A stretch of DNA of 51,549 nucleotides from a virus: IMG/VR virus record IMGVR_UViG_3300020430_000022, positions 1 through 51,549 of that record; one strand, written 5' to 3'. Below, one piece after another: positions 1 to 51,549 of the stretch. Positions within the stretch are counted from its first letter, which is position 1. Each line of letters begins with the position of its first letter. The notes beneath the pieces were generated by a model that was not told the origin of the DNA, did no database searches, and saw only the letters and a list, made by a program, of their open reading frames with translations. Position numbers and translations under genes: made by a program.

Positions 1-2
1 AG

Positions 3-359
3 CGTTTAGGTTTTGACTTTATTGGTTGGAACTTAAAGCAAATTGCAGACTTCTGGTGTGTTAACAAACACGCGATGAGTGATGAACTTAATGAAATGTT
101 TGATGCCTTAGGAGGTATCAACGATGGTATTGCTTCTGGCGCTTGGAAGTACTGGAAAAGCACTCACAAAGAAGCAGAGAACATGAAGATCGAGGATTTG
201 TCTGAAGAGGATAAGTTAGAACTATTTTATGAGTGGATCGATGGATTGCATTTCTATATGAACTTTGCAATTTCAATTGGTATGACTTCTAAAGATATTG
301 TTAACTTGTACATGGCTAAGAATGCAGAAAACCATGACAGACAAAACCGAGGCTATTAA
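3..359 (+). CDS. dUTP diphosphatase, dimeric all-alpha type (5'-truncated)
   Basis: The frame is open from the left edge of the window, so the gene begins outside it and the ATG at 75 is probably internal. The visible 118 residues are helical and acidic. They include DELNEMFDALGGIND, an EWIDGLHFYMNF stretch and the ending KNAENHDRQNRGY, which closely resembles the KN..N..RQ..GY end of dimeric dUTPases (all-alpha NTP pyrophosphatase superfamily). This family converts dUTP to dUMP plus pyrophosphate, keeping uracil out of DNA and feeding dTMP synthesis. The stop overlaps the start of the polymerase gene by one base (TAATG), so the two are probably translationally coupled. The family call rests on motif recall. 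Confidence 0.7.
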   Translation, partial: RLGFDFIGWNLKQIADFWCVNKHAMSDELNEMFDALGGINDGIASGAWKYWKSTHKEAENMKIEDLSEEDKLELFYEWIDGLHFYMNFAISIGMTSKDIVNLYMAKNAENHDRQNRGY

Positions 360-1765
360 TGTTATTAGATATTGAACAAAGAGAAAAAGAAGTAATCGTA
401 TCCTATTACGATAAGAACGGCGAAGTTGCATTCAAAAGATACAACATCGACAAGTTCCAAAACTGGGTTGTCGCTAAAGACAACGATCGATGGAAAGATC
501 CTCAAATCAGAAATTGGGATGGTAGACATATTAAGAAGTCTATCGCTAGATCTTTCAATAAGTTTTCACTTCTTTACTTCATGGATAGTTTACCTGAAAA
601 AGATCAAGAAGAAATCTTTGAGTTCAATATGCCGAGAACATACTTTGTCGATATTGAGACAGAGATTGTTGACGGTTTCCCTAAACCTGAAGAGGCTAAG
701 TCTAGAATCTTAACCTTTTCTATTATTACTCCAGAAAGAAAAGCTATCGTATTAGGTCTTGAAGATCTTTCGGCCGAACAAATCAAAAAGATCGAAGACG
801 ATAACAATGCTCACTTTACTGGATATGACCAGGACTGGGAATTTAGTTACTACAAATTCAAGAATGAGTATGACATGGTCTACGCTTTCTTGCATAAGTT
901 TTTACCTAAGTTTCCTATGATGACGGGATGGAACTTTATTAACTATGACTGGCAGTATATTGTCAACAGATGTAAAATCTTACAGATTGATTTAACTGAA
1001 GTTGCATGTACTGGCGCTCTAGATAGAAAAGACTCTCGCCCACTTCACATGGGCATCTTGGACTACATGCAACTGTATGATAAATATGATAGGTCGGTTG
1101 CAGTAAAAGAATCAAATTCATTAGATTTTGTTTCTGGAGCAGTTTTAGATGGCATCAATAAAATTAAATACAGTGGTAGTCTCCAAGACCTCTACGAGAA
1201 CGACTTTCAAAAGTATGTGTTCTATAACGTAGTTGACTCTGTCTTGGTGTACTACATCGATCAAAAACTCAGGTCGATGGAAGTACTGCTAACATTAGCA
1301 ACAATCACAAGAATGCCTCTGTATAAAGCAGCTTCGCCTGTGGCAGTTACTGAATCTTTGATTGCTAGAAAACTCACCGAGCAGGGTAAACGTATTGGTG
1401 TTGAGTATGATAAAGAAGACAGTAAAAAAGACAGCAAGTACGCTGGTGCCTTTGTTAAAGACCCAGTGGTCGGTTATTATGGTGGTGTAAGTGCATTTGA
1501 CTTTGCATCACTATATCCATCGATCATGAGACAATTTAACATATCACCCGACTCTTTTGTGGAAATGGTAGAGGAAGCAAACATTAAAGAACGTCGAAAA
1601 GATGAATCAGTTATTGTTTGCGAAAATGGAGTAGTCTATAAGAAGGAAGACAGTATTCTTAAAAAGATCTTGAGTGACTTGTATGCTCAAAGAAAAGATT
1701 ACAAGAAGACTTCTTATGATTATTATGAGAAAGCCCATGAAATTGAAAAAAAATTTAAGCTCTAA
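359..1765 (+). CDS. 43A: DNA polymerase family B, N-terminal half (gp43A): exonuclease and palm motif A
   Basis: This 468-residue protein is the first half of a T4 gp43-like replicative polymerase. It carries the 3'-5' proofreading exonuclease motifs: FVDIETE (Exo I, D98/E100), GWNFINYDWQYI (Exo II, D197) and YNVVD (Exo III, about residues 289-293). It ends soon after polymerase motif A, FDFASLYPSIM (D381). Motifs B and C are missing here and are found in a separate gene at 6320-7528. The two halves total 870 residues, close to the roughly 900 of intact T4-type gp43. The break falls in the fingers helices after a lysine-rich YAQRKDYKK segment. There are no intein motifs at the end, so the halves presumably assemble non-covalently. 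It starts inside the stop of the dUTPase gene. Confidence 0.93.
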   Translation: MLLDIEQREKEVIVSYYDKNGEVAFKRYNIDKFQNWVVAKDNDRWKDPQIRNWDGRHIKKSIARSFNKFSLLYFMDSLPEKDQEEIFEFNMPRTYFVDIETEIVDGFPKPEEAKSRILTFSIITPERKAIVLGLEDLSAEQIKKIEDDNNAHFTGYDQDWEFSYYKFKNEYDMVYAFLHKFLPKFPMMTGWNFINYDWQYIVNRCKILQIDLTEVACTGALDRKDSRPLHMGILDYMQLYDKYDRSVAVKESNSLDFVSGAVLDGINKIKYSGSLQDLYENDFQKYVFYNVVDSVLVYYIDQKLRSMEVLLTLATITRMPLYKAASPVAVTESLIARKLTEQGKRIGVEYDKEDSKKDSKYAGAFVKDPVVGYYGGVSAFDFASLYPSIMRQFNISPDSFVEMVEEANIKERRKDESVIVCENGVVYKKEDSILKKILSDLYAQRKDYKKTSYDYYEKAHEIEKKFKL

Positions 1766-1790
1766 TTCTAACAAAAACTGGTAGCGTTCA

Positions 1791-1799
1791 GATATATAA
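1791..1799 (+). promoter_or_regulatory. late-type promoter motif GATATATAA upstream of nrdB
   Basis: This is an exact copy of the GATATATAA motif that precedes the virion genes, 142 nt before the nrdB start and just after gp43A. Its place before a nucleotide-metabolism gene is less typical than the other copies, so function here is less certain. Confidence 0.5.
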
Positions 1800-1804
1800 A
1801 CTAA

Positions 1805-1818
1805 TAGCAGCGCTGCTA
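1805..1818. promoter_or_regulatory. perfect 14-bp palindrome TAGCAGCGCTGCTA
   Basis: This is a perfect inverted repeat without a spacer, starting 5 nt after the GATATATAA motif at 1791-1799. Outer bases CTAATA (1801-1806) and TATTAG (1825-1830) form a second, wider inverted repeat. It could be an operator or an mRNA 5' structure. It lacks a T-run, so it is not a terminator by itself. Confidence 0.4.
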
Positions 1819-1848
1819 ATACTTTATTAGAATAAAAGAGATTAAATT

Positions 1849-1871
1849 GGGTCTTTCACTAGACCTTTTTT
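1849..1871 (+). terminator. rho-independent terminator upstream of nrdB
   Basis: The stem GGTCT/AGACC (1850-1854 with 1861-1865) has a 6-nt loop and is followed by six T. It lies between the promoter-like motif at 1791 and nrdB, so it could attenuate transcription or end the polymerase transcript. Confidence 0.6.
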
Positions 1872-1893
1872 GGTCTAATGGACCTTTTATTTT
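1872..1893 (+). terminator. second tandem hairpin with T-rich tail
   Basis: A short GGTC/GACC stem (1872-1875 with 1881-1884), loop TAATG, is followed by TTTTATTTT. It follows the previous terminator directly. The 4-bp stem is weak, and it reuses the GGTC sequence of its neighbour. Confidence 0.4.
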
Positions 1894-1941
1894 AAAATCA
1901 AAACGTAAACGAAAATCTATAAAAAATAAACTATTAGCAAT

Positions 1942-2943
1942 ATGTCATTATTCACGGAAAGAATTCCATTTAAACCTTTTGAGTACCCTGAATACTACAC
2001 CGAGGGTTGGTTGAAACAAGCTCAAGCATTTTGGTTACATACTGAAATTTCTATGCAAGGTGATGTAAAAGATTGGAACGAAAATCTTTTGCCACACGAA
2101 AAGCACTTGGTTGGTAATATCCTTTTAGGTTTTGCGCAAACAGAATGTGCAGTATCAGACTACTGGACACAATATGTAACGACTTGGTTTCCTAAGCATG
2201 AAATCAAGCAGATGGCTATGATGTTCGGTTCGCAAGAAACTATTCACGCAACTGCATACTCATACCTAAACGAAACTTTAGGTCTAGAAGATTTCGAAGC
2301 TTTCTTACACGAACCTGCAACTGCAGAAAAATTTGAACTATTAACTTCAACGTCAGCTCCATATACACATGAAGACTTGAAAAGAAATGACATTGCTAGA
2401 AAAGAAGTAGCTAGATCTTTAGCTATTTTCTCTGCTTTCGCTGAAGGATGTTCATTATACAGCTCGTTTGCGGTTCTTTACTCATTCCAAATGAGAAATT
2501 TATTAAAAGGTATTGGCCAACAAATGAAGTGGTCAGTAAGAGATGAATCTTTACACTCTAGAATGGGATGTAAGTTGTTTAGACACATGTGTGAAGAATA
2601 TCCTGATTTGAAACAATCGGTTAAAGAGGACATATTAAAAGCAGCAGGACTCATCAAAGATCTTGAGCACAAATTTATCGATAAGATGTTTGAGCAAGGC
2701 GATTTAGATAACCTAAAAGCAAAAGATCTTAAGAATTTTATTACTAAAAGAGTAAACGAAAAATTAGTTGAGTTAGGCTACGAGGCAGAATTTGAATTCG
2801 ATGAAGAATCTGCAGATCAGTTAGAATGGTTCTACCACTTAACTGGAGGTCACACTCACACAGATTTCTTCGCTATCAGATCTACTGATTATTCAAAGGC
2901 TGGAGAAGGTGAAAACTGGGACGAAGACGATTTATTCGACTAA
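1942..2943 (+). CDS. nrdB: ribonucleotide reductase class I, small subunit
   Basis: This 333-residue protein generates and holds the radical used by NrdA to reduce ribonucleoside diphosphates to deoxy forms. Metal-ligand motifs are visible: QETIHATAY (E99, H102 and the radical tyrosine Y106, matching E115/H118/Y122 of E. coli), AEG (E168) and RDESLH (E202, H205). The residue at the E. coli D84 position is E68 (AQTE), exactly 31 before E99 as in E. coli. The acidic C-terminal tail NWDEDDLFD is the usual NrdA-docking peptide. nrdA follows after a 10-nt gap. Between this gene and gp43A lie a promoter-like motif, a palindrome and two terminator hairpins, so it may have its own regulation. Confidence 0.95.
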   Translation: MSLFTERIPFKPFEYPEYYTEGWLKQAQAFWLHTEISMQGDVKDWNENLLPHEKHLVGNILLGFAQTECAVSDYWTQYVTTWFPKHEIKQMAMMFGSQETIHATAYSYLNETLGLEDFEAFLHEPATAEKFELLTSTSAPYTHEDLKRNDIARKEVARSLAIFSAFAEGCSLYSSFAVLYSFQMRNLLKGIGQQMKWSVRDESLHSRMGCKLFRHMCEEYPDLKQSVKEDILKAAGLIKDLEHKFIDKMFEQGDLDNLKAKDLKNFITKRVNEKLVELGYEAEFEFDEESADQLEWFYHLTGGHTHTDFFAIRSTDYSKAGEGENWDEDDLFD

Positions 2944-2953
2944 TAATAAAATT

Positions 2954-4777
2954 ATGGCAGACACAAAAGTAAAAAACCACGGCGAACACTTAGGCTGGGA
3001 ATTAGGAGTAGACTTTCCAGAATGGGCTAACACCGAGGTATACGTAAAAACAATTTCAGCAGGTTACCTATTTAATGGTGAAAAACCAAAAGACGCTTAT
3101 TGGAGAGTATCAACTACAGTAGCGAGACGTTTAGGTAAACCTGATTTAGCAACTAAATTTTTTGATTATATCTGGAAAGGCTGGTTAAACCTAGCCTCTC
3201 CAGTTTTATCTAACACAGGACTAGAAAGAGGTCTTCCTATTTCTTGTTTTGGTATTGACGTGGCAGACTCCATCCACGACATTGGTTCTAAAAACCTAGA
3301 GATGATGCTACTCGCTAAACATGGTGGTGGTGTTGGTATTGGTGTAAATCAAATCAGACCAGCTGGTGCAAAGATCACTGGTAATGGTACATCAGATGGT
3401 GTTGTACCTTTCTGTAAGATTTATGATTCTACTATTCTAGCTACAAACCAAGGCTCAGTTAGAAGAGGTGCAGCATCGGTAAATATCGATATTGAGCACG
3501 GTGATTTCTGGGAATGGTTAGAAATTAGAGAACCTAAAGGCGATGTGAACAGACAATCCTTAAACCTACATCAATGTGTAGTTGTACCTGATGGCTTTAT
3601 GCAGAAGGTAGAGGCTGGTGATAAAGAGGCTAGAAAGAGATGGGTTGCAGTTCTTAGAAAAAGAAAAGCTACTGGTGAACCCTATGTAATGTTCAAAGGG
3701 AACATCAACAGAGCGAATCCTGATGCATATAAACAGAACGGCCTTAAAGTTTATATGACTAATATTTGCTCTGAAATAACGCTACATACAGATGAGTCAC
3801 ACTCGTTCGTCTGTTGTTTATCCTCAGTAAACTTAGCGAAATACGACGAGTGGAAAAACACAGACTTAATTTACACAGCAACCTGGTTCTTAGACGGAGT
3901 ACTAGACGAGTTTATTCAGAAGGCTAAATTCATGAGGGGATTTGAAAACTCAGTAAGATCTGCAGAAAAGGGTAGAGCATTAGGTTTAGGTGTTTTAGGA
4001 TGGCATACTTATCTACAAGAAAGAGGTATTCCATTTGAAGGACTATCAGCACAGTTTGAAACTAGAAAGATTTTTCAACAGTTAAGAACTGAAACTGAAA
4101 AGGCTTCAAGAGATATGGCACAAGAGTATGGCGAACCTCTATGGTGTGTTGGTACAGGGATGAGAAACACCCACCTGAGAGCCATTGCACCAACTGTATC
4201 GAACTCAAAACTAGCAGGTAATGTATCTGCAGGTATTGAGCCTTGGGCCGCTAACGTGTTCACAGAACAAACAGCAAAGGGTACTTTCATCAGAAAGAAT
4301 CCAGTCTTAGAACAATTCTTAAAGTTAATCAACAAGAATACTAGAAAAACCTGGGACAAGATTCTAGAAGACGGAGGCTCTGTGCAAGGTTTAGATTTTA
4401 TCAATGATTACTATGTAAAAATAGCTACATCAATTACAGATAAGTCTAATATCATTACACAGAAACAATTTGAAGCTGTAGATGACTTAAAGAAAGATGA
4501 CTGGATTCCAGTTAAAAATATCTTTAAGACATTTAAAGAAATCAATCAACTAGATCTAATCAAGCAAGCTGGTGTTAGACAACAATATGTTGACCAGGCT
4601 GTAAGTTTAAATCTAGCATTCCCAACACAAGCAGACACTAAGTTTATCAACAAGGTACACCTAGAGGCATATAAGGAGGGAGTGAAGACATTATATTACA
4701 TGCGTACAGAATCTGTATTAAGAGGTGATATTGCATCTGCAGCCACCGATCCAGATTGCTTAGCATGCGATGGATAA
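2954..4777 (+). CDS. nrdA: ribonucleotide reductase class I, large (catalytic) subunit
   Basis: The 607-residue catalytic subunit. I chose the ATG at 2954, with an A-rich leader 10 nt after nrdB, over an earlier in-frame ATG at 2909 that lies inside nrdB. Visible family features are LASPVLSNTG, the first redox cysteine in ISCFGID, the active-site NICSEI (Asn, Cys, Glu), the paired cysteine in VCCLSSVNLA, the phosphate-binding PTVSNSKLAGN and the C-terminal thiol pair CLACDG. The N-terminus starts directly in the catalytic domain, with no ATP-cone, so allosteric overall-activity control is probably absent. It is transcribed with nrdB and followed by a GC-rich hairpin cluster and terminator. 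Confidence 0.95.
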   Translation: MADTKVKNHGEHLGWELGVDFPEWANTEVYVKTISAGYLFNGEKPKDAYWRVSTTVARRLGKPDLATKFFDYIWKGWLNLASPVLSNTGLERGLPISCFGIDVADSIHDIGSKNLEMMLLAKHGGGVGIGVNQIRPAGAKITGNGTSDGVVPFCKIYDSTILATNQGSVRRGAASVNIDIEHGDFWEWLEIREPKGDVNRQSLNLHQCVVVPDGFMQKVEAGDKEARKRWVAVLRKRKATGEPYVMFKGNINRANPDAYKQNGLKVYMTNICSEITLHTDESHSFVCCLSSVNLAKYDEWKNTDLIYTATWFLDGVLDEFIQKAKFMRGFENSVRSAEKGRALGLGVLGWHTYLQERGIPFEGLSAQFETRKIFQQLRTETEKASRDMAQEYGEPLWCVGTGMRNTHLRAIAPTVSNSKLAGNVSAGIEPWAANVFTEQTAKGTFIRKNPVLEQFLKLINKNTRKTWDKILEDGGSVQGLDFINDYYVKIATSITDKSNIITQKQFEAVDDLKKDDWIPVKNIFKTFKEINQLDLIKQAGVRQQYVDQAVSLNLAFPTQADTKFINKVHLEAYKEGVKTLYYMRTESVLRGDIASAATDPDCLACDG

Positions 4778-4864
4778 AGGTGTGGTTTGAAGACCACGTC
4801 TTAGGACCGGGATAGTTCTCGGATTAGGGGCCGGAAGTTCGCTACTCTCCGGCCCTACTTTTTT
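4778..4864 (+). ncRNA. GC-rich three-hairpin element after nrdA (possible structured 3' RNA)
   Basis: Three hairpins follow the nrdA stop: GTGGT/ACCAC (4782-4786 with 4793-4797), CCGGG/CTCGG (about 4807-4811 with 4818-4822, one G-T pair), then the terminator stem. The block is clearly richer in G and C than its surroundings. It could be a small RNA, a 3' stability element or just a compound terminator. I do not recognise a named family. Confidence 0.3.
4827..4864 (+). terminator. strong rho-independent terminator after nrdA
   Basis: The stem GGGCCGGA/TCCGGCCC (4828-4835 with 4848-4855) is eight perfect pairs with a 12-nt loop, then ACTTTTTT. It ends the nrdBA transcript. Confidence 0.85.
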
Positions 4865-5050
4865 ACACAAATAATTGGTTCAAATTTGGAACAAAACTTA
4901 GTTTACCGGTATAATACCCCACAGAATGAAAAAGATGAACAATTTATCTTTAATAACTAAGACATTAAGAAAAACCTCCAACTTCGAGGAGGCTCAGAAT
5001 TCTACTATCCTAGATTAGGATTCTATATTATTAACAAACCCAAATCAATT

Positions 5051-5467
5051 ATGAGAAATTTTATTTTAACATTGACACTAGCTGTATTCACAGCATTCGG
5101 AGCTAACGCTCAAAACACTAAAGGCGACTGGTACGTAGGTACTGGCGATATTTCTAACGTAGCATGGACAGACTTGTCTTTGAGTCCTGAAATTGGATAT
5201 GCATTCTCTGACGACTATATGGTCGGAATGACTGTATCTCAAGCAGATTCAACTGCAGACATGGAGTTCGGCTTAAACGGAAGATACTTCTACAAAGGTT
5301 TCTTCGGTTACGCAGCAATTAACGACTTTGATTTCGATCAAGTTAAAATTGGTGTAGGTAAACTATTTGAGTTCCACAAAGGTAGTATGTTCGTGGACCC
5401 AAAGATCGTTTACGATTTAGGCATGGAAACAACTAACATGACAATAGGATTTGGCTTAAAATTCTAA
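5051..5467 (+). CDS. secreted small outer-membrane beta-barrel-like protein
   Basis: A 138-residue protein with a clear Sec signal peptide: MRN, a hydrophobic core FILTLTLAVFTAFG, then an ANA-type cleavage site near residue 20. The mature part has alternating hydrophobic/polar strands with many Gly, Tyr and Phe and ends in GFGLKF. A terminal Phe is typical of proteins inserted into the outer membrane by the BAM complex. The size would fit a barrel of about eight strands. It is a stand-alone unit: a 273-nt upstream region with hairpins separates it from nrdA, and a strong terminator follows. A role in altering the host surface, such as superinfection exclusion, is possible but inferred only from location and fold type. 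Confidence 0.6.
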   Translation: MRNFILTLTLAVFTAFGANAQNTKGDWYVGTGDISNVAWTDLSLSPEIGYAFSDDYMVGMTVSQADSTADMEFGLNGRYFYKGFFGYAAINDFDFDQVKIGVGKLFEFHKGSMFVDPKIVYDLGMETTNMTIGFGLKF

Positions 5468-5488
5468 GCACAATATCCCAAAATGAAC

Positions 5489-5520
5489 AAGCCCAAGATT
5501 CTAGGACCTTGGGCTTTTTT
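5489..5520 (+). terminator. rho-independent terminator after the barrel gene
   Basis: The stem AAGCCCAAG/CTTGGGCTT (5489-5497 with 5508-5516) is nine perfect pairs with a 10-nt loop and is followed by a T-run. Confidence 0.9.
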
Positions 5521-5574
5521 ATTGAAACAACTAGACTCTATCCAATATAATAATCAAACAAAAAATAATTTAGT

Positions 5575-6318
5575 ATGAAACTACAAATTGATCGAATTGA
5601 CCAGCATGCTTTGACTGGTTTTATTAACAGGGTAAAACTCATCGACTCATTTGTCTATATGAAAATTAAAGATGGACAAATCAAATCGGCAGTTTACTTA
5701 CCTCAGAGAGATGCAGTAAAATCTCACTCAGTATCATGTGACCAGATCTTCCAGATCAGCGAATGGCCAGATACTGATTTAGAGATGAAAGTTGCTTTCT
5801 TTGAAGGTGCAAAAGTAATTGAAGCTATCAAACACTTTGAGTCTGATGCAATTAAAGGTGAGTTAGAATTTATTGAGCAAGAGGGAGAACTTATTGCTTC
5901 ATCACTAAGAATGTTTAACGATGAGTTAGAGATTACTCTATCTTGTTCAGAACCTTCTTTAGGATTTAAAGACTTAACACCAGAACAACAAGACGCTATC
6001 TTCGCGGTGGATAACACTAAGTTTAGCTTTAACATTGATACTCACACTATCAATAAGGTAAAGAATCTATTCGGCCTTGATAAAGATGAGACATTCAGTG
6101 TAAAGTCAAACGGCGCAGGTGTTAGCGTTAACGGAAAATCATTCAACGCTGTAATTAATCCAGAATCAAATGGACAGGGTGAAGTTACTGTATATAAGAA
6201 GTATCTAAACTTATTGGATAGAGAAGAACAAACTGTACACATCTCAGATTCTAAAATCGTATTCCAATCTACAGAGTCAGAAACACTTCTAACAGTATCT
6301 ACTTGCCAAACGGCTTAA
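5575..6318 (+). CDS. 45: probable sliding clamp (gp45-like processivity factor)
   Basis: A 247-residue protein, close to T4 gp45 (228 aa), sitting directly before the C-terminal half of DNA polymerase with one base between stop and next ATG. It is mostly alternating beta-strand-like sequence with a short helix near residues 75-90, as in clamps, and opens with MKLQIDRIDQHALTGFINR, reminiscent of the clamp N-terminal helix. The clamp would encircle DNA and tether polymerase and, in T4, late transcription proteins. No single motif is diagnostic, so the call leans on size, predicted fold and neighbourhood. The clamp-loader ATPase gp44 is encoded 20 kb away rather than adjacent as in T4. Confidence 0.6.
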   Translation: MKLQIDRIDQHALTGFINRVKLIDSFVYMKIKDGQIKSAVYLPQRDAVKSHSVSCDQIFQISEWPDTDLEMKVAFFEGAKVIEAIKHFESDAIKGELEFIEQEGELIASSLRMFNDELEITLSCSEPSLGFKDLTPEQQDAIFAVDNTKFSFNIDTHTINKVKNLFGLDKDETFSVKSNGAGVSVNGKSFNAVINPESNGQGEVTVYKKYLNLLDREEQTVHISDSKIVFQSTESETLLTVSTCQTA

Positions 6319-6319
6319 T

Positions 6320-7528
6320 ATGGATGTAACAAAACTCACTGAGAAACCTATCGATCAACTTAGTAGAGAAGAGGCAGAGCTGCTTGTAGACCACTACAAG
6401 CAGTTATCTGCTAAATATACAGCTTATGAACAAGCTGTTAAATTAACTCTTAACTCTATCTATGGTGCATTCGGTAATAAATGGTTTCACTTTTTCAATA
6501 TTGACATCGCAGAGTCTATTACGAAGCAGGGTAAAAATGCTATCTTGTATTCTGAGACTATCCTGAATAAGTATGTGCAAGAGTTTTGGCACAAAGACAC
6601 AAAAGTACACGAGCAATTTGGATTAACTGTTAAAGGTAAAGTTGAAAAGCCTGCAGTAATCTATATTGACACAGACTCGTGTTACGTACAGTTCCAAGAT
6701 CTGTATGAGACTATCGTTTGGAATGATGAGTCTAAGGCTCTACCACTCGATGAGTTTATCCTAGCATTCTATGCATTTAGATTGAAGGACTACATTAGAG
6801 CGTGTATGCAGAAGTATGCAGACACCAGAAACACAGACAACTTCCTAGTATTCGAGCTTGAGTCTCTAGCCTACAATGGTATTTGGATGAGCAAAAAGAA
6901 GTATATTCAAAACATTGCTTGGGATGACAAACTAGAAGTTACTGATAGACATAAGTCTTTAAAGAAAGTAAAGACTATCGGATTCGATACTATTCAATCT
7001 TCTACGCCAAAATTCGCCCGCGAAAAACTGGTAGAAGCGCTTAGAATTCTTTTTAAATCTCAAAAAACCCCCGGTGCTGAAGAGCTACAGGAACTAGTAA
7101 GTTTTATGAAGAAGTCTAAGAAAGAATTTCAATTAGCAGACATTGATGACATCTCATTTAATCGTAGAACTAATAACATTGAGAAGTATATTGTCGACGA
7201 TCAAATCGAATTCCAAGTGGGACTAAAATGTCCAGCTAACGTAAAAGCAGCAGGCTATTACAACTATGTGCTTAATCAAAATAAGAAGTACAAAAACAAA
7301 TATAAAGTAATCGGTAACGGTGAGAAGCTAAAAATCTATAACTGTAAAACTCCGATTTCAGAAGTATACGCTTATCTACCAGGTGAACATCCATACGAAA
7401 TTGCACCTCAAGTAGATTTCGATACTCAGTTTGAAAAATGTATGATCGATCCACTCAACAGAGTTTTAAAAGCAATCGGTCTACAGACACTAGACACTAA
7501 CCTGATCTACGCATCAGCTTTATTTTAA
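6320..7528 (+). CDS. 43B: DNA polymerase family B, C-terminal half (gp43B): palm motifs B and C, thumb
   Basis: This 402-residue protein carries what gp43A lacks: polymerase motif B, KLTLNSIYGAFGN (residues 41-53), and motif C, YIDTDSCYVQF, with the catalytic DTDS at 117-120. The thumb region follows. The C-terminus NLIYASALF is short and hydrophobic, as expected for a clamp-binding tail. The first 35 residues, including an acidic REEAELLVDHYKQLSAKY helix, may rebuild the fingers with the tail of gp43A. It starts one base after the clamp gene, with a good ATG in an A-rich context. Both halves look intact, which argues for a working two-subunit enzyme rather than a pseudogene. Confidence 0.92.
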   Translation: MDVTKLTEKPIDQLSREEAELLVDHYKQLSAKYTAYEQAVKLTLNSIYGAFGNKWFHFFNIDIAESITKQGKNAILYSETILNKYVQEFWHKDTKVHEQFGLTVKGKVEKPAVIYIDTDSCYVQFQDLYETIVWNDESKALPLDEFILAFYAFRLKDYIRACMQKYADTRNTDNFLVFELESLAYNGIWMSKKKYIQNIAWDDKLEVTDRHKSLKKVKTIGFDTIQSSTPKFAREKLVEALRILFKSQKTPGAEELQELVSFMKKSKKEFQLADIDDISFNRRTNNIEKYIVDDQIEFQVGLKCPANVKAAGYYNYVLNQNKKYKNKYKVIGNGEKLKIYNCKTPISEVYAYLPGEHPYEIAPQVDFDTQFEKCMIDPLNRVLKAIGLQTLDTNLIYASALF

Positions 7529-7532
7529 AATT

Positions 7533-7736
7533 ATGACAATAGAACAAATAAACCTACTAGTCGAAAAATACCCTAACGATATGGAATTAGGTGAAGCGGT
7601 TAGACAATTATACTGGACATATAAGCAAGGTAAAGTCTTGACTAATAATCCAAACCAAACAAAACTGTTTGACATCCCAGTCCATGGCGCTGAGTTGCTT
7701 GATAACGACGATGTAGCAATTTTAGGAGAGGACTAA
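7533..7736 (+). CDS. small acidic protein of unknown function
   Basis: A 67-residue protein, 4 nt after gp43B and overlapping the next gene by one base (TAATG). It has a helical N-terminal half (IEQINLLVEKYPNDMELG) and a polar C-terminal half ending ILGED. I recognise no family. The tight packing suggests it is a real gene of the replication operon. Confidence 0.6.
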   Translation: MTIEQINLLVEKYPNDMELGEAVRQLYWTYKQGKVLTNNPNQTKLFDIPVHGAELLDNDDVAILGED

Positions 7737-8080
7737 TGGAAGATAATGTAAGACCATGGGGAAGATATGACATCTTGTTTGAGGATGATAACTGTAAAGT
7801 AAAACAAATTACAGTCAATCCTGGAGCTAAGTTATCTTATCAGTATCATGAAAAAAGAAAAGAGAGATGGGTTGTCACAAAAGGACAACTCACGTTAGTT
7901 CTAAATGGGAACGAACAAGCTCTCAATCCAGGCATGGATGTAGCAATATATCCTGGTGATAAACACAGAGCCTGGAATAAAACAGATGAACCTGTTCAAT
8001 TTATTGAAGTGCAAACAGGCACTTATTTTGGAGAGGATGACATCGTAAGAATCGAAGACGATTATGGAAGGACAAATTAA
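7736..8080 (+). CDS. cupin of the mannose-6-phosphate isomerase type II family
   Basis: A 114-residue single cupin domain very similar in pattern to the C-terminal isomerase domain of bifunctional GDP-mannose pyrophosphorylase/phosphomannose isomerase (PF01050). Motifs: RPWGRYDIL, VNPGAKLSYQYHEKRKERW (metal-binding His/Glu region), VTKGQLTLVLNG, IYPGDKHRAWN and the family ending IEVQTGTYFGEDDIVR plus EDDYGR. The nucleotidyltransferase domain is absent, so on its own it could only isomerise a sugar phosphate or bind a sugar nucleotide. It overlaps its upstream neighbour by one base and the next by 17 nt. It may affect host glycan precursors, but no partner sugar gene is visible nearby. Confidence 0.8.
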   Translation: MEDNVRPWGRYDILFEDDNCKVKQITVNPGAKLSYQYHEKRKERWVVTKGQLTLVLNGNEQALNPGMDVAIYPGDKHRAWNKTDEPVQFIEVQTGTYFGEDDIVRIEDDYGRTN

Positions 8081-8264
8081 ACTAGAAGATTTACCTCAAG
8101 AACAACAAGCATACGTGAAAGAATATCAAAGAATTCTACACGGTTTAGCTGATATTCAAGAAGGTATTAATGATTTACAGCAAAGAGCTGCTAAGTTAAC
8201 AGAAGAATTAAACACACTCAGAGCCAAAGAAAAGGCTGAGTTCGGTGAGGATAATGTTCTCTAA
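8064..8264 (+). CDS. small coiled-coil protein of unknown function
   Basis: A 66-residue charged helical protein. Residues about 20-58 (YQRILHGLADIQEGINDLQ onward) have heptad-like spacing of Leu/Ile and suggest a coiled coil. It overlaps the end of the cupin gene by 17 nt and lies 42 nt before uvsX. Function is not recognised. Confidence 0.6.
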   Translation: MEGQIKLEDLPQEQQAYVKEYQRILHGLADIQEGINDLQQRAAKLTEELNTLRAKEKAEFGEDNVL

Positions 8265-8306
8265 ACAAATTATCATCTTACCATATAACTAAATAAAATA
8301 ATAAAC

Positions 8307-9422
8307 ATGGCTAAAAAGAACGCATTTAGTTTTGACGACATAAACAAAGAGCTGAAGGAAATAAATCCATTAGGTTCTGTTATGGAACATTCAACATTTA
8401 GTGAAGTTACAGAATGGATTGACACAGGTAACTATCACTTAAACGCATGTGTCAGTGGTTCACTTTTTAAAGGGTGGCCTAACAACAGATCTTGTTCAAT
8501 TGCAGGACCATCTGGTACTGGTAAAACATTCTTAATCTTAAACTCTATTGCAAGAGCAATTGAGATGGGTTACAATGTTATTTTCTATGATTCAGAAGCT
8601 GCAGTAGACAGAGAGTTAATGAAGAAGTTTGGTATTGATACTGAGAAAGTAAACTACCAACCATGTAATACAGTACAAGAGTTTAGAACGTCAGTTACTT
8701 CAATTACTGCTAAAATGCAAGAGGTAAAAAGAAAGGGTGGAGATCTACCTAAGATTATGATTATCTTAGACTCTGCTGGTAACTTAGCAACTGCAAAAGA
8801 AATTGAAGATGCAAAGTCTGGTTCTGAGAAATCAGATATGACCAGATCAAAAGTTCTTAAGTCTATCTTTAGAATTATTATGACGCCTTTGGCTGACTTA
8901 AAAATTCCATTCCTATTTACTAACCACACATATCAGACACAAGACTTTATCTCAAGACAAGTTGCAGGTGGTGGTACTGGCCCAGAATATGCGGCATCTA
9001 TTGTTTTATTCTTAGGTAAAGCTCAGTTAAAAGAAGGTGGTGAGAAAGCAGGTATTGTTGTCACAGCAAAACCAAATAAAAATAGATTTGCAAAACCACA
9101 TCCTATCAAGTTCCACTTACATTTTACTGAAGGTATGAACAGATACGTTGGTCTAGAACAATACATTGACTGGGAAGACGTTGGTATTACAAGAGGTGTT
9201 GTAGAAAAGAACGGTACAAAGACTCCTAAAGCAACTGCAAGAGGATGGATCTGTAAACACCTAGATGAAACTGTACCTAACTCAGAGTTTTTCACTGAAA
9301 AAGTCTTTACCGAGGAAGTACTTCAGAAGATTGAGAAAAAGATTCAGCCACTTTTCAATTACAACACTGAAGCTAGAGAAATCGATATTGACGAAATCTT
9401 AGAAGAGAGTGAAGCTGAATAA
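8307..9422 (+). CDS. uvsX: UvsX RecA-like recombinase
   Basis: A 371-residue strand-exchange protein (T4 UvsX is 391). The Walker A motif is GPSGTGKT at 67-74, and the Walker B region is KIMIILDSAGNL. The DNA-binding loop region contains SRQVAGGGTGPEYAAS. The N-terminal linker and the ordering of these motifs match UvsX rather than bacterial RecA. It forms filaments on single-stranded DNA for recombination-dependent replication and repair with gp46/47, encoded a short way downstream. The next gene overlaps its 3' end by 14 nt. Confidence 0.93.
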   Translation: MAKKNAFSFDDINKELKEINPLGSVMEHSTFSEVTEWIDTGNYHLNACVSGSLFKGWPNNRSCSIAGPSGTGKTFLILNSIARAIEMGYNVIFYDSEAAVDRELMKKFGIDTEKVNYQPCNTVQEFRTSVTSITAKMQEVKRKGGDLPKIMIILDSAGNLATAKEIEDAKSGSEKSDMTRSKVLKSIFRIIMTPLADLKIPFLFTNHTYQTQDFISRQVAGGGTGPEYAASIVLFLGKAQLKEGGEKAGIVVTAKPNKNRFAKPHPIKFHLHFTEGMNRYVGLEQYIDWEDVGITRGVVEKNGTKTPKATARGWICKHLDETVPNSEFFTEKVFTEEVLQKIEKKIQPLFNYNTEAREIDIDEILEESEAE

Positions 9423-9708
9423 AGATAAACTGCCGATCAAGTATATCCTAGGGATAGAAAAAGATCTACCAGATTATCCTACTGCTCTCGACGTTTTACA
9501 AGCTGAAGTAAAACTCTGCAATAGAAATCCAGAAAGATATAAAGGGTCTTTCACCTACCATGCATTGAAAACTTACAGGTTTCCAGATTCAGATCATGAC
9601 AAAATTTTGGAGTCTGCTTTGGAACTTGTTAACCTCGGCTTGGTAGAACAAACAAACAGCGAGCCTGGTAAAGAGGCTTTTAAGATATTAATTAACCCAT
9701 TCGAATAA
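9409..9708 (+). CDS. unknown protein, possible winged-helix fold
   Basis: A 99-residue protein starting at a GTG inside the end of uvsX. Its pattern of helices followed by LELVNLGLVEQTNSEPGKEAFKI looks like a winged-helix domain with a beta-wing, but there is no diagnostic motif. It sits between uvsX and the gp41 helicase and could act in replication or recombination. That role is inferred from position only. Confidence 0.55.
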   Translation: MKLNKDKLPIKYILGIEKDLPDYPTALDVLQAEVKLCNRNPERYKGSFTYHALKTYRFPDSDHDKILESALELVNLGLVEQTNSEPGKEAFKILINPFE

Positions 9709-9714
9709 TTAAAT

Positions 9715-11031
9715 ATGCAGTTCGGACAAGATTTTGAAAAGATTTTCTTTAGACTCTCATTAGAGAAACCAAAGTACTTACAAGCAATTAAACATGGCTT
9801 CTATACATCAGATGATATTGATGCGTTGAGCTATTTAGCAAATAAGTTCTATACTAAATTCAATGAGACTCCATCAAAAGAAAACTTAAATCTATTAGTC
9901 CAAAATCACCCTAAATCAAAAGAGCGTGTAGACGAGGGTATCATCGATATGATATTCGATACAGATCTAGACAAGTATGATGAAGAATGGTTGACTAATA
10001 CTGCAGAAGCTTGGATTAAGTGGAGAACATTCAATACGTCTTTAACAGACACAATTGAATTTATTAAAACCACTGATGTAAATCCAGATAATGTAGAGTC
10101 TATTGTAACTAAAGTAAAGACTCTAATTAACGACAGAAATAATTTAACATTCAACTCAGATCTTGGTCTTAACTTCTTTGACTTTGATGCACACGACCAG
10201 AAAGAGGCTGAGAAGGTAAGTACAGGTTACAACTTCTTAGACAGAATGTTAGGTGGTGGTTATGATAAAGGTGGTAACCTAGTTGTTTATGCCGGTGAGC
10301 AGAACATCGGTAAATCCATCTATCTAGCCAATGATGCAGCCAACTTTGTAAAGATGGGTACAAACACTGTAGTAATTACTGCAGAGATGGCAGCACATAA
10401 ATTTGTAAAAAGAATTGGTGCTAACCTTCTTAATATTCGTATCGATGAATATCCTGAGAAGGCTAAAAATAGAGACCATATTAAAAGAAGGCTAGAAACG
10501 GTTGGTGACGGGTTCACTCCTCCTGGACAGCTTTATGTAAAACAATTCCCAACATCTCAGGCGACAGTCTTAGATATTGAAGCTTACGTTGCACAAATTG
10601 AAGAAGAGTTACAGATTAAAGTCGGTGCAGTTGTAATTGACTACATCAACATTTTGGCTAATTATCGTAACCAAAATACGGAGAATACATATATGAAGAT
10701 CAAGCAAATTGCTGAAGACCTTCGTGCCATGGGTATTCGTAATAATTGGTTGATTGTCACAGCAACTCAAATAAACAGAAACGGCTATAATTCTTCAGAT
10801 ATTTCCATGTCAGACGTTGCAGAATCTGCAGGTCTATCACATACTGCTGACGTAATGCTCGGTATTATTCAGGATGACTTAATGCGAGCTAATCAAGAGT
10901 ATTGGCTAAAGGTACTTAAGATCAGAGACGGTGAAGGTAAGGGAAATAAATGTAAATTGAATGTCGACTATAATTTTATGAGACTAGTAGAGACTGAAGA
11001 CATCACTAGCTCAAGCATTCATGGCATTTAA
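9715..11031 (+). CDS. 41: replicative DNA helicase gp41 (DnaB-like)
   Basis: A 438-residue hexameric helicase of the DnaB superfamily (T4 gp41 is 475). Walker A is GEQNIGKS (194-201), preceded by GGGYDKGGNLVVYA. Walker B is VVIDYINILANY, followed by TATQINRNG, the sensor-like glutamine region, and by SDVAESAGLSHTADVMLGI. The first 150 residues are helical and correspond to the N-terminal collar. It unwinds DNA 5'-3' ahead of the polymerase. Its partner primase (gp61) and loader (gp59) are not evident in the window. Confidence 0.92.
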   Translation: MQFGQDFEKIFFRLSLEKPKYLQAIKHGFYTSDDIDALSYLANKFYTKFNETPSKENLNLLVQNHPKSKERVDEGIIDMIFDTDLDKYDEEWLTNTAEAWIKWRTFNTSLTDTIEFIKTTDVNPDNVESIVTKVKTLINDRNNLTFNSDLGLNFFDFDAHDQKEAEKVSTGYNFLDRMLGGGYDKGGNLVVYAGEQNIGKSIYLANDAANFVKMGTNTVVITAEMAAHKFVKRIGANLLNIRIDEYPEKAKNRDHIKRRLETVGDGFTPPGQLYVKQFPTSQATVLDIEAYVAQIEEELQIKVGAVVIDYINILANYRNQNTENTYMKIKQIAEDLRAMGIRNNWLIVTATQINRNGYNSSDISMSDVAESAGLSHTADVMLGIIQDDLMRANQEYWLKVLKIRDGEGKGNKCKLNVDYNFMRLVETEDITSSSIHGI

Positions 11032-11047
11032 ACAAATTTAAAGAACT

Positions 11048-11482
11048 ATGGCAAATGACAAAATTTTTAATAACAGTTTCGACACACCAGAATTTGAACT
11101 AGGTAATATTAGTTTCGATCTGGATCCCTCTCTTCGTGAAGAATTAGATGCAGAGGAGAAGATACACTACGAGATGATTGCTCGTAAGATTCACGAGTTA
11201 GTTACTGTATCTAGGTTTAAAATTTTCAACGAAGTTGATGACTTAGGAAGATGTAATAAATTAAGAAAAACTGATATTAATGACGTGTATGGTTATATTA
11301 TCGATGAGATTGGTCCTAAATGGTCTCGCATAGATTTATTTAGTGAACTATGTGTTTACTTCGATATTAAACCAGCAAAATTTTACAGCTCACTTTCCAA
11401 CGTATACAAAGAAGACCTAATTCAAGAGCTGGATGCAAAAACAGGTATTCTAGAAAAGAAGAACATTAAAAGATTATTTTAA
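11048..11482 (+). CDS. unknown protein between gp41 and gp47
   Basis: A 144-residue acidic, helical protein with no motif I recognise. The C-terminal part ends in a basic stretch, EKKNIKRLF. It directly abuts gp47 (stop at 11482, next ATG at 11483), so it is co-transcribed with the recombination nuclease. A role in replication or recombination is plausible from location only. Confidence 0.6.
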   Translation: MANDKIFNNSFDTPEFELGNISFDLDPSLREELDAEEKIHYEMIARKIHELVTVSRFKIFNEVDDLGRCNKLRKTDINDVYGYIIDEIGPKWSRIDLFSELCVYFDIKPAKFYSSLSNVYKEDLIQELDAKTGILEKKNIKRLF

Positions 11483-12598
11483 ATGATTGAACCTAAAGTA
11501 ATCAAACAAGGCGCAAAGAGAGTTTGGGTCCTTGGGGACTTACATTTTGGTGTAAGAGCGAACTCGGTAGAGTGGTTAGAAATTCAGAAAGATTTCTTTG
11601 AGAGACTGTTTATCCCTACATTGAAGAAGCATGTACAACCAGGTGATGTACTCGTGCAGGTAGGTGACACATTCGATAACAGACAATCTATTAACATTAA
11701 AGTCTTAAACTATGCAGTTGACCTATTCGAAAGATTGGGTCAAATTCTGCCATGCTATGTAATCTGTGGTAACCATGATATTTGGGCTAAGAAGTCAAAT
11801 GACATTTCATCGATCGACAGTTTGAAATGGATTCCTAATGTTCAAGTCTATAAAGAGCCAGAATTATTAGACTGGTCTGGTAGAAAAGTTTTACTAATGC
11901 CATGGAGAAGAGATGCAGAACATGAGGCAGAGACTCTAGCAGAATACCCACAAACAGATATAGTATTTTGTCACTCAGAAGTTAGAGGTATTTACTTAAA
12001 CTCAAAAGTAAAAAACGACCACGGAACTGAGACCAATATTTACGACAAGTACACAAGAGTTTATTCTGGACATATTCACTACAGACAAGAGAAGAATAAA
12101 CTACTAATGGTTGGTGTACCATATCAACTTACTCGATCGGATCGAGATAATCCAAAAGGTTTTGACCTAGTAGACTTAGAAACAATGGAAGAAACCTTTT
12201 TTGAAAATCATATCTCCCCTAAATTTCTAAGATACAACATCAAGGCGTTATATGATATGCCTCTTGGTCAATTTAAGGAACAAATAGAAAATAACTTTGT
12301 AGATCTATTCGTACCATCACAAATCGCTACAACCAACGCATTGAGCCAACTGGTTAACGAGATCCAACATATATCAAGAAAATTAGAGCCGAATATTTAC
12401 GAAGAAGACTCTTATATTGATAAAGATTTTTATGACATTAACGAGATTGAAGAGATGTACAAGAATTACAATATCTTAAATCTATGTAATATGTTCGTGG
12501 ATGGAATGAAACATGATGAGGATTTGTCTCTAAAACTAAAGAGTAAGTTAAAACAGTTGTACACTCAATGTGCATACAACTACGATACTGATAAGTAA
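11483..12598 (+). CDS. 47: recombination endonuclease subunit gp47 (Mre11-like)
   Basis: A 371-residue metallophosphoesterase of the Mre11/SbcD type (T4 gp47 is 339). The two-metal motifs are all intact: GDLHFG (D19, H21), GDTFD (D62), CGNHDIW (N97, H98), the later CHSE and SGHIHY. With gp46 it resects double-strand ends for recombination. It abuts gp46 exactly (stop 12598, start 12599). Its intact motifs contrast with the phosphoesterase-like gene at 49391, whose motifs are lost. Confidence 0.93.
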   Translation: MIEPKVIKQGAKRVWVLGDLHFGVRANSVEWLEIQKDFFERLFIPTLKKHVQPGDVLVQVGDTFDNRQSINIKVLNYAVDLFERLGQILPCYVICGNHDIWAKKSNDISSIDSLKWIPNVQVYKEPELLDWSGRKVLLMPWRRDAEHEAETLAEYPQTDIVFCHSEVRGIYLNSKVKNDHGTETNIYDKYTRVYSGHIHYRQEKNKLLMVGVPYQLTRSDRDNPKGFDLVDLETMEETFFENHISPKFLRYNIKALYDMPLGQFKEQIENNFVDLFVPSQIATTNALSQLVNEIQHISRKLEPNIYEEDSYIDKDFYDINEIEEMYKNYNILNLCNMFVDGMKHDEDLSLKLKSKLKQLYTQCAYNYDTDK

Positions 12599-14269
12599 AT
12601 GAGAATAGACTATATTGAATTTAAAAACTTTGCTTCCTACGGAAATCAAAAGCAAAGAATAGAATTTAAAAAAGATGGTTCAGAGTTGTTTTTAACTCTG
12701 GGCAAAAATGGTGATGGTAAAACAACTATCGCTAATGCAATTATTTATGGTCTATATGGTAAAGTAGAAGGAGTTAAATTAGCCGATCTACCTAACCGTA
12801 TTAATAAAGAACTTCATGTAAAAATCGGACTACAATGTGGTACGATGTTTATTGAAATAGAAAGAGGTATCTCACCAAATAGATTTAATGTTCTTATTAA
12901 TGGCGTTGAGTTCGATAAAGCTGGTAAGAAATCTGTACAAGAGTATTTAGAAGATGAAGTATATGGTATACCTTATCATGTATTCAAAAATATTATTATT
13001 CTATCAGTTAACGACTTCAAGTCTTTTTTAACAATGTCTAATTCTGATAAGAAGCAAATTATTGATAGAATGTTTGGCTTTTCTATTCTTAATGATATGC
13101 AAAGACAAATCAAGGATGAAAGACGAGATATTAAATTTGATATAGATTCTTATGACTCAGAGTTAAATCAGATTATGGATTCTATTGCTTCAGTTAGAGG
13201 TAAATTGAATACTTTACTAGAAGAATCTAAGAGCGCAAACAAATCTAAGATTCAAGAGCTAAAAGACCAATTAGTTACTTTGCATGAGACTGTATTAGAA
13301 ATGGATGCTAACCGCAAGCGAGAAGAAGCTGCGATGAATAAGTTCAATTCAGAATACAATGAAAAAAGAACAGAGGCCGGTGATATTAAAAGAGAGATTG
13401 ATTACTTAAATAAGAAATTAAAGCTTTATGAAAGTGGCCACTGTCCAACTTGTGAAACTAAATTAACTTCTGATTGGCACGTAAAACAAAAAGATTCTTT
13501 TAGCGATAAGATCGAATCTAATACCAACGATATTAAGTCCATCAAAACAGAGATGGATGCTTTACAAGATAAAGTTATAGAAGCTAGAGAAGCTAAACTA
13601 GAAATAGAAGGTCAGATTAGCGACAATAAGTATACAATGAAGCAATTGAAAGCTGAGTTGTTAGCACTTAAAGATACTCCAGAGGGAGCTGACTTTGACC
13701 ACCTAAGAAATCTAATTACAGAATTTGAAGAAAAAGAAGCAGAGAAATCTGCAAATAGAGACCAATTAAACGGTGACTATAATTTTATGGAAATTGTAGA
13801 GCAAGTATTAGGTGAAGATGGAGTAAAGAACTTAGCAGTAAAAACTATTCTACCAGGACTTAATACTAATATTGCTGCAATGGCACAAACCATGCACTTG
13901 CCTTTCCATATTAGATTTGATGAGAAGTTTAACTGTATTATCAATCATCTAGGTGAAGACATTAATCCACTTACACTTTCAACTGGAGAACGTAAGAAAG
14001 CAGACTTTATTGTAATTGTGGCTATTATCAAGATCTTGAAGTTGAGATTCCCACAGCTAAATCTTTTATTCTTAGATGAGCTCTTATCTTCAGTAGATCA
14101 CGATGGCGTCTACAATATTCTTAAGATACTTAACCAAGTTATCAAAGAACATAAGATAAATACTTTTGTAATCAATCACTCTGTGCTACCACATGAAATC
14201 TTTGATAAAAAGATTCAAATTTATCGAGAAAATGGATTTTCTAAATTCACGATCGAAAGCATAGATTAA
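12599..14269 (+). CDS. 46: recombination endonuclease subunit gp46 (Rad50-like ATPase)
   Basis: A 556-residue SMC/Rad50-like ATPase (T4 gp46 is 560). The N-terminal Walker A is GKNGDGKTT (from residue 35). Long coiled coils on each side flank a zinc hook CPTC near residue 282. The ABC signature LSTGERKKAD and Walker B LLFLDELLSSVD are near the C-terminus. It pairs with gp47 to process DNA ends. It closes the replication/recombination block, and a late promoter motif begins 5 nt after its stop. Confidence 0.94.
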   Translation: MRIDYIEFKNFASYGNQKQRIEFKKDGSELFLTLGKNGDGKTTIANAIIYGLYGKVEGVKLADLPNRINKELHVKIGLQCGTMFIEIERGISPNRFNVLINGVEFDKAGKKSVQEYLEDEVYGIPYHVFKNIIILSVNDFKSFLTMSNSDKKQIIDRMFGFSILNDMQRQIKDERRDIKFDIDSYDSELNQIMDSIASVRGKLNTLLEESKSANKSKIQELKDQLVTLHETVLEMDANRKREEAAMNKFNSEYNEKRTEAGDIKREIDYLNKKLKLYESGHCPTCETKLTSDWHVKQKDSFSDKIESNTNDIKSIKTEMDALQDKVIEAREAKLEIEGQISDNKYTMKQLKAELLALKDTPEGADFDHLRNLITEFEEKEAEKSANRDQLNGDYNFMEIVEQVLGEDGVKNLAVKTILPGLNTNIAAMAQTMHLPFHIRFDEKFNCIINHLGEDINPLTLSTGERKKADFIVIVAIIKILKLRFPQLNLLFLDELLSSVDHDGVYNILKILNQVIKEHKINTFVINHSVLPHEIFDKKIQIYRENGFSKFTIESID

Positions 14270-14273
14270 AACA

Positions 14274-14282
14274 GATATATAA
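14274..14282 (+). promoter_or_regulatory. late promoter motif GATATATAA
   Basis: The motif lies 27 nt before the start of the virion-type gene at 14310, directly after gp46, at the switch from replication to late genes. It resembles the T4 late promoter TATAAATA. Confidence 0.75.
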
Positions 14283-14309
14283 TAAAACAAAAAAGATTAA
14301 CATATAACT

Positions 14310-14978
14310 ATGGCAAGTAGAATTTTTGGCGTAAGCCACTCCGGAGCAATTAATACTATTTCTGGATTTACTAACGATGGTAGATTACATGCTGCTAATT
14401 CAGCTGCATCTACACATGACGCAACCTTAGCAAACGTTGCATGGTATATGGGACCTGAAGAGGCAAACGCTACATATACAATCTGTTATACAGTGCTAAA
14501 CGCTGAAAGTCTTCCAACAACATTTAATTCAATTGGCGACCAAGGTGAAGACGGTACGCCTGGTACCCCTAACACTGCTTATATTGCCTTTAAGCAAGCA
14601 GACAATGAAGCAGAATATCTTGAAGCTTGGAATCATATTGCAACCCTAAACGGACAAGAGCAAACTTTTACAAGAGTCAGTGATGCACACACATGGGGAG
14701 ACAATAACATTGATTACTGGACTAATCTAACTACACCATCTACTCCAGAATACTTCTACTACAACTGGCAAGAATGTAACAACGTTGCAAATACAGGTTC
14801 AATTAGATCTGATGTTGCCCTAAACAACGGCGATGCATACAATGTAGCATCTGCTGTAATGGGAGCTGGCGTTGAAGTACCTAGTAATATTATTGTAATT
14901 ACAGGTGACGGTGTTGAAGGAATCACAGATATTACGATTAACACTCCAGTCGGAGCAACATGTGGAGCTAATCCATAA
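14310..14978 (+). CDS. putative virion protein, unknown
   Basis: A 222-residue protein behind a late promoter motif and before a strong terminator, so it forms a single-gene late unit. It is rich in Ala, Asn, Thr and Gly with few charged residues, and has a short collagen-like patch (GDQGEDGTPGTP, about residues 76-87) and predicted beta structure after it. This composition is typical of exposed head or tail decoration proteins. No family recognised, and the virion assignment is inferred from the promoter and composition. Confidence 0.5.
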   Translation: MASRIFGVSHSGAINTISGFTNDGRLHAANSAASTHDATLANVAWYMGPEEANATYTICYTVLNAESLPTTFNSIGDQGEDGTPGTPNTAYIAFKQADNEAEYLEAWNHIATLNGQEQTFTRVSDAHTWGDNNIDYWTNLTTPSTPEYFYYNWQECNNVANTGSIRSDVALNNGDAYNVASAVMGAGVEVPSNIIVITGDGVEGITDITINTPVGATCGANP

Positions 14979-15006
14979 TAGATATTTAATTCATGAAATC
15001 TACGAG

Positions 15007-15036
15007 ATGGCCAATAGAAATATTGGCCATTTTTGT
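15007..15036 (+). terminator. rho-independent terminator with GAAA tetraloop
   Basis: Ten perfect pairs, ATGGCCAATA/TATTGGCCAT (15007-15016 with 15021-15030), close a GAAA tetraloop and are followed by TTTTTGTT. Confidence 0.92.
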
Positions 15037-15050
15037 TACCACAAAAGGGT

Positions 15051-15059
15051 GATATATAA
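15051..15059 (+). promoter_or_regulatory. late promoter motif GATATATAA only 3 nt before a start codon
   Basis: The motif follows the terminator at 15007 and ends 3 nt before the ATG at 15063. If the start point lies as far downstream as in T4 late promoters, it would fall at or after the start codon. Confidence 0.65.
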
Positions 15060-15062
15060 CCT

Positions 15063-16139
15063 ATGGCAACATACAATTTAAAATTCAATAAAGACGACTC
15101 AGTTATTAGACACATCATTGTAGGGCTGTTAGCAGACCTAAATGGTAAATTGAGTTTTCATAGACAAATTAGTAACGACGAACGCGTTGAGGTAGATGTA
15201 CCTTTCTTCTATGCAGTTGGTGGTGATGAGAATTTCCTAAAAGATCATTTTCTATTTTCAAATGTAAATGGTTTAGGTTGTGACCCTGACGGTGAATTTG
15301 CAGACGGTAATTATGATAAAGTACCAAGAGGTATTGTAAACCTAACGTCGTTTGCTATCGATCCATCTAAGCTAGTCAACAAAAGAAACTTAGGTCAATA
15401 TTCGATGATGAACGAAGAGGGTCTGATGGAAGGCTATGTTGCTGAATTCGAAATGATTCCAGTTACAATTGGTGTAGATATAGAGATTTTAGTATCGAGT
15501 CAATTGGATTTATTTAAAGTAACTGAAGCTATTGTAAAGAAAATGTACAAGGCTAATTTCTATCATGTAGATGCCGGCCACTTAGAAGAGGGTACTTACA
15601 GAATTTCATCTGAATATATGATGCCAGACGATTACACACAAGAGCGTCCAATTGAATATTCTTTCGATGATAAAGCAAATCATAAAGTTACATTCACATT
15701 AGAGATTAATTCATTCATACCATCATTCGATTTCGAAGAAGATACTTACAGAAAATTCACAAGAACTTTCTACGCGAATGCTATTTGCGGAGATTATGGA
15801 GATCCAAATGGTTTCCTAGATCCAGGTGTAACTCCGAATGTATATTATGATAGTTATGAACCTGCTAAGTGGGAATCAAACGGTAATGAATGGATAAAAG
15901 TTGAGTTAGGTAAATCTTGCTCAGATCCAGATGTAGCAGCAGGACTTGGCAATAAGTTAACAGAAGAAACTCAAATTAAGAGAATACGTAGAAGAAGAAA
16001 ACAGTCTAATAGAATGTTCACAATAGGTAACTCAAAACTAGTTACTCCTATCAATACAGAACAGCAACAATCATTACTTGGAGACGACTATACGGTTAAA
16101 GCCAAGAAGTTCCCATGGGGAGATGATATTGAAGAATAA
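15063..16139 (+). CDS. 15: probable tail sheath terminator/stabiliser, gp15-like
   Basis: A 358-residue protein. Its first half follows the T4 gp15 layout by eye: an N-terminal helix, a strand pair around LSFHRQISNDERVEVDVPFF, a proline-rich strand GIVNLTSFAIDPSKLVNK, then EFEMIPVTIGVDIEI followed by a long helix DLFKVTEAIVKKMYK. T4 gp15 (272 aa) caps the tail sheath and tube for joining to the head. The C-terminal 90 residues are an extra, basic region (IKRIRRRRKQSNR). The similarity is remote and recalled rather than computed. The late promoter motif nearly touches its ATG. No other good start is available until residue 111. Confidence 0.5.
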   Translation: MATYNLKFNKDDSVIRHIIVGLLADLNGKLSFHRQISNDERVEVDVPFFYAVGGDENFLKDHFLFSNVNGLGCDPDGEFADGNYDKVPRGIVNLTSFAIDPSKLVNKRNLGQYSMMNEEGLMEGYVAEFEMIPVTIGVDIEILVSSQLDLFKVTEAIVKKMYKANFYHVDAGHLEEGTYRISSEYMMPDDYTQERPIEYSFDDKANHKVTFTLEINSFIPSFDFEEDTYRKFTRTFYANAICGDYGDPNGFLDPGVTPNVYYDSYEPAKWESNGNEWIKVELGKSCSDPDVAAGLGNKLTEETQIKRIRRRRKQSNRMFTIGNSKLVTPINTEQQQSLLGDDYTVKAKKFPWGDDIEE

Positions 16140-16146
16140 TTTGACT

Positions 16147-16155
16147 GATATATAG
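16147..16155 (+). promoter_or_regulatory. late promoter motif variant GATATATAG
   Basis: One mismatch to GATATATAA, 25 nt before the ATG at 16181. It shares the variant last base with the copy at 32387. Confidence 0.6.
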
Positions 16156-16180
16156 TATAAGAAAACAAAAATTATTTGAA

Positions 16181-17368
16181 ATGACAAATTCAATAAACAA
16201 AGAGGTTGTATCACCTATTTTAGAGCAAGGACAAGGTTATTTGTTTCACGCTGCAGGTGCTAACTTCAAAGTAACAGGTAGTCACATAGAGCAAGTTGCA
16301 GAAACAAATGATTTATTTAAAACATTAGTTGCAGCGAATGAAGCATTCGATATTAACGGCGCAGGTATTTCATTCCTATATGACTATAATAGAAAACAAA
16401 TACTTTCTAAAGTTGAAGAAGGTGCAGTTGAAGCTTTCGATAACTTAAATGCTTTAACAGAGAAAGAGACTTTCTTACAAGGTCAAGCCAAAGAGCTAAG
16501 AATGTCTGGTTTAAAAGGACCAGCCTTAACTGAAGTCACTAAAGAATTAGTTTCAACTCAAGCTGCAATTGAAGAGGCTAAGGCTTCATCCATTGCTATT
16601 AACTTTAGATATGTAAAAGAATCAAATGCATTTTTTGCTGGTAATATCGAAGTAACATTAGGTAGCGAAGAGTCTTTAGCAGAAAGATTTTTCAATATTG
16701 GCTATATCAAATACCAAGATAAAGCTATCTTAGAGATGTTCCAAACTGCTGCTCAAAACTTTGAGGCATTTAAAGTATTAGACTTCTTAACAGAATCTAC
16801 ATCTGGTGACATCAAAGTTCTTTCAATGAGAGCAGAGAAAAATGTATTCGTTTACAGATTTAACGAAAGCACTAAACTATCTAAATTCAAGAAGATGTTA
16901 GCTGACGCTGCAATTGAATTTGTTGCAGAAGAAACTGGTGCAGATGTAACTGAACAATTTACTGATTTATTAGAAACAGCTTCTAGAGTCACTGAAATGA
17001 AATTAGAGAAGATTACACTTTACAAAGAGATGTTATCATTCTTATATGACCAAAGAGGTAAATTAGCAGAAGCAGATAGAAACTTACCAGATATTAAAGC
17101 TGCAGATAATCTAATTGAAACTGAGATTGCTAAAATCCAGGAAGACTTAAATGAATTAGAAGATACAACTTTAGGTATTGAAGATGGTTATGTTAACGCT
17201 TCACTAAAAGGAGAAGTTGACGGTTTACCAGAAGACGCTGAAGTTAAAGTTGACGCTGTTGAATTTAATCAAGCAGGTAAAAATGATATTCTAACAGTAT
17301 TTGTTGAGAATAAACCTTTCAGAGTAGAGAAATACAAAATCAATATCTCTCAAGAAGATAACGTATAA
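16181..17368 (+). CDS. putative virion protein with helical coiled-coil regions, unknown
   Basis: A 395-residue acidic protein behind a late promoter variant and followed by a terminator. Residues about 135-185 and 240-325 look helical, with coiled-coil potential (for example LEKITLYKEMLSFLYDQRG). The C-terminal 70 residues (YVNASLKGEVDGLPEDAEV onward) look like a small beta domain. No family recognised. Its place between gp15-like and gp55 suggests a structural or assembly role. Confidence 0.5.
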   Translation: MTNSINKEVVSPILEQGQGYLFHAAGANFKVTGSHIEQVAETNDLFKTLVAANEAFDINGAGISFLYDYNRKQILSKVEEGAVEAFDNLNALTEKETFLQGQAKELRMSGLKGPALTEVTKELVSTQAAIEEAKASSIAINFRYVKESNAFFAGNIEVTLGSEESLAERFFNIGYIKYQDKAILEMFQTAAQNFEAFKVLDFLTESTSGDIKVLSMRAEKNVFVYRFNESTKLSKFKKMLADAAIEFVAEETGADVTEQFTDLLETASRVTEMKLEKITLYKEMLSFLYDQRGKLAEADRNLPDIKAADNLIETEIAKIQEDLNELEDTTLGIEDGYVNASLKGEVDGLPEDAEVKVDAVEFNQAGKNDILTVFVENKPFRVEKYKINISQEDNV

Positions 17369-17397
17369 TCATACGACATCATATTATTATTTAAGAA

Positions 17398-17428
17398 AAG
17401 CTCATTTCGAAACAAATGGGCTTTTTTT
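17398..17428 (+). terminator. rho-independent terminator before gp55
   Basis: A 10-pair stem, AAGCTCATTT/AAATGGGCTT (17398-17407 with 17414-17423, one T-G pair), loop CGAAAC, followed by seven T. Confidence 0.9.
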
Positions 17429-17459
17429 CATATAATTGTTAATCAATTAGAAATTAAAC

Positions 17460-17837
17460 GTGCCAAGAAAAAAGAACTATTTAAACAATCGAGACCTTTA
17501 CGATCAGATTGTACTATCTTTAGAAGATGATAAATTAACTAAAGATGCTGAGAAGATGCTAATCCTACTTGCTGAAAGAGCAATTAGAAAATTAGTGTAT
17601 TTGAATGAAGATGATAAACATGATTGCCTGCAATTTGCAATCTTAGACTTATTAAAGTATTGGAGAAACTTTAATCCAAAGTATACCAATGCTTTTGCAT
17701 ACTTTACAGAAATTGCAAAGAGAGGGTATGCTAAAGGATGGAATAAACTTCATCCTACAAAATATAAGAACACAATGTCGATGGATCGTATTAACACTAG
17801 AAATGGTGACGGCGAGTCGGGGATGTTTAATATCTAA
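17460..17837 (+). CDS. 55: late transcription sigma factor gp55
   Basis: A 125-residue protein similar in pattern to T4-family gp55: YLNNRDLYDQIVLS, DAEKMLILLAERA, KHDCLQFAILDLLKYW and the most conserved segment FNPKYTNAFAYFTEIAKR. gp55 is a minimal sigma lacking region 4. With RNA polymerase it recognises only the -10-like late promoter element, here probably GATATATAA. T4 gp55 is 185 aa, so this is a short version. It starts at GTG, since no ATG lies nearby upstream, about 30 nt after a terminator, and overlaps gp4 by one base. No late promoter motif precedes it, consistent with expression before the late genes. Confidence 0.8.
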   Translation: MPRKKNYLNNRDLYDQIVLSLEDDKLTKDAEKMLILLAERAIRKLVYLNEDDKHDCLQFAILDLLKYWRNFNPKYTNAFAYFTEIAKRGYAKGWNKLHPTKYKNTMSMDRINTRNGDGESGMFNI

Positions 17838-18316
17838 TGTCAATAAAGAACTTAAAACCCAGTGGTAACTCAGGATTTGTACAAGGCTATTTCGAACCAC
17901 AAAATCCTGATAGGTATATCGGACCAACTCCGATCATTTATCGTTCCTCATGGGAAAGAAAGTTTATGATAATGTGCGATACAAAAGATAATGTATTAAA
18001 ATGGTCAAGCGAACCTGTAGCAATTAAATACAGGTCAACGATGGATAAGAGAGAACACACTTATTATCCTGACTTCTATATGAAAACTGCTGGTACCGAT
18101 GAAGAAGGTCCAACAGAGTGGTTGGTAGAGATTAAACCAGAAGCACAGATTAAAAAACCAAGACCACCACTAAAGAAATCACAAAAAGCACTTAAATCCT
18201 ATAAGTTTTTAGCAGAGCAGTATATCAAGAATAGAGATAAGTATGCTTACGCAAATGCTTGGTGTGAGAACAGAGGCTGGAGATTTATTGTCTTAACTGA
18301 AAAAACGCTTAAGTAA
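17837..18316 (+). CDS. 4: head completion protein gp4
   Basis: A 159-residue protein matching the T4 gp4 (gp50) family: IGPTPIIYRSSWERKFMIMC, a CDTKDNVLKWSSEPVAIKYR segment, YYPDFYMK and WLVEIKPEAQIKKP. The Pro-Asp and Glu-x-Lys arrangement (YPDFY, EIKP) resembles an endonuclease-like core. gp4 acts late in head maturation, before tail joining. It overlaps gp55 and the following gene by one base each, forming a coupled trio. Confidence 0.85.
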   Translation: MSIKNLKPSGNSGFVQGYFEPQNPDRYIGPTPIIYRSSWERKFMIMCDTKDNVLKWSSEPVAIKYRSTMDKREHTYYPDFYMKTAGTDEEGPTEWLVEIKPEAQIKKPRPPLKKSQKALKSYKFLAEQYIKNRDKYAYANAWCENRGWRFIVLTEKTLK

Positions 18317-18915
18317 TGGGTAAAGTAAGAAAAGACATAAGACTATTAAGTAAAGAAGCTGGCGGTAAAGTTAGAGCTCGTAGAGAATCTGAAGAATGGT
18401 TTGAAGCTAGCAAGAATGCTGTTAGAGAAAAAGCAGTCGGTAGAGATAGCCGACCTTTTGTACCTGGAAAAATATATGTGTTCAGATATGATAATCCAGT
18501 ATCAGCATATTGGTGGGACAGTAATCCAGTGGTATTAGCACTAGATCCACCTGATGCAAGTGGTAATGATATGGGTATTAACCTAAATATGTTACCGGTA
18601 AAAATAAAAGAAGATCTGTTAGATTTTGTATACGACCAATATGAACAGTATATTAATGGACAGACTAGAGGTAACAAAGTAGAAAATGCTAGAGCACAGG
18701 GAGCACTTAGTTTAAGTTATGCTGGAGCAAAGCAATTTTTAAAACGTTACGGATTTGATTTTGCGATTAGACAATATAAAAGAAATCGCAAAGCACAGCA
18801 AGTTGTGGTATCGTATGAAAACTGGGCAAAGATCGTACTTTGTGACTTTATTGAGTTAAATAACTCGTCAATTGGTAAGATTAGAGCTATGTTCAGAAAC
18901 CACCTAAATAAATGA
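18316..18915 (+). CDS. conserved T4-like phage protein of unknown function
   Basis: A 199-residue basic protein coupled to gp4 by a one-base overlap. It contains the pattern PGKIYVFRYDNP..AYWWDSNPVVLALDPP followed by GINLNMLPV, which I associate with an uncharacterised protein common in T4-like phages of environmental bacteria. The C-terminal half is basic and helical. Position beside gp4 and before the portal suggests a head or DNA-packaging role. I cannot name it further. Confidence 0.6.
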   Translation: MGKVRKDIRLLSKEAGGKVRARRESEEWFEASKNAVREKAVGRDSRPFVPGKIYVFRYDNPVSAYWWDSNPVVLALDPPDASGNDMGINLNMLPVKIKEDLLDFVYDQYEQYINGQTRGNKVENARAQGALSLSYAGAKQFLKRYGFDFAIRQYKRNRKAQQVVVSYENWAKIVLCDFIELNNSSIGKIRAMFRNHLNK

Positions 18916-18924
18916 GATATATAA
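18916..18924 (+). promoter_or_regulatory. late promoter motif GATATATAA
   Basis: It begins 1 nt after the stop of the preceding gene and ends 20 nt before the portal start. Confidence 0.75.
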
Positions 18925-18944
18925 AACAGAAATAATACTATATT

Positions 18945-20549
18945 ATGGCAGGATTTACCGATAAAAGAAATGGACCATTAAGTTCAAATCGTCAACCATT
19001 TAGCCTTTCAAACGCACTGAAAACGCTAAGTTCTTTTGGTATGCGATATGATGACATGGTATTGCGTCAGTCACAGGCTATTGGTCCTATGGAAGACCAG
19101 TTTGGCTATAACCAAGTAAATGGTATTAACCCATTTGGTTTAGACAACGACGACATCTACGGTGCGTTCGCGGCCCTATCAATGGGCGACATCAACATGA
19201 AGAAGAATATACCTTTCTTCGACATTGACTATCCGGGTAAGAGAGATGAGTTGAGAAAGTTCTCAATGAACGATGAAGTAGAGGACATTCTAGATATTCT
19301 TTGTGATGAGGCAGTGGTATATGATGACAAGAACTTCTTCTGTCAACCGGATATTATGGGTCTAGATGTATCTGATACAGTAACTAAAGACCTTAACAAA
19401 TACTTTAGACAGATCTACCACTACTTTGGATTTAACGGCGAGCAATCAGCTTGGTATTTCTTTAGAAAATTCTTAGTAGATGGTTATCTATCATTTGAGA
19501 TTATTTACTCCCCAGACCAAAAAGAGATTATCGGCTTTAAAGAGATCGATCCAATTACTCTAATGCCAGGTTACAATAAAGACGATGGTAAGAAAGTTTG
19601 GATTCAATATAAAGACGAACCTACAAAGGAGAGAGTACTTTATGATTCTCAAATTATTTATATTTCATATTCTTCCCTTTCAACTGCTTCAAGAGTTAGT
19701 TACGTTGAGAGACTAGTAAGATCTTTCAACTTACTAAGAATTATGGAACACACCAGAGTGGTATGGGCAGTAACGAACGCTTCATTCAGAATGAAGTTTA
19801 TTATCCCTGTTGGTGGTAAATCTAAAACAAGAGCAAAACAATCATTGGCACAGCTGATGAATAACTATAAAGAAGTCGTTGACTTTGACTTCGAGTCTGG
19901 TACACTGGCTACAGACGGTAAACCAATGTTACAGTTTAGTAAAGAGTATTGGTTACCTTCGAAAGACGGTGAGCAACCAGAAATTGAAACCCTTGGTGGT
20001 GAAGGTCCAGACCTATCGGACACTGAGGCACTTAAATACTTCTCAGATAAATTAAAAGAGGTTTCAAAAATTCCTTACAACAGATTCTTATACGAAGATG
20101 ACGGTGGTGACTACGCCTTAGCTGGTGATGGTATGGTAAGAGATGAGATTAAGTTTGGTAAATTTATCAAGCGTCTAAGATCAGTCTTCCAAGAGATACT
20201 AGTAAAACCACTGTATATTCAAATGTGTCTTAAGTATCCAGAGTTTCAAGACGATCCACAGTTTAAAACTCAAATCGCTTTAAGATATAATGAGGAGAAC
20301 ATGTTCGCTGAATTAAAAGAACAAGAAATCATGCAGATGAGATTAGACTTTATCTCAAGTATGAGAGATTCTCTGATGACAACCAACCAGGAAACTATGG
20401 AAGAAGAGTACTACTTCGATCAAGAATACCTAGTTACTAAATATTTAAAATTAACGGACGACGAGATTAGAGCTAACAATGCATATAAGGCAAAAGCGGC
20501 AAAAGACGACGCTGAAGAGCCAGAAGCAGAAGACCCAATGGCACTCTAA
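18945..20549 (+). CDS. 20: portal vertex protein gp20
   Basis: A 534-residue portal (T4 gp20 is 524). The family pattern runs throughout: IPFFDIDYPGKRDELRKFSM, VEDILDILCDEAVVYDD, FRKFLVDGYLSFEIIY, FKEIDPITLMPGYNKD, SYVERLVRSFNLLRIMEHTR and the stem and tunnel region with SKIPYNRFLYEDDGGDYALAG. Twelve copies form the channel through which terminase gp17 packages DNA. A late promoter precedes it, and the head gene order 20-67-21-22-23 of T4 follows. Confidence 0.95.
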   Translation: MAGFTDKRNGPLSSNRQPFSLSNALKTLSSFGMRYDDMVLRQSQAIGPMEDQFGYNQVNGINPFGLDNDDIYGAFAALSMGDINMKKNIPFFDIDYPGKRDELRKFSMNDEVEDILDILCDEAVVYDDKNFFCQPDIMGLDVSDTVTKDLNKYFRQIYHYFGFNGEQSAWYFFRKFLVDGYLSFEIIYSPDQKEIIGFKEIDPITLMPGYNKDDGKKVWIQYKDEPTKERVLYDSQIIYISYSSLSTASRVSYVERLVRSFNLLRIMEHTRVVWAVTNASFRMKFIIPVGGKSKTRAKQSLAQLMNNYKEVVDFDFESGTLATDGKPMLQFSKEYWLPSKDGEQPEIETLGGEGPDLSDTEALKYFSDKLKEVSKIPYNRFLYEDDGGDYALAGDGMVRDEIKFGKFIKRLRSVFQEILVKPLYIQMCLKYPEFQDDPQFKTQIALRYNEENMFAELKEQEIMQMRLDFISSMRDSLMTTNQETMEEEYYFDQEYLVTKYLKLTDDEIRANNAYKAKAAKDDAEEPEAEDPMAL

Positions 20550-20570
20550 CCTAGATTCTGTAGAAAAATA

Positions 20571-20579
20571 GATATATAA
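20571..20579 (+). promoter_or_regulatory. late promoter motif GATATATAA only 3 nt before a start codon
   Basis: It ends 3 nt before the ATG at 20583, the same unusual spacing as the copy at 15051. Confidence 0.6.
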
Positions 20580-20582
20580 TCC

Positions 20583-20921
20583 ATGAGGATATTTAAAACA
20601 TTTGAAGAATTTATTCAGGAAGATGCCCTGAAGGCCGGCGAAGATTCAAAAATCTACGTCGAAGACCTAACTTTAGACTCTGGTCCTACCATTAAAGCAG
20701 CAGAGATTTTGGGAGCTATTACAACCTCTCAAACTGAAAATGAGTTCAAAGATTATTTCTATAAGGAGTATGGAAATGATGCTTTTGCTGAAGGAGAAAT
20801 GGATATTTTAACAGCTTACTATCTAGAAAAAGAGACCGAAGATGCTGAAGAGGAGAAAGAAGCAGAAAAAGAAGCTGAAGCTGAAGAGGGTGGAGAAGAA
20901 GATCCACTGGCTGGCATCTAA
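20583..20921 (+). CDS. acidic prohead-core-like protein (gp67/gp68 position)
   Basis: A 112-residue protein with a basic start, MRIFKTFEEFIQED, and a very acidic C-terminal tail of Glu/Ala repeats ending EDPLAGI. In T4, small acidic core proteins gp67 and gp68 lie between portal gene 20 and protease gene 21, exactly this position. The same short FxxFEEFI-type start is common in phage scaffold components. The assignment rests on synteny and composition. Confidence 0.5.
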   Translation: MRIFKTFEEFIQEDALKAGEDSKIYVEDLTLDSGPTIKAAEILGAITTSQTENEFKDYFYKEYGNDAFAEGEMDILTAYYLEKETEDAEEEKEAEKEAEAEEGGEEDPLAGI

Positions 20922-20952
20922 AAGATATTAAGATAATTACATAATAACAGTA

Positions 20953-20961
20953 GATATATAA
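20953..20961 (+). promoter_or_regulatory. late promoter motif GATATATAA
   Basis: It lies 22 nt before the start of the protease-scaffold gene, in a short AT-only intergenic stretch. Confidence 0.75.
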
Positions 20962-20983
20962 TAAAAATAGATAAACCATAGAT

Positions 20984-23470
20984 ATGGCAAAATTAAACGA
21001 CTTATTGATCGTCGAAATGTCTTCATCTCAGTTGAGCGTTGCTTCAAATGAGAATAAGGACTACATTCTAGAAGGTATCTTTGGAGAAATTGACTCCAAG
21101 AATAAAAATAATCGTATCTATACTGAAGATGAGTATGTTCCTCAGATTCAGCAACTACAAGATAAGATTAAATCTTCCAAACTGTTAGGTGAATTAGATC
21201 ACCCACAGCAGTTTGATGTATCTTTAAAGAATGTATCTCATATTATTGAAGAATTATACTACGACAAAGAAAACAAACAAGTAAAGGGTAAAATCAGATT
21301 ATTAGATACTGATGCTGGTAGACAAGCTAAAGCTCTTGTTGATGCAGGTGTACCTTTACAAATCTCTTCTAGAGCAGCTGGTGCTGTTGAATCTAACGGT
21401 AAAGTAAAAATCAAGCAATTATTTACTTATGACCTAGTAGCAGACCCTGGCTTTGCTAACGCCGAGTTAAAGAGAGTAAACGAGTCTTATGGCTTTGACA
21501 ATGAGTCAGGTCTATGGATCTACGAGATGAACGGCGAGGGCGCAGAAGCTCCTGAAGTAGCACAAGAAATTACAGAAACCAATATTGAAACAAATAATAA
21601 TAAAAACATGGCAGAATTTGTAAAGGCTGAAGATTTCCACAAGTATTCTGAGTACTTAGCGAATGAAATTAAGTCAATTAAAGAGTCTATCGGAGCTAAC
21701 AGCGAAGATAACACGTTAGAGAACGTAAAGTCTCATAACGATCACATCGTCGAGCGCGTTAATACTCTCTCAGAATACGTAGAGTATTTAGCCGGCAAAT
21801 TAGACGAATCAATCCAGTATTCAGAGCACGTTGCTGAGAAAGCAGATCAAGGTATTTCTTACAGCGAATCTATTGCTGAAAAATTAGATCAAGGTATTCA
21901 ATACTCTGAGCATTTAGCTGAGGCTGTTGGTAAAGTTAAAGACTTTGCTAACTATTTAGCTGAGCAGCACAATGAAGGTACTGAAACTGCTAAGAATCTT
22001 TTAGGTTACGTTGAGTATTTAAAAGAAAACTTACAGTCTGTATCTGAGTATGCTGAATATATTGCAACATCTATCAACGAAGGTATGGTAAAAGAGGAAG
22101 AAGTTGAAGAAACTGAAGAAGTTGAAGAAACTGAAGAAGTTGAAGAAACTGAAGAAACTCCAGAAGTTACTGAAGAAGAAACTCCAGAAACTAACGAAGA
22201 AGAAACTACTAACGAAGAGGAAGTAGAAGAAACTGAAGAAGTAGCTGAAGAAGACGAAGCTGGCGAAGGTGCTGAAGAAGTAGTCGAAGACGAAGTTACT
22301 GAGGAAGAAGTTGAAGAAACTGAAGAGGTTGCTGAAACTGAAGAAACTAACGAAGAAGACGAAGCTGGCGAAGGCGCAGAAGAAGTAGTCGAAGATGAGG
22401 TAACTGAAGAAGAAGTTGAAGAAACTGAAGAAGTTGCTGAAGAAGATGAGGCTGGTGAAGGTGCTGAAGAAGTAGTTGAAGACGAAGTTACTGAAGAAGA
22501 AGCAGAAGAAGTTGCTGAAGAAGATGAGGCTGGTGAAGGTGCTGAAGAAGTAGTTGAAGACGAAACTAACGAAGAAGACGAAGCTGGTGAAGGTGCTGAA
22601 GAAGTAGTTGAAGACGAAGTTACTGAAGAAGAAAGCGAAGAAGTTGCTGAAACTGAAGAAACTAACGAAGAAGACGAAGTCGAAGAAGGTAATGCATTCG
22701 GAGCTGCAAGAGCTGAAGCTATCGCTAAAGGTGAAGATAAATTCAAAGTAGGTGATGAAGAGTATGATGTTGAAGGCGTTGACGCTGACGACAAAGAAAA
22801 TGCTGAAGAATATGCTGAAGAAGAAGGTATCAAAACTGAAAAAGAAGAAGTTACTGAAGAAGACGAAGCTGGCGAAGGCGCAGAAGAAGTAGTCGAAGAC
22901 GAAGTTACTGAAGAAGACGAAGAAGTTGAAGAATCTGCTTTAGATACTTACAAAAAAGAAATTTCATCTAAGTTAGACGCTCTAGTTGAAGCTGCACAAG
23001 CTAAAGAAAATGAAAATCCATCATTCTTTAAGGTTGTATCTAGCTCAACACAAGAGAAATACAACGCTCTAAACGAAGATGCTAAAACTGAAGTTAGACA
23101 AAGAGTTGCTAAAAGAGGTTTTATGACTGAAGGCGAAATCAACGCAATCGTTGAATCTGCTGAAGCAGTTGTAGAAGCTAAAACAGCTGAACCATTCTTT
23201 ATCACTGCAGCTCCTGCAGAGTACAAAGAGAAGTTTGAAGCTCTAACTGAAGGAAAACAAAATCAAATCAAAGCTCAAGCTAAATACCATACTCTAAACA
23301 CTGAGTATCAAGTTAGAAACTTCTGGGAAACTAGAGATCTAAGAGAGGTAAAAGTTGACCTAGAAAAATTAGCGGCAGTTAACGAATCAGCAGCGACTGA
23401 GAAGAAAGACGAGCCACTATATGATGTGTCTAACTACGCTGAGAGCTTAAAGAAAAGATTTAAAAAGTAA
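20984..23470 (+). CDS. 21-22: prohead protease gp21 fused to scaffold gp22
   Basis: An 828-residue fusion. Residues 1-208 match the T4 prohead protease gp21 (212 aa, family S77): KNNRIYTEDE, GELDHPQ with likely catalytic H73, LQISSRAAGAV with likely Ser128 or Ser129, and YDLVADPGF (D150). From M209 onward it looks like a scaffold: helical repeats such as YSEHVAEKADQGIQYSE, then a very acidic stretch (about 372-650) containing six copies of an EDEAGEGAEEVVEDE unit, and a C-terminal helical domain. Just before M209 the DNA reads AATAATAATAAAAACATGG, which looks like a normal start context, so gp22 may also start there at 21608. The frame stays open across the junction. Confidence 0.85.
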   Translation: MAKLNDLLIVEMSSSQLSVASNENKDYILEGIFGEIDSKNKNNRIYTEDEYVPQIQQLQDKIKSSKLLGELDHPQQFDVSLKNVSHIIEELYYDKENKQVKGKIRLLDTDAGRQAKALVDAGVPLQISSRAAGAVESNGKVKIKQLFTYDLVADPGFANAELKRVNESYGFDNESGLWIYEMNGEGAEAPEVAQEITETNIETNNNKNMAEFVKAEDFHKYSEYLANEIKSIKESIGANSEDNTLENVKSHNDHIVERVNTLSEYVEYLAGKLDESIQYSEHVAEKADQGISYSESIAEKLDQGIQYSEHLAEAVGKVKDFANYLAEQHNEGTETAKNLLGYVEYLKENLQSVSEYAEYIATSINEGMVKEEEVEETEEVEETEEVEETEETPEVTEEETPETNEEETTNEEEVEETEEVAEEDEAGEGAEEVVEDEVTEEEVEETEEVAETEETNEEDEAGEGAEEVVEDEVTEEEVEETEEVAEEDEAGEGAEEVVEDEVTEEEAEEVAEEDEAGEGAEEVVEDETNEEDEAGEGAEEVVEDEVTEEESEEVAETEETNEEDEVEEGNAFGAARAEAIAKGEDKFKVGDEEYDVEGVDADDKENAEEYAEEEGIKTEKEEVTEEDEAGEGAEEVVEDEVTEEDEEVEESALDTYKKEISSKLDALVEAAQAKENENPSFFKVVSSSTQEKYNALNEDAKTEVRQRVAKRGFMTEGEINAIVESAEAVVEAKTAEPFFITAAPAEYKEKFEALTEGKQNQIKAQAKYHTLNTEYQVRNFWETRDLREVKVDLEKLAAVNESAATEKKDEPLYDVSNYAESLKKRFKK
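21608..23470 (+). CDS. 22: possible internal start: separate scaffold protein gp22 (620 aa)
   Basis: An in-frame ATG (codon 209 of the fusion) follows an A/T-only leader like those of neighbouring genes and begins MAEFVKAEDFHKYSEYLANE. Translation from here would give free scaffold in excess over protease, the ratio that T4 achieves with two genes. This is inference, and the alternative is that only the fusion is made and self-cleaved. Confidence 0.4.
   Translation: MAEFVKAEDFHKYSEYLANEIKSIKESIGANSEDNTLENVKSHNDHIVERVNTLSEYVEYLAGKLDESIQYSEHVAEKADQGISYSESIAEKLDQGIQYSEHLAEAVGKVKDFANYLAEQHNEGTETAKNLLGYVEYLKENLQSVSEYAEYIATSINEGMVKEEEVEETEEVEETEEVEETEETPEVTEEETPETNEEETTNEEEVEETEEVAEEDEAGEGAEEVVEDEVTEEEVEETEEVAETEETNEEDEAGEGAEEVVEDEVTEEEVEETEEVAEEDEAGEGAEEVVEDEVTEEEAEEVAEEDEAGEGAEEVVEDETNEEDEAGEGAEEVVEDEVTEEESEEVAETEETNEEDEVEEGNAFGAARAEAIAKGEDKFKVGDEEYDVEGVDADDKENAEEYAEEEGIKTEKEEVTEEDEAGEGAEEVVEDEVTEEDEEVEESALDTYKKEISSKLDALVEAAQAKENENPSFFKVVSSSTQEKYNALNEDAKTEVRQRVAKRGFMTEGEINAIVESAEAVVEAKTAEPFFITAAPAEYKEKFEALTEGKQNQIKAQAKYHTLNTEYQVRNFWETRDLREVKVDLEKLAAVNESAATEKKDEPLYDVSNYAESLKKRFKK
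22099..22930 (+). repeat. acidic repeat region coding Glu/Val/Thr-rich units
   Basis: Degenerate tandem repeats built from GAAGAAGTT, GAAACT and GACGAAGCTGG-type units encode VEETEE and EDEAGEGAEEVVEDE blocks. The long block recurs six times. A short non-repetitive module (NAFGAARAEAIAKGEDKF, near 22692) interrupts it before the last copy. It is coding low complexity, not a CRISPR array. Confidence 0.9.
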
Positions 23471-23471
23471 A

Positions 23472-23480
23472 GATATATAA
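23472..23480 (+). promoter_or_regulatory. late promoter motif GATATATAA of the capsid gene
   Basis: It lies 99 nt before the gp23 start, one of the longest leaders among the late units. A GGACT/AGTCC inverted repeat lies in between. Confidence 0.75.
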
Positions 23481-23579
23481 AACATCGACGATAAAGGACT
23501 AACGAAGCAGAAAAGTCCAAGCAAGTCGAGTTCAGAAATGAACACTTAACAAAACCATTAAAAAATAATAATCTGAAAA

Positions 23580-24968
23580 ATGGCAAATTTAATTAACGAA
23601 GCTGAAATCAGAAACACATGGTCTCCAATCATTGAAGAGGCTACTGGTATCAACGAAGCTTCAAAGCTAGCTTGGATGTCGGAATACTGCCACAATCACA
23701 AGCTTTATGAAGATGCATCTGTAATGTCTTTAGGTACTGCAGGTAACATCTTTGGTATGGGTGCTACATCTTTCCCAACTGCAGGTAACGCAGACGGTTC
23801 AGGTGACAAAGCTCCAACATTATTACCTTTAGCAATGCAAGTTGCTGCACAAACAATCGGTTTAGACCTAGTACCTGTTGTACCTATGGCTGGACCAATG
23901 GGATTACTATCTTACCTAGACTTCGTATACGAAGGTGGTAAAATTGGTGGTACTGAAACTCCAACTTACATCAAAGCTAACTTAGTAGGTGTAAACGGTG
24001 ACGAAGATCCAACACTTACTAATGGTGACTCAAAAGTTGGTTACTCAAGAATCGATGGTAAAATTATCATCAAAGTTGGTGCTCCACTTAACATCTTAGA
24101 GGACACTACAGATCCAGCACACGAAGGTTCTATCGCTGATAGATACGCTGGTGCTGAATTAGTAAAAGCTCTAGAAGACCACATTCCTGGTTTCTCTGGT
24201 GCATCTGGTTCTTTAGGTGCTCCTATGTCAAGAGACGTTGGGGAACAAACTCCAGACAAAGTAATGGGCTTAAGCTTATTCTCTAAATCAGTTTCTGCAG
24301 AGACTTTCCAAGTAGCTGCTGCTGTAACTAGAGAGCAAGTACAAGACCTTAAGCAATTCGGTGTTGACGCTGTTGCTCAAGTAGAAGCAGTATTAACTAA
24401 CGAATTAACTCAGTCTATCAACAACCACATCTTATTAAAGATGAGAGCATTAGCTGGTTCTGGTATCACTAACTTAGACCACTCTGTTGCTCTAGCTGGT
24501 GGTGAGACTAAAGCTGACAGATACAGAGAAATCTTAACTTCAATCCTTGCTGCTGCGAACTTAATCGCACAGAACGGTAGAAGAGGTGCAGGTAACTTTG
24601 CTGTTGTAGGTGGTGCTATCGCATCTGCTCTACAGTCAGTTGCAGGTTTCGTAGCTTACCCAATTGCAAACACAGTTAACCAAGTGGCTGGTTCTATCTA
24701 CCCATTAGGTTCTGTTGCAGGTATCAACATTTATACTGACCCATCAATTGAATTCGGTTCTGTGGAAGTATTAGTTGGTAGAAAAGGTGACGGTAACGGT
24801 CCTGGTCTTGTATTCATGCCTTACTTAATGGCTGAATCAGTACAAGCTATCGTTGAAGGTACTATGGCTCCTAAAGTAGCTGTAAAATCTAGATACGCAT
24901 TAGTTGAAGCTGGTTTCCACCCAGGTACACAATACGAGAAATTCTCAGTAACAGGTTTCGCACTATAA
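23580..24968 (+). CDS. 23: major capsid protein gp23
   Basis: A 462-residue HK97-fold capsid protein of the T4 group. It begins with MANLINEAEIRNTWSPIIEE and contains ALPLAMQVAAQTIGLDLVPV-like and PMAGPMGLLSYLDFVY segments, the long middle domain and the ending YALVEAGFHPGTQYEKF, all characteristic of gp23. T4-type protease cleaves after I/L-x-E. Candidate sites near the N-terminus are INE (residues 5-7), IEE (18-20) and INE (24-26). The codon use and wording are very regular, as expected for a highly expressed gene. It has its own promoter and a strong terminator. Confidence 0.96.
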   Translation: MANLINEAEIRNTWSPIIEEATGINEASKLAWMSEYCHNHKLYEDASVMSLGTAGNIFGMGATSFPTAGNADGSGDKAPTLLPLAMQVAAQTIGLDLVPVVPMAGPMGLLSYLDFVYEGGKIGGTETPTYIKANLVGVNGDEDPTLTNGDSKVGYSRIDGKIIIKVGAPLNILEDTTDPAHEGSIADRYAGAELVKALEDHIPGFSGASGSLGAPMSRDVGEQTPDKVMGLSLFSKSVSAETFQVAAAVTREQVQDLKQFGVDAVAQVEAVLTNELTQSINNHILLKMRALAGSGITNLDHSVALAGGETKADRYREILTSILAAANLIAQNGRRGAGNFAVVGGAIASALQSVAGFVAYPIANTVNQVAGSIYPLGSVAGINIYTDPSIEFGSVEVLVGRKGDGNGPGLVFMPYLMAESVQAIVEGTMAPKVAVKSRYALVEAGFHPGTQYEKFSVTGFAL

Positions 24969-24993
24969 TCTATAGATTCATAGAAACTATATT

Positions 24994-25024
24994 AAAAGGC
25001 CCTCATTCGAGGGCCTTTTCTTTT
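24994..25024 (+). terminator. strong terminator after gp23
   Basis: Eleven perfect pairs, AAAAGGCCCTC/GAGGGCCTTTT (24994-25004 with 25009-25019), close an ATTC loop, followed by CTTTT. Confidence 0.95.
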
Positions 25025-25039
25025 ATATAGACTTTGGGA

Positions 25040-25048
25040 GATATATAA
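25040..25048 (+). promoter_or_regulatory. late promoter motif GATATATAA
   Basis: It lies 29 nt before the ATG at 25078 and directly after the gp23 terminator. Confidence 0.75.
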
Positions 25049-25077
25049 TTCATACGACTAAAATAATTAACGTAACT

Positions 25078-26244
25078 ATGATTAATCAAAACAAAGTACA
25101 GTTATTCGAAGAATTTGCAGCAGGTGAAGTTTCTGGCACAGAACAGAACGTCACACCAGCTTCAAAAACTGAACCTGCATCAGTTGCAGTAGATAAAACA
25201 GTTGCTGAGCCACAAGGCGCAGAACTAAGAGCAGAAATCATCAAAGATGTAGACTCTATCCTAACAAACCTAGAAACTCTTTCTACAAGAATTCAAGAAA
25301 ATCTTACAAATTTAGCGAACGACATCAAAGAAGGTGTCGAGTTAGATCCTTTAGTATTAGAGGCATTAGAAGCCCTAAATGCTATTAATGAAGGTGAGAT
25401 TAACGAAGAGGGACCTAGCAAAGTTATGGATTTAATCTGGTATGCTCCTAAAGCTAAGAAGGCTATGCAAAAAGTAAACAAGGTTAGAAATAACCAAGTT
25501 GCAATTGAATTAGCAAAAGATCAGCTACCTAATGACAAAGAAAATAAAGCTAAGAAAGAAAAGCTAGCAGCTAAAGCTGCTTCGGCTAAGACAAAAGCTG
25601 ACGATTTAGAGAAAGCAGTAAGAGATAAGTTCTCAGACAGAGGTGATCTTGTATCAAAAGCTATTGCTAAGGAAGACATCGAAGGTAAACTTGAGAGAAT
25701 TAAGAAGGAAACAGGCATGTCTGACGATCCTAAGAAAAAGAAAGACCTTAAGACTCAATATAAGGAAATGGATGCTAAATTAAAGCAAGAGGAAGAGGCA
25801 ATGAAAGAATTGGCAGCAGATGTTGATAAGGCAGAGGTTAGACAGAAAAGAGAAGAGATAGAAGCCAATGATGGCCAACCACCTGCAGAAGATAAACCAA
25901 AAGCTGAAGATAAGCCAAAAGCTGAAGATAAGCCAAAAGCTGAAGATAAGCCAAAAGCAGAAGACAAGCCAAAAGCAGAAGATAAGCCAAAAGAGGAAGA
26001 TAAGCCAAAAGAAGAAGACTCTCCTGAAGTAAAAAAGCATAAAGCTAAAATCAAAGAGTTCGAAGACGCTATTGAAAATTTAAAAGATAAGAAAGACAAA
26101 AAATCTAAAAATGATTTAGGAGTTATTCAACAAGCTTTAAAAGCTGAAAAGGATAAATTAGAGAAAGCTAAAAACCCTAGCGAATCAAACCTATATGAAG
26201 GTATGTCTGTATCTGATAAATTCAGAGCTTTAATGAATAAGTAA
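25078..26244 (+). CDS. putative internal head or core protein with hexapeptide repeats
   Basis: A 388-residue, highly charged, helical protein made from its own late promoter directly downstream of the capsid gene. Residues about 270-311 are seven AEDKPK/EEDKPK hexapeptides. Regions on each side are Lys/Glu-rich coiled-coil-like. The sequence INEGEINEEG near residue 103 contains I-x-E motifs like those cut by gp21-type proteases, so it may be processed inside the prohead. The C-terminus is SNLYEGMSVSDKFRALMNK. No family recognised. The head role is inferred from position, promoter and composition. Confidence 0.55.
   Translation: MINQNKVQLFEEFAAGEVSGTEQNVTPASKTEPASVAVDKTVAEPQGAELRAEIIKDVDSILTNLETLSTRIQENLTNLANDIKEGVELDPLVLEALEALNAINEGEINEEGPSKVMDLIWYAPKAKKAMQKVNKVRNNQVAIELAKDQLPNDKENKAKKEKLAAKAASAKTKADDLEKAVRDKFSDRGDLVSKAIAKEDIEGKLERIKKETGMSDDPKKKKDLKTQYKEMDAKLKQEEEAMKELAADVDKAEVRQKREEIEANDGQPPAEDKPKAEDKPKAEDKPKAEDKPKAEDKPKAEDKPKEEDKPKEEDSPEVKKHKAKIKEFEDAIENLKDKKDKKSKNDLGVIQQALKAEKDKLEKAKNPSESNLYEGMSVSDKFRALMNK
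25885..26010 (+). repeat. seven tandem 18-bp coding repeats (AEDKPK)
   Basis: Seven consecutive 18-bp units of the form GCTGAAGATAAGCCAAAA, differing at only a few bases, encode AEDKPK six times and EEDKPK once. The low divergence suggests recent slippage or recombination expansion. Confidence 0.95.
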
Positions 26245-26245
26245 T

Positions 26246-26734
26246 TTAAAGAGAACGTTTAGCGTTCTTTTTAGCAAGTTTAAGAAACTCCTCTCGTTGT
26301 TCGAGCAGGAGTTTTTTACATTTTTTACGAAAGTCAATTGAGGATTTAAGTATACGACTGTCTACCATTGGGGCCTTTAGTACATCGCGGTACTCTGGGT
26401 GCACAAAGTTAGCCAGGTCGAAGTTCATAAACTTAGCCTTAATAGGTTTAAGTGAGATAGCACAGTACCAATCAACAGTATTATACGCGCGTTCTAAGCC
26501 CTTCTCGGTCAAGGCTCTGTCATTTACCATATCCCAGTAGATCTTGGTGTTAACTCTAGATGCAGGCCTCTGCATTCTAATCACACATTCCATGAACTGG
26601 TCATCATCCTGCCATCTAGCCAAATTTCTGTGAGTGATTAGAAACTTTCTTAAGAATCTTGGTAAATGCTTTAGAATAATACCGTAACGATTCGCGGGCC
26701 AAGGGCCACCTGTCTTTTCAATTCGTATACTCAT
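26246..26734 (-). CDS. reverse-strand protein of unknown function
   Basis: A 162-residue basic protein and the only convincing gene on the minus strand. It starts at ATG (complement of 26732-26734) and its stop lies 1 nt from the stop of the upstream plus-strand gene, so the two units converge. It is rich in Trp, Arg and Lys (KTGGPWPANRYGIILKHLP, NLARWQDDDQFMECVIRMQ) with a lysine-rich C-terminus. No family recognised. Two plus-strand terminator hairpins are built into its last 70 bases of coding sequence. It may be a late-acquired gene or one with distinct timing. Confidence 0.65.
   Translation of the reverse strand: MSIRIEKTGGPWPANRYGIILKHLPRFLRKFLITHRNLARWQDDDQFMECVIRMQRPASRVNTKIYWDMVNDRALTEKGLERAYNTVDWYCAISLKPIKAKFMNFDLANFVHPEYRDVLKAPMVDSRILKSSIDFRKKCKKLLLEQREEFLKLAKKNAKRSL
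26249..26272 (+). terminator. plus-strand terminator inside the end of the reverse gene
   Basis: The stem AGAACG/CGTTCT (26252-26257 with 26263-26268), extended by A-T and G-T pairs, loop TTTAG, is followed by TTTT. It ends transcription from the late unit at 25040. Confidence 0.75.
26285..26317 (+). terminator. second plus-strand terminator inside the reverse gene
   Basis: The stem AAACTCCT/AGGAGTTT (26285-26292 with 26307-26314) continues as CTCG/CGAG with one bulged base, then a run of six T. It lies just downstream of the first terminator. Confidence 0.75.
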
Positions 26735-26798
26735 ATAGTATATTTATCAATGAAACATTTAGGCCACTTGATACTATAACAATTAAACTCAAAGTTGT

Positions 26799-27758
26799 AT
26801 GCAATCATTAAATCAACTCTTTACCGAAAAGTATCGGCCAAAAAATTTAGATGAACTTATTCTGCCAGATGCAGTCATGAATAAGTTTAAAGACGGACTA
26901 GTCCAGAATATGCTGTTTGCGGGCTCACCAGGAACAGGTAAGACTTCTACTGCAAAAGCCGTTGTCAATCAATTTGGACTGCCTTATTTGTACATCAACG
27001 CATCCACAGACACATCTGTAGATGTAATTAGAACTAGAATCATTGATTTCTGTTCTACGGTCTCAATTATGGACCAACCTGGTACATTTAAAGTGGTTAT
27101 CCTCGATGAGGTTGACGGTGTATCTGACCAGTTCTTTAAGGCACTTCGTGCTACAATGGAGCAATTCGCTAGTAACTCTAGATTTATTGCAACTTGTAAC
27201 TATATTAACAAACTACCAGATCCTATTCTATCAAGGTTTGAAGTTATTAACTTTGACTTTGATAAAGAAGAAGAGTCTGAATTGACTAAGAAGTATATTC
27301 GTAGAGTATATGAGATCTGTAAGCAAGAGGGAATGACTATCGATAAAGAGGCTCTTGTAGAGTTTGTTAGACGTAATTTCCCAGATCTAAGATCGACGCT
27401 CAATAAGCTACAGGGTTTTAAAACTCAAGGCACTACTAATATTACAGTAGGTGATGTTAAAAGGTTCAACTCAGTCTATAAAGATGTTTTCGAATTAGTA
27501 TTTAATGAGACAGATCCAGCAAAGAATTATCAAATGCTGGTCTCTAATTATTCTAATAGAGTTGATGATATATTGCAGACGCTTGGCGAAGAATTTGTCG
27601 AATATATACAACAAGAACAATTGCAATCGGTCAAGCATATCCCACAGATCATTATTTCTGTAGCTAAACACCAACAGCAGAGAGTTCATGTAATCGATCC
27701 TGTAATCACAATGTTAAGTTGTGTCTATGAGATCCAAGGTATTATTAAGGCAAATTAA
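26799..27758 (+). CDS. 44: sliding clamp loader ATPase gp44
   Basis: A 319-residue AAA+ ATPase, the same length as T4 gp44. Motifs: FTEKYRPKNLDELILP at the N-terminus (RFC/DnaX style), Walker A GSPGTGKT (42-49), Walker B VVILDEVDG, sensor ATCNY and the arginine finger LSRFEV. It opens and loads the gp45 clamp. The small subunit gp62 is not obvious, though the gene at 29294 is a weak candidate. The first of three 54-nt promoters overlaps its last base. Confidence 0.93.
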   Translation: MQSLNQLFTEKYRPKNLDELILPDAVMNKFKDGLVQNMLFAGSPGTGKTSTAKAVVNQFGLPYLYINASTDTSVDVIRTRIIDFCSTVSIMDQPGTFKVVILDEVDGVSDQFFKALRATMEQFASNSRFIATCNYINKLPDPILSRFEVINFDFDKEEESELTKKYIRRVYEICKQEGMTIDKEALVEFVRRNFPDLRSTLNKLQGFKTQGTTNITVGDVKRFNSVYKDVFELVFNETDPAKNYQMLVSNYSNRVDDILQTLGEEFVEYIQQEQLQSVKHIPQIIISVAKHQQQRVHVIDPVITMLSCVYEIQGIIKAN

Positions 27759-27811
27759 AGCAAAATAAGTGTTAAATAATTTTTCTATGTCAGATATTTT
27801 TATTATATTTG
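27758..27811 (+). promoter_or_regulatory. early-type promoter, copy 1 of a 54-nt family
   Basis: It contains a TATATTTG -7 box at 27804-27811, matching the Bacteroidetes TAnnTTTG consensus, with an upstream TTTCTATGTCA block and an AAGCAAAATAA start shared with copies at 49925 and 50027. It drives the RNase H unit, whose ATG is 24 nt downstream. Confidence 0.75.
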
Positions 27812-27834
27812 TATAGGAAGCATAAACTAAAGAT

Positions 27835-29106
27835 ATGAAGGTGGGAAAACATACACTATTAATCGACGGCAACTACTTTGTCTTCAGTAGATTATTCGTC
27901 TTACCCAAACCTAAACAGGGTAAATTACTAGAAGATGATAAGCAACGCGCACAATTTATGCGTAAGTTGGCCATTGACTTTGCATCAGAGATGCGAAAGT
28001 TAAAAATGTTTGTAGACGACGTAGTCTTAGCAGTAGACTCTAAATCATGGAGAAAGGATCTATTCCCTGCATCAGACTATAAAGGTACAAGAAAACAAAA
28101 TCAAACCGTAGACTGGCCATCAGTATATGCAGTCTATGAAGAATTTCAAAAAGTTGTAGCAAGTAAAGGTGTTACTGTACACCAGATTCAAGGCGCAGAA
28201 GCAGATGATGTTATCTTCGGTTGGTCTACCATGCTAAATGCTAGAGGTAAATCATGTATTGTCTGGTCAGGTGATAGAGACTTAATTCAATTAGTTAACT
28301 ATTCAGATACTAATGATGCTCACACTATTTGGTATTACAATACTAAGAAAACCTTGTATGCCTACACAGGTTTTGACAAAGATATGAATACGTCTTCAAC
28401 TAAAGATATATCTAACGACGACATGTTGTTTAACATGGGTGGTTCCGCTTTAGCTAGAGACAATTATCAAAACGATATTCTAGATTGGGTTAAAGCTAAC
28501 AAGATTAAAATTCAAGAAGTAGACTGCGATGAGTTTATCTTCAAGAAAATACTTGTCGGTGATAAATCAGATAATATCCAATCAGTTGTGACTTGGCAGA
28601 AAGAAATGAAGAATGGTAAACTTAGAAACTATTCTATCACCGACAAAACTGCAGAGTCTATTTGGAAACAATATATCAAAGAATACGATAACTTTACAAT
28701 TGACTTCTTATTTTCATCAGAAGCTAAGGACATTCTTTCAGATATTATTTACCGTGTTGTTGGTCATAGCAGTAAGACTTTAATTAAGACTAACTTGACG
28801 ACCAACATCGCTCTTATGTTATTACACAATAAAACCATTCCAGATCCAATTCAAAAAGCAATTTATTCTGCTATTGAAAAAGATTGGGAAGGTGCAATTG
28901 AGAACAAAGAGTCTATCATGGAAATGGATAAAATCTTGGAAGGTACGGATTGGTTAGAAACTGCAAAGAAAGTTAACTTTGCACCAGACCCATTCGCAGG
29001 CATGGATGTGCCAGAGGAAACAAAGCAGCCGCCAATGAAACTAGTTGGAAAGAAAAAGGCTAAGCCAGTTTCAGAGACAAAAGATAAAACTAAAAAGTTA
29101 TTTTAA
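27835..29106 (+). CDS. rnh: RNase H / 5'-3' exonuclease (FEN-1-like)
   Basis: A 423-residue flap/5' nuclease related to T4 RNase H (305 aa), which removes RNA primers from Okazaki fragments. Conserved acidic motifs are LLIDGNYFVFSR, VVLAVDSKSWRKDLFP with DYKGTRK, QGAEADDVIF, WSGDRDLIQL and the H3TH-type LVGDKSDNI. A region of about 60 residues after the SGDRDLIQL motif and a lysine-rich C-terminal tail account for the extra length. The C-terminus may contain a clamp or SSB-binding tail (KLF). Own early-type promoter upstream. Confidence 0.9.
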   Translation: MKVGKHTLLIDGNYFVFSRLFVLPKPKQGKLLEDDKQRAQFMRKLAIDFASEMRKLKMFVDDVVLAVDSKSWRKDLFPASDYKGTRKQNQTVDWPSVYAVYEEFQKVVASKGVTVHQIQGAEADDVIFGWSTMLNARGKSCIVWSGDRDLIQLVNYSDTNDAHTIWYYNTKKTLYAYTGFDKDMNTSSTKDISNDDMLFNMGGSALARDNYQNDILDWVKANKIKIQEVDCDEFIFKKILVGDKSDNIQSVVTWQKEMKNGKLRNYSITDKTAESIWKQYIKEYDNFTIDFLFSSEAKDILSDIIYRVVGHSSKTLIKTNLTTNIALMLLHNKTIPDPIQKAIYSAIEKDWEGAIENKESIMEMDKILEGTDWLETAKKVNFAPDPFAGMDVPEETKQPPMKLVGKKKAKPVSETKDKTKKLF

Positions 29107-29264
29107 TGACCTTAGACGATCACATTCAAATCGAAGAGATTTTAGCAGAAGCGAATGCTCATGGACTTAAACAAGAAGTTATTCATACCGCTGCTAAATT
29201 CTCTGCGGCAGGTTACTCCAGCGTAGACGCTCATGCGTTAGCTTTTGCTGAGTGGGTAAAGTAA
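29106..29264 (+). CDS. small helical protein of unknown function
   Basis: A 52-residue protein starting in the stop of rnh (TAATG). It begins MTLDDHIQIEEILAEANAHG and ends AFAEWVK. It is mainly helical and looks like a small helix-turn-helix-sized domain, with no family match. The one-base overlap supports it being a real gene. Confidence 0.6.
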   Translation: MTLDDHIQIEEILAEANAHGLKQEVIHTAAKFSAAGYSSVDAHALAFAEWVK

Positions 29265-29293
29265 ACTTTGCCACTTATTAACATATAATAAAC

Positions 29294-29725
29294 ATGTTAG
29301 ACGAAACGAAACTATTTGATTTCGTGAAAATAATGTTCACGAAAAGACCACAATATGCTAAACTAAAGCAACATACAAAGAAGCGACATCACTTTATGAT
29401 TAATCGCTTTTTTGCTATTAAATATCCTAGCAATGCACAACTATTTAATATCAACGGTATTAACGGTGGTAATGTAGTAGAGTGTTGGGCAACTGTCGCT
29501 TCTAGGTTTAAATCTGTTCCGGGATGGTTTTATACTAAAACTAAAAAGGCTACAAAAAATAAACCTGATAAATATATTCCCAGTGAAAGAGCTGTAGAAA
29601 TCTATATGGATAAAAACGAAATAGGAAATAGAGAATTCAGTGAATTAAAACTATTTGCTAAAGACGCTCTTTTCGCTGATTTACAAAAAATTGAAGAACA
29701 GATAGACGTATATGCAAAAAGTTGA
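29294..29725 (+). CDS. unknown replication-region protein; weak candidate for clamp loader small subunit gp62
   Basis: A 143-residue basic protein. The start LFDFVKIMFTKRPQYAKL followed by HHFMINRFFAIKYP resembles by eye the phage gp62 pattern FxF..I..TK...... FxxNR.LS, and gp62 is otherwise missing from this window. T4 gp62 is 187 aa and normally sits beside gp44, so the call is tentative. It overlaps the next gene by 14 nt. Confidence 0.35.
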   Translation: MLDETKLFDFVKIMFTKRPQYAKLKQHTKKRHHFMINRFFAIKYPSNAQLFNINGINGGNVVECWATVASRFKSVPGWFYTKTKKATKNKPDKYIPSERAVEIYMDKNEIGNREFSELKLFAKDALFADLQKIEEQIDVYAKS

Positions 29726-30362
29726 AGACTTCTTTACAGAGATTGTAGATATTACTCTCTACAAGTATAATTCTATTGACCTAAGATTGTGGGGTATTAT
29801 TAACCGTGACTCTAAAACTAGGAAAGTAGGAACGAGCGGAGCTATGTTGGTATCTAAGGATAGACTACTACAGTATTTAGAAATAGGCTTTTCTAAAGAT
29901 GTTGCTAGATTTAAAGCAGTAAGTGATGTTAACATACACAAAGAAGCCACCTCAATTTACTTTTTATGGCAGATATTAGAAACCATGCCTAATCTTAGGT
30001 ATGTAAAAGTAAATCTAAATCTAAATTCTAGCTATAATAGAATCGTCAATGTAGATCAAGTAAAAACTATCAAGTATGATATTAAAATCCTACGAGGTAG
30101 TATTCGTATGTTTGATATATTTCAACCACACGAACTTAAAATGGCTAACATGGTATTAAAAAGAGCAGGTCTAATTGAAGTTGGTGATAAATTCAAAATA
30201 TTTAAACTTAGAGAATTCTTAAAGTCTCTAGATCTGTTTCAAGCAGAGAATAATACAGTAGAAACATTAGGAGTAACTAACGCGTTTATCCACACTTTAG
30301 AGCATCACGAGAACGATAATCCTGAAATGCTTTTAATCACCGATTGGGAGTCAGATATATAA
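29712..30362 (+). CDS. unknown protein after the RNase H gene
   Basis: A 216-residue protein with mixed helices and strands (LRYVKVNLNLNSSYNRIVN, DIKILRGSIRMFDIF). It overlaps its upstream neighbour by 14 nt. It has the length of T4 gp59 helicase loader and a similar position near rnh, but I see no convincing gp59 sequence pattern. Its stop codon forms the last three bases of the next late promoter motif. Confidence 0.5.
   Translation: MQKVEDFFTEIVDITLYKYNSIDLRLWGIINRDSKTRKVGTSGAMLVSKDRLLQYLEIGFSKDVARFKAVSDVNIHKEATSIYFLWQILETMPNLRYVKVNLNLNSSYNRIVNVDQVKTIKYDIKILRGSIRMFDIFQPHELKMANMVLKRAGLIEVGDKFKIFKLREFLKSLDLFQAENNTVETLGVTNAFIHTLEHHENDNPEMLLITDWESDI
30354..30362 (+). promoter_or_regulatory. 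late promoter motif GATATATAA overlapping a stop codon
   Basis: The motif ends exactly with the TAA stop of the preceding gene and lies 30 nt before the ATG at 30393. Confidence 0.75.
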
Positions 30363-30392
30363 TAAAAATACTAGAGTCTAGACTCTTTCAAT

Positions 30393-32351
30393 ATGGCGGT
30401 AACTAATTTTACAGCAGATGCAATCGGAGACTATTTCTTCGCTAAACTTCAAGAACCTTACTCTAATGTAACTAGAGTATTGAGCTGGAATATCCTAGTT
30501 GGTGTTAATTCACCAAATTCAGTGGGTACTCTAGATGTAGTTAGCGGTAGTAATCAGTTTGTAGGTAGCAATGTAAACCTAAATCTTTCTCCAGGTAATA
30601 AATTTATTATAGGAGGTCAAGTCTTTACGGTACATTCTATTCAAGGAGATACTATAACTTCTGTCGAAACTTCAGATTTTACAGCAACAGGAGCAAAATG
30701 GTATGAGTATCCAGACTTAGATAATTATTTCACTTATGAATTCAGATACTCACAAGAAGCTGCAGGTACAGACGGTGGCCAAATGTCTGAGTTAAGACCT
30801 CTTAACAATTCAATAGGCCCAAGAGATTTACTAGGTATTCAATTTGATTCCACTAAACCACTTTGGATTGATGTAAAAGCAGAAGCATATAGATTATCTT
30901 CTCTACACAGTTTAAGTTTACTATCGGTAACATTTGAATTAGAAACTGCGGATGGTACAATCCAATCATGTCCACAACTCTGTGGAGATTGTAACGATCC
31001 TTATTTACCTGGATGTACTAATATTGTAATAGATTGTTCAGATCCAATCTACGACCCATACTCTTTAAGTAAACCAACTGCAATATATGAAGAGATTAGT
31101 GAGTTATCTGCTAATATGTGGGGACACCCAGTACAATATTTTAGAGTAGAGCCAGATAAAAGATCTAAGGATGTGGTTCTAATGGAATACTCTCTTTACA
31201 ATGTGAAGGAGCAGGGTAATCTAAAGATTATGGTGCCGGATAACGAAATGCCAACCAGAGAATTTACTTATGATATTTTCGGTATGGGATTTGAAGATTT
31301 TGAAATTCATGTTACTAAAGGTCAGATGGAAGCTGCTTTCGGTGAAGGTATTCATCCAAGACCAAGAGACTACATGTACATTCCTAGAATGAATAGAATG
31401 TATGAAGTAAGTTCAGTTAGTTTAGCTGATGAGTTTAATCAGAATATGACTTACTGGAGAGTAATGCTTCAGAAATATGAAGAGCGTAGCTCTACTCAAG
31501 TTGAAGAAGGCAGTGCAATTGAAACAGCACTAGACGATCTTTACACTGGAGTTGAGGAAGTATTCGGTGAAGAACAGAGAGATGAGTATGAAAAGACTAC
31601 AAAGTCTACGCAATATCAAACTGTATTCTCAGAAGTTGGTGATGGTGTTAGAGATAGAATTCATAACAACTTAACTATCTCGGATAAAGAGATTAGAAAT
31701 AAGTGGACTATTATTGCTAAGAATAGTTACGATCTAGAATCTGTAAAAGATTTAGGTATTGAATGTCTGCTATATAGAAAGTATTCTCAATTAGCAGTAG
31801 ATGGCAACTTAGCATTTACAACATGGTTCAAACCTAATTTAACTTCAGCTACAGCAGAGCAAACTATATTTGATGGATGGCAGAATAATAAGGGTTTAAA
31901 ACTTACAGTTAACCAAACTCACGTAAAAGCATATATCAACGACTTAGTTCTAACATATCCTTTTGCAACTGGTTTAGGGCCTGTAAATGGTAATTGGTAT
32001 GGTATGGTCTATAACCTAAATAATTCATTCCTAAACACAGGAGCTTATGTGTATAAGTTAAATCCTCAGAGTAATGCATTGACTTCGATGCCAGTATCTG
32101 ATACTCTAACTGAGGTTATGCATGAAAATTTTGAATTAGCTTCTGCACAAGGATGGTCTACTAAGAAACAATGGTCTCTAATGCCTGGTAAATTAGCAAT
32201 GACAAATATCAGATTGTTCAAGAAAACTATTGGTCAAGACCAACACACAAATGTATTGCAACAGTATATCGTAAGAGACTCTCATCTTGCGTTAATTACT
32301 GATAATGCAGTTCCTTCTATTCAATTAAGAAAATACAACCAAAATAGGTAA
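30393..32351 (+). CDS. virion protein, probable enlarged neck protein (gp14-like core)
   Basis: A 652-residue late protein just before small terminase. Residues about 235-367 resemble T4 gp14 in arrangement: PVQYFRVEP, EYSLYNVKEQG, FGMGFEDFEIHVTKGQM, PRPRDYMYIPRMNRMYEVS and YWRVMLQKYEE. T4 gp14 (256 aa) forms the neck with gp13, in the same place upstream of genes 15-17. Around the core are an N-terminal 190-residue beta-rich domain, a cysteine cluster (C193, C197, C200, C208, C215) and a C-terminal domain (about 435-640) that looks like a lectin-like beta sandwich. The gp14 link is by recall and needs a profile search. Confidence 0.45.
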   Translation: MAVTNFTADAIGDYFFAKLQEPYSNVTRVLSWNILVGVNSPNSVGTLDVVSGSNQFVGSNVNLNLSPGNKFIIGGQVFTVHSIQGDTITSVETSDFTATGAKWYEYPDLDNYFTYEFRYSQEAAGTDGGQMSELRPLNNSIGPRDLLGIQFDSTKPLWIDVKAEAYRLSSLHSLSLLSVTFELETADGTIQSCPQLCGDCNDPYLPGCTNIVIDCSDPIYDPYSLSKPTAIYEEISELSANMWGHPVQYFRVEPDKRSKDVVLMEYSLYNVKEQGNLKIMVPDNEMPTREFTYDIFGMGFEDFEIHVTKGQMEAAFGEGIHPRPRDYMYIPRMNRMYEVSSVSLADEFNQNMTYWRVMLQKYEERSSTQVEEGSAIETALDDLYTGVEEVFGEEQRDEYEKTTKSTQYQTVFSEVGDGVRDRIHNNLTISDKEIRNKWTIIAKNSYDLESVKDLGIECLLYRKYSQLAVDGNLAFTTWFKPNLTSATAEQTIFDGWQNNKGLKLTVNQTHVKAYINDLVLTYPFATGLGPVNGNWYGMVYNLNNSFLNTGAYVYKLNPQSNALTSMPVSDTLTEVMHENFELASAQGWSTKKQWSLMPGKLAMTNIRLFKKTIGQDQHTNVLQQYIVRDSHLALITDNAVPSIQLRKYNQNR

Positions 32352-32386
32352 CAAATATTGACTAAATTTGTTACGAGTATTTTCTA

Positions 32387-32395
32387 GATATATAG
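32387..32395 (+). promoter_or_regulatory. late promoter motif variant GATATATAG
   Basis: One mismatch to the consensus, 16 nt before the gp16 start. Confidence 0.6.
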
Positions 32396-32411
32396 AATAT
32401 AATATCATATT

Positions 32412-33065
32412 ATGAGTGAAAAGAAAAAGACGATAGCTGAACAGGCAGATCAAATCAGACAGGAATTAGATGATTTAATTGGAGATAGTCCTCTAGATGT
32501 AGAGAACGATCCTCAAGATTTACCTATTCAGGCTAAACCAACAGCTTTAGCACCAGTAGTTAATTACACTGAGCTAAAGGCAGGTGCAAGTAAAAAAGCA
32601 CAAAAGACTATCACTAGTTTAATGAAATTCTATCTCGATGCAGATATTATCGAGAAAGATGAGTATATTCAAGCTAAAAAGAAGATGGATGAGATGACTA
32701 TGTCTTCTCTAATCTATCAGCTACAAGCTGGTGAAAAAGCACTTACAACTCTATTAGAAACAATTGACTCAGGTGAATTAGCACCTAGAATGTTTGAAGT
32801 ACTAGCAACTCTACAGAAGTCAATGTTAGATATTATTAAATCTCAGACCATGTATCTGATGGCTGCAGAAGAAGGTACTAAAAGAATTGCTAGAGATATA
32901 GAGATCTATCAACAAAGACAGAATCAGGCTGAGATCGAAGGAGCAGGTGGAGATTCTAGTAATAAAAATATCCAAAGAGGTACAAAAGACTTAATGGCCG
33001 CAATTCGTGCAGGTATCGATGGTGCGAATGAGGATATTGAAGACGTTGAACCAACAGAAGAATAA
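32412..33065 (+). CDS. 16: terminase small subunit gp16
   Basis: A 217-residue protein immediately upstream of gp17 with a one-base overlap. The central part is a long helical segment (ASKKAQKTITSLMKFYLDA, then LIYQLQAGEKALTTLLETI and LEVLATLQKSMLDII-like sequence), as in the coiled-coil oligomerisation core of T4 gp16 (164 aa). The N- and C-terminal tails are acidic and polar. It would form a ring that regulates gp17 and helps start packaging. The call rests mainly on position and helical layout. Confidence 0.75.
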   Translation: MSEKKKTIAEQADQIRQELDDLIGDSPLDVENDPQDLPIQAKPTALAPVVNYTELKAGASKKAQKTITSLMKFYLDADIIEKDEYIQAKKKMDEMTMSSLIYQLQAGEKALTTLLETIDSGELAPRMFEVLATLQKSMLDIIKSQTMYLMAAEEGTKRIARDIEIYQQRQNQAEIEGAGGDSSNKNIQRGTKDLMAAIRAGIDGANEDIEDVEPTEE

Positions 33066-34897
33066 TGTCAGACTACGTAGGAGATAATAAATGGATTCCG
33101 AAAGAGGAAGGGCCACAGGCAGCCTCGGAAAGAATTGTTTGGTCTACCAAGCAAATCAATGACTTATTGGTTGCTATGGACCAGGGTTATCGTCCTAAGA
33201 TTAAGTTACCATTCTACGAGGGTAGACAATTTTTAAAGAAAGGTAATATTGTATTTGAATATACTGATGAGGAAATAGCTGAGTTAGCTAGATGCGCCGC
33301 TGATATTGTGTATTTTGCAGAGAAATATGCAGTGGTAATGACAGATAATGGTATTCAACAAGTAAAACTAAGAGACTACCAGATAGAAATGTTGAGAAAT
33401 CTACAAGAGGAAAGATTCAACATTGTACTAGCATCTCGTCAGATGGGTAAAACCGTGACAGCGTCTATCTTTAATGCATGGTATCTGACATTTAATATGG
33501 ACAAGAACACTCTGCTACTTGCCAATAAATCTGACTCAACAAAAGAAATTATTGATAAGGCTAAGACTGTAATCGAGAACCTACCATTCTTTATGAAGCC
33601 TGGTATTATCAAATACGATGTCATGAATGTAAGATGTGATAACGGTTGTCGTATTATTGGACAATCAACCACAGCAAAATCCGGTATTGGTTTTACAATC
33701 CATAACCTGTACTTGGACGAGTTTGCTCACGTTCATCCATCGATCGCAGACTCTTTCTACGAGAACGTATATCCTACGCTGTCCTCGTCGAAAGTCTCAA
33801 GAATTACAATTACATCAACACCAAATGGATTTAACAAGTTCTACCAAATATACTCAGCAGCAGATCGTGGCGATAATGAATATCATCCTATGCGTATCGA
33901 CTGGTGGCAACATCCTGACAGAGACGAAGCCTGGTACGAAAGAGAACTTAAAAACTTAGGTTCAATTGAGGCATTCAATAAACAGTATGGAAATGAATTC
34001 GTTTCCAGTTCAAACCTACTGCTAGACCCAGTAGATATGAAAAAGATGAGAAAACGCATGAAGCCTTATGTCTATCATGACTTCGATGAGTTCGACTATA
34101 TCTCTATTGATACTAAAGGTTTCTTAGAGTGGGATCCAGATTTTGATATAGAAACATGTAGAGACAAAGAGAATTTCTGGGTATTTTCAGTAGATATTGC
34201 CGAAGGCAACGGCGGTGACGCATCAGTAATTAATGTCTTCCAAGTTAGTCCGATGAGTCCAGAAGAAATAAAGAATGTCGTTAATCCAGGCGCGATGTAC
34301 GATTTCTTTAAATTTAGCCAAGTGTGTAGATTTAGATCGAATGAGCATGTAATTGAAGATTTCGCAAAAGTACTATATACATTGTCGGTCGACATATTCT
34401 ACTCAGAAAATGTAAAGATGATTGTAGAATACAACACCTATGGTACAGTGTTATTTAATTACCTAAGACAAATCTTTCCACAAAGAAATGACTTTGACGA
34501 CGAGATGGTTGTTAAATTTAAACATCGACACGATGGTAGAGCTCTGAAACCAGGTATTAAACTAAAATCTGACAATAAAGCTATTTTCTGTCAGAATTTC
34601 GCAAAACTTTACAAGATAAATAGATTAGATTTAACTGATGAAGTTACAGTAACTGAGGCATCTCTATTTGGTACTTTACCAAATGGTAGTTATGGAGCTC
34701 AAATGGGCAACGATGACGTCATTATGACTTGCATTACTGCGACTGAATTTTTTAACACAACAGATTATGCAGACTTTGTAGAAGAGCTATTAGATTTCAT
34801 AGATCCAGACCTTCATGATGAGATGGAAAAGATACTATTTAAAGATAATGACCAGGCTGGTGATTTACAATATGATATTTATGACCTTTTGAAATAA
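33065..34897 (+). CDS. 17: terminase large subunit gp17
   Basis: A 610-residue packaging motor, the same length as T4 gp17. The ATPase domain has an adenine-binding LRDYQIEMLR motif, Walker A SRQMGKT (124-130), Walker B NLYLDEFAH and coupling motif TITSTPNGF. The C-terminal nuclease domain shows VFSVDIAEGNGGD, MIVEYNTYG and the final acidic motif MGNDDVIMT. It cuts concatemeric DNA and pumps it through the portal. It is coupled to gp16 by overlap. Confidence 0.95.
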   Translation: MSDYVGDNKWIPKEEGPQAASERIVWSTKQINDLLVAMDQGYRPKIKLPFYEGRQFLKKGNIVFEYTDEEIAELARCAADIVYFAEKYAVVMTDNGIQQVKLRDYQIEMLRNLQEERFNIVLASRQMGKTVTASIFNAWYLTFNMDKNTLLLANKSDSTKEIIDKAKTVIENLPFFMKPGIIKYDVMNVRCDNGCRIIGQSTTAKSGIGFTIHNLYLDEFAHVHPSIADSFYENVYPTLSSSKVSRITITSTPNGFNKFYQIYSAADRGDNEYHPMRIDWWQHPDRDEAWYERELKNLGSIEAFNKQYGNEFVSSSNLLLDPVDMKKMRKRMKPYVYHDFDEFDYISIDTKGFLEWDPDFDIETCRDKENFWVFSVDIAEGNGGDASVINVFQVSPMSPEEIKNVVNPGAMYDFFKFSQVCRFRSNEHVIEDFAKVLYTLSVDIFYSENVKMIVEYNTYGTVLFNYLRQIFPQRNDFDDEMVVKFKHRHDGRALKPGIKLKSDNKAIFCQNFAKLYKINRLDLTDEVTVTEASLFGTLPNGSYGAQMGNDDVIMTCITATEFFNTTDYADFVEELLDFIDPDLHDEMEKILFKDNDQAGDLQYDIYDLLK

Positions 34898-34914
34898 ATT
34901 TGCAGAAAGACAAG

Positions 34915-34923
34915 GATATATAA
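34915..34923 (+). promoter_or_regulatory. late promoter motif GATATATAA of the sheath gene
   Basis: It lies 30 nt before the gp18 ATG, between gp17 and gp18. Confidence 0.75.
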
Positions 34924-34953
34924 TAAAAGAATTAAAAAATAATACGAACAACT

Positions 34954-37824
34954 ATGGCATTAAGTCCTCAATTACTACAGTTCAAAAGCTCAGGCGTTTA
35001 TCGCTTAGAGTTTGACAAGTCACAAACTGTAAACATCCCTGCGGAAACTATTAGACTAGTTGTAGGTAGATCTGAAAAAGGTCCTTACAACACACCAGTT
35101 TTAGTAGAAGACGTAGAGCAATTCAAGCAAGTTTTCGGTGGTATTGACAAGTCATTAGAAAAGAAAAATATGTTCTTCCACAGATCAGCTATTGAAGCTT
35201 TATCTAGAGGTCCAATTTTAGCATTAAACTTAACTACTGCTGATGCAAATGACAGAGTGAGTACTTTCTCACCTGCAACTAATTCATCACAACAAGGTTT
35301 AACTGCTGTATCAACACAAGCGTCAGAAGCTTCTTCTAAGCAATTCAACGCTGTATTTGATACAGATAAATTCTGGAATCCTTCAGATGAGAAGTTACTA
35401 GCTGCAACTGCGGCAGGGCCAAACCACGCAATCTCATTTGTTAACATTAAACAAGATCCTATCACAGTTATTATCAGACAAGCTGGAGATACAAGAGGTT
35501 TTGAGTTAACAGCAAGAGAGTGGTACGGAGAAGCTAACATTCCAGAAGGAATTGACGCAGACGAATATGTATCAGATTACATGGTAGACGTGTTTGTATT
35601 CAAAGGCAAATTTGATGCCCAAGAATTAAACAACGATCCTAACTACGGCGATTACTTTGATAACAATGGTCTAATTAGAGATCAGTTTGCTAAATTCGCT
35701 GGTTTAAGAGAAGTATCTCTATTAGCACAATACAACGGTGTATCATTAATCCCTGAATTTATCGATGCAGAGGGTAACCAAATGTACATCGAAACATTAA
35801 TTAACATGGAAGCCAGAAGAACTGGTTTATTCTGTGCAGTTCAAGAAGACGAGCTTGCAAACATCGATCTAGTTGGTAACAACTTCGATATTTACCAAGA
35901 TTACGAAGTTCTTTCTCACAAAGTAATGCAAGTAGCTTCTGAGTCTATCGCAGATTTAACTGCTCAGGGCGGTATTGTTACTGTTGATAACGCACAGTCT
36001 CCAGCACAATTAATTATTAATGGTGGCGCAGGTAATACAGCGACTAACTTGGAATCAGCACACATGATTGTTGTTGGTAAGTATTTAGAATCTTACACTC
36101 CAGGTGAGTATGTGAAAATTACAAGTATTGCAGATACTGGTGCAGGTCAAGTTACTATCGAAGCTGACGGTCCAATTTCAAAAACATACGAAGCTTACTC
36201 AATCGGTACTCCAGCTGACTTTAGTGGTACTCCAGCTGATTTCTCAATCAACGCTGATGGTAACCTAGAGGCAACTGTAGCTCCTGCTGCATACAACTCA
36301 TTAGCATACGGTAACTTCTTATTATCTGCAAACGCAGGTGAGTATGTAATGATTTCAAATGTTGCTGTCGATAACGTAACAGGAGTATTAACTGTATCAT
36401 GTGAAGCTGGTCTAGCATTTAGCTCAAACTACGCAGGTGCACAACAAACTGCTTTAGCAGCTTATTCTCCAGCAGTTCAAACTTCATTTGACGTATGGAC
36501 ATTAAATCCTAACGCAAGAACAGAGATGTTCCCAACATTAGGTCAAGGATGGACATTTACTCCAAACGGAGCTGGTGTATTTACTTACTCAGCACTAGAA
36601 GGTACTGCAGGTTGGAATTCAGATATTAAAGTAGGTATGTATGTACCAGGTGATAACAACAAGCTTTCTAGAATTAAGAAAATTGAAAAATACACACAAG
36701 GCGGATCTATCTTCTATAAATTTACTACACACAGAGTAGTAAGTCTAGATCCTAGATATGCTCTTAAGAGATATGAAGAAGCTGCAGGTTTCTACAAAAC
36801 TTTCCCATTAGAAGGTGCAACACAAAGCGCTAAATCTATCGGAGGTTCAGAAGGCTTACTAGCAGCTATCAAACCAGGTACTGGTTTAGGTAACGCCTTA
36901 GTAGATAAAGACAACATTACATTCAGATATGTTGTTGATACATTCGGTTCATTAGAGAACGGTGGAATCTTAAACAAAGAGGAATTATCATTCCTATGTA
37001 AAGAAAGACAAAATGCTTCAGCAATTCTTAACGCACCAATGGTGAAAGAATTCAAAGCTGCGACTAACCCATCATTCTTAGATGCTAACACTGGTGCATT
37101 TAGCACACAGTTTGTTGGAACTGGAGGTAACTTAGAGTTAAACCCAACAGCTCTTTACACATTACCATCGATCAACGAGGGTGCTAACTACGCATTCTAC
37201 TACGGTCCTGGTCTTAATGTAATTGAGAACGGTAGAACTAAAGTTATTCCACCAGCTGCTTACGTATCAAACAACTATATTGATAAGTATTTAGATGCAT
37301 TACCATGGTCAATCATCGCAGGCCCAAGAAGAGGTGTTGTAGGTGGAACAGGTGTTCAGTCTCTAGAATTTGCATTCGACAAGAATGATAGAGATGTACT
37401 TGAGCCATTCGGTTACAACCCAATCGTATTCGAAAGAGGCGTTGGTTTAACAATCAAAGGTAATAAAACAGCACAGCAAGGAATTCAATCAGCACTTTCT
37501 TCTGCTCACGTAAGAGAAGTATTAATTTACATCGAAGATGGTCTAGCTGAAATTCTTAAGAACTATCTATTCGAGTTTAACAATGCTCAAACTAGATTAG
37601 AAATCAAAACTTTAGCTGACAACTTTATGGAGTCAGTTAAGAAAGACGGTGGTGTATACGACTACAAGAACATCATGGACACTTCTAACAACACAACTGA
37701 AGTGATCGACAACAACATGGGTATTCTTGATACATTCGTTGAGCCAGTTAAAGGTCTTGAGATTCTAGTATCTAGGGTGACTGTTCTAAACACAGGAGAG
37801 ATCGCAACAGGTAACTTTGCATAA
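34954..37824 (+). CDS. 18: tail sheath protein gp18
   Basis: A 956-residue contractile sheath subunit. The N-terminus has the T4-type pattern SSGVYRLEFDKSQTVNIPAE, then RLVVGRSEKGPYNTPVLVED and FGGIDKSLEKKNMFFHRSA. The C-terminus has ALPWSIIAGPRRGVVGG, FEPFGYNP-like sequence, KTAQQGIQSALSSAHVREV and the final strand exchanging between subunits, KGLEILVSRVTVLNTGE. It is about 300 residues longer than T4 gp18 (659). The extra length lies in the middle (about 340-600), a beta-rich, Ala/Gly-rich insertion including a duplicated GTPADFS. Such insertions normally face outward on the tail. Confidence 0.95.
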   Translation: MALSPQLLQFKSSGVYRLEFDKSQTVNIPAETIRLVVGRSEKGPYNTPVLVEDVEQFKQVFGGIDKSLEKKNMFFHRSAIEALSRGPILALNLTTADANDRVSTFSPATNSSQQGLTAVSTQASEASSKQFNAVFDTDKFWNPSDEKLLAATAAGPNHAISFVNIKQDPITVIIRQAGDTRGFELTAREWYGEANIPEGIDADEYVSDYMVDVFVFKGKFDAQELNNDPNYGDYFDNNGLIRDQFAKFAGLREVSLLAQYNGVSLIPEFIDAEGNQMYIETLINMEARRTGLFCAVQEDELANIDLVGNNFDIYQDYEVLSHKVMQVASESIADLTAQGGIVTVDNAQSPAQLIINGGAGNTATNLESAHMIVVGKYLESYTPGEYVKITSIADTGAGQVTIEADGPISKTYEAYSIGTPADFSGTPADFSINADGNLEATVAPAAYNSLAYGNFLLSANAGEYVMISNVAVDNVTGVLTVSCEAGLAFSSNYAGAQQTALAAYSPAVQTSFDVWTLNPNARTEMFPTLGQGWTFTPNGAGVFTYSALEGTAGWNSDIKVGMYVPGDNNKLSRIKKIEKYTQGGSIFYKFTTHRVVSLDPRYALKRYEEAAGFYKTFPLEGATQSAKSIGGSEGLLAAIKPGTGLGNALVDKDNITFRYVVDTFGSLENGGILNKEELSFLCKERQNASAILNAPMVKEFKAATNPSFLDANTGAFSTQFVGTGGNLELNPTALYTLPSINEGANYAFYYGPGLNVIENGRTKVIPPAAYVSNNYIDKYLDALPWSIIAGPRRGVVGGTGVQSLEFAFDKNDRDVLEPFGYNPIVFERGVGLTIKGNKTAQQGIQSALSSAHVREVLIYIEDGLAEILKNYLFEFNNAQTRLEIKTLADNFMESVKKDGGVYDYKNIMDTSNNTTEVIDNNMGILDTFVEPVKGLEILVSRVTVLNTGEIATGNFA

Positions 37825-37833
37825 GAAAATAAC

Positions 37834-37842
37834 GATATATAA
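37834..37842 (+). promoter_or_regulatory. late promoter motif GATATATAA of the tube gene
   Basis: It lies 20 nt before the gp19 ATG, so sheath and tube can be expressed independently. Confidence 0.75.
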
Positions 37843-37862
37843 ATAAAATAGAAAATTAAGAT

Positions 37863-38420
37863 ATGGCTTTACCACATTATTCAGAGGACCAAACTAGCAA
37901 GAAAGGTAGAAATTTCGAGCCAGTACAGGGTAACCTGTTCGAAGTTACGATTCTACCTCCAGCAGGTGTTTCTGGGCAAGAGTTCCTTTTACAACAAGTT
38001 AACACCGTAGGTGGTCTAGAAGGATTAGCGCCAGCAGTAGAAGCGATTGGACAGAAATATAAGTTTGCAGACAGATCATACGCAGGTATGCCTGGTCAAA
38101 CTTCAATTGATCTAACAATCAACTTCTCGCTGAACCTAAATGATTCTAACCAAGCTTACATTTACAAAACACTAAGACAATGGTACAGAGCAGCCTACAA
38201 TCCTGAAACTGGAGAAATGGGTCTCAAAAAGAATTATGTTGGTACTATTGTTATTGTACAATTCAATAGAGAAGGTGACATCTACAGAAAAATCACTTTA
38301 GATGACTGTTTCATCAACACTGGCGTAAACTTAGTCGATGGACTAGATTACTCAGATGGTGAAGCTAGATCAATCGAAGTAGGTTGGAAGTGTGATACTT
38401 ACTCTGAGGAATTAGCGTAA
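37863..38420 (+). CDS. 19: tail tube protein gp19
   Basis: A 185-residue tube subunit (T4 gp19 is 163). The pattern NLFEVTILPP, FLLQQVNTVGGL, FADRSYAGMPGQTSIDLTIN, a long central segment with YKTLRQWYRAAYNPETGEMG and the final strand SIEVGWKCDTYSEE is typical of T4-like tube proteins. Hexamers stack inside the gp18 sheath. It is followed by a terminator. Confidence 0.9.
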   Translation: MALPHYSEDQTSKKGRNFEPVQGNLFEVTILPPAGVSGQEFLLQQVNTVGGLEGLAPAVEAIGQKYKFADRSYAGMPGQTSIDLTINFSLNLNDSNQAYIYKTLRQWYRAAYNPETGEMGLKKNYVGTIVIVQFNREGDIYRKITLDDCFINTGVNLVDGLDYSDGEARSIEVGWKCDTYSEELA

Positions 38421-38442
38421 TTTAATAGAATTAAATTTTAAG

Positions 38443-38472
38443 AAAGAAGGTGATTTATCGCCTTCTTTTTTT
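38443..38472 (+). terminator. terminator after gp19
   Basis: A stem around AAGAAGG/CCTTCTT (38444-38453 with 38458-38467, one T-G pair), loop TTTA, is followed by seven T. Confidence 0.9.
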
Positions 38473-38514
38473 AACCAAAGAAAACATAATATAATATCCT
38501 AATAATAAGAGATT

Positions 38515-38733
38515 ATGAGTGATAAACTAACAAAGAAGCTCCAAGTTTTACTGACCGAAGATGAAGTTCGTGAAGTGAACAGAGTTATTTTGAACGATGC
38601 ACTCGAGGCTGAGCAAAGACCCATCTCGGTAAGTGCGTTTATTAGAAATTTAATTAAAGAAGAGCTCGATAAAAGAAGCGTCGAGCAAAGATCCTACATT
38701 AAACAAAATCTTAAAAACCTAAAAGAAAAATAA
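38515..38733 (+). CDS. small protein, possible ribbon-helix-helix DNA-binding type
   Basis: A 72-residue charged protein. KLQVLLTEDEVREVNRVIL followed by SVSAFIRNLIKEELDKR resembles the strand-helix-helix arrangement of MetJ/Arc/CopG proteins (xxVxLTxxE...VSxFIRxxI). Such proteins repress or organise transcription. It sits after a terminator and directly before the gp26-like gene, 1 nt apart. The fold call is tentative. Confidence 0.5.
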   Translation: MSDKLTKKLQVLLTEDEVREVNRVILNDALEAEQRPISVSAFIRNLIKEELDKRSVEQRSYIKQNLKNLKEK

Positions 38734-38734
38734 T

Positions 38735-39739
38735 ATGAGCGAAGACAAAAACAAACTTAGCGCAGAGGAAGCTAAGATGGCAAAAGCTTTAGAAGCTAAA
38801 GATAGCATCAATAATCCTCAAGTAGAATCTACAGATACAGAAGCAGAAGATATGGAAGCTGCTGTAGCTGCAGGTGGTTTAGGTAGAGTTAATATGGCTA
38901 ATTTCGGGCCAGACAGAGCACAGTCTTCTGATAGTGCATTAGGTTGGCACGTATTAGACCAAGAACAACTACCTTCAAAAGGTAAGTTTTATCCAGCTGG
39001 TTGTGTAATTAAAATCAGATCTGCGAAAGCAGCTGAGATTAGACACTTCTCAACGATGGATGAGAATAACTATATCGACATGGAAGAGAAGTTAAACTCA
39101 ATCGTTGAGTCTTGTATGCAAATGACAGCTAACAACAAGAGACTTTCTTACAAAGATCTACTTGAAGAGGATAGAATTATTGTTCTACTTAGTGTGAGAG
39201 ATTTAACTTTCCCAGAACCTGAAAACAAACTTGTTTTAAAGGGTAAAACTGAGCAGACTAAAAAGCCAGTTGATATTGAATTATCAACTAGAAATTTAGT
39301 ACCAACAGTAATTGACGAAGAGATTGAAAAGTACTACGACGAAACTGCCAGAACTTATGTGATTAAAACACGTTCTGCTGGTGAAGTTAGAATGCACCCA
39401 CCAACAATCGGTGTTATGCAAGAAGTAACTAACTATCTTAGAGATCGTCAAGAAAAAGATGTAGAATTCGATAAAGCATTTATTCAAGTCCTACCTTATG
39501 TTCAATCTGACTGGAGAGCATTAGGCCTAAATAAAATCTTTCAATTAGAGATTGATTACAAAGGTTGGGATGAGAAAAAGTTTATGGTAATCTACAGATT
39601 AGCTGAAAGAATGAGAATTGGTGTTCAAGCAACACTAGAAACTACCTTTGAAGGAGAGAAGGCAACAGCCCCTCTTGAGTTCCCAGGTGGCATCAAAAGT
39701 CTTTTCATTATTTCAGATCTCGCTGGAGAATTACTTTAA
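38735..39739 (+). CDS. 26: baseplate hub / tail assembly protein gp26-like (T4 baseplate family PF12322)
   Basis: A 334-residue protein (T4 gp26 is 208). The family pattern is QLPSKGKFYPAG, SAKAAEIRHFSTMDENNYID, LLEEDRIIVLLSVRDLTFPE and the C-terminal SLFIISDLAGELL. The acidic first 60 residues are extra. Its stop sits in the context CTT TAA G, and an open +1 frame with a tail-assembly-like sequence continues without a gap (see next entry). In this position, after sheath and tube and before a tape-measure-like gene, other phages encode frameshifted tail assembly chaperones, so this protein may serve as one. Confidence 0.8.
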   Translation: MSEDKNKLSAEEAKMAKALEAKDSINNPQVESTDTEAEDMEAAVAAGGLGRVNMANFGPDRAQSSDSALGWHVLDQEQLPSKGKFYPAGCVIKIRSAKAAEIRHFSTMDENNYIDMEEKLNSIVESCMQMTANNKRLSYKDLLEEDRIIVLLSVRDLTFPEPENKLVLKGKTEQTKKPVDIELSTRNLVPTVIDEEIEKYYDETARTYVIKTRSAGEVRMHPPTIGVMQEVTNYLRDRQEKDVEFDKAFIQVLPYVQSDWRALGLNKIFQLEIDYKGWDEKKFMVIYRLAERMRIGVQATLETTFEGEKATAPLEFPGGIKSLFIISDLAGELL

Positions 39740-39986
39740 GACTAAGTTCTACCTGGGCATACATCTCAGGATGCAACCATCGGAGATTGAGAACATGTAC
39801 TACTATGAATATTGGTACTACGTTAAGAATCTCTCGGATTACATCAAAGAGAAGAACAAACAAACTAAGGACCAACAAGAACAGGCGAACGAGAGACAGA
39901 GCTCAATGAGTTCTAAATATAAAACGCCAAAGATGCCTAAGGTCCCTACAATGAGGACACCGACATTAAAGATGCCGAAGTTGTAG
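39738..39986 (+). CDS. C-terminal extension read by possible +1 frameshift from gp26 (gp51-like / chaperone T domain)
   Basis: The +1 frame is open from inside gp26 to 39986. From the gp26 stop it encodes KTKFYLGIHLRMQPSEIENM and then YYYEYWYYVKNLSDYI, ending in a basic Pro/Met-rich tail (KMPKVPTMRTPTLKMPKL). The protein-like sequence begins before the first reasonable ATG (39771), and the only in-frame ATG further upstream (39648) lies deep in gp26 and would add shadow-like sequence. This favours a frameshift at CTT TAA (slip to TTT). Coupled reinitiation at 39771, giving 71 aa, is the alternative. Confidence 0.5.
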   Translation, partial: KTKFYLGIHLRMQPSEIENMYYYEYWYYVKNLSDYIKEKNKQTKDQQEQANERQSSMSSKYKTPKMPKVPTMRTPTLKMPKL

Positions 39987-39988
39987 TA

Positions 39989-39997
39989 GATATATAA
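39989..39997 (+). promoter_or_regulatory. late promoter motif GATATATAA of the tape-measure gene
   Basis: It lies 64 nt before the GTG at 40062, with a GC-rich hairpin in the leader between them. Confidence 0.7.
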
Positions 39998-40006
39998 TAT
40001 AGTATA

Positions 40007-40038
40007 GGGGTATGTTCCCAAAAGCATACCCCTTACTT
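40007..40038 (+). terminator. hairpin in the tape-measure leader (terminator or attenuator)
   Basis: Eight perfect pairs, GGGGTATG/CATACCCC (40007-40014 with 40025-40032), 10-nt loop, followed by TTACTTTT. It lies downstream of the promoter motif at 39989 but upstream of the gene, so it may end upstream transcripts or shape the new 5' end. Confidence 0.55.
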
Positions 40039-40061
40039 TTAAAAATATATGGAGTAATCTA

Positions 40062-43000
40062 GTGAATTTCAAATTTCTACAAAGTGCTTTTGATAAGTTA
40101 GGTGGACAAACAGGTCTACTAGAAGAAATAAGAGACAATACAGAACAAACCGCGGTAGCATTAAATCCAGGCGGTGAATTATTCGATCGTATGGATCGAC
40201 TAGTTCAGGCTATGGAAAACTTAGAATCAGCTGCTGCTGGTGGAAAAGGAGGTTTACAGCAAGCTATTCTTTTAAAACTAGTTTCTCCAACACTTAAACC
40301 TATCGGTCTAGGTTTAGGTTTCATCGTTGACGCTTTAGAGAAAGCAGGTCCTGGAAAGGAACTTGCTGAAAAAATGGATGCCTTAACAAAAGGCCTAGTT
40401 TTACTGGGTGACGTAGGAGCATCTATTCTTAAATTTGCAGGATATATGATTCTAGCAACTCCACTGTTATTAGTAGCAGCGGTTGCTTCTATTATATGGG
40501 TACCAGCAACTATATTGATGATAAAAGGTCTGATGTATGCAACTGAAGGCCTAGACGAAGAGAGAATGAAGAAAATCGTTCTGCTAGGTGATGTAGGTGC
40601 GTCAATACTTAAACTAGCAGGTTCATTAGCTCTAGTAGCTCTGTTAGCTATTCCAGCTCTAGTTGGTCTATTAGCAACTACAGTTATATTAGTAGGTATT
40701 GCAGGCGTATTTAAAATCTTAGACATGATTGGTGCAGATCCTAAGAGAATGGAAAACTTCGGTGATTCTATTAAATCATTAGGTCTTGGTCTGCTACTAC
40801 TATCAGGTACTTTAGCACTTATTTCAATAGTGGCAATGCCAGTTCTAAAAGGACTTGCGGTTGCTATGGCAGTTATTGCGGGTATTGGCTTAACCTTCTT
40901 TTTATTAGATAAATTAGGTGTAGATAAATCTATGCGAACCATGTCGCTTAGCCTAATGTTAGTATCTTTATCTATAGTTACGTTAGCAACAGCATTAGCA
41001 CTAGCTGATATTTTAATGCCACCTTTAGAAAGAACATTAGAAATTGGAGCAATTATCGGTGGAACTGCAATAGTATTTGCATTAGCTGGTCTGCTTAAAA
41101 CTCAAATTGTACAAGGTGCTCTGGTTATGGCGTTAGCAGGTATATCTCTAGTTGTAATCGGATTTGGTTTACAAATGATTGAGAAAGCCCTGCCAGATAA
41201 AGACAGATGGGAATTCATAGGTCAAGTTGGTGCAATCGTTGGCGGTCTTGGTGTTGCTATGGCTCTAGCCGGTGCGGGTGCAGCGTTCATCGCAGCTGGT
41301 GCTGGTGTAATGATTCTAGCAGGTGGTGCTCTAGTTGTAATAGGTTTAGGTTTAAAAACAATCGCATCAGTAGACTTTGCTACACTAGGCGCTCTATCTA
41401 ATGGTAAAGGTAATAAACCATTTGATTGGTCTGGTGAAGTTAGTGAAGGTTTCTTAGGTTTCGGCGCGGGTCGTAAGAAGACTAACTTTGAGGTTGCAAT
41501 GGAAGCAATAGCAGCGGGTATGGCATTAGGACCAGTATCAATTGCAGGTATTTTAGCTGGTGCACCAACATTAATTCTAGCTTCAACAGCCCTAGTTGGA
41601 ATTGCAGTTGGTTTAAGAACATTTAAAGCTGTAGTTGCAGAAGCAGATCTACCAAAATTATCAGATAATGTAAACTATATTGTAAGTGGTTTAGCAGATA
41701 CATTTGCACAAGTAGGTCAGAAATATCCAGGTGGAGGTGGTGGTATCATGTCAGCACTATTTGGTTCTGGCTCTGATACTTCAGTTGTAGCTCAGGGTAT
41801 CTCTGCTGTAAGTGGTATGGGTAGAGCACTAAAAGGTATTGCAAAAGGCGTTCAAGCAATGGCGGAACTAAAGTTCCCAACTGGTTTTGATAAAGATGGT
41901 AATCCAACAGGATATGAGACTATCAATCTAACAACCGCAGTTCCTGCATTAATTGCTAATACACAATTAATTGTTACAGGTTTAAGTAAGACATTCGCAG
42001 AAGTAGGAGAATCAGATGCTGCTCAAGGTAGTACATGGTTTACTTCATCATCTTATGAAAAAGGTATTAAGGTTGTTAAGAAAATGGGTGAACCTCTATA
42101 TAACTTAGCAAATGGAGTACAGAATATGGCGAACTTAAAGTTCCCAACAGGTTATGATAAAGATGGTAATCCAACTGGCTTTAAATCTATTGGTAATGTA
42201 GGTTCGTTAGTTAAAAAATTAACTAAGAATACAAAAGCTATTATTATTGGTTTAGCTGGTGTATTCGAAGAAGTTGGTAAATCAGATGCTGCAGATACAG
42301 GATGGTTTAGCAAGAATAATTTCGAGAAAGGTATATACGTTGCACAACAGCTAGCAGATCCTTATGAATCATTAGCAGATGCAGTACAATATGTAAATGA
42401 GATTACAAGCGGTCTTCAAGATGCACAAGAGGTTAAAGGTAAAGTTACTGCGATGATTTCTGCAATTACAGATGCGGGAGGCACAGATGCATCAGTATTA
42501 TCATCTAAAGCATATTTAATTAGAGTAATCGGAAGTACTTATGAAAAACTAAGTACTGCAATTCCAGCTATTGTATCTTCAATCGCTACATTTACAGTTG
42601 ATAAAGCAAAAGCATTTGCTGCTATCTTTGGTGGTGAATCTCCGGCTGAACTATTTGAATCTAAAACTAAGTTCTTGGGCGGTTTAACAGCATCTTATAT
42701 GAGAATGGCTATGGCTATTCCTCTGATTGTTGGTTCAATTAACTCAGTTCAAGCAGAACAATTAGATTCATTCACTGCAATCTACGGAGGTAAGATGACC
42801 GAGATTGAAACTATGACAGCTAGAGAAAGTTTATTCGTAGCTGTGGGTGATTCTTATGAGAAAGTGGGCAGAGCAGTACCTCAAATTACTTCAGCAATCT
42901 CTGGCGTGGATCCTGAAGCATTCGATAGATTTAAAGGACTATTCATCGGAAAGGTTGGTATGATAAGACCTATCGCAGGTTATGAAGCTCAAGCTGCACT

Positions 43001-43439
43001 TTGGGATGCAATCGGTAGAAATATGGGTGCAACTGCGACAGCATTCCCAACAATCGCTGAAGGTATTAATGCGATGGATCTGGCTAAGTTAACTGAAACT
43101 AGACAAATGTTTGAAGCACTTGCAGTTTTAGCCGAAGGTGGTGAATCTCCAGAAGATATTCTAGAAGCAATGGGTGAATCTCTATCGACTGCCTTAGAAA
43201 ATCTAACAGACATGATTGAGACGTTTAGAACTACTGTAGAAACTGGTAACGCTGAAACTGGTGGTATACTTGAGGGTGTTGCATCGACAGTTGGTGGAGC
43301 AGTTGGAGCATTTAGAGATGCAGTTACTGGTGGCGGTGGTGCAGGTGATAGCAGACAGGTTGTAACTGCAATTCAAAACCTACAAAGACAACTTCTGACA
43401 GTGGGTATTAAGTTAAAGAATCAAGATCTTTTCGGATAA
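40062..43439 (+). CDS. tape-measure-like tail protein (gp29 role)
   Basis: A 1125-residue, helical, Ala/Gly/Leu-rich protein, the longest gene in the window. Residues about 100-450 are strongly hydrophobic, with repeated transmembrane-like helices, and LLGDVGASILK occurs twice (near 130 and 180). Two copies of LKFPTG-DKDGNPTG (near residues 604 and 693) mark an internal duplication. Long hydrophobic helical proteins right after tail assembly chaperones are tape measures. It is about twice the length of T4 gp29 (590), which by the usual scaling of tail length with tape length suggests a long tail. It starts at GTG, and the nearby start context TAATCTAGTGAA is weak. Confidence 0.65.
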   Translation: MNFKFLQSAFDKLGGQTGLLEEIRDNTEQTAVALNPGGELFDRMDRLVQAMENLESAAAGGKGGLQQAILLKLVSPTLKPIGLGLGFIVDALEKAGPGKELAEKMDALTKGLVLLGDVGASILKFAGYMILATPLLLVAAVASIIWVPATILMIKGLMYATEGLDEERMKKIVLLGDVGASILKLAGSLALVALLAIPALVGLLATTVILVGIAGVFKILDMIGADPKRMENFGDSIKSLGLGLLLLSGTLALISIVAMPVLKGLAVAMAVIAGIGLTFFLLDKLGVDKSMRTMSLSLMLVSLSIVTLATALALADILMPPLERTLEIGAIIGGTAIVFALAGLLKTQIVQGALVMALAGISLVVIGFGLQMIEKALPDKDRWEFIGQVGAIVGGLGVAMALAGAGAAFIAAGAGVMILAGGALVVIGLGLKTIASVDFATLGALSNGKGNKPFDWSGEVSEGFLGFGAGRKKTNFEVAMEAIAAGMALGPVSIAGILAGAPTLILASTALVGIAVGLRTFKAVVAEADLPKLSDNVNYIVSGLADTFAQVGQKYPGGGGGIMSALFGSGSDTSVVAQGISAVSGMGRALKGIAKGVQAMAELKFPTGFDKDGNPTGYETINLTTAVPALIANTQLIVTGLSKTFAEVGESDAAQGSTWFTSSSYEKGIKVVKKMGEPLYNLANGVQNMANLKFPTGYDKDGNPTGFKSIGNVGSLVKKLTKNTKAIIIGLAGVFEEVGKSDAADTGWFSKNNFEKGIYVAQQLADPYESLADAVQYVNEITSGLQDAQEVKGKVTAMISAITDAGGTDASVLSSKAYLIRVIGSTYEKLSTAIPAIVSSIATFTVDKAKAFAAIFGGESPAELFESKTKFLGGLTASYMRMAMAIPLIVGSINSVQAEQLDSFTAIYGGKMTEIETMTARESLFVAVGDSYEKVGRAVPQITSAISGVDPEAFDRFKGLFIGKVGMIRPIAGYEAQAALWDAIGRNMGATATAFPTIAEGINAMDLAKLTETRQMFEALAVLAEGGESPEDILEAMGESLSTALENLTDMIETFRTTVETGNAETGGILEGVASTVGGAVGAFRDAVTGGGGAGDSRQVVTAIQNLQRQLLTVGIKLKNQDLFG

Positions 43440-43474
43440 TTGTAAACTTTTAATGGCTATTGAATATAACCATT

Positions 43475-43702
43475 ATGATAACATCAACAATTTGCCAATA
43501 CGATAGTTCGACACTTAAGTCAGCAGCGTATAACTATAAACATAAAACTTTAACAGTACATTTTAATCATGCTTCCTATTTATACACTGGTGTCAGTCAT
43601 TCTGATTTCGAGGCTTTTAACCAAGCTGATTCTCAGGGAAGAGCCTTAAATGAACTTATTAAAGGTAAATATGAATATGAAAAGATTAATCAAGAAGATT
43701 AA
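43475..43702 (+). CDS. KTSC domain protein
   Basis: A 75-residue protein starting at ATG 43475 (an upstream in-frame TTG at 43460 is less likely). The pattern ITSTICQYDSSTLKSAAYNY, LTVHFNHASYLYTGVSHSDF and then [18 protein letters not shown] is that of the KTSC domain (PF13619), a small beta domain found in phages and bacterial lysyl-tRNA-synthetase-associated or mobile contexts, with unknown function. It overlaps the next tiny gene. Confidence 0.75.
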   Translation: MITSTICQYDSSTLKSAAYNYKHKTLTVHFNHASYLYTGVSHSDFEAFNQADSQGRALNELIKGKYEYEKINQED

Positions 43703-43787
43703 AGAATGGCATGCCTATTGGGTGTGGATTGAAGAGCAGCGAATTAAAGCTGCAGAACATTCAGGTAGTGCAGGACCATTACTATAA
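43677..43787 (+). CDS. very small basic protein
   Basis: A 36-residue reading frame overlapping the end of the KTSC gene by 26 nt and ending 6 nt before the tRNA. It begins [20 protein letters not shown] and looks like one amphipathic helix. It is too short for a family call and could be chance. Confidence 0.4.
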
Positions 43788-43793
43788 AAAACC

Positions 43794-43879
<86 letters not shown>

Positions 43880-43890
43880 AAACTTAAAAT

Positions 43891-44082
43891 ATGAAAGTAT
43901 TTAAAAGAAGCGTAAAGCGTAGAAAATTATTTGGTGTATGTGGTGGTTTAGCAGCATACACTGGAACAGATCCTCTTCTTTGGAGGTTCGCAGCAGTTGT
44001 TATGTTCTTATGGCCATACGTGCCAGCATTATTACTGTATTTATTTTTAACCTTTTTAACAGAAGAAGATGCCGACATTTAA
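43891..44082 (+). CDS. PspC-domain membrane protein
   Basis: A 63-residue protein directly after the tRNA. The first half, [20 protein letters not shown], is the PspC signature (PF04024), followed by one or two transmembrane helices ([28 protein letters not shown]). In bacteria PspC senses envelope stress and regulates the phage-shock response. A phage copy may act at the inner membrane during infection, but that is inference. It overlaps the next gene by 14 nt. Confidence 0.8.
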
Positions 44083-44392
44083 CAACGTACAATTTAAGAA
44101 ACATCCAGTAAGTAAAGGTTGGGCTGGAATTTATATCTTTGAAGATAACACTAGACTGAGTGTGGTTTGTGGTGAGACAATGTATTGTGACCCTAAATCT
44201 AACCTGCCTAAACTAGAAGACTATCATGCTTTTGAAGTTGCAGTCTTAAATGACAAAGATGAATTTATTACAAAACAATATTATCCTGAAAATAATGAAG
44301 ATGTAGTGGGCTGGCAATCTAGAGAAATGATTACACAATTGATGGCCAATATTGAAACAAACTCAGACAAAGCAATTACAACTAATAAATAA
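44069..44392 (+). CDS. unknown small protein
   Basis: A 107-residue protein, probably beta-rich in its first 80 residues (GWAGIYIFEDNTRLSVVCGE) with a helical C-terminus. It overlaps PspC by 14 nt and is 6 nt before the next gene. No family recognised. Confidence 0.6.
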   Translation: MPTFNNVQFKKHPVSKGWAGIYIFEDNTRLSVVCGETMYCDPKSNLPKLEDYHAFEVAVLNDKDEFITKQYYPENNEDVVGWQSREMITQLMANIETNSDKAITTNK

Positions 44393-44398
44393 ACTACT

Positions 44399-44626
44399 AT
44401 GACAAGAGCAAGTATCGTACAAAGACTTTTAGAAGCAGAGTTAATCAACGCTGAAGAGGCAGTAATTCTGTTAAACAATAAGCCAGATACTAGTTACACA
44501 TTTCAACCACAGAGAGGTACAGATAACTATTGGTTTACAACTCAAACTGAAACCTTACCTCCTTCGTTCTCGTCTAGTTCTTGGGAATATCCTGACACTA
44601 AATTTACACCTCCTACGGATAATTAA
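44399..44626 (+). CDS. unknown small protein with N-terminal helix pair
   Basis: A 75-residue protein. The first 30 residues, RASIVQRLLEAELINAEEAV, form a helix-turn-helix-like pair of the short C-terminal oligomerisation type. The rest is Thr/Ser/Pro-rich and probably disordered. No family recognised. Confidence 0.55.
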   Translation: MTRASIVQRLLEAELINAEEAVILLNNKPDTSYTFQPQRGTDNYWFTTQTETLPPSFSSSSWEYPDTKFTPPTDN

Positions 44627-44643
44627 TCACAAACCAACATTTA

Positions 44644-44805
44644 ATGTCTAAGTCACGCAAAGCCTTTGAAGGCGAGCACGATGAAAATGATCGTAAGCGT
44701 AAACTCAACTACAAAAAGCGTAAGCAACGTAGTCAAGAGCCAAAAAGAAAGTTTAAAAATATAAGATCTTGGGAAGATCTCGATGAAGATGAGTATAATT
44801 TCTAG
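44644..44805 (+). CDS. small basic protein of unknown function
   Basis: A 53-residue highly basic protein (KRKLNYKKRKQRSQEPKRK in the middle) with an acidic tail SWEDLDEDEYNF. It could bind nucleic acid. It overlaps the following gene by 23 nt in another frame. Too short for a family call. Confidence 0.5.
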   Translation: MSKSRKAFEGEHDENDRKRKLNYKKRKQRSQEPKRKFKNIRSWEDLDEDEYNF

Positions 44806-45046
44806 AACACCGTTAATTTGCGACTACTCTCACATGAGTGAAGAGGCTTTTATGTGGATGTTTGTCACGCCCATTTTAATGGACCCTGACGACATCACGC
44901 AAGGAGTCTATGGATTATGCAGAGCAGGAGCTTTCGGACGACTGGTACATATTCTAACAAGAGCAGGAGCCCCTGAACCTAAGATTGTAAACGTAATTAA
45001 TGACCCAGAGCATGAACTCACCTACGAACTTCAGCCAAACGAATAA
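44783..45046 (+). CDS. unknown small protein
   Basis: An 87-residue protein with a compact helical look (SEEAFMWMFVTPILMDPDD, YGLCRAGAFGRLVHILTRA). It overlaps its neighbours on both sides in the crowded accessory strip. No family recognised. Confidence 0.55.
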   Translation: MKMSIISRTPLICDYSHMSEEAFMWMFVTPILMDPDDITQGVYGLCRAGAFGRLVHILTRAGAPEPKIVNVINDPEHELTYELQPNE

Positions 45047-45101
45047 TTTCAACGACCACATTTACTGGGAAGACTCCTGGAATGGCGAGTATGAAGACTG
45101 A
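45012..45101 (+). CDS. tiny reading frame overlapping the previous gene
   Basis: A 29-residue reading frame beginning MNSPTNFSQTNNFNDHIYWE and ending GEYED, overlapping the previous gene by 35 nt. It is Asn- and acid-rich. Existence is uncertain. Confidence 0.3.
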   Translation: MNSPTNFSQTNNFNDHIYWEDSWNGEYED

Positions 45102-45144
45102 AACAAGTTGTAGTATTTAACTATAACTACTAAATCAGTTTATT

Positions 45145-45984
45145 ATGCCAGAGTTAGCGGAACTCAAATTCACATCAGACTACGTCAATCAAGTATCGGA
45201 AGGTATGACTTATATTGGAGTCAAAAAGAATCCAGTTCATAAGTGTGAAGATATTGACCAAGAGTATTTTAACAATCAAGAATTTACTATTAGATCAGAA
45301 TCTAGAGGTAAAGAGATGGTTCTTACGATGGAAAGAAACCAGGTATCAATGCCTATTCAATTTACGATGGGTATGACTGGTCATTTCAAAGTTACAAATA
45401 CTGGCCAAGAGCCAAAACACACTCACCTATTTTTCTACAGATCAGACGGTACTACACTCTGTTTTGTAGATGTTAGACGTTTTGGTAAATGGAAAGTAGC
45501 TCAAGATTGGAACAAGAAGAGAGGACCAGATCCAACGACAGAATACGATGAGTTCTGGACTAATGTGATGACTAACTTGACAAAACTGAAGAAACCACTC
45601 TATGAAATGCTGATGGACCAAAAATACTTCAATGGTATTGGTAACTATCTAAGAGCAGAGATAATTTATAGAGCAGGTGATGTTGACCCATTTCTTCCAG
45701 CAGGAATGCAGTTCGCTAAATACCCAAAACTTTTAGAACTATGTAGAGATATTCCACTTCTAGCCTATGCAAAGGGTGGTGGTGCGATCAAAGATTGGGA
45801 TAATCCATTTGGTGATAATGCAATTACTGAGAAGTTTATGCTTTGCTATGGTAATCCAACTATGTCAAAGAGAAAAGATAGAAATGGCAGAACATTCTGG
45901 TACGATCCAAAGTGGGATGATGTACCAACGAGTAGAGAAGATTTAGGAGATTATCTATATGAGCGCGGCGGATTGGCTAGATAA
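45145..45984 (+). CDS. Fpg/Nei-family DNA glycosylase, zincless
   Basis: A 279-residue base-excision repair glycosylase/AP lyase. The N-terminus MPELAE supplies the catalytic proline and glutamate (P2, E3). The helix-two-turn-helix is YFNGIGNYLRAEIIYRAG followed by DVDP. VDVRRFGKW is the conserved void-filling/intercalation region. The C-terminal finger, CYGNPTMSKRKDRNGRTFWY, keeps the GRTF arginine loop but lacks the four zinc cysteines, like NEIL1-type zincless fingers. It would remove oxidised bases. It overlaps the next small gene by 26 nt. Confidence 0.88.
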   Translation: MPELAELKFTSDYVNQVSEGMTYIGVKKNPVHKCEDIDQEYFNNQEFTIRSESRGKEMVLTMERNQVSMPIQFTMGMTGHFKVTNTGQEPKHTHLFFYRSDGTTLCFVDVRRFGKWKVAQDWNKKRGPDPTTEYDEFWTNVMTNLTKLKKPLYEMLMDQKYFNGIGNYLRAEIIYRAGDVDPFLPAGMQFAKYPKLLELCRDIPLLAYAKGGGAIKDWDNPFGDNAITEKFMLCYGNPTMSKRKDRNGRTFWYDPKWDDVPTSREDLGDYLYERGGLAR

Positions 45985-46138
45985 AAATGAGTGGCCGGAT
46001 CTGCCAGTAGATTCTTCTGCATTCTCACATTACACTCTAATGAGTAAGATAATGGAACAGTATGCAAAAGAATATCATGCAGAAAAACTAGAACAGGCTA
46101 GAAAATCAGAGATAACTCAGTTTAATAAGTTTTTGTAA
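45959..46138 (+). CDS. small helical protein of unknown function
   Basis: A 59-residue protein starting inside the glycosylase gene (overlap 26 nt) and ending immediately before the next ATG. It begins MSAADWLDKNEWPDLPVDSS and then has one long charged helix. The exact abutment with the next gene supports it being real. Confidence 0.55.
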   Translation: MSAADWLDKNEWPDLPVDSSAFSHYTLMSKIMEQYAKEYHAEKLEQARKSEITQFNKFL

Positions 46139-46567
46139 ATGCAAAGAGTAATTTTAGTTAGCGGATATTTTAACCCAATTCATAAGGGTCACATTGAGTA
46201 TTTTGAAAATGCTAGAAAGCGTGGCGACCAACTGTGGGTTATTGTTAACTCAGATTTACAGAGAGCATTAAAAGGCTCTACCGCATTTCAAGATGAACAA
46301 GAAAGATTAAAAATTGTCAGCTCATTAAGAGTAGTAGACAGAGCCTATCTGTCGATCGACAAAGATAGAACAGTTTGTGAGACTATTGAAAACATAGTCA
46401 AAAGCAATACTACCATCCATCGTAAATTCATGTTTGCGAACGGTGGAGATCAGGATAACAATTCAATTCCAGAGGCTCAAATCTGTAAAGAGCTTGGAGT
46501 AGAATTGGTAGATGGTCTAGGAGATAAAATACAATCGAGCTCGTGGCTCTTAAATAAAACAGAATGA
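46139..46567 (+). CDS. cytidylyltransferase-like nucleotidyltransferase
   Basis: A 142-residue HIGH-superfamily nucleotidyltransferase. SGYFNPIHKGHIEYF carries the HxGH motif (H15, H18), GDQLWVIVNSDLQ is the second strand and IQSSSWLL near the end corresponds to the ISSxxIR nucleotide motif, though with a changed ending. The family joins NMP groups to phosphorylated sugars, glycerol phosphate or nicotinamide mononucleotide. The substrate cannot be read from the sequence. It overlaps the next gene by 4 nt (ATGA). Confidence 0.8.
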   Translation: MQRVILVSGYFNPIHKGHIEYFENARKRGDQLWVIVNSDLQRALKGSTAFQDEQERLKIVSSLRVVDRAYLSIDKDRTVCETIENIVKSNTTIHRKFMFANGGDQDNNSIPEAQICKELGVELVDGLGDKIQSSSWLLNKTE

Positions 46568-46677
46568 TTTGGAAACTATTTGCAATCGGACTTGTAATCA
46601 CATGGATTTGGATTGCGTATGAATTATTGACAGCCCCGGAATACGACGAGAACGAAAACCCAATAGAAAAAGAATAA
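46564..46677 (+). CDS. single-pass small membrane protein
   Basis: A 37-residue protein: one transmembrane helix (LFAIGLVITWIWIAYELL) and an acidic tail. It is linked by an ATGA overlap to the nucleotidyltransferase and abuts the next gene exactly, which supports it being real. Confidence 0.55.
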   Translation: MIWKLFAIGLVITWIWIAYELLTAPEYDENENPIEKE

Positions 46678-47301
46678 ATGTGTAAGAAAAAAGAAAGAAT
46701 GCAGAACCTAATTGTCATCGGTCACCCAGATGAGAAGTCGTTCTGTTACAATGGTATATTCAAGACCATCAAGAAAACCTTATTAGAAGAGGAAGGCTAC
46801 TTAAATGAAATTGAAGTTATCGACCTGTATAGAGATAAATTCGTTAGACCTAGAGAGGAACTAATTGCAAAGTACAAAGAATTAGTTGATTGGGCAGATA
46901 GAATTTATTTCGTCTCACCAGTTTGGTGGTTCAGAATGACGCCAAGACTAGAGATATTCTTCGATGAAGTACTCACTCCAGGCTATGCATATCAATTCGT
47001 ACCAGTTATAGGTCCGTACGCATATCCCAGACCGTTTCTAAGCGACAAAAAGGTAAGAACTTATATAACACATGGTGCACCTGCACTGCCTGTTAGAACG
47101 CTTTATTTGAACTCTCCTAAACTAAGATTGGTAATGGGAGTATTTACATTTGTCTTCGGGTGGAGGTGGTCACTATGGTTTAAGACTAAACAATTCTGGT
47201 CTGTACCATTCGTTTCTACTGCAAAGAGAAAGAAGTATTTAGAAACAGTTCGAAAAGACGTCATAAGAGACATAAAGAAACATCAAACAAAAATAAAATG
47301 A
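46678..47301 (+). CDS. flavodoxin-fold NAD(P)H:quinone oxidoreductase-like protein
   Basis: A 207-residue protein of the flavodoxin-like NAD(P)H dehydrogenase family (PF02525): LIVIGHPDEKSFCYNGIF, a middle IEVIDLYRDKF strand, then DRIYFVSPVWWFRMTPRLE and FFDEVLTPGYAY, which form the FMN/FAD-binding and active-site loops. It would reduce quinones or similar electrophiles with two electrons. The start could also be the second Met (46699), directly before the first strand. A hydrophobic stretch (VMGVFTFVFGWRWSLWF) near residue 155 is unusual for a soluble enzyme. Confidence 0.8.
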   Translation: MCKKKERMQNLIVIGHPDEKSFCYNGIFKTIKKTLLEEEGYLNEIEVIDLYRDKFVRPREELIAKYKELVDWADRIYFVSPVWWFRMTPRLEIFFDEVLTPGYAYQFVPVIGPYAYPRPFLSDKKVRTYITHGAPALPVRTLYLNSPKLRLVMGVFTFVFGWRWSLWFKTKQFWSVPFVSTAKRKKYLETVRKDVIRDIKKHQTKIK

Positions 47302-47432
47302 CAGAATTTATCTATCATGCATTAGGATTTTGTGGAGAACACTGGCATCCAAATGCAATTAACATCACGGCTATGGTACTCATGGCTTCATTAGTTATTA
47401 AATCAATAAAGAACAAATATGAAAAAGTTTAA
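47298..47432 (+). CDS. small membrane-associated protein
   Basis: A 44-residue protein starting MTEFIYHALGFCGEHWHPNA, with one short hydrophobic helix (INITAMVLMASLVI) and a basic end. It overlaps both neighbours (4 nt and 14 nt). Function unknown. Confidence 0.5.
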   Translation: MTEFIYHALGFCGEHWHPNAINITAMVLMASLVIKSIKNKYEKV

Positions 47433-47610
47433 AGAGATTATGTTCACATGGTATGCAGTTATTTTTGCATTCATTTGTTTACTCTACTCAGTTGGACTAG
47501 GTCTTTCTGGTCAAACTGCAGAAGCACAATACTCGGCACACTGGCCTGGTACTATTCTGCTATTCGCAATCGCGGTAAATCAAATTCAAAATCAAAATAA
47601 GAAATCATGA
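47419..47610 (+). CDS. small two-helix membrane protein
   Basis: A 63-residue protein with two hydrophobic segments (WYAVIFAFICLLYSVGLGL and HWPGTILLFAIAV) separated by a short loop. It overlaps the next gene by 4 nt. No family recognised. Confidence 0.6.
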   Translation: MKKFKEIMFTWYAVIFAFICLLYSVGLGLSGQTAEAQYSAHWPGTILLFAIAVNQIQNQNKKS

Positions 47611-47846
47611 GTATCACAATGTTTATTGTAGGTGCTGTAATTTTCGCAGTCTATCTGTACTTCTTAATCTGGAATATCTTCTGGAGCTCTAAGAAACAGA
47701 GAGAAGAGAATTATCCAGGTCTGACAGGCATGGGAGATCCAGTAGACTACGATGGCATGGGTAATTATGGAAGATTTCCTAGTACAGTTCCTGAGAAGAG
47801 AAAAAGAGCTAAAAGAAACAAAACAAAAACCAAAGACAGAGTATAA
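47607..47846 (+). CDS. small membrane protein with basic tail
   Basis: A 79-residue protein: one N-terminal transmembrane helix (MFIVGAVIFAVYLYFLIW), then a Gly/Asp/Tyr-rich linker and a strongly basic C-terminus (KRKRAKRNKTKTK). The layout suits a protein held at the inner face of the membrane, possibly contacting nucleic acid. Function unknown. Confidence 0.6.
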   Translation: MSITMFIVGAVIFAVYLYFLIWNIFWSSKKQREENYPGLTGMGDPVDYDGMGNYGRFPSTVPEKRKRAKRNKTKTKDRV

Positions 47847-47851
47847 GAACT

Positions 47852-48325
47852 ATGAAGTTAATCCTAGTAGGTAAAGCAGCCGCAGGCAAAGATTTTTTAA
47901 AGAATAGATTATCAAGTAAAGGATTTGTAAGTGGTGTAAGTCATACTACTAGACCTCCTAGAGAAAATGAAGTGAATCATCAAGATTATCATTTTGTCGA
48001 TAAAGAGGAATTTGAAGCTATGATTGAATGCGGAGAATTCATAGAATATATGGAGTTTAACGGATGGTACTATGGTCAAACTAAAAAAGATTTCGATCTT
48101 GCTGATGTGATGATAATGTCAAAAGATGGCCTAGATGTTTTACCTAAAGAATACAGAGACCAATGTATGGTAATCTATCTAGATCCACCTAGATTAACTA
48201 GAATCGAAAGACTTGAATATAGAAACGATCCTAATGACTCTATTATTAGAAGAATGAATACTGATGATGAGCAATTTAAAAACTTCAGAGATTACGATTT
48301 AAGGGTCAAAAATGAGGACTTTTAA
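47852..48325 (+). CDS. guanylate kinase-like nucleotide kinase
   Basis: A 157-residue P-loop kinase. The P-loop is LVGKAAAGKD, followed by the GMP-binding region SHTTRPPRENEVNHQDYHFV and GEFIEYMEFNGWYYG, the hallmark guanylate kinase pattern (TTR.PR..E..G.DYxFv, xE....G..YG). It phosphorylates GMP to GDP. At 157 residues it is shorter than bacterial Gmk (about 200), with a trimmed C-terminus. It may work with the IMP dehydrogenase/GMP reductase-like gene downstream in guanine nucleotide supply. Confidence 0.88.
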   Translation: MKLILVGKAAAGKDFLKNRLSSKGFVSGVSHTTRPPRENEVNHQDYHFVDKEEFEAMIECGEFIEYMEFNGWYYGQTKKDFDLADVMIMSKDGLDVLPKEYRDQCMVIYLDPPRLTRIERLEYRNDPNDSIIRRMNTDDEQFKNFRDYDLRVKNEDF

Positions 48326-48331
48326 AAGAAC

Positions 48332-48340
48332 AATATATAA
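48332..48340 (+). promoter_or_regulatory. late-like promoter motif AATATATAA
   Basis: One mismatch (first base) to GATATATAA, 21 nt before the ATG at 48362, in the same spacing range as the late genes. Confidence 0.45.
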
Positions 48341-48361
48341 TTTAGACTAAATTTTATTAAA

Positions 48362-48871
48362 ATGAGCAAAACGCTAACAAAACAAAAAGAAGAACTAGCC
48401 GCAAAGGTAGACCAAATGCAGGTAGATGCTGCAGAGAAAACTTTCGCTATCACGTTTGATGATAGAAAGATGGTAAAAACACTAATGGACCACCTAAACA
48501 AAGGTTACAGTTGGAAAACTAACAACGCTGCCGTTATCGTAACACTTTACGATCAGCTTAAAGCGCAAAATAAAGAATTACTAAAGTCTGAAACTGAAGA
48601 CACAGTTATCAATTTGAGAGGACATGAATTAAATGCATTGTATCAAGCTCTCCTAAATGTAGAAGGTACTGGTATTGAGAGTGCTAGAAAATTCATCACC
48701 ATGTTAACGCACGTCGGCGAAACTGTATCTACAGCAATGACCGAACTTGCAGAAATGAATAAAGAGATTTCGGAAGCTCACAAAGAATTGGCCGAGCTAG
48801 AAACTCAAATTGAAGCTGCTGAGGAGGTTGAGGCAGAGGTAGAACCCGTAGCAGATGAAACAAGCAAGTAA
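48362..48871 (+). CDS. unknown coiled-coil protein
   Basis: A 169-residue helical protein. The start and end are charged coiled-coil-like segments (TKQKEELAAKVDQMQVDAAE, and EISEAHKELAELETQIEAAE), with a more compact middle. The tail is acidic. It overlaps the next gene by 17 nt. No family recognised. A late-like promoter precedes it. Confidence 0.55.
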   Translation: MSKTLTKQKEELAAKVDQMQVDAAEKTFAITFDDRKMVKTLMDHLNKGYSWKTNNAAVIVTLYDQLKAQNKELLKSETEDTVINLRGHELNALYQALLNVEGTGIESARKFITMLTHVGETVSTAMTELAEMNKEISEAHKELAELETQIEAAEEVEAEVEPVADETSK

Positions 48872-49391
48872 ATCCTCGAAAAGAATAGAATTTTTAGATC
48901 TTATTTCTGAGTCTATCACACATGAAGATATATTCGGAACACTGAACTATAAGAAAAAGTCAGAAGACCAGATCAAGCAATTTATTTACCCACACCTTGT
49001 AAGAGACCTAACTAATTATGTGGTCTCTGAAGGTGAGGATGATAAAGAAAAAGCTAAGGAGATTGTAAAATCTTCTATCAAATGGGAAGGTGACGTTAAC
49101 ACAACAGTTAATCACATCCTATTTATGGGTACTAGAAATAGACCCGACATGGTAGTCGAAATGAATGGTATTAAAATTGCCATTGAATTCAAGAAAGGCA
49201 AAAGAGGCTCAGATCTTAGAGCTGGTATAGGTCAATCATTGATTTATGCTACACACTATGATTTTGTACTCTACCTATTCGTGGATATTTCAGACGACAA
49301 AAGAATCCAAAATGCTCAAGGCGGAGTTAATGAATTAGCTCTAACTGGAGAACTATGGGACAACTACAATATTAAATTTATAGTAGCCTAA
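48855..49391 (+). CDS. PD-(D/E)XK nuclease-like protein
   Basis: A 178-residue protein with a PD-(D/E)XK-type core: NRPDMVVEMNG (P97, D98), KIAIEFKKG (E111, K113) and RAGIGQSLIYATHYDFVLYL with a conserved glutamine (Q127), as in type IV/Mrr- or T7-endonuclease-like folds. It could degrade host or competitor DNA or trim recombination intermediates. The target is not evident. Neighbours overlap by 17 nt and 1 nt. Confidence 0.7.
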   Translation: MKQASKSSKRIEFLDLISESITHEDIFGTLNYKKKSEDQIKQFIYPHLVRDLTNYVVSEGEDDKEKAKEIVKSSIKWEGDVNTTVNHILFMGTRNRPDMVVEMNGIKIAIEFKKGKRGSDLRAGIGQSLIYATHYDFVLYLFVDISDDKRIQNAQGGVNELALTGELWDNYNIKFIVA

Positions 49392-49909
49392 TGGGTAAGA
49401 TATTCGTAACATCAAACATGCAACTAGGTAGACCTGGTGCAATTAAGAAATATGACAGAGATTTTAGTCACGTTGACGAGATGACTGATAAAATGATTAC
49501 AGCTTGGAATGAAGTTGTAACGAAAGATGATACTGTATATCATTTAGGTAATTTTGCACACGATCCTAAAACTGCACAAGATGCAATGTTAAGGTTAAAC
49601 GGTAAAATCTTATTCTGTCTAGGTGAACACGACCAGGCTATAGAAATGTTAGATAGCAAGAATATGCTCAGACCAGGATGTCAAATAGTCAAATGTATTG
49701 AACAAGATGCTGCTAATCAATGTGTTGTATCTTATTATCCACTAGCAGCCTGGCCAAACAAAAGAAAGAAATGGTTCTCAGTTATTGGCTATCCAGCAAA
49801 ATCATTCAAATCAGATCCTAAGAAGAGAATCATCAATGTGTCAACCGATCTATGGGGACACAAACCACAAGAGTTACCTAAACTTCTAGAGATATTCCAA
49901 GATTTCTAA
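49391..49909 (+). CDS. metallophosphoesterase-like protein with lost catalytic residues
   Basis: A 172-residue protein with the full layout of small calcineurin-like phosphoesterases, yet almost every metal-binding position is changed. The expected SDTHFGH reads SNMQLGR (D to N9, H to Q11), GDF reads GNF (N54), GNHD reads GEHD (E79), SHYP reads SYYP (Y115) and the HGH block reads IGY (Y134). The scaffold residues (DEMTDKMITAWNEVV, DDTVYHLG, LNGKILF, WGHKP) are kept. It is probably a pseudoenzyme with a binding or regulatory role. It starts in the stop of the nuclease gene. Confidence 0.75.
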   Translation: MGKIFVTSNMQLGRPGAIKKYDRDFSHVDEMTDKMITAWNEVVTKDDTVYHLGNFAHDPKTAQDAMLRLNGKILFCLGEHDQAIEMLDSKNMLRPGCQIVKCIEQDAANQCVVSYYPLAAWPNKRKKWFSVIGYPAKSFKSDPKKRIINVSTDLWGHKPQELPKLLEIFQDF

Positions 49910-49924
49910 AATTGTTAATAACTT

Positions 49925-49978
49925 TTGCAAAATAATTGCAAAAACTCTTTCTAGTGTCAAATATTTTTATTATATTTG
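49925..49978 (+). promoter_or_regulatory. early-type promoter, copy 2 of a 54-nt family
   Basis: TATATTTG -7 box at 49971-49978, upstream block TTTCTAGTGTCA and a 5' TTGCAAAATAATTGCAA inverted/direct repeat. It aligns without gaps to copies at 27758 and 50027. It lies upstream of the ECF sigma gene. Confidence 0.75.
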
Positions 49979-50026
49979 TACTAGTTAATGTAAGTTTCAT
50001 CAGAAACATGTAATTATACTAATATG

Positions 50027-50080
50027 AAGCAAAATAATTGCAAAAAAGTTTTTCTATGTCAAGAATTTTTATTATATTGC
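50027..50080 (+). promoter_or_regulatory. early-type promoter, copy 3 of a 54-nt family
   Basis: -7 box TATATTGC at 50073-50080 (two mismatches to copies 1 and 2), with AAGCAAAATAATTGCAAAA and TTTCTATGTCA upstream. It is 39 nt before the ECF sigma start and 102 nt downstream of copy 2. Confidence 0.7.
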
Positions 50081-50119
50081 TCATATATAAACTTGTTGAA
50101 CCTTTTAAACGGATAAAAT

Positions 50120-50716
50120 ATGCCAAAAACATCCTATCGAGAACTAGCCGAAAACTTTATCAAAACAAAATCAGAGCGTGACTACAAAGTTCTACATGAC
50201 AAAATCAAGCCAGGGCTTGAGAATTATGTCTTTAATGTAGTCAAAGACACAGAAGTTAGAGATGACATCGTTACAAATACTCTAACTAAGATGTGGACTA
50301 AGATCGACCAATACGATCCACAATATCAAATCACAACATGGCTTTACAGAATTGCATTTAATGAATGTCTAGGTTACATTCGTCAAAGAAACAAAAAGAG
50401 ATCTATTGACGCACTTAGAGATTCTGGTATTGAGGTATCTAGATATTATGCTAGAACTTCTGCAAAAGACTTGCTTGTGGAAATGGAATACAAATCAGAA
50501 GAAGACTTCTTAGAAGAAGACAACGAGCTGATGAACAGATACGAAATGGCACTCAAAGGTATTGAGAATCTTAAGCCAATGTACAAAGGTATTCTAGAAG
50601 ACAGACTACTTAACAATATGAAATATGAAGATATTGCTAAGAAGTATGAATTGCCACTTCAAACTATCAAAAACAGAATTCGTAGAGGAAAAGCCATCAT
50701 TGCATCTGGGATTTAA
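50120..50716 (+). CDS. ECF-type RNA polymerase sigma factor
   Basis: A 198-residue sigma-70-family factor with the ECF layout. Region 2 (about residues 30-95) has VRDDIVTNTLTKMWTKIDQY and ITTWLYRIAFNECLGYIRQR, the core-binding and -10 recognition helices. Region 4 (about 140-195) has YKGILEDRLLNNMKYEDIAK and LPLQTIKNRIRRGKAII, the -35-binding helix-turn-helix. Unlike gp55 it keeps region 4. Two early-type promoters precede it, so it is likely made early and could redirect host polymerase to a phage promoter set. No anti-sigma is adjacent. Confidence 0.88.
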   Translation: MPKTSYRELAENFIKTKSERDYKVLHDKIKPGLENYVFNVVKDTEVRDDIVTNTLTKMWTKIDQYDPQYQITTWLYRIAFNECLGYIRQRNKKRSIDALRDSGIEVSRYYARTSAKDLLVEMEYKSEEDFLEEDNELMNRYEMALKGIENLKPMYKGILEDRLLNNMKYEDIAKKYELPLQTIKNRIRRGKAIIASGI

Positions 50717-50776
50717 GAAACAATCCCAGAGCAATAGTGTATAAGTAATACTTACCTTTTAAAAATTCAAACAAAA

Positions 50777-51549
50777 ATGCGACAAGCACTAACTTACGAT
50801 GACATTCAGCTCATCCCTAACTTTTCCGACGTGCAGTCACGTCAAGATATTCAACTAACTACTGCAGTCAGCAGGAATTGGTCAATTGAAATTCCTATTG
50901 TGGGTTCATGTATGGACACTGTGACAGAATTTGAAATGGCTTCTACACTTATGGAAATGGGAGGCGTTGGTTGTATCCACCGTTTCATGTCTATTGAAGA
51001 ACAAGTCAAGCAAGTCAAGAAACTAGTGGCTTTCCGAGACACAGATCCTACACTTGGACATTTACCGATTATGGCAGCAGTTGGTGTGGTTGGAGACTAT
51101 CTCGATCGAGCAGTCGCACTTGAAGAAGCAGGATGTAATATCATCTTGATTGATGTGGCACATGGCCACCACGCAAATATGGAAGTAGCTCTAACAGAGT
51201 TGAAAGCAAATTTGGATGATGTCACAGATGTTATCGCTGGTAACATCGCCACTGCAGAAGCAGCAGAAGACTTGATTGCTTGGGGAGCAGATGGACTCCG
51301 AGTTGGTATTGGAGGCGGTTCTCTTTGTACCACTCGTGTCAAGACCGGATTCGGCGTGCCAAACGTCACTTCTATCTTGGATGTGTTCCAAGTAGCAGAC
51401 GATGCAGGTATTCCCATCATGGCAGACGGTGGTATTAAATCGTCAGGTGATATTGCTAAGGCGCTAGCATGTGGAGCCTCTTGTGTAATGGTAGGTTCAC
51501 TACTTGCTGGCACGAAAGAGTCGCCAGGTGCAATCATTGAAACTCCAGC
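50777..51549 (+). CDS. IMP dehydrogenase / GMP reductase family (3'-truncated)
   Basis: A TIM-barrel enzyme, 257 residues visible, running off the right edge. Motifs: LTYDDIQLIP, GSCMDTVTE, GCIHRFMSIEEQVKQVKK, IDVAHGHH, ADGLRVGIGGGSLCTTR with catalytic C184, KTGFGVPN and IMADGGIKSSGDIAKAL. There are no CBS domains, as in GMP reductases and some short IMPDHs, so the reaction (IMP to XMP, or GMP to IMP) is undecided. All eight Arg codons avoid AGA (seven CGN, one AGG), unlike the AGA-rich neighbours, and the DNA looks richer in G and C, pointing to recent acquisition. Confidence 0.88.
   Translation, partial: MRQALTYDDIQLIPNFSDVQSRQDIQLTTAVSRNWSIEIPIVGSCMDTVTEFEMASTLMEMGGVGCIHRFMSIEEQVKQVKKLVAFRDTDPTLGHLPIMAAVGVVGDYLDRAVALEEAGCNIILIDVAHGHHANMEVALTELKANLDDVTDVIAGNIATAEAAEDLIAWGADGLRVGIGGGSLCTTRVKTGFGVPNVTSILDVFQVADDAGIPIMADGGIKSSGDIAKALACGASCVMVGSLLAGTKESPGAIIETP

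Follow-up and report, generated by a model that had tools for sequence, protein, structure and literature searches.

The question raised by this locus is how a protein-coding frame lying directly behind a tail gene, in the +1 frame relative to it, is expressed. The window, that is, the whole stretch of viral DNA that was analysed (51,549 nt, IMG/VR record IMGVR_UViG_3300020430_000022), contains a 0-frame ORF of 334 aa resembling T4 gp26 at 38735-39739 on the + strand. Its stop is the TAA at 39737-39739 and its 3' end reads GAA TTA CTT TAA G, as originally predicted. Past this stop the +1 frame is open for 82 codons, reading KTKFYLGIHLRMQPSEIENM... to 39986, and its protein-like sequence is conserved in relatives. 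The original prediction joined the two frames by a prfB-like +1 slip at CTT TAA (39734-39739, + strand).

The order of genes is sheath, tube, a 72-aa ORF, the gp26-like ORF with its +1 extension, and a tape-measure-like ORF. Apart from the 72-aa ORF before the pair, this is the order that had been described. The tape-measure-like ORF (1125 aa, 40062-43439, + strand), which the pair directly precedes, was assigned by its length and place, and family searches with it gave no informative match. A terminator-like hairpin at 40006-40033 (+ strand) lies directly 3' of the +1 domain; 2 such hairpins were found and 1.1 were expected. The 72-aa ORF (38515-38733) has a weak ribbon-helix-helix match (E 0.06), and the interval between the tube gene and the gp26-like gene is an unusual location for a regulator. 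Immediately behind the tape measure region is a tRNA-Ser (anticodon TGA, 43794-43879), followed by a small ORF (43891-44082) with the look of a PspC-type membrane protein. Elsewhere in the window, an 828-aa ORF near the head genes (20984-23470) carries long acidic EVEETEEV repeats. On visual inspection of the translations, a DNA polymerase of family B is seemingly split into two ORFs ~4.5 kb apart (359-1765 and 6320-7528), with ribonucleotide reductase genes between them.

The two reading frames were examined for homology to known tail assembly chaperones (TACs). In T4, gp26 and gp51 both belong to phrog_150/PF12322, and gp51 additionally has phrog_634 at its C-terminus. The 0-frame protein of the window, TAC-N, matched phrog_36717 (E 6e-27) and on its own had no Pfam match. 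Its homology to PF12322 and phrog_150 was reached through relatives that match both families; one of these, L081, is 43% identical to TAC-N and exceeds the PF12322 cut-off (E 8e-7). A TAC-N profile aligned with T4 gp26/gp51 using hhalign at E 3e-4, and the alignment ended with GGIKSLF against GLKEFF. The AlphaFold model of TAC-N matched T4-like baseplate hub proteins in fold, and a fold search of the PDB with TAC-N found nothing. The +1 frame, TAC-C, matched phrog_634 with E 4.5e-8 when +1 residues upstream of the TAC-N stop were included and 2e-3 when they were left out; TAC-C of relative L115 matched at E 2e-6. Taken together, the family matches, the alignment with T4 and the fold match indicate a short and a long protein, TAC-N and TAC-NC. 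By homology, then, the locus is a T4 gp26/gp51-type TAC pair, and the family matches and gene order bear out the prediction that a short/long chaperone pair occupies the position of lambda G/GT. T4 likewise has TAC-N alone and TAC-N plus TAC-C, but it encodes them as two separate genes on opposite strands and uses no recoding.

Near relatives were collected from IMG/VR. All 80 of them (68-90% identical) have the junction YTA CTT TAA GAC followed by the +1 peptide KTKFYLG[IV]HLRMQPSE, although 2 of the loci break off within it. Since the peptide is found in all 80, the +1 extension is not a chance open frame. A further 91 loci, which overlap the earlier sets and include some re-fetched contigs, have an intact +1 protein with the form LFKIS(L/H)LN(F/Y)YK; the counts of distinct sequences given below (104) come from separate tallies.

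Several observations favour a slip at CTT TAA, in which a slowly read UAA would allow tRNA-Leu to shift from CUU to UUU, perhaps with the aid of a Shine-Dalgarno-like GGAGAA (39725-39730, + strand). Among the first 65 distinct relatives there are 40 conserved degenerate columns (residues that are conserved and have at least three synonymous codons), and CTT is the sole invariant codon. Every near relative, as well as L120, has CTT before TAA; Lak phages have TTT TAA and an open +1 frame of ~36 codons without a start; and prfB of Flavobacterium uses AGGAGGUAUCUU UGA C (PMC8710568). The wider relatives tell against the slip. In 104 distinct relatives the codon before TAA is CTT in 73, TTA in 29 and CTA in 2, and TAC-C is kept throughout. 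Endings such as CTT TTA TAA and CTT CTA TAA occur with the +1 protein intact, as does TTA TTA TAA in L219 and L220, which have no CTT at all. Thus the expectation that relatives keep CTT plus a stop at the junction holds for the near relatives and fails for 31/104 distinct relatives. GGAGAA is essentially confined to the window clade, in which GGA is nearly fixed; most of clade B has TCT TCT GAA. Across the relatives we found neither a conserved CUU-stop, nor a Shine-Dalgarno-like stretch 3 nt upstream, nor a frame beginning at the slip, as a prfB-type site would have. Outside the Lak group, the members listed always have twelve residues between the terminal codon and QPSE, with no shared start codon.

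A second argument against CTT TAA is that selection already acts on the +1 protein before this site is reached. The +1 sequence is conserved as protein from ~10 codons before the stop, at SLFQISLENYF, and not right at the slip as had been claimed. Constraint is clear from ~39708 (LFQISLENYFKTKFYL...), and the TAC-C domain was delimited as 39708-39986 (+ strand), its TAG stop ending at 39986. On this evidence TAC-C already includes SLFQISLENYF, which lies upstream of the TAC-N stop. The upstream residues SLENYF are similar to T4-type TAC-C (LESYYKINF). In an AlphaFold model of the +1 frame, VFSLFQISLENYFKTKFYLGIH forms one helix that is unbroken across the stop position and continuous with TAC-C, whereas the 0-frame tail of TAC-N is predicted to be disordered, a contrast that we treat as supporting evidence only.

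Substitutions were counted by the Fitch method on a tree of the 104 distinct relatives. On average, a codon of the gene body has undergone 6.0/3.2/13.7 changes at positions 1/2/3, as against 3.0/0.9/1.3 for one of the last ten codons. Third-position changes are therefore tenfold lower in the last ~10 codons, where first-position changes outnumber them. Blocks in which first-position changes exceed third-position changes occur only at the 3' end of TAC-N (Fisher p 1e-6, an indicative value, since the sequences are related). Because first positions of the 0 frame serve as third positions in +1, the substitution pattern is that of +1 coding. By this deduction the last ~30 nt of TAC-N are dual-coding, being read in both frames: the overlap at 39708-39739 (+ strand) would specify IISDLAGELL-stop in the 0 frame and LFQISLENYFK in the +1 frame. 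Third positions are still free to vary at codons -14 and -12 (counted back from the stop), and +1 coding therefore does not set in at a perfectly sharp boundary.

Dual coding also accounts for the fixed CTT TAA, since a Leu-stop is required in the 0 frame and Phe-Lys in the +1 frame. A +1 Phe demands that the Leu codon be CTT, and a +1 Tyr that it be TTA or CTA, so it is the overlapping frame that dictates the choice of codon. Joint positions were also scored with a T4-type TAC-NC profile. In the window, as in most of the relatives tested, the profile favoured joints upstream of codon -7 and placed one at CTT TAA ~5-11 bits below them; scores of L110 and L085 were too low to tell joints apart. 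When every joint position was scored, the profile disfavoured -1 to -4 and did not separate -24 to -7. The prfB-like slip, our initial working model with SLFIISDLAGELLK as its predicted joint peptide, was dropped because of the upstream +1 constraint, the TTA/CTA relatives and the Fitch pattern. From the sequences, then, a prfB-like slip at CTT TAA is probably wrong; we rate it as unlikely, and CTT TAA was judged not to be a required slip site.

The constraint at the 3' end of TAC-N might instead reflect an RNA signal, the +1 similarity before the stop being a relic. In keeping with this, codons -13 to -6 are wholly invariant in both frames within the window clade. In clade B, however, it is the first positions of the 0 frame, third positions in +1, that change, with the +1 residues preserved, and the TAC-C profile score rises when upstream +1 residues are included. 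Nor was a conserved RNA structure found around the joint (alifold ~ -0.7 kcal/mol); some clade B members have a stable downstream fold (z ~ -4) that is not common to the group. An RNA signal in place of a +1 protein is very hard to reconcile with these observations, and we give it hardly any weight. A stretch of ~90 nt around the joint (39668-39757) is nearly free of substitutions in the window clade, from codon -23 on. It reaches further upstream than dual coding explains, and it possibly holds a cis signal.

If +1 coding begins before the TAC-N stop, the ribosome would have to enter the +1 frame upstream of it. In L081 and L110 a stop closes the +1 frame immediately before codon -20, and +1 constraint is clear from codon -10. 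A frame closed upstream of -20 and constrained from -10 places frame entry within ~39677-39709 (+ strand), which comprises codons -20 to -10 (TTC CCA GGT GGC ATC AAA AGT CTT TTC ATT and the preceding codon). We therefore consider it likely that recoding to +1 inside this stretch yields the long TAC-NC, with a dual-coded end to TAC-N. In the proposed mechanism most ribosomes would stay in the 0 frame to the TAA at 39737 and make TAC-N, and a minority would enter +1 (equally -2) 10-20 codons before the stop to make TAC-NC containing SLFQISLENYFKTKFYLGIHLRMQPSEIENM.... By analogy with lambda G/GT (PMC5009743), coating of the tape measure protein would fall to TAC-N and recruitment of tube subunits to TAC-C. 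The occurrence of recoding, its exact site and its rate are what we infer from sequence comparison. The predicted recoding of the two TAC halves into one protein was thus upheld at this level, with its site moved upstream of CTT TAA.

No single slippery motif at this place is conserved across clades A and B. The window clade has AAA AGT CTT TTC ATT, and clade B mostly AAR NNT YTN TTY RTT. In a simple scan for +1 or -2 re-pairing, AAR at codon -14, alone among codons -24 to -1, re-pairs in +1 in 100% of both clades. The corresponding AAA (39695-39697, + strand, next base A) is a candidate slip codon, though its fit was called weak and it also simply encodes a conserved Lys. A second candidate is CTT at 39701-39703 (+ strand, next base T), which is fixed in clade A and present in 6% of clade B. 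The predicted joint peptides are VFSLFQISLENYFK for a shift at AAA (39695), SLSLFQISLENYFK for a shift at CTT39701 and SLFSLFQISLENYFK for a -2 shift at TTC. Entry by -1 was rejected, as the -1 frame is unconserved and closes at variable points.

A hop would need no slippery codon. In TTC [ATTA] TTT (39704-39713, + strand), peptidyl-tRNA-Phe on the 0-frame UUY at 39704 could take off and land on the +1 UUY 7 nt further on, at 39711. TTY is present at both Phe places in 103/104 distinct relatives; in the exception, L115, the pair is 6 nt further apart. The predicted joint peptide is SLFQISLENYFK. We regard the hop as rather doubtful. If true, it would give the joint SLF-QIS, equivalent to SFF-RIS in phages that use a -1 shift.

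TAC-C could also be a separate protein whose translation starts within or after TAC-N, through coupling, from ATG 39771, or from a weak codon, for example ATC 39717. A +1-frame ATG, GTG or TTG does lie near the joint in the distant relatives PTm1, LR756502, LR745206, LR756504 and pT24, in PAU the stop is followed by AAGGAG and ATG ATG, and MaF61 has ATGAGTAA, its own start after the joint. For the window, a start at ATG 39771 would remove >20 conserved residues, and reinitiation there was rejected as the main route because this ATG falls within conserved domain sequence and many of the relatives do not have it. In L081 and L110 the open +1 stretch that precedes the TAC-C domain contains neither ATG, GTG nor TTG, which agrees with the prediction of a +1 frame lacking a usual start codon, and L102 and L115 have no usual start at a shared place. 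Moreover, known TAC-C domains function fused to TAC-N (T4 gp51, lambda GT). A search among relatives for a start of the downstream frame, a point on which the original prediction could have fallen, thus found one in some distant relatives (PTm1, MaF61, PAU, LR756502) and none serving the window's clade. A separately started TAC-C seems improbable here; judging by their +1 start codons, it is possible in those distant relatives.

In distant relatives TAC-C is also in the +1 frame wherever it can be recognised. Lak phages have TTT TAA T, and 28 codons separate this stop from TAC-C, which no start codon precedes; a slip at the stop is plausible there from the sequence. In Lak L120, L087, L088 and L238-L240 a +1-frame segment of 28-48 aa separates the TAC-C core from the TAC-N stop. 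In Lak-B the segment connecting TAC-N and TAC-C contains an in-frame TAG that would need to be read as an amino acid. MA9V, which grows on Chryseobacterium, has CTT ATT TAA; the family of its hosts is without the prfB shift (PMC8710568), a single case only. A search of IMG/VR based on MA9V found no relatives. Hosts of the named relatives are Prevotella, Tenacibaculum, Flavobacterium and Chryseobacterium, and PAU is listed for Sphingomonas. We infer a Bacteroidota host for the window phage.

The proposed arrangement was compared with known systems. The TACs of P-SSM2, HTVC008M and KVP40 have the same two domains (phrog_150 and phrog_634) as the window pair, and in all three, which were checked, T TTT TTY is followed by TAC-C in the -1 frame. 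In the window the frame of TAC-C is instead +1, its overlap with TAC-N is ~30 nt, and a T TTT TTY heptamer is absent; consistent with this, TAC-C is +1 rather than behind an X XXY YYZ -1 heptamer in every relative of the group where it was recognised. The joint nevertheless falls at the same place in the protein, SFF|RIS in the -1 T4-like phages and SLF..QIS in the window. The inferred recoding place coincides with the -1 site (T TTT TTC) of cyanophage-type T4-like phages, and the homology of TAC-N to T4 gp26 stops at GGIKSLF, the joint of that site. Two publications describe poly-T -1 signals in TAC-N genes of T4-like phages (PMC12846349, citing Vladimirov et al. 2022) and, in some T4-like phages, a short gene plus a fused long gene (PMC10885494). 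Lambda G/GT and P2 E/E' also place a short and a long chaperone before the tape measure gene, a likeness of arrangement, but they use -1 slips (PMC5009743). A tail-chaperone shift in the same direction, +1, has been proposed for HSTV-2, a haloarchaeal myovirus of a different virus group (PMC5009743). The prfB site, CUU UGA C, shares with the window the CUU before the stop and, in the window clade only, a GGAG-like upstream stretch; it differs in having UGA instead of UAA, and in the wider relatives of the window neither the Shine-Dalgarno-like stretch nor CUU is conserved. In the named relatives examined, the long TAC form has no joined-gene annotation. Members with +1 TACs among T4-like phages may already be mentioned in Vladimirov et al. 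2022.

These results carry a warning that an invariant CTT-stop can stem from overlapping coding and not from a slip site. They also suggest that one T4-like tail-chaperone pair has found three solutions: a -1 shift, two genes, and +1 recoding with dual-coded ends. Because the joint is at the same protein position in both frameshifted forms, the switch in direction of the frameshift would be directly studiable.
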